Positions 1 through 40,020 of a stretch of DNA of 40,020 nucleotides are shown piece by piece. Under the pieces are notes generated by a model. The model searched no databases and had not been told where the DNA came from. It was given only the letters and a program-made list of their open reading frames with translations. Position 1 is the first letter of the stretch; every line of letters starts with the position of its first letter. This stretch comes from an uncultured Verrucomicrobiota bacterium (GTDB lineage Bacteria > Verrucomicrobiota > Verrucomicrobiia > Opitutales > Opitutaceae): contig CAJCBL010000051.1 in NCBI GenBank assembly GCA_903960515.1, positions 1-40,020 on the forward strand. Reading direction: 5' to 3'. A program made the position numbers and the translations under genes.

Positions 1-34
1 AGGCATCGCGCACCGGCCGCGGTAGGAAACCCAC

Positions 35-160
35 GCTGCTACGGCGCTACTTAAACACCCGCGCAATCGCCGTCGTGTCTCCACTTCGCTGTGGCTGCCC
101 TCCCTGCGGCCGGGGCCGTGGAGGCCCGGCGCTCGCAGTGCACGCACCATCCTTCGGCGG
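35..160 (+). repeat. 126-bp direct repeat, copy 1
   Basis: Nearly identical to 1319-1444, with only a few substitutions, over the segment running from 'gctgctacggcgctac' to 'ccatccttcggcgg'. It contains short internal inverted segments (cctcc...ggagg) and so could fold. A second short motif (attagggacagacaattct) follows this copy at about 167-186. In the other copy a close relative of that motif comes before the repeat instead. Such structured repeats recall REP or small non-autonomous elements, but no transposase is visible here. Confidence 0.85.
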
Positions 161-324
161 AGCCGGATTAGGGACAGACAATTCTGGGGGCCCTCCGCAG
201 TCTAAAAGTTTCGGCCGTCCTCTCCTGAGCCACGGGAAAGACCCTGCGCTGCCTCTCCGCTCATCAACCACTTATGTGTCCGGAGCAAGAGACAGTGGGG
301 TCGGGGGTTAGCTGCGGTTGACGG

Positions 325-948
325 ATGAGTGAGCGTGGACAGTGTCGTCTCCATTTGATGAAGCCAAGTATGACCCGAAAGCGTAAACAGGAGTTGGAGG
401 CTGCTGAGGCTGCGCCGCTGCTCGCCGATAAGATCTATCGCCCGGCAAAGACCGGGTTCTATTGGGTGACTGGACTTTTTGCCGTGCTCTTTGCGTTTCC
501 TGTTATCAGATATTGGTGCTCAACGTCCGCAGTGAGTATCTCGAGGGCTCTCATCTGTAGTGGTATCGTAGCGGTCTTGTTGCTCGTCGGCTATTGTCGG
601 TCGAAATCCGATAGCGATTATTTGCGGGTGAACGAGTGTGGTTTGGAGATTAAGCCGTTTCTCGGTCGGCGTCGTGTTCTTCTTTGGGCGGACATTGCCG
701 AAATCGGTGTCGGTGAGTTTAACTCTCCGACCAAGTCCGGTGCTCGGGTTATTAGGTTTGTTGGATTTCGTTTGGTAGCTGACGTTGGGCGGAAATGGAT
801 GAGCGCGCGAACGCTCCGGAAGAACAGACGGCTTTCTGGTTACGATGTTGGTTTGACGAGCGACTATCGGCTGACTCCAGACACTCTAGCTACGGAACTG
901 AACGAACGACGAAAGCGCTTCTCCAGACCAGTGCTGCCGGGCTTGTGA
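325..948 (+). CDS. Hypothetical membrane protein, STM3941-like
   Basis: A protein of 207 aa if the ATG at 325 is used; in-frame ATGs at 358 and 370 are alternatives. Two hydrophobic segments lie at about residues 47-66 and 75-92. A basic soluble part follows, with a pattern typical of PH-like/STM3941-type proteins: a 'LRVNECGLEI' strand, a 'LLWADIAEIGV' strand, and a C-terminal 'LATELNERRKRF' helix preceded by 'YDVGLTSDYRLTPD'. Its function is unknown. The base composition is visibly less GC-rich than in neighbouring genes, with many T-ending codons, and the gene sits between two direct repeats. Both facts suggest acquisition by transfer. The family assignment rests on pattern memory only. 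Confidence 0.7.
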   Translation: MSERGQCRLHLMKPSMTRKRKQELEAAEAAPLLADKIYRPAKTGFYWVTGLFAVLFAFPVIRYWCSTSAVSISRALICSGIVAVLLLVGYCRSKSDSDYLRVNECGLEIKPFLGRRRVLLWADIAEIGVGEFNSPTKSGARVIRFVGFRLVADVGRKWMSARTLRKNRRLSGYDVGLTSDYRLTPDTLATELNERRKRFSRPVLPGL

Positions 949-1065
949 ATCGTCCGCAGTTCCCGGTGGAGTGATGGGAATCAATGGCGGCGGCAGTTGT
1001 GATGGATGGATTTGGTGGGCCGGCCTGTGGGCGGATAATGAGGCCCTTGCGCTCGCGGCATCGGT

Positions 1066-1089
1066 GATCGCGTTGAGGTCAACGCGATC
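1066..1089. repeat. Perfect palindrome, 11-bp arms
   Basis: Arms gatcgcgttga and tcaacgcgatc are separated by gg. The length and perfection suggest a binding site or a cruciform/hairpin. There is no T-run after it, so it is not a typical intrinsic terminator for the upstream gene. Confidence 0.7.
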
Positions 1090-1318
1090 CAACCATACGC
1101 GCGGTTTCACGTGGTGCGTCTCTTCATAGCGCACCGCAGGACGCGAGTTGTGAGATCGCGTGCTGCGTGCCTCAAGTGGTCCGTGCCTTGAGGTGAGCCC
1201 ACTCGCGCGCTTTGTGCTCAAGAGGCAAGTGCAATCAGGCTGGCCTACGGTCGGAACGGAACGGTGGTTAGGCCGGGCAGTCGGAAACGGATTGGGGACA
1301 GGTCAATTCTGGGGCCTC

Positions 1319-1444
1319 GCTGCTACGGCGCTACTGAAACACCCGCACAGTCGCCGTCGTGTCTCCACTTCGCTGTGGCTGCCCTCTCTGCGGCCGGGGC
1401 CGTGGAGGCCCGGCGCTCGCAGTGCACGCACCATCCTTCGGCGG
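1319..1444 (+). repeat. 126-bp direct repeat, copy 2
   Basis: Second copy of the repeat at 35-160, in the same orientation. The two copies are about 1.28 kb apart and enclose the lower-GC hypothetical gene. The downstream flank (gggggggg-rich) differs from that of copy 1, which defines the repeat boundary near 1444. Confidence 0.85.
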
Positions 1445-1561
1445 GCTCCGGGGGGGGGCCTCGTCCGAGCGCAACGCGGGGCGAATGCGCGGTCACAGCT
1501 CGGCGCGGACTAGGGTCAAGCCCGGCTTGCTCCCTTGTGGGATATCTCCAGCGTGGGCGCC

Positions 1562-2529
<968 letters not shown>

Positions 2530-2533
<4 letters not shown>

Positions 2534-3744
2534 GCGGGCCCCTACAGATGTCGGAGCGAGGTGCGCAGGACTTGGTGCCTGCGAGCCTCCAGCACGCGGG
2601 CACTCGGGCCGGCGCCACGGAGGTGGCGAGTGACGAGTGGTATGGGGCCGGCGGGGCGAGCCGGCGGCGCTGGTGGATCAACTTCTCGTGGCGCGAGGCG
2701 CTCTGGGGGTTGCTGTTGCCCAAGCAGCGTCAGCGAATTTTGCCCACGTTGCCCGGGCTGGTGCTCATCGTGGCGATCGGCATGGCCGCCTACAATACGG
2801 GCAGCAACATCCTCTTCATAACGCTGGCGCTGCTGCTGGCCAGCCTGGTGCTCAGCGGGGTGTTGGCGTGGAGCAACCTTTCCGGCACGGAGTGGAGGCT
2901 GAGGCCGGAGCCGCCCTTCCGGGTGGGGCAGGAGGCGGTGGTCGTCGTGGAGCTGCGCAACCGCAAGCGGGTGTTGCCCACTTATGCGCTCTGGTTCGAC
3001 CTGGAGGCGCGGCTCTCGCAGGCGCAGAAGCGGCTGCTGCTGGCGCGCCGGCTGGAGGTGGGCGGCACCGACCGGCTGGAGTGGTCGTTCCGGCCGCTGC
3101 GGCGAGGGATCGAGCGTATCGAGTTGGCGGGGGTTGGCTCGCTCTTCCCCTTCGGGTTCTTGCGCAAGACGCTGGCCGCCGGGGTGCAGCGCGAGGTGAA
3201 GGTGTGGCCGGCGCGAGTGGCCTGCCGCTTCACCGGAGCGGTGGCCGCGCGTTTCCAACTCGAGAGCGAGGAGGTGGCCCGGCCGGGGTGGGGCAGCGAC
3301 CTGCTCGGGCTGCGCCGCTACCAGAGCGGGGATTCGCACCGGCATATCCATTGGAAGGCGTCGGCACGGTTGCGTCACCTGATGGTGCGCCAGAACGCCA
3401 CCGAGGGGGCGCAGACCTTCGCGCTGTGGCTGGACGCGGCTGCGGCGGTATGGGCGCGCCCCGAGCAGTTCGAGTTGCTGTGCAGCTTCGCCGGCTCGCT
3501 GGCCGAGGACCTCTTCCGGCTGGGCCGGCTGGACAGCGTGACAGTGGCCGGCGAGCCGCCGCGGCTGGTGCGGAGGATCCGCGATGTGGAGACTTGGCTG
3601 GACCGCCTGGCGCTGCTGCAACCTGTGAGCGAAACCCGGAGGCAAGCACGGCCGCGCCTGCGCGGTGCGTTGCTGACCTTCGAACCGGATGGAGAAAGGG
3701 GGATTTGTGCCCGGCTGGGCGACGATGTCGCGGCGCGCGTCTGA
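2530..3744 (+). CDS. DUF58 domain membrane protein
   Basis: A 404-aa protein starting at a GTG that overlaps the moxR stop (GTGA). Two adjacent membrane segments lie at about residues 75-92 and 94-113. A beta-rich domain and the DUF58 signature follow at residues 255-280, read as '[14 protein letters not shown]' then '[10 protein letters not shown]'. DUF58 proteins have a von Willebrand factor A-like fold and are regular partners of MoxR ATPases. Their exact role in cell-envelope processes is not established. The next reading frame begins before this one ends, so all three genes form one transcription unit. Confidence 0.92.
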
Positions 3745-5881
3745 CCAGCCGCTCACGGCCGGCGAGCTCCACCTGCTCAGGTGGGGGCTTGGCTGCGTGC
3801 TGGCGTTGGTGAGCGTGTGGGGGACGTTTTTCTTCGATCTGAGCGGGCGCGAGTTGCTGGGGCCTGTCACGGCGCTGCTGCTGGCGGTGCTCACCTGGCC
3901 CCGGCTGCCCGCGCGGATGCCGGAACTGGTGTGGCGGCTGGTGTTCCCCGGGTTGATCCTGTTTGTGGCTACGGACATCGTGCTCAACGGCGAGCCGCTG
4001 GCGGCCATGCTGCGGCTCAACGTGCTGCTGGTTGCGGTACGCGCGGCGGCCCCGCGGCGCCCGCGGGAGGACCAGCAGTTGGTGGTGCTGTGCCTGTTTC
4101 TGGTGGTGGTGGCGGGGGTGCTCACCGTGGCGATCGGTTTCGCCCTGCACATCCTGCTTTTCACCGCCCTGGCGCTGCCCTACCTGCTGGCGATCACGCT
4201 TAGCGGTGCGGCCGGTCCGGAGACGGAGCCGGAAGGGTGGTTGCTGGGGGGCTGGCGGCGGCTGTTCTCCCGGCTATGGAGGCAGACGGACTGGCGGGTG
4301 GTGGGCGCGGCGGCGTCGCTGTACCTGCTGGTGGTGGCTCTGGCCACGGTGCTGTTTCTGGTGATGCCGCGTTTCCAGATCGAGAATTCGCTGGGCTTTT
4401 TGCAGCTCAAGAACCGGCGTTCATTCAGCGGGTTTTCCGATACGGTGAAGCTGGGGGAGTTGACGGAGATCGCCCTGGATACCAGCACGGCCTTGCGCGC
4501 CGAGCTCAGCGATCCGGCGCACGCCCCCCCGCTGCCGTACTGGCGGATGGTGGCCCTGGACCAATACCGCGCCGGCACCTTCAGCACCAGCCGCGGACTG
4601 TCGCGCCGGGACCACGACCTAGGCGAGACGCGCGAGCTTTTCGGGCTGCTGGAGAAGGCCCAGTCCGGCCCGGTGTGGACGTTCTATCTGGAGGCGGGGG
4701 TGAGCCGATACCTGCCGTTGACGGGAGATTTCAAGGTCATGCGCTTCCGTGAATCCCGTGCGTTGAAGGCCAATATGGCCGCCTCCACCCTCGCGCTCAG
4801 GGAGGAGCCGCAGTCGATGTTCGCCTACCGCGTGGAGGGGCTGGACCTGGCCGGCGTGCAGGCCGATGGCGACCTGCGCGCGGAGCTGGCGGCGGCGGCG
4901 CCCAAGGCGGTGGCGGACTACCCGCGTACGCTGCTGGAGGTGCCCCCGGGCGAGGACAACGCCCGTGTGCTCGACGCTATCGTACAGGAGATCACCGGCG
5001 GGGCGCCGGCGAGTGCTGCGGAGTTTGTGCCACGGGCGCTCAACTACCTGGAGCGCCAACATCGCTACTCGCTGCGCTCGGCCCTGCCGCCCGGGGCGGC
5101 CGATCCTCTCGTGCGCTGGCTGGCGGGCACGACCCCGGGGCATTGCGAACTTTTCGCCGGTGGCTTCACGCTGGTGGCTAGGCAGGCGGGTTTCCCGGTG
5201 CGGCTGGTGACCGGTTTTAAGGGAGGGGCCTGGAACGGCTTCGAGCGCTACTACATGGTGCGCAATTCCGACGCCCACGCCTGGTGCGAGCTGCTCGACG
5301 AGCGCGGCCGCTGGGTGCGGGTGGACCCGACCCCGGGGGCGGGGGCGGAGGCGGCACAGGCGGCTACGGCGGCGGGGCGTGCTGTGGAAGCGGATTCCAG
5401 TTGGGCCGCCAGGCTGGATACGCTGCGCATGCTTTGGTACCGGCGGATCGTGAACTTCGACCGCAAGGCCCAGGACGATGCGGTGGAGTCGCTCAAGGCG
5501 GCCTCGCGGCGCACCGGGCAGGCGTTGATCGCATCGATGGACATGTATGGCCGGGCGCTGCGCGACTGGGTGCTGCAGCCGTGGGACTTTGGGCGTATAG
5601 CGAGCTGGGCCGGCTTGGCGCTGGGCGGGGCAGGGGCGCTGGGGCTGTTGTGGCGTTGGCGGCATCTTTGGGGGCTGCGCTGGCTGAGGCGCGGGAAGAT
5701 GGATCCAGTGCGGCGCGAGGCCGGGCGTTGGCTGCGGCGCCTTGAGCCGGTGGTGCCGGCCGATCCTGGGTATCCTGTGTGGCAGGAGCTGCAGCGGCTG
5801 CGCTACGGGCCGGCGCAGCGGGGCAGCGGCTTTGCGGCGGTATTTCGTAGGGCGCGGCGCGAGTGGCGCGGGCGGCGCTGA
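3725..5881 (+). CDS. TgpA-like transglutaminase membrane protein
   Basis: About 718 aa from the ATG at 3725; an in-frame ATG at 3689 is the alternative, and both overlap the DUF58 gene. The N-terminal DUF3488-type region has at least five hydrophobic segments. An extracytoplasmic transglutaminase-like domain follows, with a visible catalytic triad: Cys474 in 'TPGHCELFAGG', His518 in 'NSDAHAWCE' and Asp534 in 'RVDPTPG'. One more membrane segment and a basic C-terminal tail (DUF4129-like) come after it. The domain order matches Pseudomonas TgpA, an inner-membrane protein with periplasmic transglutaminase activity. The physiological substrate cannot be read from the sequence. It is the third gene of the moxR operon. 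Confidence 0.93.
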   Translation: MSRRASDQPLTAGELHLLRWGLGCVLALVSVWGTFFFDLSGRELLGPVTALLLAVLTWPRLPARMPELVWRLVFPGLILFVATDIVLNGEPLAAMLRLNVLLVAVRAAAPRRPREDQQLVVLCLFLVVVAGVLTVAIGFALHILLFTALALPYLLAITLSGAAGPETEPEGWLLGGWRRLFSRLWRQTDWRVVGAAASLYLLVVALATVLFLVMPRFQIENSLGFLQLKNRRSFSGFSDTVKLGELTEIALDTSTALRAELSDPAHAPPLPYWRMVALDQYRAGTFSTSRGLSRRDHDLGETRELFGLLEKAQSGPVWTFYLEAGVSRYLPLTGDFKVMRFRESRALKANMAASTLALREEPQSMFAYRVEGLDLAGVQADGDLRAELAAAAPKAVADYPRTLLEVPPGEDNARVLDAIVQEITGGAPASAAEFVPRALNYLERQHRYSLRSALPPGAADPLVRWLAGTTPGHCELFAGGFTLVARQAGFPVRLVTGFKGGAWNGFERYYMVRNSDAHAWCELLDERGRWVRVDPTPGAGAEAAQAATAAGRAVEADSSWAARLDTLRMLWYRRIVNFDRKAQDDAVESLKAASRRTGQALIASMDMYGRALRDWVLQPWDFGRIASWAGLALGGAGALGLLWRWRHLWGLRWLRRGKMDPVRREAGRWLRRLEPVVPADPGYPVWQELQRLRYGPAQRGSGFAAVFRRARREWRGRR

Positions 5882-6275
5882 CCGCAGCAGGCGCGGCGTG
5901 CAGCGGAAGCGGGCCGCTTGGGCGACCGAGCCGTTTGAAGGCAGCCCTTGAGGGCGGCCAATACGTGGAGTCGCTGCGGGGCGAGGCGGTGCTGGTGGGG
6001 GCCCATGTATCGAGGCGGTGAACGGGACTGTAGACATGCACTTGATGCGGTGTGTCGCTTTTGCGCGGAAAAGCTCCCGGGGGTGCGTTCGCGGGAGCGT
6101 GCTTGCACGCGGGCTTCGCGCTGAACCCGGTGCAAGCATGCTGCCACCACACAATGGGCACCGCTGGGCACGCACCCCCGGGCTCCTTCGCCTGCGGGCC
6201 TTCGAAGTGGCGGATACAGAGGATTTCGTCCGCTTTGGCATCGACACCGGCGCAAGTTTGGGCGGAGATCGGTCA
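5882..6275. other. Intergenic stretch with inverted repeats
   Basis: No convincing gene. It contains a hairpin gctcccg/cgggagc (6073-6098) and a longer inverted pair, cccgggggtgcg at 6076-6087 against cgcacccccggg at 6171-6182. An open frame continues upstream from the methyltransferase gene through this stretch, but its predicted residues are not family-like. Confidence 0.4.
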
Positions 6276-6878
6276 GTGAAGGATCACTGGAGCTTTCTTG
6301 CGGGTTTCCTGCGCCGGCCGTTGACGGTCGGTGCCGTAGCTCCGAGTTCGGCTCGCTTGGCGCGCGCAGTGATCCGGCGCTGTCATCTGCGTGATGCGGA
6401 GACAGTGGTGGAGCTTGGCGCCGGCACCGGTGCAATCACCGAGCAGATATTGGCCCGCATCGGGCCGCGCACGCGGTTCATCGCGCTGGAGTTGGACTCC
6501 GGGCACGCGGCCCTGCTGGCCCGGCGCTTCCCGCGCGTTACGGTGTGCAACGAGTCTGCGGAAAATCTTCAGGCGATCATCGCCCGGCTGGGCTGCGGCC
6601 CGGTGGATTGCGTGATCAGCGGGCTTCCCTGGGCCTCGATGGGGCAGCGCAAACAGGAGAAGCTTATGGCGGAGGTGCTGGGGGTGTTGAAACCTACGGG
6701 GCAGTTCTGCGGTTTTGGTTACCTGCACGCGAAATGGTATGGGTCCACCCAGACCTTCCACCGGCGGTTGCGGGAGACGTTCCCCTCCATGCACATCAGC
6801 CCGGTGGTGTGGCGCAATCTCCCGCCGGCCTTCGCGTTCACCTGCCCGCTGTCGAAGTCGAAGAGCTCGGTCAACTGA
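6276..6878 (+). CDS. SAM-dependent methyltransferase, PmtA/KsgA-like
   Basis: Class I methyltransferase. From the GTG at 6276 it gives 200 aa beginning 'VKDHWSFLAGFLRRPLTVG', the usual start of phospholipid N-methyltransferase/rRNA dimethylase-like proteins. A GGAG eight bases upstream supports this start. The same frame extends to an ATG at 6018, but those residues look non-homologous. The SAM-binding glycine motif is 'VVELGAGTGAIT', the acidic loop is 'FIALELDSG', and 'CVISGLPWASM' corresponds to the catalytic NPPF/GLPF-type segment. Phosphatidylethanolamine N-methylation is the best guess; a nucleic-acid substrate is not excluded. Confidence 0.85.
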   Translation: MKDHWSFLAGFLRRPLTVGAVAPSSARLARAVIRRCHLRDAETVVELGAGTGAITEQILARIGPRTRFIALELDSGHAALLARRFPRVTVCNESAENLQAIIARLGCGPVDCVISGLPWASMGQRKQEKLMAEVLGVLKPTGQFCGFGYLHAKWYGSTQTFHRRLRETFPSMHISPVVWRNLPPAFAFTCPLSKSKSSVN

Positions 6879-7095
6879 GGCGTATTGATGCGGCTAGGGC
6901 CTGCGTAGCGCTCCTTGGCGTGCGCCTCTGCGGCGCGAGGGCCATTTCCGGGGGCGCTCATTTTCGGTAATGCCGCAGTCCGACAGGCTCCAGGCGAGAT
7001 GTGTATTCACGCTGGCGTGCGCAGATGGGCTCGCAACTCAGGGCAGTCCGCTGGCCCGGCTCGGAAAACGGCGGCCGGGAATGTTGGCGGGCGCT

Positions 7096-7665
7096 TCAGG
7101 CCGCCGGCAGTTCCACGCCTTCGAGAGCCAGGAGGCGGGCTTTGGTGCGCAGGCCGCCGGGGCCGGAGTAGCCGATGAGCCTGCCGTTTGCCCCGAGAAT
7201 CCGGTGACAGGGGACGAGCAACAGCCATGGATTGGACCCTACGGCCCCTCCGATGGCCCGACAGGCGGCGGGGCTCGCGCCGATGGAGGCGGCAATCTCG
7301 CCATAGGTGGCAGTGCGGCCGGGGGCGATGGTGAGCACTGCGCGGAGCACTCGCTGGCGGAAGGGCGTCACTGTTTCCCAAACGAAGTGCACGTCGCGAA
7401 AATCCTGGAGGTCGCCGCAGAGGTGGCGGCGCACCCGGCAGATGAGCGACGCGATCTGCGGCGGGAGGTCGGGCGGAAGGTCGGGCGGGATGGCTGGCGT
7501 AGAGGGCAGAGGAGGAGCCGGGGAACGGTCATGAGCGAGATCACTCGCCGGAGCGGCTGCGATTGCAGTGAGCAGGTTTGGCGGCAACGAAAAACCGGTT
7601 ACGCCGGCCCCGCTCCACTCGACCTCACAATCACCGATAGCGCTAGAGAAGTGGGCGGTGCTCAC
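7096..7665 (-). CDS. ogt: O6-alkylguanine-DNA alkyltransferase
   Basis: Suicide DNA repair protein that transfers the alkyl group from O6-alkylguanine to its own cysteine. It is 189 aa from a GTG at 7665. The C-terminal domain shows the conserved order 'TPFRQRVLRAV', 'GRTATYGEIA' (helix-turn-helix entry), then 'NPWLLLVPCHRILGANG', with the acceptor Cys in PCHR, and finally 'GYSGPGGLRTKARLLALEG'. A proline-rich insert at about residues 50-67 separates a short N-terminal domain. It lies 78 bp downstream of the HD-domain gene on the same strand and may be cotranscribed. Naming it ogt rather than ada C-domain reflects the absence of other Ada domains. Confidence 0.93.
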   Translation of the reverse strand: MSTAHFSSAIGDCEVEWSGAGVTGFSLPPNLLTAIAAAPASDLAHDRSPAPPLPSTPAIPPDLPPDLPPQIASLICRVRRHLCGDLQDFRDVHFVWETVTPFRQRVLRAVLTIAPGRTATYGEIAASIGASPAACRAIGGAVGSNPWLLLVPCHRILGANGRLIGYSGPGGLRTKARLLALEGVELPAA

Positions 7666-7743
7666 GGGGAAAGGCTGAAGCCGGAAGGCTGAGCGACGGA
7701 AAGCGCAAGACGGGGAGGGGGGAGGGGGAAATACGCCGATGCT

Positions 7744-8364
7744 CTAGCACGCTTCGCTACGGCCCGGGCTCTCGGGCGCGGGGGCCAGCGAACCGGCCGC
7801 CACCGCTTCGGCCACTACCTGCAGTGCGTGTTCCCAGAGAGGGGCGCAGCCTTCGGCAGCGATGCGGTTGCGGGAGATTACCCGGTCGGCAGTCACCCCG
7901 TGTTTGCGCCAGGCGGCGCCTTCGGTGTGGGCGTTGAGGAGGATCGGCAGCACTCGGTCCATGGCGTGGGCATACTTCGCCTCGGCGGTGGTGCGCGCCT
8001 CAAATTCGTCCCAGAGCGCGCGGTATTCGCCGGCCTGATCGGCCGGCAGCAGCGGGAAGATGCGGTCGGCGGCGAGCGCCTCGCGCTGGTGCTGGGTTGC
8101 GGCACCGGCGGTGTCGTAGGCGAAGGTGTCGCCGGCGTCGATCTCCACCAAGTCGTGGATGAGCAGCATCTTTACCACGCGCAGCAGGTCGAGGGCGGGG
8201 ACGTTGGCGTGCTCGGCGAGGAGTACGGCCATGATGGTGACGTGCCAAGCGTGCTCGGCGTCGGTTTCCTGCCGGCGGCCGACGAGGGTGTAGTTTTGCC
8301 GGCGGATTTCCTTGAGCCGGTCGATCTCAAGGAGGAAGGCGAGTTGCTGGGCGAGGCGGGACAT
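7744..8364 (-). CDS. HD-domain hydrolase (YfbR/HDDC2-like)
   Basis: A 206-aa metal-dependent phosphohydrolase. The start chosen is the ATG at 8364, giving 'MSRLAQQLAFLLEIDRLKEI'. The frame stays open upstream, but that DNA is a polypurine tract and the gspG gene in the opposite direction. HD motifs are visible: 'EHAWHVTIMAVLLAEH' (first His), 'KMLLIHDLVEIDAGD' (the HD pair) and a later Asp in 'AHAMDRVLPIL'. Family members include 5'-deoxynucleotidases, so a nucleotide-pool or housecleaning role is likely. The TTCTCCCC tract directly before the ATG is not a Shine-Dalgarno site. Confidence 0.9.
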   Translation of the reverse strand: MSRLAQQLAFLLEIDRLKEIRRQNYTLVGRRQETDAEHAWHVTIMAVLLAEHANVPALDLLRVVKMLLIHDLVEIDAGDTFAYDTAGAATQHQREALAADRIFPLLPADQAGEYRALWDEFEARTTAEAKYAHAMDRVLPILLNAHTEGAAWRKHGVTADRVISRNRIAAEGCAPLWEHALQVVAEAVAAGSLAPAPESPGRSEAC

Positions 8365-8525
8365 GGGGAGAAGGCAGAAGACAGAAGGCTGAAGGCGGAG
8401 GGCGAAAGGCCTAAGGAAGAACGAGGAATGCAGAGAAGAAGGCAGACGAAAAGGGCGGAAGCGAGGAAGGCTAAAGACTGGCCGGGGGGAAGAGCCAAGC
8501 AGGACCAAGGGAGCCTCGTTGCCCC
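8365..8525. repeat. Polypurine tract with gaaggc-type repeats
   Basis: For roughly 150 bases the plus strand is almost purely purine, with repeated 'agaaggc', 'gaaggctgaag' and 'ggaaggct' units. A shorter relative (aaggctgaagccggaaggctgag) occurs at about 7671-7693, on the other side of the HD-domain gene. On the coding strand of that gene this forms a long CT-rich leader. It could affect transcription or DNA structure (triplex/H-DNA), or it could be a dispersed simple repeat. Confidence 0.6.
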
Positions 8526-8631
8526 GCTGCCGTACCGATTTCGCCGCAGGCGGTGGTGTGCTGGAAATTGTGGCCGGCGAAGCATAGCCGCATCTTGACC
8601 CGGCAGGGGCGGGCGGCTCATCCTGCCTCCC

Positions 8632-9075
8632 ATGCTTCGCAACCCCGAGACCGATCGCGCGCGGCGCGCCGCCTTTACCCTGTTTGAAATCCTCATTGTG
8701 GTGGCGCTCATTGCGCTGCTCGCCGGCGTGGCGGTGATGAATGCCGACAAGATTTTCAGCCAGAACCAGGAGCAGATCGCCAAGATCTTCGTGAAACAGA
8801 GCCTCGATGTTCCGCTCACCAGCTACAAGATCGCGATGGGCGGGTATCCGACTACCGAGGAGGGATTGCAGGCCCTGATCACCTCTCCCGGCAGCGGTGG
8901 CGAGCGCTGGCGCGGCCCCTACATCAAGTCCGAGGGCGGGAAGACGCCGACCGATCCGTGGGGCACGCCGTATCAATACCGCTACCCGGGCACGCACAAC
9001 ACCGACCGCTTCGACGTGTGGTCGGCTGGGGCGGACCGCAAAGAAGGCACCGCCGACGACATCGGCAATTGGTGA
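8632..9075 (+). CDS. gspG: Type II secretion major pseudopilin GspG
   Basis: Major pseudopilin that polymerises into the periplasmic pseudopilus of the type II secretion system. It is 147 aa and has a class III prepilin leader ending '...RRAA' before 'FTLFEILIVVALIALLAGV'; Glu at +5 is present, but the residue before the cleavage site is Ala rather than the usual Gly. The C-terminal half carries the GspG signature: 'GGYPTTEEGLQAL', 'DPWGTPYQYRYPG', then a calcium-site region ending 'GTADDIGNW'. It is the first gene of an eleven-gene operon. The ATG follows a TCCTGCCTCC tract instead of a ribosome-binding site. A TTGACC at 8595-8600 could be a -35, but no good -10 is seen. Confidence 0.96.
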   Translation: MLRNPETDRARRAAFTLFEILIVVALIALLAGVAVMNADKIFSQNQEQIAKIFVKQSLDVPLTSYKIAMGGYPTTEEGLQALITSPGSGGERWRGPYIKSEGGKTPTDPWGTPYQYRYPGTHNTDRFDVWSAGADRKEGTADDIGNW

Positions 9076-9674
9076 GCGCCGGCCCACAGCGCGCCGCGTC
9101 GCCGGCCGTGGTTGACTACTGGACCTTCCGCAGCCCGCCGCAGCGGCGCCCCTACCTTCGCCGCAGAGCGTTCACCTTGTTCGAGGTGATCCTCGTCGTT
9201 GCGTTGATCGGTGTGGCCGCCACGATGTTTCTGGTGAGCGTGGAGTCGCTCGGCAAGTCGTCGCCAGCCGATGAATTCGAGGGGGCCTTCTGGCGGGCGA
9301 TGGGGACGGCGCGCGAGCAGGCGCTGACCTCGCGCCGCCCGGTGGCGCTGGCCTATGATCCGAAGGAGAAGTGTTTCCTGCTCGCCGGTGCTGGGGGCGC
9401 GCAGAAGGTGCCGCTGGCCGCCTCCGTAGCGGTGGCGGAGGACGACTGTGCGGCCACGTTTTCCGTGGAGCTGCCGTCGAACGATTTCGTACTTGTGCGC
9501 GGCGAGCTCGTCACCCGCCGTCCAGTGGAGGCGGTGCGGATTTTCCCCGACGGGTCGTGCCAGGCCTTTGCCATCGAGTTCCAACTCGGCAACTACAAGC
9601 ACCGCGTGCAGATCGACCCGTGGACGGGCGCCGAGATGCTCGCTGCCGAAGCCGACAAGAAGGGCCGGTCGTGA
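9072..9674 (+). CDS. gspH: GspH-like minor pseudopilin
   Basis: A 200-aa prepilin-like protein. The GTG at 9072 overlaps the gspG stop (GTGA); a later in-frame GTG near 9108 is possible. The prepilin motif is 'YLRRRA' before 'FTLFEVILVVALIGVAATM', again with Ala at -1 and Glu at +5. The following 'FWRAMGTAREQALTSRRPVALAYDP' fits the GspH pattern of an N-terminal helix followed by beta strands, and the end 'AVRIFPDGSCQAFAIEF' also fits GspH. GspH belongs to the pseudopilus and follows GspG in most type II operons, as here. The assignment to H rests on order and pattern. Confidence 0.85.
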   Translation: MSAGPQRAASPAVVDYWTFRSPPQRRPYLRRRAFTLFEVILVVALIGVAATMFLVSVESLGKSSPADEFEGAFWRAMGTAREQALTSRRPVALAYDPKEKCFLLAGAGGAQKVPLAASVAVAEDDCAATFSVELPSNDFVLVRGELVTRRPVEAVRIFPDGSCQAFAIEFQLGNYKHRVQIDPWTGAEMLAAEADKKGRS

Positions 9675-10258
9675 GCAAAGCGAACAAGGGGGTATGGCCA
9701 CAGATTGGGGGCGGATGGCGCGGGGCGTTCGGGCGCCGCGGTTTCACTCTGCTGGAGGTGCTGCTGGCCTTCGCCCTGTTTGCGGTGGCCGTGGTGGTGC
9801 TGGCGACCTCGTATCTCAACATTATCACTTCGCTGGAGGCGGTGAAGACCGACCGCGCCTTCGACCAGGAGGTGCGCTGGGTGCGCGAGCAGGTGCTGAG
9901 GGAGGCCGACCTCAAAGAGGTGGAGAAGGGCGGCGAGTTGCGCTCGCCCGATAATACTGTGGTGCGCTGGCAGGCCAGCGTGTTGCCGGCCGCCGTGCCC
10001 GATCTGTTCACCGTGGAGCTGCGACTGGAGTTGGTCGGCGACAAGAAGGGGCAGCAGGATACGCGCGAGCACACCGAGCGGCTCACCGTGCTGCGGCCCT
10101 CGTGGTCGGAACCGGTGGAGAGGGCCAAGATTTTCGAGGAGGCGAAGCAGCGCATCGAGGAGGATCGCCGCATGAGCGGGCTGAGCGCCGGCAGTGCGTC
10201 CAAGTCCGGCAAGGCCGGCAAGTCTGCCAAGGCGGAGAAGTCGGGGGGGCACAAATGA
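9671..10258 (+). CDS. gspI: GspI-like minor pseudopilin
   Basis: A 195-aa prepilin-like protein. The GTG at 9671 overlaps the previous stop (GTGA). The prepilin site is canonical, 'FGRRG' before 'FTLLEVLLAFALFAVAVVV', with Gly at -1. Its position between H and J and the 'LLEVLLAFALFAVA' helix are typical of GspI, which initiates the minor pseudopilin tip complex. Unusually, it has a long charged C-terminal tail. After the beta domain come an acidic/basic helix (about residues 150-170) and a Ser/Lys/Gly-rich end with repeated 'KSGKAGKSAKA'-type units, which are absent from enterobacterial GspI. Confidence 0.82.
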   Translation: MSKANKGVWPQIGGGWRGAFGRRGFTLLEVLLAFALFAVAVVVLATSYLNIITSLEAVKTDRAFDQEVRWVREQVLREADLKEVEKGGELRSPDNTVVRWQASVLPAAVPDLFTVELRLELVGDKKGQQDTREHTERLTVLRPSWSEPVERAKIFEEAKQRIEEDRRMSGLSAGSASKSGKAGKSAKAEKSGGHK

Positions 10259-11319
10259 ACATCGCAGGCGAATTTTCTTTCCTAGGCAGCTCGTGTGCTC
10301 GGCGAGCGCAGCAGGCGCCGGCCAATGCGCGCTTGGCCGCGGAGCGGGCTGTGCTGCGCCCCTGCCAGCGGGCGGGCGGTTTCACGCTGCTGGAGACGCT
10401 GCTGGCGGTCGCCTTGTCGGCGGCGCTGCTGATCGCGGTGAATTTTTTCGTGCTTTCGATGGGGGAATTGTGGGGACGCACCTCGGAGCCCCGGCTCTTC
10501 GACCGGCATGTGCGCGGGGTTACCCGTTTTCTTGAGGCGCTGGTGCAGCAGTCGGTGGCGACCGAGGCCAGCCCCGGCGCGACCACGCCCGGCGGCGGCA
10601 AGCCGCAGGCGAAACCCCAGGCCAGCGGCGGGAGCGCGCCGGGGCTGGGCCGGCTGGTGGCTTTGGTCTTTGGCGACGGTATCCGGAGGCCCACGCTAGT
10701 GGGCGCCTTGGCCGGGCCGCGCGCAGGATTCCTGCTGGCCTCGCTGGGCCCGCGGACCCCCACCGGCCCGCAGCCGTCGCGCGAGGGTGGGGTGGGGCGC
10801 ATTCCCGAGGGGGTGCGCAACACCGGCACCAACATGGCGGCCGGCGGGGCCACGGCAGCGGGCTCCGCGGCCCCGCCGGGAAGCCCCGACGCAACCGGGC
10901 CGCGGTTTCGGGTGGGCACCCCGGCCGGCTACGACGGCGCCCCGCCGATGCTCATTTTCGAGGTGGACGAGGCGCCGGGGCAGTGCGTGTGGCCGCTGAG
11001 GCCGCTGCCCCAGGTGGAGTGCGCCCTGCAGATCAACGCCGACGAGGGGCTGGTGCTGCTCTGGAAATCCAAGCTGGAGGAGGACTACGGCAAGGGGCGC
11101 CCTCGCAAGACCCAGCTCTCGCCCCTAGGCCAGTCGATGGCCTTCGAATACTACGACGCCGAGCGCAAGTCCTGGACACGCAGCGAGCAGCCGCAGCCCG
11201 ACGGCGAGGGCGGCTGGCTGGTGCCCCAGCGCCTGCATCTGATCTTTGCCTACGCTGGGATGAGCCGCGAGGTTTCCATCCTGCTGCCGGGAGCGCCGGG
11301 AGGGGCGCCGATGCGATGA
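10255..11319 (+). CDS. gspJ: GspJ-like minor pseudopilin
   Basis: 354 aa from an ATG that overlaps the gspI stop (ATGA). The prepilin leader is long (about 41 residues, basic) and ends '...CQRAGG' before 'FTLLETLLAVALSAALLIA'. The protein is much longer than classical GspJ (about 200 aa). A low-complexity Pro/Gly/Ala/Lys-rich insertion follows the N-terminal helix (about residues 100-125), with further Gly/Pro-rich segments to about residue 220. The C-terminal part (about 225-350) has beta-strand patterns such as 'PPMLIFEVDEAPGQ'. Operon position supports J; the sequence alone would only show a minor pseudopilin. Confidence 0.8.
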   Translation: MNIAGEFSFLGSSCARRAQQAPANARLAAERAVLRPCQRAGGFTLLETLLAVALSAALLIAVNFFVLSMGELWGRTSEPRLFDRHVRGVTRFLEALVQQSVATEASPGATTPGGGKPQAKPQASGGSAPGLGRLVALVFGDGIRRPTLVGALAGPRAGFLLASLGPRTPTGPQPSREGGVGRIPEGVRNTGTNMAAGGATAAGSAAPPGSPDATGPRFRVGTPAGYDGAPPMLIFEVDEAPGQCVWPLRPLPQVECALQINADEGLVLLWKSKLEEDYGKGRPRKTQLSPLGQSMAFEYYDAERKSWTRSEQPQPDGEGGWLVPQRLHLIFAYAGMSREVSILLPGAPGGAPMR

Positions 11320-12518
11320 GCCCGCGGTGTTCAAACAGGAGCCACGCTGCTGCGCCCGGCCGGAGCGGCGTGCGAGCGGGGGCCTTTCCGCGCCGCCGCC
11401 ATGCGGCTGTGGGGCGGCGGCCGGGCCGCGGCTCGGTGCTGCTGTTCGTGCTCGTGCTCATCGTCGTAACCGCCGCAGCGATCCTGAAGTTCAGCGAGCG
11501 GGCCATGGGGGAGATGGCCGGCGAGGGCTACTATGTGCAGCGCGACCGGCTGCGCGGCGAGGCCTACTCGGCGCTGGAGGCGAGCCTGGCTGTGCTTGCC
11601 CAATACAGGGAGATCGACGGCGGGCTGTATGCGCCCGCCCAGGGCTGGGGCGATCCGCTCGCCCAGGCCGGCTACGAGCCGCAGACCGCCGACCGCACGG
11701 TGACCGTGGAGTTCGTGGACGAGAACGCCAAGCTGGCATTGAGAACTGCCGACACCTCCGAGCCCGCCCTGGTGGCGCTCTTCACCGACCTTGGCTTCGA
11801 CCCCAACGAGGTATCCGTGCTCACCGACAGCCTCATCGACTGGATCGATGCCGACGACAACGCGCGCCCCTTCGGCGCGGAGAAGGACGACTATCTGCGC
11901 ACCGATCTGGCGCATGTGGCGGCCAACCATTGCCCGCGGTCTTTCGCAGAGCTGGCGGCGGTGCAGGGCTTCGCCGATCTGATGTTCACGGAGGCCGGCC
12001 TGCCCACGGCGCGCTGCGAGGAGTTCATGCGGCGAGTGAGCCTCTGGAGCGATGGCACCCTGAATCTTAATACCGCCTCCGACGACGTGCTGCGCGGCTG
12101 CGGAGTGCTGGGCGACAAGCAGATCGACGCGCTCAGCCTGGTGCTCGACACCCCTGGTGAGGTGCGAGGCTCGTTGGGGGGGCGCTATTTCCGCTCGTTG
12201 AGCGAGCTCTCGGCGAAGCTGGGCGCATTGCCCGAGGGAGGGAACCTGGGGGTGCGCACCACAGTGCTGGGCGTGGTGGTGACCGTGCGGGAGCGGCAGA
12301 CTGAGTTCCGGCTGCGGGGCGTAGTGCGCACCGACGAGACCGGCAAGCCGGCCCCCGTGAAAAGTGGTGCGGCCGGCGGCCGTTCCGTGCCCACGGCCTC
12401 CGGTTCGGGCAGCGGCAAGCCGGGGGCCGGCACCGAAATTGAATACCCTTTCAAGTTTCTTGAGCTTGTAGAGGACCCTCCGCCGTCTACGATCGCCATC
12501 TCGCAAGAGTCTCCCTGA
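11316..12518 (+). CDS. gspK: GspK-like minor pseudopilin
   Basis: 400 aa from an ATG overlapping the gspJ stop (ATGA). The basic leader ends 'RRPGRG' before 'SVLLFVLVLIVVTAAAILKF', and like other GspK proteins it lacks Glu at +5. The large extracytoplasmic region shows GspK features: 'LTDSLIDWIDADDNARPFGA', the 'LNLNTASDDVL' helix-hairpin-helix-like segment and a SAM-like helical domain between them. GspK caps the pseudopilus tip with I and J. The C-terminal tail is Gly/Ser/Pro-rich (about residues 345-375). The next gene begins five bases after the stop. Confidence 0.9.
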   Translation: MSPRCSNRSHAAAPGRSGVRAGAFPRRRHAAVGRRPGRGSVLLFVLVLIVVTAAAILKFSERAMGEMAGEGYYVQRDRLRGEAYSALEASLAVLAQYREIDGGLYAPAQGWGDPLAQAGYEPQTADRTVTVEFVDENAKLALRTADTSEPALVALFTDLGFDPNEVSVLTDSLIDWIDADDNARPFGAEKDDYLRTDLAHVAANHCPRSFAELAAVQGFADLMFTEAGLPTARCEEFMRRVSLWSDGTLNLNTASDDVLRGCGVLGDKQIDALSLVLDTPGEVRGSLGGRYFRSLSELSAKLGALPEGGNLGVRTTVLGVVVTVRERQTEFRLRGVVRTDETGKPAPVKSGAAGGRSVPTASGSGSGKPGAGTEIEYPFKFLELVEDPPPSTIAISQESP

Positions 12519-12523
12519 AACCC

Positions 12524-14299
12524 GTGGCGGACCAATCAACAACCCCAAAAATGGCCGGAGGGCATCGCCTTCCGGAGCTGCCTACGATCCTCATCGCCGG
12601 CCACCATTTCTTCACCGACACGGTGCCGCTGGTGCCCGGAACCGCTGCGCGCGAGATCCCGGCGCTGGCCGCCCTGGCGCTCGAGCAGGAGGCGCCGTTT
12701 GCCGAGGAGCAGATGGCCTGTGGATACTATGCGGCCCCCGCCGACGCAGGGCTGGTGGTGTTTGCTTCTTTGCGACGCAAGTTCGCCGCGGCTCAGGAGA
12801 GCTGGGGGAAGGCGGGTTTTGTGCTCCCCGATTTCGCCACCTGGTTGCCGCGCGGGGTAGCCCGGCCGTGCATCGTGGTGTTGGAGACGGCTGAGGCGGT
12901 CACCGCGCTCGAGTACGCCGCTGGCTCGGCTTTGCCGCGGCGCATCGTGAGCCGGCCTGTGCCGCCGGCCCCGGCCGCAGTTCCGGCTCCGGCCCCAGCA
13001 GAGGCTGTGGTTGCAGTTGCCGCACCGTCCGTAGTTCAGGGAGTGACCTCGGCAGAGGGAGCCGTTGCCGTCGAGGCAGCGCCGGCTCTTGAGGGAGCGG
13101 CGCCGGTCCAGGAAGCGCCTGTGGTTGCTGCCCCGGAGCAAGAGGTGGTTGAAGTGGGCGTACCGAGCGCAGCGGAGGCGGCGCCCGCTGCGGAGGGGGC
13201 GGCCCGCGTGGCATCGGTGGCTTTCGATGGAGTGGCCGTAGCGCGCGAGTTGGTGCTGGCGCGGATCGAGCGGGGAGGGCGGCCGCTGATGCGTTACCGT
13301 TTGGCGGATATCCCGTGCACGGTGAAGGGCTCCCGGTATTACTTTCATTGGGAGGCGCTGGCCGGCACCACTGCGAAGTCGGTGGAGGAGGGGGCCTTCG
13401 CCCCGGTGCAGTTGTGGACGATGGATCTGCGCGAGTCGGAGTCGTTGCGCACCAAGCGTCGCGATTTCCAGTGGAACCGGCTCGCGTGGGGCACACTGGT
13501 GGGGCTGGGCGCGGCCTCTGCGTTGCTGCTGCTGGCCGAGGTTGTGCTTCTGGGCGGCCAGCTGTGGCTGCACAGCAGGCAGGCGCGCATCGACCGTCAA
13601 GTGCCCTTGGCCCGGCAGGCGGAAACCAATCAGGATGTGGTGGAACGACTTTCCGGTTACATAGATCGCAAGCCCCAGCCGCTGGAGCAGTTGGCCTACG
13701 TCAACGACCTGCGGCCGCGCTCGATCTATTTCACCAAGGTCTCGGTGGAGGCTGGTACGCAGATGGTCATCGAGGGGGCCACTGCGGCCCTGGCCGAGGT
13801 CAACGAATTCGAGGCTGCGCTGACGCGCTCCGGCGGGTTTGCGTCGGTGGAAGTTAAGAACACCCGGAGCCGCGAGGGCGGTGGCACCTTCCAGCTCTCG
13901 CTGGCCTTCCGGCCTGGCGCGGGTAATCCGGCCTTTGCCCCCGACAATGCCGCCTTGGCCGTGCCCACGCCCACCCCCGCCACTCCGGCTCCCTCAGCCC
14001 CGGCTCCCATCGCCACGCCTCCGCCTCCCCGGCCCAAGGCTACCGGTGATGCGCCGATGGTCGCGCCCCGCCCTGTGCCCGGTGCCGCGCCCTCTGGCAT
14101 GGGACCGCAACCGGGCGAGCGCAGCCACTATGGGCCCGTCAACCAGGGCAGTGCCCCCCGCCCGGGCGAAGAGCCTTGGGTGAAGCGCTTCGGCCCCCGG
14201 GGCATGAATCATCCTTCGCCCCCGACTCCGGATACGGATGGGGCCAACAAGCAGGCTCCGTTGCCTGGCGACGCTCAGCCCGCCCCTTCCAAGCCATGA
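12524..14299 (+). CDS. gspL: GspL/PilN-like type II assembly protein
   Basis: 591 aa from a GTG at 12524 (an ATG at 12551 is the alternative). The N-terminal ~140 residues look like a degenerate cytoplasmic GspL/PilM-type domain. An Ala/Val/Glu-rich linker follows (about 150-230). There is a single membrane segment at about 320-345 ('LVGLGAASALLLLAEVVLLG'). A short coiled coil and a PilN-like periplasmic domain come next ('YVNDLRPRSIYFTKVSVEAG' ... 'EFEAALTRSGGFASVEVKN'). The last ~110 residues are Pro/Ala-rich. In the type II system L anchors the ATPase GspE and partners M. The unusual linkers make identification depend on the PilN-like part and the position between K and M. Confidence 0.72.
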   Translation: MADQSTTPKMAGGHRLPELPTILIAGHHFFTDTVPLVPGTAAREIPALAALALEQEAPFAEEQMACGYYAAPADAGLVVFASLRRKFAAAQESWGKAGFVLPDFATWLPRGVARPCIVVLETAEAVTALEYAAGSALPRRIVSRPVPPAPAAVPAPAPAEAVVAVAAPSVVQGVTSAEGAVAVEAAPALEGAAPVQEAPVVAAPEQEVVEVGVPSAAEAAPAAEGAARVASVAFDGVAVARELVLARIERGGRPLMRYRLADIPCTVKGSRYYFHWEALAGTTAKSVEEGAFAPVQLWTMDLRESESLRTKRRDFQWNRLAWGTLVGLGAASALLLLAEVVLLGGQLWLHSRQARIDRQVPLARQAETNQDVVERLSGYIDRKPQPLEQLAYVNDLRPRSIYFTKVSVEAGTQMVIEGATAALAEVNEFEAALTRSGGFASVEVKNTRSREGGGTFQLSLAFRPGAGNPAFAPDNAALAVPTPTPATPAPSAPAPIATPPPPRPKATGDAPMVAPRPVPGAAPSGMGPQPGERSHYGPVNQGSAPRPGEEPWVKRFGPRGMNHPSPPTPDTDGANKQAPLPGDAQPAPSKP

Positions 14300-14817
14300 G
14301 AACCTTCTTCTTCCGCCGCAGTTGGCGCGAGCGCGTGCTGCTGCTGGCAGTACTCATGGTGGGCGTAGTCATTTGGCTCTTCACCGTAATCGGGCAGAGC
14401 CGCAGTTGGCGCGAGCGCTGGAGCGGGCAGAAGGCCACGCTCGATTCGCAGGCGGTTTGGCTCAACAACGCCGCCCCCCTGGCCGAGCAGCTCCAGAGCC
14501 GCCTTGCACAGGTGCAACAGGGGCGCTCGCTCAACGCCACCCAGCTCGTCGGCCAGCTCGACGCGGTGGTCAAGCGCCAGCATTTCGCCTACCGGATCGA
14601 TCCCCCAACTACGGCCCAGAAGCCGCCGGTGATCATCCACAGCGTCTCCCTCTCCTTGGAGAAGGCCGAGCTGCCCGCCCTAGCGGCGTTTGTCGACGAC
14701 CTGTGCGCCTCCCTGCCGCTGGTGAACATCGAACAGTTCGTGATCACTCCCGACCGCCGCAACCCAGCCCAGCTCGACGTGCGCCTCAAGCTCACCGGCC
14801 TCGAACTGCTGCCCTGA
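14296..14817 (+). CDS. gspM: GspM-like type II assembly protein
   Basis: A 173-aa bitopic protein from an ATG overlapping the previous stop (ATGA). A short basic cytoplasmic start with 'RRSWRERVLLLAVLMVGVV' as membrane anchor is typical of GspM, in which an 'RERxLL' motif precedes the helix. A coiled-coil region (about 40-85) and a ferredoxin-like periplasmic domain ('VSLSLEKAELPALAAFVDDL' ... 'NIEQFVITPDRRNPAQLDV') follow. With the GspL-like protein it would form the inner-membrane platform. The gene is followed by 44 bp before gspD. Confidence 0.82.
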   Translation: MRTFFFRRSWRERVLLLAVLMVGVVIWLFTVIGQSRSWRERWSGQKATLDSQAVWLNNAAPLAEQLQSRLAQVQQGRSLNATQLVGQLDAVVKRQHFAYRIDPPTTAQKPPVIIHSVSLSLEKAELPALAAFVDDLCASLPLVNIEQFVITPDRRNPAQLDVRLKLTGLELLP

Positions 14818-14861
14818 GATTTCCCCCGCAACCCCGACTGTCTGCGCCTCCTTTGCCCTCC

Positions 14862-17105
14862 ATGAAACCCTGTCGCTTTCCGACCCTACGCCTCACAGCC
14901 GGGGTGTTCGCCGCCCTCGCGTTGGCCGGGCTCGCGGTCCCGTTGGCCGCCCAGGAACCGGTCCCAGCGCCGCCGGCCGAGAGTGCGGCGCCAGCACTCC
15001 CGCAGACCCCGGGGGCGCCCACCGCCCTGGTGGCTATCCCTCCCGCAGGCGACGGCGCGGGCATGATCGACAACATCAAGCTCAGCGACAATCCGCTGGC
15101 CACCGTACTCGACATGCTTGAGCAGCTCACGGGCCGCTCGGTGATCCGGCCCCAGCAACTGCCCACGCCCACGTTCACCTTCAACAGCCACGGCCCCATC
15201 TCCAAGCGCGACGCCATCGTGGCCATCGAGTCGCTGCTGAGCCTCAACAACATCGCCGCCGCCCCTATGGGCGAGAAGTTCATCAAGGTGGTGGTCATCA
15301 CCAACATCCGCACCGAGGCCCCCGAGCTGGTAATGGGTTCGCTGCGAGACCAGCCCCCCAGTGGCAAGATCGTGAGCAAGCTCTTCCGCCTCTCGCATCT
15401 GGATACCACCTCCTTCCAGAACCAGGTGCAACCCTTCCTCAGCCCCGGCTTCGGCTCGGTGGTGCCGTTCCAGAACTCCAACACCCTGCTGGTCACCGAC
15501 ACCATCTCCAACCTCCAGCGCCTGGAGTATGTGCTGGCCGAGGTGGACAAGCCGCGCGACCTCGTCACCAAATTCTACACCCTCAAGTATGCTCAGGCTC
15601 AGGCGGTCTCGGAGAAGATCAAGAGCCTCATCGAGACCACCCGCACCGCCTTCAACCGCCAGAATGGCGGCAATCAGCCCGGCGGCATGCCGATGCCCCC
15701 GGGCATGCCCACGCCGCAGACCGGCGACGGCTCCGGCGACAATGCTGCGGCCGGTCTTGGCGCCGCGCTCATCTCGGCCACCACCAGCCTCAACTTCGAC
15801 GAGCGCACCAACCAGGTGATCCTCGTCACCGACAGCTCGAGCGTGCATTTCTACGACAACCTCATCGACAAGCTCGATGTGCAGGCCGATCCCTCGACCA
15901 AGATCGACGTGGTTCAGATTCAGCACGCACAGGCGACCGAGATCGCCTCGTTGCTGAGCACCTTTGTGTCGGGCTCGACCGGTTCGGCCTCGCGCAGTTC
16001 GTCGTCTGGCTCCGGGCGCAGCAGCACCACCCGCAAGCAGCGGAGCAGCGAGACCTTTCCCGGGCTCGGGCGCACCACACCCACCAATCCCACTACGCCG
16101 TCCACCCCATCCTTGCCGGGCGGCGGCACGGGCGAGCGCAACTCCCGTTTCAGTGAATTCATGACGATCCTGGCCGACGAGCGCAGCAATGCCATCGTCG
16201 TCTCCGGCACTCAGGACGACCTCAAGCTCGTGCGCGAACTCGTCAAACAGATCGACGTAGTGCTGCCCCAGGTGCAGATCGATGTGCTCATCGCCAGCGT
16301 CAACCTGGACAATACGGTCAAGCGTGGCATCGACGCGTTCACCGGCATCACCGTAGAGGGCAATAAAGTGACGGGAATCATGGGCTCTGCAGATGGCAAA
16401 ACTCCAGGCATCACAGGACCCGGGTTTGATATTTCCAAGATCCTGTTTGCGGGCAAACAGGGCTTCACTGCGAACGTCACGATGCCCAACACCAACTCGA
16501 ATGTCCGCATTTTGTCGACACCTAGCATCACCACCACGAGTAACCAGGAGGCCACTATTACCGTGGCCACGGCTATCCCGATTATTACTTCCGCATACAG
16601 CGATGTAACCGCCGGTACCGTTGGTGCGCGCAACAGCTACAGCTACCAGAATGTCGGCTTGGAACTGACGGTGAAGCCCCTCATCGGACTCGACGGTACC
16701 ATTCAGATGGAGATCGAGCAGAGCGCCGACGATTTCGTCAACGGAGTGCCTAAGGCTGCGGACACGCAGCCGGCGATATCCAAGCGCACTGCCAAGTCCT
16801 TTGTGAGTGTGCAAGACGGGGAAATCATCGTGCTGGCGGGCATGCAGAAGGATTCGAAGAACAAGGCGCGCAGCACCATGCCGCTCCTCGGAGAAATCCC
16901 GTTTCTCGGCGTCCTTTTCGGCAGCAACTCCCGTTCGGTGTCGAGGGAAGAGGTTATTTTCTTCATACAACCGCGTATCTTGCGCACTACTGCCGACGCC
17001 AATCGCCTCGCCCGACAGGAGGCGAAGGATTCCTTGGTCGCCCCGCTGATGGAGAAACGCCTCAAGCAGACATTCGTGCTGCCGGCCGAGCCGCTCGCGA
17101 AGTAA
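14862..17105 (+). CDS. gspD: Type II secretion secretin GspD
   Basis: Outer-membrane secretin channel, 747 aa. A Sec signal peptide is visible (about residues 1-27, 'LALAGLAVPLAAQ'). An N0 domain follows ('IKLSDNPLATVLDMLEQLTG'). Repeated N1-N3 domains come next, with the Gly/Pro/Met-rich loop and a Ser/Arg/Thr-rich loop (about 375-420) that are common in secretins. The C-terminal pore domain begins near 'ILADERSNAIVVSGTQDDL' and ends with the 'PLLGEIPFLGVLFGS' and 'EEVIFFIQPRIL' signatures. No pilotin-binding S-domain is obvious. Codon use changes along the gene: the first two thirds are almost entirely G/C-ending, while from about 16340 many codons end in A or T. A CT-rich tract precedes the ATG. 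Confidence 0.96.
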   Translation: MKPCRFPTLRLTAGVFAALALAGLAVPLAAQEPVPAPPAESAAPALPQTPGAPTALVAIPPAGDGAGMIDNIKLSDNPLATVLDMLEQLTGRSVIRPQQLPTPTFTFNSHGPISKRDAIVAIESLLSLNNIAAAPMGEKFIKVVVITNIRTEAPELVMGSLRDQPPSGKIVSKLFRLSHLDTTSFQNQVQPFLSPGFGSVVPFQNSNTLLVTDTISNLQRLEYVLAEVDKPRDLVTKFYTLKYAQAQAVSEKIKSLIETTRTAFNRQNGGNQPGGMPMPPGMPTPQTGDGSGDNAAAGLGAALISATTSLNFDERTNQVILVTDSSSVHFYDNLIDKLDVQADPSTKIDVVQIQHAQATEIASLLSTFVSGSTGSASRSSSSGSGRSSTTRKQRSSETFPGLGRTTPTNPTTPSTPSLPGGGTGERNSRFSEFMTILADERSNAIVVSGTQDDLKLVRELVKQIDVVLPQVQIDVLIASVNLDNTVKRGIDAFTGITVEGNKVTGIMGSADGKTPGITGPGFDISKILFAGKQGFTANVTMPNTNSNVRILSTPSITTTSNQEATITVATAIPIITSAYSDVTAGTVGARNSYSYQNVGLELTVKPLIGLDGTIQMEIEQSADDFVNGVPKAADTQPAISKRTAKSFVSVQDGEIIVLAGMQKDSKNKARSTMPLLGEIPFLGVLFGSNSRSVSREEVIFFIQPRILRTTADANRLARQEAKDSLVAPLMEKRLKQTFVLPAEPLAK

Positions 17106-17112
17106 TTTCCCC

Positions 17113-17652
17113 GTGCCACGCCGCCCCACCAGTTCAGTGCTTTGCGCCGCAGCGTTGCTCGCCGCCGCCGTCCCGGCCTGGGCCGTGCCCGAGTCGCTGC
17201 TGCGCAACTCGCCGTTTATGCCCGCCGGCAGCGCCGCCCCCACCCAGCCCACCCAGCCCGGCAGGCTCGAGCTGCGCGGCATCATGGCGATCGGAGGCAC
17301 TCCGAAGTTCACGATTTTTGATACCAGCAACAATCGCGCGATCTGGCTGGCCGTAGGAGAGTCCGACGGCGGTATCCGCGTGAGCGCTTTCGACCCTGCC
17401 ACCGAGGCCGTGACCGTCGAGCTCGATGGCCAGTCGCAGCGCCTCACCATGAAGGAGGCTCAGATCGTAAACGTGGCTGTGGCGATGCCTACGCCCACCG
17501 CCAATGTCATGCCCAGCCCGCCCGCCGGTGCCAACCCCGCCCCGGCCGGCAACGAGCAGGAGATCCAGGAGCGCCGCAATCGTATCGTGGAGGAGTTGCG
17601 CCGCCGCCGCGCCCTGCGCCAAGCCCCCCAGCCGCAGCCAGCAACCCGCTAA
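17113..17652 (+). CDS. Exported GspC/PilP-like protein
   Basis: 179 aa starting at a GTG seven bases after the gspD stop. A signal peptide or N-terminal anchor is likely ('SSVLCAAALLAAAVPAWA'). The central 'LELRGIMAIGGTPKFTIFD' and 'NRAIWLAVGESDGGIRVSAF' segments resemble the small beta-barrel HR domain of GspC/PilP, which contacts the secretin. The C-terminus has a Pro/Ala linker and an Arg/Glu-rich helix ('EIQERRNRIVEELRRRR'). The operon otherwise lacks a GspC, so this protein probably takes its place as the periplasmic link between secretin and inner membrane. The TAATG junction couples it to gspE. The assignment is by pattern and context. Confidence 0.65.
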   Translation: MPRRPTSSVLCAAALLAAAVPAWAVPESLLRNSPFMPAGSAAPTQPTQPGRLELRGIMAIGGTPKFTIFDTSNNRAIWLAVGESDGGIRVSAFDPATEAVTVELDGQSQRLTMKEAQIVNVAVAMPTPTANVMPSPPAGANPAPAGNEQEIQERRNRIVEELRRRRALRQAPQPQPATR

Positions 17653-19328
17653 TGAGCCACCCTTCTCCGCTCGTACTTCCCGTGTTGGCCTCGCTCGGAG
17701 CCGAGGCCCGCGACCGTGTGGCCGAGGCCTCGCGTGCCGAACGCATCGGGCAGCTCGCCCATGCGTTGCGCCAGCCCCCGGACCAGGTGCTGGCCACCGT
17801 CGCCGAACAGTCGGGACTGGCCGTGGTTGCCCCCGAGCAGTTCAGCCTGCCTCTGCTCCAGCAGATGCCGGTGCGGCTGGTTCATGAATACTGCTGCGTG
17901 CCTGTGGCCACCGAGCGCCCCGACCAGCTCTGCCTGGCCACCGCCTGGCCACCCGAGGGCCGTATGGACGACTGGGTGTTCGCCGCCTGCGACCGCGACC
18001 CGGTGTGGGTGTTGGCCGCCCCCGACAAGATCGCCAAATATCTCAACGACCACCTAGGCGTTGGCTCGGATAGCCTCGATAGCGACACCACTGTGGCCGA
18101 GACCGTGGCCGAGGAGGAGGAGGACGAGGACGCCGCCGTAATCCGCTTTGTAAACAAGGTCGTCTCCCAGGCGGTGACCGACGGCGCAACCGACATCCAT
18201 TTCGAGCCGCAGGAGGAGACGCTGCGCATCCGCTACCGTGTAGACGGTCTGCTGGTCCCCGTTCCCGTGCCCGAGAACCTGCGACGCTTCCAGGACGCCA
18301 TCACCTCGCGCCTCAAGATCATGGCGAAGCTCAACATCTCCGAGCGCCGCCTGCCCCAGGATGGCCGCATCGGATACCGTGTGGGCGACACCCTGCTGGA
18401 TATCCGCCTTTCCACCATCCCCACCATGTACGGGGAGAGCGTGAGCCTGCGCCTGCTCAACAAGAAGAACAACGCGCTCACCCTCGACCAGCTCGGCATG
18501 AGTGCCGAGGACCAGTCCAAGATCGACGCCGTGCTGGGCCTGCCCCACGGCATCATCCTGGTCACCGGTCCCACCGGCTCGGGCAAGAGCACCTCGCTCA
18601 ACGCGTTCATCCGGCGGATCAACTCCACCGACAAGCGCATCATCACCATCGAGGACCCCATCGAGTACGAGGTGCCCGGCGCCAACCAGATGCAGGTGCG
18701 TCCGGAGATCGGGCTCGGGTTTGCCGAGGGGCTGCGCCACATCCTGCGCCAGGACCCCAACGTGATCATGGTGGGTGAAATCCGAGATCGGGATACGGCC
18801 GACATCGCCATCCGCGCCTCACTCACCGGCCATCTGGTTTTCTCCACGATCCACACCAACGACGCCCCCGGCGCGCTCACCCGCCTGACGGACATGGGCA
18901 TCGAGCCCTTCCTCATCGCCTCTGGTGTGGAGTTGGTGATAGCCCAGCGTCTGGTGCGGCGGCTCTGCCCGCATTGCTCCAGTCCGCGGCCGATCCAGCA
19001 TCACCAGTTGCTCGATCAGCTGGGCGTGCTGGGTCTGCCGGCGGAACTCGCCGAAGGGGTGCATGCTCTGCCGGCCGCTGTGGGCTGCGAGTCGTGCCGC
19101 GGACTCGGATACCGTGGCCGCGTGGGCGTGTTTGAGATTCTCCGCGTCGACGAACGCCTCCACGACCTGATCGTGAAGCGCGAGTCGGCGCGTCAGATGC
19201 GCAAGGTGGCCGTCGACGGCGGGATGGCATCCTTGGAGATGGCCGGCTGGAAACAGGTCCGCGCCGGCTTGACGACATTGGAGGAGATTGTGCGCGTGCT
19301 CTCGATGGCGGAGGGCAAGGGGACATGA
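17652..19328 (+). CDS. gspE: Type II secretion ATPase GspE
   Basis: Cytoplasmic hexameric ATPase that powers pseudopilus assembly, 558 aa. An N-terminal MshEN-like domain (about 1-130) and an acidic linker with an EEEEDEDE run (about 150-160) come first. The middle domain contains 'TDIHFEPQEETLRIRYRVDG'. The P-loop 'GPTGSGKST' is at about 306-314, the Asp box at 'IITIEDPIEYEVPG', Walker B at 'NVIMVGEIRDRDTADIA', and the His box at 'FSTIHTNDAPGALTRL'. A zinc-binding tetracysteine motif, 'LCPHC' ... 'CESCRGLGYRGR', is typical of GspE/PilB. The ATG shares its A with the preceding TAA. The ATPase partner GspF is encoded 170 bp downstream. Confidence 0.97.
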   Translation: MSHPSPLVLPVLASLGAEARDRVAEASRAERIGQLAHALRQPPDQVLATVAEQSGLAVVAPEQFSLPLLQQMPVRLVHEYCCVPVATERPDQLCLATAWPPEGRMDDWVFAACDRDPVWVLAAPDKIAKYLNDHLGVGSDSLDSDTTVAETVAEEEEDEDAAVIRFVNKVVSQAVTDGATDIHFEPQEETLRIRYRVDGLLVPVPVPENLRRFQDAITSRLKIMAKLNISERRLPQDGRIGYRVGDTLLDIRLSTIPTMYGESVSLRLLNKKNNALTLDQLGMSAEDQSKIDAVLGLPHGIILVTGPTGSGKSTSLNAFIRRINSTDKRIITIEDPIEYEVPGANQMQVRPEIGLGFAEGLRHILRQDPNVIMVGEIRDRDTADIAIRASLTGHLVFSTIHTNDAPGALTRLTDMGIEPFLIASGVELVIAQRLVRRLCPHCSSPRPIQHHQLLDQLGVLGLPAELAEGVHALPAAVGCESCRGLGYRGRVGVFEILRVDERLHDLIVKRESARQMRKVAVDGGMASLEMAGWKQVRAGLTTLEEIVRVLSMAEGKGT

Positions 19329-19382
19329 TCGGTGCCGGTTTTCTTGGCGCTGAGCGCGCCAGTTTTGCGGTGCGGCGTGCCG

Positions 19383-19469
19383 CTAGTAGGTCCGGTCTCC
19401 GACCGGATCGCCGGGCGTCGAGTTGCATGTATGCAGCGGTCAAGGCCGGTCGGAGACCGGCCCTACTAG
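19383..19469. repeat. Nested palindromic repeat between gspE and gspF
   Basis: Two 24-nt arms, at 19383-19406 and 19446-19469, are inverted copies differing by a base or two. Each arm itself contains the palindrome ccggtc-tcc-gaccgg, so the unit can fold as one large or two small hairpins. It sits in the only sizeable gap of the secretion operon and may act as a transcript-stability or attenuation element, or be a copy of a dispersed genomic repeat. Confidence 0.8.
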
Positions 19470-19498
19470 CAGTCGTGATGAGGGGAATCTGATACGCC

Positions 19499-20755
19499 AT
19501 GCCGATTTTCCACTACGTTGCTCGTGATGCGCAGGGTGCCGAAAGCCGAGGCAAGCTTGAGGCGGCCACGCGCAAGCAGGCCTTGGCCCAGCTCCGATCC
19601 CGGCAGTTGACGCCCTCGCGGCTTGATGAGGGTGCCGCCGGCGCTGCTGCTGCCGCCGCTGAGTCGGCGGGCTCGATCTCGCTGGGGAGCTTTGGCGGGT
19701 CCGGAGCGAAGAAGCGATTCGGGCGCGAACACGCTCTGCCGTTCCTGCGGGCGTTGATGGGGTTGGTGACCGCCGGCATCCAGGTGGCCGACGGTGTGAA
19801 ATTGCTGGGCAAGCGACTGAGCGACCCGGCGCTGCGCGCTCTGTCGGCGGCGCTCTGGGACCAGTTGAGCCAGGGGCGCTCGCTTTCGCAGGCGATGACG
19901 GCGCAGGGAGCGGTTTTCGACGACGCCACGGTCAATCTCGTGCAGGCCGGCGAGGCCACGGGGCGGCTGGGCGGTGTGCTGGAGCGGCTGGTACTGGATT
20001 TGGAGGAGCGCGCGGAGATCCGTTCGCGGTTGATCGGAGCGATGGCGTACCCGGCGGTGATCTTGGGAATGGCCGTGATCGTCATCTTGATCTTTCTGTT
20101 TTTCCTGCTGCCGCGCATCGAGACGCTGCTGGCCTCGCTGCAAGGCAACCTGCCGCTGGCCACGAGGTTGCTCATCGGTTTCGCCAACTTTCTGGTCGGC
20201 TACGGCTGGTTTTTCGCGCTGGTGGGGGCGGTGGGAGTGTCCATTTTCTGGGCATGGCGGCGCAAGCCCGAGGGGCGGTTGGCCAGCGACGGCTGGCTGC
20301 TGAAGGTGACGGGAGTGGGGACCTTCGTCATCTCCAACGACATTTTGCGGCTCACTCAGGCCTTCAGTCTGCTGCTGGAGAACGGCATCACCACGCTGCC
20401 GGCACTGGCGATGACGGAGCGCACGATCCAAAACCGGGTGTTCCGGGCGGCGTTCGCGGAGGCGCGCGGCAAGATTGCCGAGGGGGCGGGCATCTCCACC
20501 GCGCTGGGTGGTACGGGGTTTTTCCCTCCGCTGGTGATCGATGTGATTTCCGTAGGCGAGAGCACCGGCAACATTGTGCCCAGCCTCAAGGAGGTGGCGC
20601 GCGACTACCGCAAGCGCATCGCCAATCAGGCAGGCGTATTTGTGAATGTGATCTCGGTGGGCGCACTGTTGGTGGCCGCCGGGTTTGTGGCGCTGGTGGC
20701 CTTTGGCATCATCTCCGCGGTGTTCCAGATCAGTGCGAGCCTGAAGGCCGGGTGA
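19499..20755 (+). CDS. gspF: Type II secretion inner-membrane protein GspF
   Basis: Polytopic platform protein, 418 aa. The N-terminal 'PIFHYVARDAQGAESRGKLEA' is the classic GspF start. Two homologous GspF domains follow: the first has 'LPFLRALMGLVTAGIQVADGV' and 'LVQAGEATGRLGGVLERL', and the second has 'QAFSLLLENGITTLPALAM' and 'VISVGESTGNIVPSLKEVA'. Membrane helices lie at about 180-200 ('AVILGMAVIVILIFLFFLLP'), 235-255 and 385-410. It couples GspE to pseudopilus growth. It ends the operon; a ccggcg/cgccgg hairpin 58 bp after the stop lacks a T-run. Confidence 0.97.
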   Translation: MPIFHYVARDAQGAESRGKLEAATRKQALAQLRSRQLTPSRLDEGAAGAAAAAAESAGSISLGSFGGSGAKKRFGREHALPFLRALMGLVTAGIQVADGVKLLGKRLSDPALRALSAALWDQLSQGRSLSQAMTAQGAVFDDATVNLVQAGEATGRLGGVLERLVLDLEERAEIRSRLIGAMAYPAVILGMAVIVILIFLFFLLPRIETLLASLQGNLPLATRLLIGFANFLVGYGWFFALVGAVGVSIFWAWRRKPEGRLASDGWLLKVTGVGTFVISNDILRLTQAFSLLLENGITTLPALAMTERTIQNRVFRAAFAEARGKIAEGAGISTALGGTGFFPPLVIDVISVGESTGNIVPSLKEVARDYRKRIANQAGVFVNVISVGALLVAAGFVALVAFGIISAVFQISASLKAG

Positions 20756-21156
20756 GTTGGCGCAGGGCGTTGGCTGGGAACAGCTTCGAAGGGGCGCATC
20801 GGCGGGGGCGGGCCGGCGGCCTTCGCCGGAGCGGCATGGGATGGGGGAGGTGAGGTGCAGCGATTCGCCGGCATTTCTGCGTTCTCCACCGAGCGGATTT
20901 TTGGTGCTGGGAAAGATAGTTTGTAATGGCTTTTTGTCCTGGAGCCCCCCTGCCGTCGGGCTCGGCATTAGCCCCTTCTTGGGATGGCCTTGGGATTTGG
21001 CACGAGTCCCTCCGATTGCAGTGGTGGGGAATTCACCCTAGAGGCGTCCGGAGAAGGGCCCCGGACCAGCCGTGGATCGAATCCACGCCAGGGATGGGGC
21101 AAACCCCCAAGCTGGGACTAGGGCCGGCCCGATTCTATTGCATTGAGAAGCCGGTT
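20756..21156. other. Long leader region with successive hairpins
   Basis: There is no convincing gene in these 401 bases. Hairpins occur at 20813-20829 (ccggcg/cgccgg), 20942-20963 (gagccc/gggctc), 21046-21066 (gtccgg/ccggac) and 21071-21087 (cgtgg/ccacg with a 7-nt loop). A further one lies at about 21088-21115, with inner tgggg/cccca and outer ccag/ctgg pairs. The last three are contiguous and end about 40 bases before the ATG of the sugar-phosphate transferase gene, as expected of a structured 5' leader. A weak -35/-10-like pair (TTGGTG 20901, TGTAAT 20922) has a 15-nt spacer. Confidence 0.45.
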
Positions 21157-22614
21157 ATGCTCTCGTCACAAAAATTCGTAAACCTTTCGCACCGCACCGA
21201 ACACATGCTACGCAACCGTCTAGAAGGCCTCGTCTCGCTCCACAGCATCTGGGTCAGTATCCTGGCCACAGCGGGATTCTACCTGTTCGTTCTCGGCACT
21301 CAGGCTACGGGTTGGATGCGCTTGGCTTCCGGTTTCAACCGCAACCTGTACTATCTTGCGGTCCTTACCGGCATGTTGATGGGCTCGCGCGTGTTTCTTG
21401 GCTGGGCCGACCGGCTTTCCCGCTTGGGCTGGATTGATTCGCTCTACGTCACCGCTCAGATTTTGGCCCGGCTTGCCTTGGTGCTCTTCGGTACTGCGTT
21501 TGTGACCAAGGATACCTATGTCAGTCGCATCTTTCTTGGAGCGTTTCTCGCCATGGTCGGTGTGGGCTTGGTGGTGGCCAACCGTTATTTGCCCCGGGTC
21601 ATCGCCAAGTTCGTTTTCAAATCGCATTCGATTCCCACGATCATCGTCGGCACGCCGGCCTCCACTCCCGGTTTTGAGCAATGGTTGGCCTCCCAGGCCA
21701 AAATCGGCGTGGACGTGCTCGGTTGCGTGACCAAGCGTAATGAGCACGGCACCAACGGAGTACGGCTGCTCGGCTTTGTTGGCGAAATCGAGCAGGTGTT
21801 GGCGGATAATCCGGCCAGCCAGATCGTGATGCCCTTGTTCTATCTCGATGCTTCCGACACCAAGCATGTTATGTCCGTTGCACGCGAAGCCGGTTGCCGC
21901 GTGCGCTTGGTGGAGAATTTTGACGAAGGGCTCAAGCGGCCGCTTTCAATGGAGCGGACCGATTTCGGGATCGGCGTGATTTCCGATGGCAACGAGCCTT
22001 TGCAGAATCCCGTGAACCGCGGCATCAAACGAGCCTTCGATGTGGCCGTAGCGTTGCCTGTTGTGCTCTTCGTGCTGCCCCCGCTCACCTTGCTGGTGGC
22101 CGTGATGCAGAAGCTTCAGTCGCCGGGACCGGTGTACTTCCGTCAGGTCCGTTACGGTGTAGGCCGCAAGCCCTTCCTGATTTTCAAATTCCGCACCATG
22201 CATGTGGCCTCCCAAAACGCAGAGCAGGAGAAGGTCCAGGCCAAGAAGGGCGATTCCCGGGTTTTCGCGTTTGGCCGGTTCATGCGCAAGGCCAGTCTCG
22301 ACGAGATGCCGCAATTTCTGAACGTACTGTTCGGCACCATGAGCGTGGCCGGTCCGCGGCCTCATTTGGTGCAACACGACGACGAGTTCGCCCGCTTGGT
22401 GGACGACTATCGCATGAGGCATTTTGTGAAGCCCGGGATTACGGGCTTGGCCCAATGCAACGGATACCGCGGTGAGATCACCAATGTGGGGCTGTTGCTC
22501 AAGCGTGCGCAGCACGATATTGCGTACGTGCGCTCGTGGACCCCCATTCTGGATATTGCGATCGTGCTGCGCACCGCCCGACAGGTTTTGTTTCCGCCGA
22601 AGTCCGCCTATTAA
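21157..22614 (+). CDS. Polyprenyl-phosphate sugar phosphotransferase (WcaJ/WbaP-like)
   Basis: 485-aa initiating enzyme of exopolysaccharide synthesis. It transfers a hexose-1-phosphate from a nucleotide sugar to undecaprenyl phosphate at the inner membrane. Four N-terminal hydrophobic segments are visible (about residues 25-125). A Rossmann-like CoA-binding-type domain follows ('IPTIIVGTPASTPGFEQWLA'), then a fifth membrane segment at about 295-315. The C-terminal bacterial sugar transferase domain has 'SPGPVYFRQVRYGVG', 'FLIFKFRTMH', 'KASLDEMPQFLNVL', 'MSVAGPRPHL' and 'VKPGITGLAQCNGYRGE'. The ATG at 21157 was chosen; residues encoded upstream are not family-like. It stands divergent from, and presumably works with, the minus-strand glycosyltransferase/acyltransferase operon. 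The sugar specificity cannot be told. Confidence 0.95.
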   Translation: MLSSQKFVNLSHRTEHMLRNRLEGLVSLHSIWVSILATAGFYLFVLGTQATGWMRLASGFNRNLYYLAVLTGMLMGSRVFLGWADRLSRLGWIDSLYVTAQILARLALVLFGTAFVTKDTYVSRIFLGAFLAMVGVGLVVANRYLPRVIAKFVFKSHSIPTIIVGTPASTPGFEQWLASQAKIGVDVLGCVTKRNEHGTNGVRLLGFVGEIEQVLADNPASQIVMPLFYLDASDTKHVMSVAREAGCRVRLVENFDEGLKRPLSMERTDFGIGVISDGNEPLQNPVNRGIKRAFDVAVALPVVLFVLPPLTLLVAVMQKLQSPGPVYFRQVRYGVGRKPFLIFKFRTMHVASQNAEQEKVQAKKGDSRVFAFGRFMRKASLDEMPQFLNVLFGTMSVAGPRPHLVQHDDEFARLVDDYRMRHFVKPGITGLAQCNGYRGEITNVGLLLKRAQHDIAYVRSWTPILDIAIVLRTARQVLFPPKSAY

Positions 22615-22703
22615 GGCGTGGCCGGTGAAGGACGCTGATTAGGCGTCTGGGGGTTGGCCGGGGTCGAGTTGGACGTGCGCGAAGGGTGCGTCAGGAATTC
22701 ACC

Positions 22704-22826
22704 ATGAACCGTTGCCATGAGCTCTCTCCGCTGGGACTCGAAGTCCGCCGTACCAGGCGGGCTATCGTGGCGAGTGTGGCAGTGGCTGTGATTGTGGCGG
22801 TGCTGGGCGTGCTGAGCTGGAGTTGA
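22704..22826 (+). CDS. Possible 40-aa membrane peptide
   Basis: A short open frame with ATG at 22704 and TGA at 22824-22826, preceded at good spacing by aggaatt, one of the better Shine-Dalgarno-like sites in the window. The predicted peptide starts 'MNRCHELSPLGLEVRRTRRA' and continues as a Val/Ala-rich hydrophobic helix of about 17 residues ending 'VLGVLSWS'. The basic stretch before the helix gives the positive-inside pattern of a single-pass membrane protein. It lies between the sugar-phosphate transferase and the convergent glycosyltransferase gene. No homologue is recalled; a chance frame is possible. Confidence 0.45.
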   Translation: MNRCHELSPLGLEVRRTRRAIVASVAVAVIVAVLGVLSWS

Positions 22827-22868
22827 GCGAATCTCGCGGACTGGTGAGCGACCGCAACGGGGCGGGAG

Positions 22869-24041
22869 TTACGCGTGCCGTGTGGGCAGTCCTTGCATCC
22901 AATTTAGTAGATGGCGTGCGCAGCCGTCCCACGTGGGGACAGCGCGGCTGAGGGCTTCAGCGGTGAGCCGCGCTCGCAAGGCATCGTCGGTGAGCAGTAG
23001 GCGCATGGCCGAGGCGAGGTTGGCGGCATCGGCCGGCTGGACCCCGATGCAGCCGCCGCCAGGGACCAGTTCGCCAGTGGCACCGGTGGCCGCGCAGACG
23101 CAGGGTTTGCCTCGGGACAGGCTCTCGATGATCGGCAGTCCGAAGCCCTCGATTTCCGAGGGATAGACTGAGAAACTCGATGCGGACCACGCTGCGTTGA
23201 GTGCCGGTTCATCGATTACGCCATCGAACCTTAGCGGACGGCCGGCGGAGCGCAGGCGGTTGATTTCGGCCAGCGCGGCGGCGGCGGTATCGGGCCTCGG
23301 CATGCCGACCAGGCGCAGTTCGAATTTCAGACCGGCGGCCCAGAGAGACTCGGCAGCACCCAGCAAGGCGAGGTGGTTTTTGCGGCCTTCGATGGAGCCA
23401 ACCGAGAGGATTTGAGGCAGGGAGGGGCGCGGCGTTTCCCGAGATGTGGCTGTGGGCAGATCGACACCCAAGGGCAGCACTGTGATCGCGGGTTGAGCGG
23501 CCACCCCGAGCCATTGCCAGTAGCCGGAGAGGGAGGCTGCGGTGGTTTGGGAGTTGGCGGCGATGCCGTCGAACTGCAGCAGTTCCCGGAGGTAGCTTGG
23601 AAAACGGGCGACTGTCTTGGGGGGCGTGAACTCCGGATGGGTGAGCGGGATGGAGTCGAAGTAGAAGGCGATGCGGGGGCCGGCGCATCGAGAGAGGAGC
23701 TCGGGAAGGCGGGCGGCAACCTTGGGCGAGAAGATCTCAGGGCAGATCAGGCCAGTGGCGGGGGGCAGCGGCGGAGTGCGCCCGGTGAGCCGACCGCTCC
23801 AGCCGCAGAGTTTCTGAGCCAAGGTCCATTGGGCACCGCGGCTGCTCCCGACGGGTAGTTGGCCGCGGGCGTTTTGGAGTTCGGCAGCGCCAAGGGGGCG
23901 CCACGCCTTGGCGAAAGGATCGAGGCATATGGGCGCGACTGGGGTGAGTTGCTCCAGCGCACGATAGACTCCACGCGCCTGGCGCTGGATGCCGGTATTG
24001 GCCGCCGTGTGGCTGGTGTGCGTGAGATCGATGAGCATCAT
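22869..24041 (-). CDS. Glycosyltransferase, GT4/group 1 type
   Basis: 390-aa GT-B glycosyltransferase beginning 'MMLIDLTHTSHTAANTGIQR', where the 'T..TGIQR' loop is the N-terminal nucleotide-binding-side motif of group 1 enzymes. The C-terminal domain has 'ILSVGSIEGRKNHLALLGA', then 'FSVYPSEIEGFGLPIIES' with the E-x7-E motif, and 'GKPCVCAATGATGELV'. It is cytoplasmic and would add a sugar to the lipid-linked polysaccharide unit. The start at 24041 overlaps the stop of the upstream membrane protein gene by four bases (ATGA). It is the last gene of the four-gene minus-strand operon. Confidence 0.93.
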   Translation of the reverse strand: MMLIDLTHTSHTAANTGIQRQARGVYRALEQLTPVAPICLDPFAKAWRPLGAAELQNARGQLPVGSSRGAQWTLAQKLCGWSGRLTGRTPPLPPATGLICPEIFSPKVAARLPELLSRCAGPRIAFYFDSIPLTHPEFTPPKTVARFPSYLRELLQFDGIAANSQTTAASLSGYWQWLGVAAQPAITVLPLGVDLPTATSRETPRPSLPQILSVGSIEGRKNHLALLGAAESLWAAGLKFELRLVGMPRPDTAAAALAEINRLRSAGRPLRFDGVIDEPALNAAWSASSFSVYPSEIEGFGLPIIESLSRGKPCVCAATGATGELVPGGGCIGVQPADAANLASAMRLLLTDDALRARLTAEALSRAVPTWDGCARHLLNWMQGLPTRHA

Positions 24042-25489
24042 GGGCGACGCGGGCCTAGCCGGTAGAATTTTACTCCTCCCCAAAGCTGCATCTCATGCAC
24101 AAGTTCGCTGGAGTGTGTCGTAAGCAGCGGCTTGATCGTGGGGTGCTCGCGGTTCCACGGTTCGACAATCAGGAATACCGGTTGATCTCGCGCGAGTAGG
24201 TCGTCCACCAATGTGGCGGCGTTGCCGTGGCACGATAAGAACGGTGTGCTGCGGCCGTAGACGAGGAAGGCCCCTGCGAACTCGACGCTGCCAACGAAGG
24301 CTCCTGCCGGCACAATGGCATCTGTAGTGCACACGACATCGTGGTAGGCGCGGCCCTTGTTGCGCGTCCATAGGTCGTGGGTGGATAGGCCGAGCGAAAT
24401 CTGATACAAGATTGTGGAGCCAACCATGGTAGCCAGCGCCGCTATGGCCGTGCGCCGCATTGCCGGGGTATCGCGCCAGCGGCGCAGCCAGTCTGCGGAT
24501 TGTTGGAGGCCGTTTGAGGCAAGGAGGAACAGCGGGGCGGTGCCGGGAAGCAGGAACCGGGTCCACCACCACACGTCGCCGCCGGAGCGCCAGAAGCTAA
24601 AGAAGAGGACGAAGGCGCTCGCCCATGCGACGAGAAATGCGATTTCGGAGCGGCGACCGCGCCGCAGGCCCAGCACGACAAAAGGGACGAGCGGGCCCAG
24701 GTAGATCGCGGTGTGCCGGAGGTAAAAGCCTAGATGCGGCCAGAAGACAGTAGAGGTGAGGTCGTAGGCGATGCTGCCATACCCGGTGCGCCAGGCCGCG
24801 CCGTAGAGAAACTGGTTGTAGGCTGCGTAGGGCGCTACAGTCGGCAGAGTCCAGAGGACGTAGCGAAGTAGTTGGCGATCGCGCAGCAGGAGTCCGGCGA
24901 AGACGATGGCGTAGAGTGCGTTGGTTGGTCGCACCCAAAGGGAGCATCCCAGTAGAAGAGCCGAGCTGCGTAGCCAGCCTCTCCGATAGAGCGTGTACGC
25001 GGCTAGTACCGGAACTGCCGCGACAAGGTCGCTCATCACCGTGGTGCTGCCGAACACTACGATCGGGAAGAAGGCCCACATGGCTGCGACAGCGAGGGCG
25101 ATCCACCGCTCGGCATATTCGCGCGCGGCCTGGAAGATCAGTACGATAGAAACAACGCCGATCAGCGGGGTTACAATCAGTGCGCCGCCAAACCAGCCCG
25201 CAATGGCCAGCAGCAGCGGGTAGCCGGGCGGATACTGCGGGACAGCGTGGGCACCGTCGGCGACAAAGCCCAAGGGCACGAGAGATGGATAGGTCTGGAT
25301 GGAGAGAGGGGATTCGAGAAAGACCTTCCCTTGCCGGAGCAGTCGGCCGAGTTCAAAGTAGCCGAACCAGTCGCAGGCGCCGATGTAGCGTTGGCGGTAG
25401 GCGAGGTAGGCGATCAGCGCTCCGGCTAGGAGCATGGCACCGCAGAAGCGGAACAGCAGGGTGTGGTGCTCGATTGGCCGGGAACGCAT
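24038..25489 (-). CDS. GT39-like polytopic membrane protein
   Basis: A 483-aa integral membrane protein with about ten hydrophobic segments in the first 380 residues and a soluble C-terminal domain. An acidic/aromatic first loop ('YIGACDWFGYFELGRLLRQG') and 'PQYPPGYPLLLAIAGW' resemble the PMT/ArnT-type (GT39/GT83) GT-C glycosyltransferases, which use polyprenyl-phosphate sugars outside the inner membrane. The Asp in 'CDWFGY' would be the catalytic candidate. The start chosen is the ATG at 25489 ('MRSRPIEHHTLLFRFCGAML'), preceded by ctccctccac. It lies 71 bp after the AlgX/AlgJ-like gene. The family call is approximate. Confidence 0.75.
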   Translation of the reverse strand: MRSRPIEHHTLLFRFCGAMLLAGALIAYLAYRQRYIGACDWFGYFELGRLLRQGKVFLESPLSIQTYPSLVPLGFVADGAHAVPQYPPGYPLLLAIAGWFGGALIVTPLIGVVSIVLIFQAAREYAERWIALAVAAMWAFFPIVVFGSTTVMSDLVAAVPVLAAYTLYRRGWLRSSALLLGCSLWVRPTNALYAIVFAGLLLRDRQLLRYVLWTLPTVAPYAAYNQFLYGAAWRTGYGSIAYDLTSTVFWPHLGFYLRHTAIYLGPLVPFVVLGLRRGRRSEIAFLVAWASAFVLFFSFWRSGGDVWWWTRFLLPGTAPLFLLASNGLQQSADWLRRWRDTPAMRRTAIAALATMVGSTILYQISLGLSTHDLWTRNKGRAYHDVVCTTDAIVPAGAFVGSVEFAGAFLVYGRSTPFLSCHGNAATLVDDLLARDQPVFLIVEPWNREHPTIKPLLTTHSSELVHEMQLWGGVKFYRLGPRRP

Positions 25490-25560
25490 GTGGAGGGAGT
25501 AAACGAGGCGGTGGCGGCTTGTGAAGCCGCAATGTATTTGAGGCCCTGTAGCAGCGCAGT

Positions 25561-26733
25561 TCAGTCGAGGGCCCGGTCGAGCGTCTCGTAGAAGCCCCAA
25601 CAGTCGAACTCGAAGCCGATCTCTGTACCAACCAGTACGATACCGTCGTAGTCGCTCAGGAAGGAGGGCCAGTCGATGGCCTCAATCTTGGTGTCCTGCA
25701 CGAGCCCGCCAGGGATTTTCATGTGGGTGCGGAAATAGTAGAGCGAATCCGAGGGGCGGGCGGCGTTGGCTTCGTAGAGTTCTTCAATCAACGCCCATCC
25801 GAAACTGTCGTGCACCCAAAGCAGCTTGGGCAGGCGTTGAGCAGGAATATCGGCTTGCGGTTTGATTAAAGGCTTGATGAGGGGGTGCTGGTAGGGCCGG
25901 GAGCAGAGCAGGTTGGCCAAGTTGAGCAGATCGCTATCACCTGGCCCGGGCCGGTCGGGCTTGGTCGGGATTGTAGCAAAAGCCGGGATCGGCCGGGCGA
26001 GCCGCGGGTTCATTTCGGCGCGGATCTCTTCCCATATACGCAGGGCTGAGGCGTAGCTCCAGTGGGTGCCGGAGCGGGCGAATAGGTCCCTCACCCCCTC
26101 CTGTTTCCATCGCCTGAACAAGTTGGGCCCGTCGATAAAGCTGATGCCGGAGTTGTGGAGCGGAGCTTGCGCCTGTTCATATCGGGTGCTTGTGCGGTCT
26201 GGTGGATTGGCTGCGAGGAGTGCCGCGGGAACATTTTCCGGATACACCTCCACCTTGCTCGGTGCGACCATATAGACGAGTGGGATGCTGCGCCGCGCCA
26301 GTTTCGCTTCAACCCGACGCATGCGCTCGATCCTTCGCGTCAACTCTTGATCGGCGAGGCTGCCCGGTGTCGTGGCATAGTCGATATATTGTTTTTCGAA
26401 CAACCAGTCGCCGGGACCCGCTATGAGGACTGTGCCCTGAGTGCGTTTCGCGAGTTCGCCAAAGAGGGTGTAGTTAACTTGGTTATCGAGGCGAACCCAG
26501 AAGCTGCGCAGGCCCACATTGGCGTCGAACCAGGTGCCGATGCTATTGGCCAAGGCACCAGACCGGAGCGAGCGCCAAGTCCATATAACCGCCGGAGGGG
26601 CTTCGACTGCGCCCTTAAGTGGGAGAAATGCGCGGACGGGCAGGACGGTACTCAAGCCGATGCAGCCAATGACCACGGCCACCGCAGCGATGAGGGCGAT
26701 TTTGAGGGATTTGCTTGTTGGGCGAAGGTTCAT
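25561..26733 (-). CDS. AlgX/AlgJ-like SGNH O-acetyltransferase partner
   Basis: A 390-aa protein with one N-terminal membrane anchor or signal (about residues 9-30) and an extracytoplasmic SGNH-hydrolase-like domain of the AlgJ/AlgX family. Visible landmarks are the 'GLRSFWVRLDNQVNYTLFGE' entry motif, 'VLIAGPGDWLF', 'IPLVYMVAPSKVEVYPENVP', 'RSGTHWSYASALRIWEEI' (Thr-His-Trp at 223-225) and 'LLWVHDSFGW' (Ser310 as probable nucleophile; the family usually has GDSF, here HDSF). Such proteins accept acyl groups from an MBOAT membrane protein and O-acetylate the exported polysaccharide. The stop of the MBOAT gene lies one base upstream of this ATG. Confidence 0.88.
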   Translation of the reverse strand: MNLRPTSKSLKIALIAAVAVVIGCIGLSTVLPVRAFLPLKGAVEAPPAVIWTWRSLRSGALANSIGTWFDANVGLRSFWVRLDNQVNYTLFGELAKRTQGTVLIAGPGDWLFEKQYIDYATTPGSLADQELTRRIERMRRVEAKLARRSIPLVYMVAPSKVEVYPENVPAALLAANPPDRTSTRYEQAQAPLHNSGISFIDGPNLFRRWKQEGVRDLFARSGTHWSYASALRIWEEIRAEMNPRLARPIPAFATIPTKPDRPGPGDSDLLNLANLLCSRPYQHPLIKPLIKPQADIPAQRLPKLLWVHDSFGWALIEELYEANAARPSDSLYYFRTHMKIPGGLVQDTKIEAIDWPSFLSDYDGIVLVGTEIGFEFDCWGFYETLDRALD

Positions 26734-26734
26734 G

Positions 26735-28165
26735 TCAGAACCGGAAATAGATGAATGGATTATAGCTCTGGTTGACCAGTGCGGCGCAGGCCAGCAGGAA
26801 TAGAGTCGCCCCTACGCCCACCCTGGCCAGCGCATGGCTTCGTGAGCGCGGGTGGGCGGAAGTCCAACCGAGCCGGTCCCACCAGTTCTCGGGTAGGAAG
26901 CTGGTGGCGAGCACGATGGCCAGCACGGCCCAAGTGCGGCGAGTGAGCAGGCTGCCGAGCGCAGCAGAGGTAACCGGCGTCGCACCCACACCGAAAAGGC
27001 GTTCCATATAGTGAATCGCTTCCGACAGATTGTTGGCGCGGAAGAACACCCAACCGAGCATCGCGAGGAGGAAGGTGGCGGCCCAACCGGCGAGAGCCGG
27101 GATGCGGCGGAGCCTTTCGTGGCCGATCATTTTCTCCAACGAGAGCAGGAAGCCGTGGTAGCCGCCCCAAACGATGAAATTCCAACTCGCGCCGTGCCAA
27201 AAGCCTGAGGCGAGGAAGACCAGCCACAGGTTCACCACTCGCCGCCACGCCGCCACCCGGTTGCCTCCTAGCGGGATGTACAGGTAGTCTCGCATGAAGT
27301 TCGACAGGGAGCAGTGCCAGCGGCGCCAAAATTCGGTGACACTGAGCGATGAGTAGGGGTGCCGGAAGTTCTCGCAGAACTCGAAGCCGAACATGCGTGC
27401 AAGGCCGACGGCCATATCGGAGTAGGCGGCGAAATCGCAGTAGATTTGAAGCGTATAACAGAGGATGCCCAACCACGCGTGCGCAGTGCCAAGAGCGGCC
27501 AGCTTGGTGGTGAAGGCTTGGTCGGCCACCAGTCCGAGCGGATTGGCGAACAGCACCTTGCGCCCGAGACCTAGGGCGAAGCGCCAGAGACCCGAGGTGA
27601 AACGGTCCAGCGTGTGCTCGCGTCCGGTGATCTGGTCGGCGAGGTCGTGGAAGCGAATGATTGGACCGGCGACGAGGTGAGGGAACAGTGAGATGTAGAG
27701 GAGATAGTCGCGTAGGCTACGCGTGGGCCGGGCGGTCCCCCGGTATACGTCCACGAGGTAGGTGATCTTCTGGAAGGTGAAAAATGAGATGCCGATGGGC
27801 AGGATTACTTGGGTCCACGATAGTCCACCGACCTGGAAGCCCCCGAGGATCCGGTTGAACTGTTCGACGAAGAAGTTGCTGTATTTGCAGTAGGCGAGGG
27901 CCCCGAGGTTGTAGGTCAGGGCCAAGGCGAGCAGAGCGCGCCGCCGGCGGGCGGCGGGCGGGAGGTTTGCCATCCACAGGCTGAGCGCGTAATCGGCCGT
28001 GCCGGAAACCAAGAGCAGCCCGGCGAACACCGGTTCACCCCAAGCATAGAAGAGGAGGCTGCCGACCAAGGCCGTGGTATTCCGCCACGACGCGGGGCTC
28101 AAATAGTAGAGAACTAGGAATACGGGCAGGAAACCGTAGATGAAGAGTAGTGAACTGAACAGCAT
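26735..28165 (-). CDS. MBOAT O-acyltransferase (AlgI/DltB family)
   Basis: A 476-aa polytopic membrane protein that passes acyl groups across the inner membrane for polysaccharide acetylation. AlgI-type signatures are present: 'LFSSLLFIYGFLPVFLVLYY' at the start, 'ILPIGISFFTFQKITYLVDV' at 121-140, 'FPHLVAGPIIRFHDL', 'NFRHPYSSLSVTEFWRRWH' at 266-284, 'DYLYIPLGGNR' at 293-303 and the catalytic His324 in 'SGFWHGASWNFIVWGGYHG'. It is the first gene of the minus-strand operon with the AlgX/AlgJ-like partner and two glycosyltransferases. No alginate synthesis genes (alg8, alg44, algG) are present, so the modified polymer need not be alginate. Confidence 0.96.
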   Translation of the reverse strand: MLFSSLLFIYGFLPVFLVLYYLSPASWRNTTALVGSLLFYAWGEPVFAGLLLVSGTADYALSLWMANLPPAARRRRALLALALTYNLGALAYCKYSNFFVEQFNRILGGFQVGGLSWTQVILPIGISFFTFQKITYLVDVYRGTARPTRSLRDYLLYISLFPHLVAGPIIRFHDLADQITGREHTLDRFTSGLWRFALGLGRKVLFANPLGLVADQAFTTKLAALGTAHAWLGILCYTLQIYCDFAAYSDMAVGLARMFGFEFCENFRHPYSSLSVTEFWRRWHCSLSNFMRDYLYIPLGGNRVAAWRRVVNLWLVFLASGFWHGASWNFIVWGGYHGFLLSLEKMIGHERLRRIPALAGWAATFLLAMLGWVFFRANNLSEAIHYMERLFGVGATPVTSAALGSLLTRRTWAVLAIVLATSFLPENWWDRLGWTSAHPRSRSHALARVGVGATLFLLACAALVNQSYNPFIYFRF

Positions 28166-28258
28166 GCTGAAGGGGCGGAATTGATCCGAGCGGGCGGCTT
28201 CAAAGCAACGCTACATTTCGAAGCGCCGGTTAGACTGCTCGTCAACACGGAGGGAAGT

Positions 28259-29116
28259 TCAAGCCCCAGCGCCGGCGGCCAGCTCCACGACGATGGCGGT
28301 GAGGTTGTCTCGGGAGCCCTCAAGGGCCTCGTCGACCAGGCGCTTGGCCGGTGGCACTGCTGCCTGGGCCGGGTCGGGCTGGCGGATGACTTCCTCGATA
28401 CGGCGATCCCAGAGGCCGTCGACCAGCCCGTCGGTGCAGAACAGGAACCGGTCGCCGGGCGCCACGGCTACGGCGCCGATGTGTGGATCCACAATCTGGT
28501 AACCGGCGCCGAGGGCCTGCTGGAGCGAGACGCGGCCGGGGTGGCTGCGGGCCTCGCGCTCGTTGATGCGCCCGGTGCGCCGCTGCCAGCCCACGTGGGT
28601 GTGGTCGTGGGTGAGTTGGTTGAGTCCACCTGTGCCGGGCAGGTAGTAGATGCGGCTGTCGCCCACATGGGCGAAGTACAGCCAGCCCGGAGTGAGCCAG
28701 CCCAGGCTGAGCGTGGCGCCCATGCCGGCGCATTCCTCGTAGCTGGAGCCCAAGCGGAGCAGGTCCCGGTGGATTTGGGAGAAGAGTTCTGCGAGGATGT
28801 CGGAGAAACCTGAATCCATGCCCTGTGCGGAGGCTCGGAAGCTGCGCGCCATCAGTTTGGTGATGCGGTCCACGGCGATGCGGCTGGCGAACTCGCCGGC
28901 GTTGGCCCCGCCCAGGCCGTCGCTCACAGCGAAGATGAAGTCGCTTTGCTCGAGGCCGGACTCGCCGATCTTGCCGAGGTGGTGCACTCCATGGCCATCG
29001 ATGGCGAGGGCGAGAAAGGCGTCCTCGTTGTTCTTGCGGATACGGCCCCGGTGAGTGATGCCGGACCAGTGGACGGCGCACTTCTGGGAAAGTTCGTTGG
29101 TGGGAGGGGGACCCAT
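28259..29116 (-). CDS. PP2C-type protein phosphatase
   Basis: 285-aa serine/threonine phosphatase of the PPM/PP2C (Stp/PrpC) family. Metal-binding motifs are all visible: 'GRIRKNNEDAFLAL' (first Asp), 'FAVSDGLGGANAGEFAS', 'FAHVGDSRIYYL', 'FLFCTDGLVDGL' and 'GSRDNLTAIVVEL'. The start is the ATG at 29116, preceded by ctccctcc; the frame remains open upstream into the kinase gene, where it is not coding. It lies 25 bp downstream of a minimal protein kinase gene on the same strand, suggesting a kinase/phosphatase switch. No transmembrane segment is present. Confidence 0.94.
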   Translation of the reverse strand: MGPPPTNELSQKCAVHWSGITHRGRIRKNNEDAFLALAIDGHGVHHLGKIGESGLEQSDFIFAVSDGLGGANAGEFASRIAVDRITKLMARSFRASAQGMDSGFSDILAELFSQIHRDLLRLGSSYEECAGMGATLSLGWLTPGWLYFAHVGDSRIYYLPGTGGLNQLTHDHTHVGWQRRTGRINEREARSHPGRVSLQQALGAGYQIVDPHIGAVAVAPGDRFLFCTDGLVDGLWDRRIEEVIRQPDPAQAAVPPAKRLVDEALEGSRDNLTAIVVELAAGAGA

Positions 29117-29141
29117 GGAGGGAGCGGTGTGGGGGAGCGGA

Positions 29142-29573
29142 TCAGTAGCCGGGGGCGCGGGGGGCGTCGGGCAGCGGGGGCGGAGGCGAAAGCTCGGGGG
29201 CGTGGAGGAGCTGGGCGAACTCGAAGTCGATGATACAGAACCGGCCCTCCTGCCGGCTGTAGGTGATGTTGCGCAACACGGCATCCTGATGACGCACACC
29301 GAAGGCCAACAGCGAGTCGTAGATCTCGCGCATGCGCTCGGGGTTGAGGTGGTCCACCCGCTGGCCGCAGTTGGAGGTGACGATCCTGAGCTGGTCGGGC
29401 GCCACTTCGAGGATACGCGGCACATAGTCGCAACCACGCTCGGCGAGATGGCGCAGCACTCGCACCTCGTTCTCGAAACGCTCCCGCGCCATATGGCCGC
29501 GGAAGGTTTTGTGGACCCGTCCGTCGAAGCCGATACGGACGAGTGCGCGGCCGGTGTCTTTGACTTCCTCCAT
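29142..29573 (-). CDS. Minimal protein kinase-like protein
   Basis: 143 aa, about half the length of an ordinary Hanks-type kinase. N-lobe features are a Lys in 'DGRVHKTFRG' and a Glu in 'ERFENEVRVLRHLAE', a hinge-like 'LRIVTSNCGQRVDHL', and then a complete catalytic loop 'VRHQDAVLRNITY' (HxDxxxxN) and metal-binding 'CIIDFEFAQ' (DFE in place of DFG). There is no recognisable glycine loop and nothing of the C-lobe after the DFE segment except a proline-rich tail. It resembles RIO/Bud32 or lipopolysaccharide-kinase-like minimal kinases. Its pairing with PP2C suggests reversible phosphorylation of a protein, but a small-molecule substrate is possible. Confidence 0.8.
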   Translation of the reverse strand: MEEVKDTGRALVRIGFDGRVHKTFRGHMARERFENEVRVLRHLAERGCDYVPRILEVAPDQLRIVTSNCGQRVDHLNPERMREIYDSLLAFGVRHQDAVLRNITYSRQEGRFCIIDFEFAQLLHAPELSPPPPLPDAPRAPGY

Positions 29574-29787
29574 GAGCGGTGGGCCAAAGTCTGCGGGTTG
29601 GGCGGGGGAGACAAGCCCCGGTTTCGCCCCAATCGGGGTTCGTTGTGGCAGTAAGCCGGGATTTTCCTTTCCACTGGCACCCGAGTTGCTCAGAACCGGC
29701 GAGTTCTATTATTCACGCCGGGCCGCCCGCTAGGGTCCGCGCGCAGCCTCCTCTTTTTCCCTCCAACCACCTCGTCACCTCATCCAC
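29574..29787. other. Divergent intergenic region, kinase / glutamine synthetase
   Basis: 214 bp between divergent genes. It contains the sigma-54 promoter described separately and a small gccccg/cgggg hairpin at about 29615-29637. A long CT-rich leader with several ctcc/cctc units runs up to the glnA ATG. No operator palindrome for an activator such as NtrC could be identified with confidence. Confidence 0.5.
29675..29690 (+). promoter_or_regulatory. Sigma-54 promoter of glnA
   Basis: TGGCAC-N5-TTGCT matches the sigma-54 (RpoN) consensus exactly, with the GG and GC dinucleotides ten bases apart. Transcription would start near 29701, about 87 bases before the glutamine synthetase ATG. Nitrogen-controlled glnA transcription from a sigma-54 promoter is well known in proteobacteria. 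A separate sigma-54 activator of unknown targets is encoded at 38345-39817. Confidence 0.85.
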
Positions 29788-30819
29788 ATGGCTAAGTACA
29801 AACTGGAATACATCTGGCTCGACGGCTACACGCCCCTGGCGAACCTCCGCAGCAAGACTCAAATCAAGGAATTCGCCAGCTTCCCCAAGCTTGAGGAGCT
29901 CCCCAACTGGGGCTTCGACGGCAGCTCCACCCGCCAGGCGGAAGGCAAGAGCTCGGACATCATCCTGAAGCCGGTCGCCGTATTCCCGGATTCGACCCGC
30001 AGGGACGGCGTGCTCGTTATGTGCGAGACCTTCCTCCACACCGGCGAGGCCCACCCCTCCAATTCACGCGCCACCATTCCGGACGATTCCGGCACCTGGT
30101 TCGGTTTCGAACAGGAATATTTCTTCTACCAGGAAGGCCGTCCGCTCGGCTTCCCCGAAGGCGGCTACCCCGCCCCGCAGGGTCCGTACTACACCGGCGT
30201 GGGCTATCAGAACGTCGGCAGCGTGGCTCGTGAGATCGTTGAGGAGCACATCGACATCTGTCTCGACGCCGGCATCAACATCGAAGGCATCAACGCCGAG
30301 GTCGCCAAGGGTCAGTGGGAGTTCCAGATCTTCGGCAAGGGCTCCAAGCGCGCCGCCGACCAGATGTGGGTCGCCCGTTATCTCTTGGTCCGTCTGTGCG
30401 AAGCCTACGGCATAGATGTCGAGTTCCGCTGCAAGCCCATCCTCGGGCCCTTCAACGCCTCGCTCGACTGGAACGGTTCCGGCATGCACGCCAACTTCTC
30501 CACCGACCATCTGCGCGATGTCGGAGGCAAGGCCTACTTCGAGAAACTCATGGCCGCGTTCGCCAAGAACATGGACGAGCACATCGCCGTCTACGGTCCG
30601 GAAAACCACCTGCGCCTCACCGGTCTCCACGAGACGCAGTCGATCGACAAGTTCACCTACGGTGTTGCCGATCGCGGCGCCTCCATCCGCGTGCCGCACA
30701 GCTTCATCGCCAACGGCTACAAGGGTTACCTCGAGGATCGTCGTCCGAACTCGGCCGCCGACCCGTACTTGGTGGCCGGCCGTATCCTGAAGACCATCCA
30801 GACGGTTCCTACCGCCTGA
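29788..30819 (+). CDS. glnA: Glutamine synthetase, short GSII type
   Basis: Makes glutamine from glutamate, ammonia and ATP in the cytoplasm. At 343 aa it is much shorter than bacterial GSI (about 470 aa) and matches the eukaryote-like GSII (GlnII) form. Landmarks are 'EYIWLDGYTPLANLRSKT', the 'LPNWGFDGSSTRQAEGKSSD' motif that includes the beta-grasp Asp-Gly-Ser-Ser-Thr, 'WFGFEQEYFFY' (metal-ligand Glu residues), 'VAKGQWEFQIF', 'NGSGMHANFST', and 'GVADRGASIRVPHS' (ATP/glutamate site). No adenylylation loop of the GSI type is expected. Transcription appears to be driven by a sigma-54 promoter and ended by the hairpin at 30846-30873, so the gene is monocistronic. Confidence 0.97.
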   Translation: MAKYKLEYIWLDGYTPLANLRSKTQIKEFASFPKLEELPNWGFDGSSTRQAEGKSSDIILKPVAVFPDSTRRDGVLVMCETFLHTGEAHPSNSRATIPDDSGTWFGFEQEYFFYQEGRPLGFPEGGYPAPQGPYYTGVGYQNVGSVAREIVEEHIDICLDAGINIEGINAEVAKGQWEFQIFGKGSKRAADQMWVARYLLVRLCEAYGIDVEFRCKPILGPFNASLDWNGSGMHANFSTDHLRDVGGKAYFEKLMAAFAKNMDEHIAVYGPENHLRLTGLHETQSIDKFTYGVADRGASIRVPHSFIANGYKGYLEDRRPNSAADPYLVAGRILKTIQTVPTA

Positions 30820-30845
30820 TTCCGGTCCACGGATCCTGATTTCAA

Positions 30846-30873
30846 CGCCAGCCCGCGAGGGCTGGCGTTTTTT
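30846..30873 (+). terminator. Intrinsic terminator after glnA
   Basis: A perfect 9-bp stem (cgccagccc / gggctggcg) with a gcga tetraloop is followed by six T residues. It starts 26 bases after the stop codon and is the clearest rho-independent terminator in the window. Confidence 0.95.
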
Positions 30874-31060
30874 CATTTGTGCGCCCGGCAGCAGGACCCT
30901 CTGCACCGTGCTCAAGGCTTCGCTGGCTGGGGCTAGGTCGTGCTCGCAGCGGAGCACATCGCATGCGGGTAGGCCTGGTTATCGCCGGGTCTTGGCTGGA
31001 TGTTCCGCATCTGTTGCAGAACCGAGGCCGGCCTGGGATCGGCCCGATGTCGGACCATCG

Positions 31061-31076
31061 CCGGCGGCCCCGCCGG
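31061..31076 (-). terminator. Hairpin directly after the FlgN-like gene
   Basis: A perfect 16-nt palindrome (7-bp arms) begins three bases past the stop codon of the minus-strand gene ending at 31079. No T-run follows, so it may only stabilise the 3' end of the transcript rather than terminate it. Confidence 0.35.
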
Positions 31077-31078
31077 AA

Positions 31079-31480
31079 TCAGCGACGCGGCAAAGGGGGC
31101 AGCACCTTGCCGTACAGGCGGGCCACATTGCCCATCGGCGGGGCTGGCGGCGTGCCGGCCACGGGTGCCCCGCCGCGGCTCTGGAGACTGTAGCGAAGTA
31201 TCAGCTTCTCGGTTTCGCGATCAAGATGGATGATCTGCAGGATACGGGCGCGCACCTTCTCGCGGAGTTCGGCCAGGTCCTTGGCCTCACCTGGGGCGGG
31301 GGACAGGGCCAGTTTCAGCGCGTCGAGATTGCGGGTGAGCCGCTCCAGCAACGCCTGGCGCCGGTCGAGCAGATCCGCTCCGTAGGGACGCTTCTTCTCC
31401 TGAAGGAACTGATTCTCCTCCAGGGCGAGTTGGTAGAGTTCGTCGCAGATTTGTCGGTGACGCTCCAGTACTTCGCGCAT
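31079..31480 (-). CDS. Small coiled-coil protein, FlgN-like
   Basis: 133 aa from the ATG at 31480; the frame extends to 31612 but that part looks unlike a protein core. It is almost entirely helical: 'REVLERHRQICDELYQLALE', then 'LLDRRQALLERLTRNLDALK', then 'LAELREKVRARILQIIHLDR', followed by a flexible Gly/Pro/Ala tail ending 'LYGKVLPPLPRR'. The pattern of a Leu/Glu-rich helix pair with a 'RRQALLERL' turn is that of FlgN-type export chaperones. The family is low in conservation and the call is tentative. It is the last gene of the minus-strand signalling block, 165 bp after the TPR gene. Confidence 0.55.
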   Translation of the reverse strand: MREVLERHRQICDELYQLALEENQFLQEKKRPYGADLLDRRQALLERLTRNLDALKLALSPAPGEAKDLAELREKVRARILQIIHLDRETEKLILRYSLQSRGGAPVAGTPPAPPMGNVARLYGKVLPPLPRR

Positions 31481-31645
31481 GGTCGGATGTAGGCGCGAAG
31501 TCTGCTGATTGTAGAGCACAAAGTCGTCGCTGTGCCGAGAGCATCGCGATGGCGCATTGCGTTGCCTAATTTTGACCAGTGTTGGGCGAAAACGCGCATC
31601 GAAATTGACCACCCTCGCCGCGCCCGCCGGTCCGGCTTCCGGAAC

Positions 31646-33199
31646 CTATTGCACGGCGCCTGCGCCGGGCTTCGTGGCCTGCGGTGCTGCATAGGCGCGC
31701 ATCGAGGTCTCGATGGTCCCCACCCAAACGAGCTGGCCAAGCCGCCACTCGGCCATGCGGCCAACTTCGCTGGTGGGCCCATCCGGGGCGGTGCCGATCT
31801 TCTGTGCGGCGGCCGACTCCGCCAGAATTTCCCGATAGGCGGCCGCCGCGCGTTCGGTCTGGCGGAGCCGTTCGTAGCAGAGTCCGACCTGGTAGAGGGC
31901 CGGCCATCGCCAGAATGGATCGGAGCGCAGGCCGGACAGGGTTTGGTAGATCGTGAGGGCGGCATTGAAGTCGCCCTGCTCGAAGAAGTCGTTGGCCAGT
32001 TGGTTGCCGGTGCGCCGCTGCCAATACGTCCAGCGTTCGCGGTCGGCCTCGGCGGTGGCTTGGGCTGCGCGCAACAGGATCATAGTCTCGGCCAGCGCAT
32101 CCTGAGTGTGCCCGAGCCGCCGCAGCGACATGCATAGCAGATAGCGGGCTTCCTGCGCCGATTCTTGTTTGGGGTAGGCGTCGAGGAAATTGCGCAGGGC
32201 GGCGGCGGACTGTTCCAATTTGCCGTCGAGGTAGAAGGCATAGGCTTCGCGAAACGAGGCCCGGGCGCGGTCGGCCGGGGGGAGGTCCAGCAGTTTGATA
32301 CGGCCGAAGAACTTCCCGGCCGAGGCGAAGTCGCCCTGCTGGTAGAATGTCTCGGCGATCTCAAACTTCGCGAGTTGGGCCAGGTCGCGGTAGTGCTGGA
32401 TGTTTTCCGGCGATACAACGAGGGTGGAGTTGAGCACGGCGTAGAACCGCGCTTGGGCCAGGGTGAAGGCGCCCATGTCGCGCAGCGTCCGGCCCAGCGA
32501 GATGTATACCATGGGTGCGTCGGGAGCCGACGGGTACATCGAGATGAACTTTTCCAGTATGGCAGCAGCCTGTGTGTTGCGGCCGACCTTGTGGAGGCAT
32601 TCGGCGTAGGCGATCAGGGCCTCCTGCGTGATGGCCTCGTCGACCACCGAGTTGAGGACCTCCACGTAGGCTGTCTCGGCCACCTCGCCCTCCCCGCGGC
32701 CGGCTGCTCGTTTGGCCAAGACAAGCAAGCTTTTGGCGATTTCTTCCGGCGAAGCTTCAGCCTTACCTGAAGTGGGCTCCGTCGGTGAGGTCCCATGGGC
32801 CGGGGCCGGCAGGAGTCTGTGGCGGTTCGCTGTGGGCGGGGCGGGCGTGGTTGGCTCCTCGGTGTGTTCGCCGGGGGGGGCTGGAGTTGCGGCTTGTTCT
32901 GCTCGGGATCGATCGCTGGATGCTGTTGCGTGGTCAGTCGGGATTGGGGTGGGTTGTGGGCCGATTTGAGCGGCGACGGCAGAGGGAGCGGTGGAGGCGG
33001 ACGCGGCGGCTGTAGGCTCGGCGGGCGGCGCGGGGTGCTCAGCCGGAGAGGCCGCGTGCCCGTCCTGTGCGGCGGCGGGTTCGGCGGCGAGCGTAGGAGA
33101 CGTCGCCACAGGGTGGTCCTGTGCGGCGTGAGTGGACGCGCTGGTTTGGGCGAAGAGTCCGGCCAATACGAACGCGACGATCGGTCGGAGCGAGGTCAT
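31646..33199 (-). CDS. Exported TPR-repeat protein
   Basis: 517 aa with a predicted signal peptide ('IVAFVLAGLFAQTSASTHA'). A long Ala/Pro/Thr-rich low-complexity region (about 25-150) is followed by tetratricopeptide-type helical repeats from about 150 to 490. Repeat fragments include 'AYAECLHKVGRNTQAAAILE', 'EIAETFYQQGDFASAGKFFG', 'LLCMSLRRLGHTQDALAETM' and 'QVGLCYERLRQTERAAAAYR'. TPR proteins scaffold complexes; here it would act in the periplasm, like YbgF/BamD-type proteins. The start at 33199 overlaps the preceding stop by four bases. Its partner is unknown. Confidence 0.85.
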   Translation of the reverse strand: MTSLRPIVAFVLAGLFAQTSASTHAAQDHPVATSPTLAAEPAAAQDGHAASPAEHPAPPAEPTAAASASTAPSAVAAQIGPQPTPIPTDHATASSDRSRAEQAATPAPPGEHTEEPTTPAPPTANRHRLLPAPAHGTSPTEPTSGKAEASPEEIAKSLLVLAKRAAGRGEGEVAETAYVEVLNSVVDEAITQEALIAYAECLHKVGRNTQAAAILEKFISMYPSAPDAPMVYISLGRTLRDMGAFTLAQARFYAVLNSTLVVSPENIQHYRDLAQLAKFEIAETFYQQGDFASAGKFFGRIKLLDLPPADRARASFREAYAFYLDGKLEQSAAALRNFLDAYPKQESAQEARYLLCMSLRRLGHTQDALAETMILLRAAQATAEADRERWTYWQRRTGNQLANDFFEQGDFNAALTIYQTLSGLRSDPFWRWPALYQVGLCYERLRQTERAAAAYREILAESAAAQKIGTAPDGPTSEVGRMAEWRLGQLVWVGTIETSMRAYAAPQATKPGAGAVQ

Positions 33200-33687
33200 T
33201 TCTGGCGGTAGTCGGCACTGCTGGTGGGGAGTGCGGGCCGGGCGGGTGCGAACTGCAGCCCTTCCGTGGGGCCTGCGTTGGCGGGCGCGGGGCGGTTCTC
33301 GCGCTCGAAGAAGGGGAGGAAATCCTTGGGCTGCAGCGGCTGGGCTTCTGTCTTGGCGGCTGTCACGGTGGCGTTGGCCGCGCGATCGGAGCCGGGCCTG
33401 GCTGGCGGGGGCGGATTGTAGAGGACAAGCGGAGCCTCGGTGGGCGAGGGGGCAGGCGGCGGCGGGCTCCTCCAGCGCAGGGGTGGGGTGCCGGCCACCG
33501 GCAGGTAGCCCGGGCCTGCGACCCGTGAGGGCCGGATGCTGAGCGGGGCAAACACCATTGTGCTGGGAAAGAGGGGGCGCGCGGCGGCCTCCGGCCCGAC
33601 CAACGCCAGCGCGCAGGCAGTCGCCATCGCGCCGAGGGTGCGGCGGCGGGCGGCTTTGCGGGCGGGCGTGGATGCGGGGCGCGACAT
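33196..33687 (-). CDS. Exported proline-rich protein, unknown function
   Basis: 163 aa starting at the ATG at 33687. The Arg-rich start followed by 'LGAMATACALALVGPEAAA' looks like a signal peptide. The mature part is rich in Pro, Ala and Arg ('RWRSPPPPAPSPTEAPLVLY', 'LQPKDFLPFFERENRPAPAN') and probably disordered, with no recognised domain. It lies five bases after the histidine kinase stop and overlaps the TPR gene (ATGA), so it is translationally tied to both. It might be a periplasmic partner of the TPR protein. Confidence 0.65.
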   Translation of the reverse strand: MSRPASTPARKAARRRTLGAMATACALALVGPEAAARPLFPSTMVFAPLSIRPSRVAGPGYLPVAGTPPLRWRSPPPPAPSPTEAPLVLYNPPPPARPGSDRAANATVTAAKTEAQPLQPKDFLPFFERENRPAPANAGPTEGLQFAPARPALPTSSADYRQK

Positions 33688-33692
33688 GGATT

Positions 33693-35825
33693 TCAGGCCG
33701 GGGGGCGGGCGCTGAGCACCTGGTGGACCTTGGCGATGATGTCTTCGACGCGGAACGGCTTGTGGATGAAAATCTCCTGCCCGAGGTTGAGGAACTGCTG
33801 CTTGATTTCGGAGGAGAGGTAGCCGCTCACGACGATCACCCCGAGGTGGGTGTATTTTTGGTGTATCACCTGGAATACGGATACTCCGTTGAGGCGCGGC
33901 ATGTTCACATCGAGGATCACGCAGTCGATCTCGGCGGCATGCAGGTCGAGGAAGTCGAGGGCCTTGGCGCCGTCGTCGACGGTGCGCACCGTGAAGCCGC
34001 GGGCCTCGAGCACGCCCTGGGTGAGGTTGCGCAGGCTCTCCTCGTCCTCGACGATGAGTATTCTCCCGGTTCGCAGGCTGGCGGTGGGCTGGGCGGGGCG
34101 CTCCCCGGGGGAGGCCGCCGGCAGCGGGGCCTCGGGCAGATAGATGAGGAAGGTGCTGCCTTGGCCGGGGCTGCTGCGCAGGTCGATGAGGCCGCAGTGG
34201 CGGGATACTATGCCCTCGACAACCGCCAGTCCCAGGCCGGTGCCGCTTCCCTTCTCCTTGGTAGTGAAGAACGGCTCGAAGATGCGCTGCTGCACGGCCG
34301 GGGTGATGCCCACTCCGGTGTCCGTCACTCGGATGCATTGGTAGGTGCGGGAGGGGTCGCCGCCGATGCGGGCCAGCTCGAGGCCGGCCACCTGCTCGGT
34401 GGCCAGGGTGAGTGTGCCCCCGGAGGGCATGGCGTCGCGGGCATTCACGCACAGGTTCATCAGGATCTGCTGCACCTGGTTTTGGTCGGCGAGCAGGGCG
34501 GGCAGGGCGGGGGCCAGGCGGAAGTCGAATACGATGGTGCGCGGGAAGGTCTCCTGGAGCATGCCGGCGAGCTCGCGCAGCAGTTGGTTGATCTCCATCG
34601 GGCCCAGCAGAGTCTCCACCTTGCGGCTGAAGGTGAGGATTTGGCGCACCAAGCCCACTGCGCGTTGGCCGGCCTTGAAGATCTCGCCCAGGAAGCGCGT
34701 GGTGCGCTCGTCGTTCTCGGGCCGGGAGAGGAGGAGCTCGGCGTAGCCGTTGATGATGGAGAGCAGGTTGTTGAAGTCGTGGGCTATGCCGCCGGCCAGC
34801 GTGCCGATGCTTTCCAGCTTCTGGGCCTGGCGCAACTGGCCTTCGAGGGTCTTGCGCTCGGTGATCTCCTCACGGAGCATCAGAAAGTTGGTGACCATTC
34901 CTGAGTGGTTTCGGATGGCGGATACCTGGACGAACTCCCAGCGCGGGTCGCCGGTGGGGCTGCGAGTGGAGACTTCGCCCCGCCAGGGGTGGCCGCTGCG
35001 CACCTGCCGCAGGAAGGCCTGGTAGGCCTCCTCGGTGGGGTGGGCGTCGCGGAAAATGCGTTCGTGGCGCTCCAGGAGGGTCTCCAGGCTGGCGCCGGTG
35101 AAGTCGGTGAAACGCGGGTTGCTGTAGCGGATGAAGCCGTCGGTGTCGGCGATGGCGGTGGCTATCGGGCTTTGCTCCACGGCCTGGGTGAGGATGAAGG
35201 ATTGCTCCTCGGCCATGTGCCGGCGGGTTACGTCGCGGCCCACCGCACGGATGGCGATGATGCGCCCGGTGGTGTCGCGGCAGCAGGATTCCTCCCAGAG
35301 CATCCACCGCCAGCCCTGGAGGGTGCGGCAGCGCACCTCGGTATTGGCTACGTGGGGAGTGCGGGCGAGCAGGCCTTGCGCGTGTTCGAGGGTGGGCAGG
35401 TCCTCGAGGTGCACGATAAGGTCGAAGGATATTCCGATCCAATGGTCGGTGCGGCGGCCGAACTTGGCCTGGAAGGCCTCGCTGGCGTCGATGATGGTGC
35501 CGCCCGGGTCGCGGAAACAGGCCACGTCGTTGGTGGCGGGGAAGAGTTGGTCGAAAGAGCCGATCCAGCCGGCTGGGGAGGAGTGGTCGGGCAGCGCCTG
35601 GGCGGGGACCTTGGCCCTGCGCGCAGCAGAGGAACCGGGCTCGGTTGGCGGCTTGGGCTGGGACTTGCGCGCTGCGGCGGCCTTGGATTTGGCCGGAGGC
35701 TTGGGCCCGGCTTGGGCCTTGGGCTGGGCCAGGGGCTTGGGTTCCCCCGTCGCCTTGGGCTGGGCGGGGGACTTGGGCTCGGAGGAGGCCGGGCGGGCTA
35801 GGGGGGGGCGGCTGGGTTTGCGCAT
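33693..35825 (-). CDS. Hybrid histidine kinase with C-terminal receiver
   Basis: 710 aa, cytoplasmic (no membrane segment). A Lys/Pro/Ala-rich N-terminal tail (about 1-80) is followed by two PAS domains (about 90-200 and 210-325; 'AIADTDGFIRYSNPRFTDFTG'). The HisKA helix has the phospho-acceptor His349 in 'LESIGTLAGGIAHDFNNLLS'. The ATPase domain shows 'MNLCVNARDAMPSGG', 'VTDTGVGI' and 'GTGLGLAVV', and a receiver domain follows (about 588-710) with Asp639 in 'CVILDVNMPRLNG'. The start ATG at 35825 lies 22 bp after the HDOD gene. As a soluble PAS kinase near a sigma-54 response regulator it resembles FlgS/FlrB- or NtrB-type sensors, though the attached receiver suggests an extra phosphorelay or feedback step. 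Confidence 0.95.
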   Translation of the reverse strand: MRKPSRPPLARPASSEPKSPAQPKATGEPKPLAQPKAQAGPKPPAKSKAAAARKSQPKPPTEPGSSAARRAKVPAQALPDHSSPAGWIGSFDQLFPATNDVACFRDPGGTIIDASEAFQAKFGRRTDHWIGISFDLIVHLEDLPTLEHAQGLLARTPHVANTEVRCRTLQGWRWMLWEESCCRDTTGRIIAIRAVGRDVTRRHMAEEQSFILTQAVEQSPIATAIADTDGFIRYSNPRFTDFTGASLETLLERHERIFRDAHPTEEAYQAFLRQVRSGHPWRGEVSTRSPTGDPRWEFVQVSAIRNHSGMVTNFLMLREEITERKTLEGQLRQAQKLESIGTLAGGIAHDFNNLLSIINGYAELLLSRPENDERTTRFLGEIFKAGQRAVGLVRQILTFSRKVETLLGPMEINQLLRELAGMLQETFPRTIVFDFRLAPALPALLADQNQVQQILMNLCVNARDAMPSGGTLTLATEQVAGLELARIGGDPSRTYQCIRVTDTGVGITPAVQQRIFEPFFTTKEKGSGTGLGLAVVEGIVSRHCGLIDLRSSPGQGSTFLIYLPEAPLPAASPGERPAQPTASLRTGRILIVEDEESLRNLTQGVLEARGFTVRTVDDGAKALDFLDLHAAEIDCVILDVNMPRLNGVSVFQVIHQKYTHLGVIVVSGYLSSEIKQQFLNLGQEIFIHKPFRVEDIIAKVHQVLSARPPA

Positions 35826-35847
35826 GGCGGGCTGGAGGGGGGACTCG

Positions 35848-36762
35848 TTACACGAGACCTTGGAGCAGGCCGGGGAGACGTTGCAGCTTGTTGAGGATGG
35901 AGGCTCGGGCCAGGGCAGTCTCGTGTTCGCTAGAGCCGAAAAGGATCTTCCAGCCCGCCAGTTCCAGCCAGGAGTCGGTCTCGGGCGGAGGGATGTTTTC
36001 AAGACCTCCGGGGATGCCGGAGTAGCAGACCAGGCGGTCGGCCAGTTGCACCGCTCCGGCGAGCAGGGAATGGTGCGGGGCCAGATCGGGTGCGTTGTGG
36101 AACTGGACACTCTCGACGATCTCGTTGGAGAGGCGGTGGCATTGCAGGTAGCGGGCGCCGATGGCTCCGTGGTCGAGGCCGATCAGTTCTCGCTCAAAGG
36201 CCGTCACCTCGGCGGTGGTGTGGCCTTGGAAGGCCAGCAACTCCTTGAACTCCTCGGGGAAGGCGTAGGCCATCACCACCTTGCCCACATTGTGCAGCAG
36301 GCCCACGATGTAGTCGGTGTCGTCGTCGATCATCAGGCTGGTGGTGGCCAGGATCTCACGGGTCATGATCGCCGAGCCTATGCTGTGCTTCCACAGATCC
36401 TTCCAGTTCACGGAGGGCCAGTTGTGGTGGAGCTTTTCGAGCTCCTCGATGACCGGCGTGGCTGTAGCCAGTTCTCGGATTTGACGCAGGCCCAGGAAGA
36501 ATACGGCCTCCTCGATGTTGTTCACCTTGGTGGCCCGGCCGAAGTAGACCGAGTTGACCAGGCGCAGCAGTCGGGCGGTCAGGGAGGGGTCGCGGCGGAT
36601 GATCTCAGCGATCTGGGAGTTCAGCCCCTGCTCGGAGTTGACCAGTTCGGTGAGCGCACGGTTGATGCTTTTGAGTGAAGCGAGCTTGGGGCAGCCCTCG
36701 ATGCGCCGATCGATCTCTTCGTCGGTGTAGCGGCGCTGGGGCGGTGCGGGGTGGGCGGACAT
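35848..36762 (-). CDS. HDOD-domain signalling protein
   Basis: 304 aa from the ATG at 36762. The HDOD domain spans about residues 30-230: 'LTELVNSEQGLNSQIAEIIR', 'RDPSLTARLLRLVNSVYFG', 'NIEEAVFFLGLRQIRELA', 'LWKHSIGSAIMTREILA' and 'YIVGLLHNVGKVVMAYAFPE'. The HD-like pair reads His-Asn, so hydrolase activity is unlikely, as is usual in HDOD proteins. These occur with two-component systems, chemotaxis and motility regulation. It is the first gene of the minus-strand operon and has a sigma-28-like promoter upstream. The start is preceded by ttttctccccca, not a Shine-Dalgarno site. Confidence 0.92.
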   Translation of the reverse strand: MSAHPAPPQRRYTDEEIDRRIEGCPKLASLKSINRALTELVNSEQGLNSQIAEIIRRDPSLTARLLRLVNSVYFGRATKVNNIEEAVFFLGLRQIRELATATPVIEELEKLHHNWPSVNWKDLWKHSIGSAIMTREILATTSLMIDDDTDYIVGLLHNVGKVVMAYAFPEEFKELLAFQGHTTAEVTAFERELIGLDHGAIGARYLQCHRLSNEIVESVQFHNAPDLAPHHSLLAGAVQLADRLVCYSGIPGGLENIPPPETDSWLELAGWKILFGSSEHETALARASILNKLQRLPGLLQGLV

Positions 36763-36836
36763 TGGGGGAGAAAATGGGCGTTTGTAGAGGGCTGGTTCGG
36801 GTACGGCGTTCGCACGGCCCCGGTCCTTCACCGAGG

Positions 36837-36863
36837 TTATCGGTTTGCGTCACCGCTTTCTTA
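36837..36863 (-). promoter_or_regulatory. Sigma-28-like promoter for the HDOD operon
   Basis: Read on the minus strand, TAAGAAAG-N11-ACCGATAA. The -10 matches the FliA/sigma-28 consensus GCCGATAA at seven of eight positions with the exact 11-nt spacer. The -35 agrees only in its TAA part. The HDOD ATG is about 75 bases downstream. Confidence 0.45.
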
Positions 36864-36917
36864 AGAGGGAAACGCACTCCCGTACCCGGGGTAAAACCCC
36901 CGGTGCAACCTTGGGAT

Positions 36918-36944
36918 TTAGCTTTTGCCCAAACGGGCCGATAG
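36918..36944 (+). promoter_or_regulatory. Sigma-28-like promoter for the lipoprotein gene
   Basis: TTAGCTTT-N11-GCCGATAG. The -10 matches GCCGATAA at seven of eight positions, the -35 matches TAAAGTTT at five of eight, and the spacer is exactly 11. The start codon of the lipoprotein gene is 70 bases downstream. Confidence 0.6.
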
Positions 36945-37014
36945 CGGTGGCATGCGCGCAGCTCCGATGCGTAATTCCCCATCCCCTTTTCCGCGAAACG
37001 GAACCCCTGTAGCC

Positions 37015-37743
37015 ATGATCTGGAAGGCCGCGGGAGGTGCCGCCTTGGCGCTGTGCCTGCTCTCCGGCTGCCAGGACGCCCCCAAGGTGACCATCGACTG
37101 GCTGGGCGGGCCGTTCTTCGCCCCGACCAATTTTGTGGGGCTCACCGAGTTGCCTCCCGAGATCCGCCGGGTGGCGGTGCTGCCCATTTCCGGGCTGGAG
37201 GGGCTGCCCCCCGAAAGCACCGGGGCGCTGGAGGAGGCGGCTCGTATCGCCTTGTTGGGTGCCGGGCGTTTCGAGGTGGTCCCGGTCGAGCCGGCAATGG
37301 TGCGCTCTATCGTGGGCAAGCCGGCGGTGAGCTCGGTGGAGGTGCTGCCCACCGCCCTTTTCGATCGCATCGTGCGCGACCAGGCTGCCGACGCCGTGCT
37401 GCTCATCGATGTCACGCTCTTCCGGCCGTACACGCCCATGGCCTTGGGGGTGCGAGTCAAGCTGGCCAGTTGCTCCGGCACTCGCCCCATCCTGTGGGCG
37501 TTCGATACCGTATTCGACGTGCGCAACCCCGCGGTGGCCAACTCCGCCAGGCGTTATGCCGCCGGCGGGCATCCCGGCCTGGTCGACCCCGGCCCCTCGG
37601 CCATGCAGAGCCCAAGCCGCTTCGCGGCGTATGTGTTTACCGACACTTTTGCCGTCCTGCCCCAGCGGCCACCCCCGGTCCCGGCCCTGCCCGCGGATTC
37701 CTCCAATGTACCCGCTAAAGTTTCACGCCCTCGGGCCGATTGA
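37015..37743 (+). CDS. Lipoprotein, CsgG/FlgO-like
   Basis: 242 aa from the ATG at 37015. The lipobox 'LALCLLSGC' (Cys at about residue 20) predicts a lipoprotein. The body reads 'RRVAVLPISGLEGLPPESTG', then 'ARIALLGAGRFEVVPVEPAM', 'RIVRDQAADAVLLIDVTLFR' and 'ILWAFDTVFDVRNPAVANSA'. This is the alternating strand-helix pattern of CsgG, FlgO and LpoB-type outer-membrane lipoproteins, with the typical 'AVLPF/ISG' strand. FlgO-like proteins assist flagellar stability, which would fit the sigma-28-like promoters upstream of and within the gene's 3' end. The function is inferred only. The gene is followed 36 bp later by the FlgM-like gene. Confidence 0.8.
   Translation: MIWKAAGGAALALCLLSGCQDAPKVTIDWLGGPFFAPTNFVGLTELPPEIRRVAVLPISGLEGLPPESTGALEEAARIALLGAGRFEVVPVEPAMVRSIVGKPAVSSVEVLPTALFDRIVRDQAADAVLLIDVTLFRPYTPMALGVRVKLASCSGTRPILWAFDTVFDVRNPAVANSARRYAAGGHPGLVDPGPSAMQSPSRFAAYVFTDTFAVLPQRPPPVPALPADSSNVPAKVSRPRAD
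37716..37742 (+). promoter_or_regulatory. Sigma-28 (FliA-type) promoter of the FlgM-like gene
   Basis: TAAAGTTT-N11-GCCGATTG, lying in the last codons of the lipoprotein gene. The -35 is a perfect match to the flagellar sigma-28 consensus, the spacer is exact, and the -10 matches six of eight positions. Transcription would start about 30 bases before the ATG at 37780. Confidence 0.75.
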
Positions 37744-37779
37744 ACAAAACGTCACTTTCCGCGAACGCCCATTATCGCC

Positions 37780-38079
37780 ATGATCAATTCCACCAACCGC
37801 ACTGGTTCGACTCCCCACATCGGCGGGATTCCCGTCCCGGTGTCGCGCCCAGCCCCTCGTGCTCCAGAGGTCACCGATCGTTTCAGCACCGAATCGCTTA
37901 GTCGCCTGCGCCAGGCTCTTGAGAGCCAGCCGGCTGTGCGCCCCGACATTGTCGAGCTGGGACGCTCCCTCGCTTCCGATCCCGGCTATCCGCAGGCTCC
38001 TATCGTGCGCAAGCTCGCCGCATTGCTGGTCAACCAGCCCGACGACGCCGATGGCGGCGGCGAAACCGATACAGACTGA
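37780..38079 (+). CDS. Small FlgM-like protein (putative anti-sigma-28)
   Basis: 99 aa. A disordered Pro/Thr/Arg-rich N-terminus is followed by a helical core: 'ESLSRLRQALESQPAVRPDI', then 'VELGRSLASDPGYPQAPIVR', then 'KLAALLVNQ', and an acidic tail. The pattern 'V..L+..L...P.Y....I..KLA..L' fits the sigma-28-binding C-terminal helices of FlgM, where 'V..lK.aI..G.Y......IA..Ll' is usual. FlgM is typically small, poorly conserved and transcribed from a sigma-28 promoter, which is present directly upstream. A strong terminator follows. Both size and context fit, but the sequence match is loose. Confidence 0.6.
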   Translation: MINSTNRTGSTPHIGGIPVPVSRPAPRAPEVTDRFSTESLSRLRQALESQPAVRPDIVELGRSLASDPGYPQAPIVRKLAALLVNQPDDADGGGETDTD

Positions 38080-38095
38080 GCCGCTTTTGTTTGCG

Positions 38096-38126
38096 CCGCC
38101 GCTCCCCTCAAGGGGCGGCGGTTTTT
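38096..38126 (+). terminator. Intrinsic terminator after the FlgM-like gene
   Basis: The stem pairs cccc with gggg and ccgccg with cggcgg across a two-base bulge, with a tcaa loop, followed by five T residues. It begins 17 bases after the stop codon. Confidence 0.88.
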
Positions 38127-38344
38127 GTGCGCCCGGGCGAATTCGGTTTGTGGGCGTGTCGCGCCCGTGGACACCGCACGTAGGCAAGGCCCGGCTCTAC
38201 CCCCAGTCCTCCTGGTCGCGGCTGCAGGCAGGCGCGGCCTGCCCGGTGCCCGTTCCATTTTTGCCCGTCGCGCTGGCCCATTTCGCCGGGGCTGCGCTAC
38301 TTGTTTTGACTTTGCCAAAGGCGCCACCCTAGCTTCCCGAAGCG

Positions 38345-39817
38345 ATGTCGCTGGAAAAGATTCTCATCATCGATGACGAGCCGATCGTCTGCAAAGCGCT
38401 TCGCGAAATCCTGCCCAAGAAACGGTTTACCGTCTCCACGGCCGGGATGATCGCCGAAGCAGAGGCCACGCTGGCCCGAGAGAAATTCGACCTGATTTTC
38501 TGCGACGTCCGCCTGCCCGATGGCAGCGGCCAGGATTTTCTCGAGCGCATGATGACCAGCCCCGAGCCGCCTCTGGTTGTCATGATGACTGGGTACGGCT
38601 CGATCGAGTCGGCGGTCATGTGCATGCGCGCCGGAGCCTTCGACTACCTCATCAAACCCTTCACTCCCGACATCATCGAGGTGATCGTGAAGAAGGCCGA
38701 GTCGTTCGGCCAGTTGGTGAAGGTCAACCGCATCCTCAGCGAGAGCGGCGACGAGGGCGATCTGCTGGGTGACAGCCCCGTGATGCGCCGCCTGCGACAG
38801 CTCATCCTCAAGGTCGCCCCCACCGACGCCACCGTGCTGCTCACCGGCGAGAGCGGCACGGGCAAGGAGATGGTCGCCCGCGAGCTCTACCGCAACAGTC
38901 CGCGCAAGAGCGCCCCCTTCATCAAGGTCAACTGCGCCGCCGTGAGCGAGAACCTCATGGAGAGCGAGTTTTTCGGACACGAGCGCGGGGCCTTCACAGG
39001 GGCCACCGAGCGCCGCGAGGGCCGCTTCGAACTGGCCAACGGCGGCACCCTGCTGCTCGACGAGATCAGCGAGATCCCCCTGCACCTGCAGGCGAAACTG
39101 CTGCGAGTGCTCCAGGAAAAGGAGTTCGAGCGGGTGGGGGGCAACAAGACGATGAAGTCCAACGTCCGCATCCTCGCCACCTCCAACCGCGACCTGCTCC
39201 ACTCTGTGCAGGACGGCAAGTTCCGCCAGGATCTCTACTACCGGCTCAACGTATTCCCCATCCACGTGCCGCCGCTGCGCGAGCGTACCGGCGATGTGGT
39301 GATGCTTGCGGATGCCTTCCTCAAGCGCTACTCGCGCAAGCACGGGCTGAAGTCCGCCGGCTGGTCCGAGGCCGCAGTGGCTTCGATTCGTGACTACAGT
39401 TGGCCTGGCAACGTGCGCGAGCTCCAGAACACCGTCGAGCGCGCGGTGATCCTGGCCGAGCCCGGCCGCCCGATCCCGCCCAGCCTGCTGAGCCTGCCCG
39501 AGATGGCCCCCAGCACCAACGCCTCCGACAAACCCATGGCCGCCCCGGCGCCCGCCGAGCCTGCCGGCGCCCCTGTTGCCGCTGCGCCGGCGCCGGCCGC
39601 CCCTGCTCCGGCAGCGCCGGCCGCTGCGGAGAGTTTCCTTTCACTCGAGGATCTCGAGCAGCAGCACATCCTGGATGCGCTGCGCAAGACCAACGGCAAT
39701 CGCACCCAGGCCGCCACCATCCTCAAGATCAGCATCCGCACCCTGCGCAACAAGTTGAACCTCTACCGAGAGCAGGGCGTCGCCGTGGCCCTCATCGGCC
39801 AGGACGAGGCAGAGTAG
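38345..39817 (+). CDS. Sigma-54-dependent response regulator (NtrC family)
   Basis: 490 aa with three domains. The receiver has the acceptor Asp54 in '[14 protein letters not shown]', the conserved Lys in 'FDYLIKPF', and acidic residues at 10-11. The AAA+ domain (about 140-375) has Walker A 'GESGTGKE' at 168-175, the sigma-54-contacting 'GAFTGA' at 215-220, and '[20 protein letters not shown]' as Walker B. After an Ala/Pro linker comes a Fis-type helix-turn-helix ('[20 protein letters not shown]'). It activates sigma-54 promoters. Its targets may include flagellar genes (FlgR/FlrC-like), given the neighbouring kinase and FlgM-like gene, or glnA, whose sigma-54 promoter lies 8 kb away. A weak TTGACT/TAGCTT pair lies just upstream. 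Confidence 0.96.
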
Positions 39818-39822
39818 GCGAG

Positions 39823-39872
39823 GGCCCCGGCAGCTTCGGGCCGCCGGGGCCGGCGACCCCAGCGTGCTGGGG
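39823..39872 (+). terminator. Tandem hairpins after the response regulator gene
   Basis: A 9-bp perfect stem (ggccccggc/gccggggcc, 11-nt loop, 39823-39851) is followed by a 7-bp stem with a 2-nt loop (39857-39872). The first stem begins five bases after the stop. There is no T-run, so this is a possible terminator or 3' protection structure. Confidence 0.5.
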
Positions 39873-39937
39873 GAACCGGATGCTCGCCTAGCAGCCTGTC
39901 GGACTTCGAGTTTTGTTCAAAATAGTTGCATATTTTG

Positions 39938-39967
39938 TTGACAGGCAACGTCATGCGGTATTTTAAT
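39938..39967 (+). promoter_or_regulatory. Promoter of the IS transposase gene
   Basis: A perfect TTGACA at 39938-39943 is followed by TATTTT (15-nt spacer) or TTTAAT at 39962-39967 (18-nt spacer) as -10. The start codon lies only a few bases later, so the transcript would have almost no leader. Confidence 0.5.
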
Positions 39968-39972
39968 AGGCC

Positions 39973-40020
39973 ATGGCCGCCCGCTTCTTCAATCTCGACC
40001 GACAGACCCCGATGCTCCTG
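39973..40020 (+). CDS. IS1182-type transposase, N-terminus only
   Basis: The ATG at 39973 opens a frame that runs off the window: 'MAARFFNLDRQTPMLL'. This matches the usual N-terminus of IS1182-family (DDE) transposases, in which a 'D.QTPMLLPP' segment precedes the 'W.P.DHL..FV' motif. Only 16 residues can be seen, so family membership rests on this short match and on the inverted-repeat-like sequence upstream. Whether the gene is intact cannot be judged. Confidence 0.65.
   Translation, partial: MAARFFNLDRQTPMLL

Follow-up and report, generated by a model that had tools for sequence, protein, structure and literature searches.

Within the 40,020-nucleotide stretch of DNA analysed here (the window), the open reading frame at 37780-38079 on the forward strand is very probably the gene for a diverged FlgM, an anti-sigma factor acting on FliA (sigma-28), and would itself be under the control of sigma-28. 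The design is already known, but the protein has drifted beyond recognition by the standard family models. The assignment draws on the co-presence of FliA, the matches of homologues to FlgM models, the flagellar neighbourhood in relatives, the predicted layout of the protein and the conservation of its promoter. Among the matches listed from open-licence PMC for FlgM, flagella and RNA motifs in Verrucomicrobia, Opitutaceae, Opitutus and Planctomycetes there was no description of this FlgM, nor of the leader element that precedes it in relatives, which is no proof of absence.

The 99-residue protein and its genetic context

The bacterium carries FliA (226 bits, over the cut-off) and two flagellin-family proteins, and a profile search of its 5.5-Mb genome with the FlgM family PF04316 gave no match. 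FlgM is therefore either missing or hidden. The 99-amino acid product of 37780-38079 has no match in Pfam, NCBIfam or PHROGs, and thus lies below the curated cut-offs of PF04316 and TIGR03824, which are detection thresholds rather than biological features.

An AlphaFold model of the protein (mean pLDDT 71, pTM 0.31) has low confidence for residues 1-30 (pLDDT 51-59), rising to 73-89 for residues 31-80, with helices predicted at residues 37-48, 55-65 and 73-85. A low-confidence N-terminus followed by three helices is the layout expected of free FlgM, in which the N-terminus is disordered and the C-terminal, sigma-binding half is helical; here too the N-terminus is probably disordered, low confidence being no more than a sign of it. 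The model agrees with the helical pattern on which the gene was compared with flgM in the preliminary description. Foldseek and VIA-align found no fold relative of the model, as expected for a chain that is mostly extended. A profile search of solved structures gave four weak matches with no FlgM among them, and such a search cannot decide the matter because E. coli FlgM itself matches no PDB chain at E values up to 1.

The reading frame is followed by an intrinsic terminator at 38095-38122 on the same strand, comprising a stem of 11 pairs, nine of them G-C, and then TTTTG. It is the longest of three terminator-like sites on the two strands of 37000-38500, where 1.3 would be expected, and the 54-nucleotide stretch 38077-38130 folds with z = -2.2. 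Both the 99-residue protein and its own terminator had been proposed from the outset and both are confirmed; the terminator suggests a single-gene unit.

The gene is preceded by a putative lipoprotein of 242 amino acids (37015-37743, forward strand), named from its N-terminus and without a significant Pfam or NCBIfam family. It is 35-60% identical by blastp to reading frames in six flgM-bearing loci of relatives (L011, L012, L069, L070, L071 and L073), two of them from congeners of this bacterium. Downstream lies a sigma-54-type response regulator of the NtrC/FlbD/FlgR type (38345-39817, forward strand) that falls below each NCBIfam equivalog cut-off shown. It is 60-63% identical to a regulator near flgM in L067, L069, L072 and L073, and in the relatives these homologues lie no more than 3.5 kb from flgM. 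Recognised genes of a flagellar cluster are absent from the flanks in the window, and FliA is encoded on another contig of the genome (C9).

A late flagellar neighbourhood is found in the relatives, of which nine contexts (L067-L075) were compared; the window itself shares only the lipoprotein and regulator genes with them. The gene fliD, identified by Pfam, lies upstream of flgM in five of the nine (L068, L070, L071, L072 and L073), and in three of these (L070, L071 and L073) a lipoprotein gene stands directly between the two. In L067 the end of fliA lies 0.9 kb ahead of flgM, with a sigma-54 response regulator downstream. This arrangement differs from that of E. coli, where flgM lies between flgA and flgN; in the relatives it is often found near fliD, the lipoprotein gene and the sigma-54 regulator, and the window copy, unlike that of E. 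coli, adjoins no recognised flagellar structural gene.

Two further regions of the window can be described by eye. The products encoded across 8632-20755 resemble those of a type II secretion cluster (pseudopilins, a secretin, an ATPase and an inner-membrane protein), and at the contig end 39890-40020 resembles the beginning of a forward-strand transposase gene. The lipoprotein of 37015-37743, found near flgM in relatives and following fliD in three of them, is perhaps a flagellar accessory protein.

A family probably related to FlgM that occurs with FliA

Since the single protein is unmatched by curated models, we used its family of homologues instead. Homologues occur in 132 of 252 Opitutaceae genomes and in 39 of the 49 genera, at 134 places (two genomes have two each). 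The consensus of 113 members, aligned from 114 representatives with L158 left out, ends ...PEIRPEVVARGxxLAADPxYPSxxI...AxxIxxSPDLSE. When this alignment was used to search a sample of the phylum, the family was found in 29 of 387 genomes, seven of them outside Opitutaceae.

Scanned singly, 25 of the 113 members match Pfam FlgM (PF04316; best E 1e-4) and 17 match NCBIfam FlgM (TIGR03824; best E 2.1e-5). The next NCBIfam family is matched by four members, and the 14 other Pfam families by one member each, the best being Chorion_3 (E 1.6e-4). In the converse search, PF04316 gave 116 weak places over the 252 Opitutaceae genomes, and 26 of these, including the best, fall on homologues; the homologues account for a very small fraction of the sequence covered. 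That best match (genome G156) spans codons 39-73 of the homologue, within the C-terminal half, and in FlgM it is the C-terminal half that binds sigma-28. A FlgM above the PF04316 cut-off was found in none of the 252 genomes and in only one of the 387 of the phylum sample. The earlier suggestion of a highly diverged member of the FlgM family is thus supported by matches that fall mainly on the two curated models of FlgM.

We considered whether the gene might encode another small late-flagellar protein, one with the neighbourhood and promoter of FlgM but without its action on FliA; export substrates and export chaperones (FlgN, FliS or FliT type) would be examples. Some aspects of the neighbourhood would agree with this. 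In L074 fliS directly follows the flgM-like gene, and in L067 and L068 two small reading frames beside flgM have an appearance that we take by eye to be that of FlgN, though they have no Pfam match. In addition, one family member weakly matches FliT (E 0.13). Against that single match stand the 25 members that match PF04316 and the 17 that match TIGR03824, and the 252 genomes have no other FlgM over the PF04316 cut-off, though 138 of them have FliA. We therefore regard a chaperone or export substrate as improbable, and prefer the assignment as FlgM.

Comparison with single FlgM sequences gave scores within the range of shuffles. A profile of the family (A1) gave 3.8 bits to E. coli FlgM and 9.1 bits to the FlgM of L184, which is over the Pfam cut-off and belongs to a different family within the same class, and the best of 4000 shuffles reached 13.1 bits. 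A larger family profile gave 3.7 and 7.5 bits respectively, with a best shuffle of 12.4 bits. Neither profile scored E. coli FlgM above the shuffles, and the L184 protein too fell below several of the 4000. Homology consequently rests on the family and not on a single pairwise match. The non-significant comparison with E. coli FlgM would be in keeping with an unrelated anti-sigma factor that has converged on the same role, but the weak matches to FlgM models concentrate on the family far beyond chance, and that of G156 lies in the half with which known FlgM binds sigma-28; convergence is accordingly very unlikely. A sigma-28-like box, TAAACTTT-N12-GCCGAAGT, also stands a short way ahead of the start of the FlgM gene of L184 (genome G324, around 1351-1705).

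In a number of respects the protein resembles the FlgM of Salmonella and E. coli (PF04316, TIGR03824). It is of similar size (99 amino acids compared with 97 in E. coli), has a predicted low-confidence N-terminus and C-terminal helices, is preceded by a sigma-28-type promoter, occurs together with FliA and has a weak profile match at the level of the family. It differs in that single-sequence similarity between E. coli FlgM and the Opitutaceae family is not significant.

The family occurs largely where FliA does. FliA, called with TIGR02479 at E values of at most 1e-50, was found in 138 of the 252 genomes. Both genes are present in 124 genomes and neither in 106, with eight having only the flgM-like gene and 14 only FliA (Fisher p = 1.4e-44, relatedness not being corrected for). 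Some of the FliA-only cases are assembly gaps, as in G209 and G246, where a contig end shows the leader of flgM and the opening codons of the flgM-like gene. For 31 hand-picked pairs of flgM and fliA on the same contig the separation is 1.7 kb in one, 24-68 kb in 19 and at least 124 kb in 11. With FliA in 138 genomes and not one of the 252 having a FlgM over the PF04316 cut-off, the family would supply the missing checkpoint. Annotation could then name FlgM in about half of the Opitutaceae genomes (132 of 252).

The sigma-28-type promoter and proposed autoregulation

The gene is preceded by a sigma-28-type promoter at 37716-37742 on the forward strand, reading TAAAGTTT-CACGCCCTCGG-GCCGATTG. 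Its -35-like element TAAAGTTT occupies 37716-37723 and its -10-like element GCCGATTG occupies 37735-37742, with a spacer of 11 nucleotides between them. The preliminary description had placed a near-perfect sigma-28 promoter, TAAAGTTT-N11-GCCGATTG, in the end of the preceding gene and shortly before the start codon of the 99-residue reading frame, and it was right in place and content. The -10 box shares bases with the stop codon of the preceding reading frame (37741-37743), and the box ends 37 nucleotides before the ATG at 37780. The transcript probably starts at about 37748-37750, within a short leader region (37743-37779) that does not contain the leader element conserved in other genera.

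A search of the window with TAAAGTTT-N11-GCCGATWW, allowing up to three mismatches, returned one match, the promoter box itself with a single mismatch. The same search of 100 shuffles gave a mean of 0.05 matches, with a match in five of the 100. A looser pattern (TAAA-N15-GNCGATW) was not clearly enriched genome-wide, with 11 matches compared with seven for the reversed control, so that the motif by itself is weak proof and the real support comes from its conservation ahead of homologues. For this we used 131 homologue records, obtained from 149 matches in the fetched loci after dropping two without a start codon and merging duplicates; they cover the fetched loci rather than all of the 134 homologue places. 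The pattern TAAA-N-CGAT at sigma-28 spacing is present within 250 nucleotides upstream of 82 of the 131, as against 53 of 2609 background windows from the same loci, and upstream regions with their single bases shuffled gave a mean of 0.92 of 131 and at most four (100 shuffles). A sigma-28-type promoter of the form TAAA-N15-GCCGAT is thus conserved ahead of homologues at constant spacing.

The strict pattern is missing in 49 of the 131. By eye, many of the homologues that lack it and carry the leader element have the -10 box with a weaker -35 element (TCAAG or TTAAG, for example). Three congeners retain the box although the preceding reading frame ends at different points in it, its stop codon lying 0, 10 or 25 nucleotides in, and this retention despite a shifting stop codon speaks for selection on the promoter. 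That the box is a chance match, with the gene read from upstream, would agree with the modest genome-wide excess of 11 over seven but hardly with the pattern being present ahead of 82 of the 131 homologues when background windows have it in 53 of 2609 cases and the shuffles in no more than four, and can be given very little credence.

Transcription of the flgM-like gene by FliA-RNA polymerase from 37716-37742 is what the motif implies, and the conservation of the promoter supports the autoregulation by its own sigma factor that had been proposed for the gene. Similar boxes are found elsewhere in the genome. On contig C203, flbT (L077:7866-8312, reverse strand) and a flagellin-family gene (L077:8920-9753, reverse strand) each lie behind a sigma-28-type box; that of flbT has the same spacing and fits the pattern, and that of the flagellin gene has two changed bases. 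The genome would therefore have at least three candidate FliA targets.

The following scheme can be proposed, largely by analogy with known systems. FliA-RNA polymerase would transcribe the flgM-like gene from its promoter. The N-terminus of the protein would stay unfolded, and the three C-terminal helices of the model may bind FliA. So bound, FliA would be unable to switch on the late flagellar genes before completion of the hook-basal body, on which FlgM would be exported and FliA freed. Transcription of flgM by its own target would close a negative feedback loop and provide an assembly checkpoint. In Salmonella, according to PMC5809477, FlgM is exported after completion of the hook-basal body and flgM has an autoregulated class 3 promoter used by FliA together with a class 2 promoter (Gillen and Hughes 1993, as cited there). 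The gene in the window would be alike in being an anti-sigma gene transcribed by its own sigma factor. It differs from the Salmonella gene with respect to the class 2 promoter, since a sigma-70-type scan of 37000-38500 gave no second promoter.

A bipartite leader element in relatives

In 85 of the 131 homologues, none of them in the window's genus, a bipartite element ACGGCGTTCCC-N8..21-NGGCWGACCGT lies between the promoter and the flgM ATG, with both arms almost invariant. Among these 85 carriers a single gene appears under two records (L023/L109) and another, L155, has arms that have decayed, and for L092 the search pattern retained only the 5' part. Examples are found at L029:1788-1830 (reverse strand), L018:1436-1480 (forward strand) and L072:7000-7045 (forward strand), and an alignment (A3) contains 73 further distinct leaders. 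A model of the leader (R1) matches 94 places in 89 of the 252 genomes and 24 of the 49 genera, about once per genome. Eighty-nine of the 94 places precede flgM, 86 of them within 250 nucleotides upstream on the same strand and three at contig ends, ahead of the first flgM codons. The other five, with E values from 0.0018 to 0.01, are among the weakest matches. Taken by itself the 5' arm is non-specific, with 2-10 copies per genome in 15 genomes. The element is missing from the window and from its two congeners, and R1 gave no match in the window at E values up to 1.

Several possible identities of the element were examined. No Rfam family reached its gathering score in 12 loci, eight of which have the element, and none was found in one leader up to an E value of 10. 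A stable RNA hairpin was not supported: over 84 leaders the mean folding z relative to shuffles was -0.03, and RNAalifold gave only six pairs with almost no covariation, both sides of one pair being altered in a single sequence. Antisense pairing with flagellin mRNA was considered too and rejected. The 5' arm has an exact complement in one flagellin gene of G173, which was judged to be chance, because it lies at a coding position where other flagellins carry degenerate forms; the comparison comprised 17 rows including two repeats, with a further G173 match near 523385 lying outside it.

The distances vary, being 14-26 nucleotides from CGAT to the element, 13-29 from the element to the ATG and 8-21 between the arms, which speaks against a fixed DNA operator. 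A DNA site is thus less likely than an mRNA element. We suggest, at about even odds, that the leader is a cis-acting mRNA element not described before, which a protein or small RNA would bind and which would couple FlgM synthesis to flagellar assembly, and that it has been lost in the window's genus. If the leader does act on the mRNA, it would add a new point at which flagellar timing is controlled. Precedents for control of flgM mRNA that are relevant here are provided by the small RNAs OmrA and OmrB, which act post-transcriptionally on flgM by pairing with the early coding sequence (PMC7549644), and by FlgN, which promotes FlgM translation (PMC8036289). Compared with the OmrA/B site, the element of the relatives differs in being upstream of the start codon, and the window is without the element.

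A further observation concerns the flagellin leaders of the relatives. In the last 60 nucleotides before the start in L068, L069, L070, L072, L073, L074 and L075, many seem by eye to form a small hairpin whose loop contains or adjoins ACGGA, with AAGGA before the start and with differing stem sequences. By eye this resembles a CsrA-type site.
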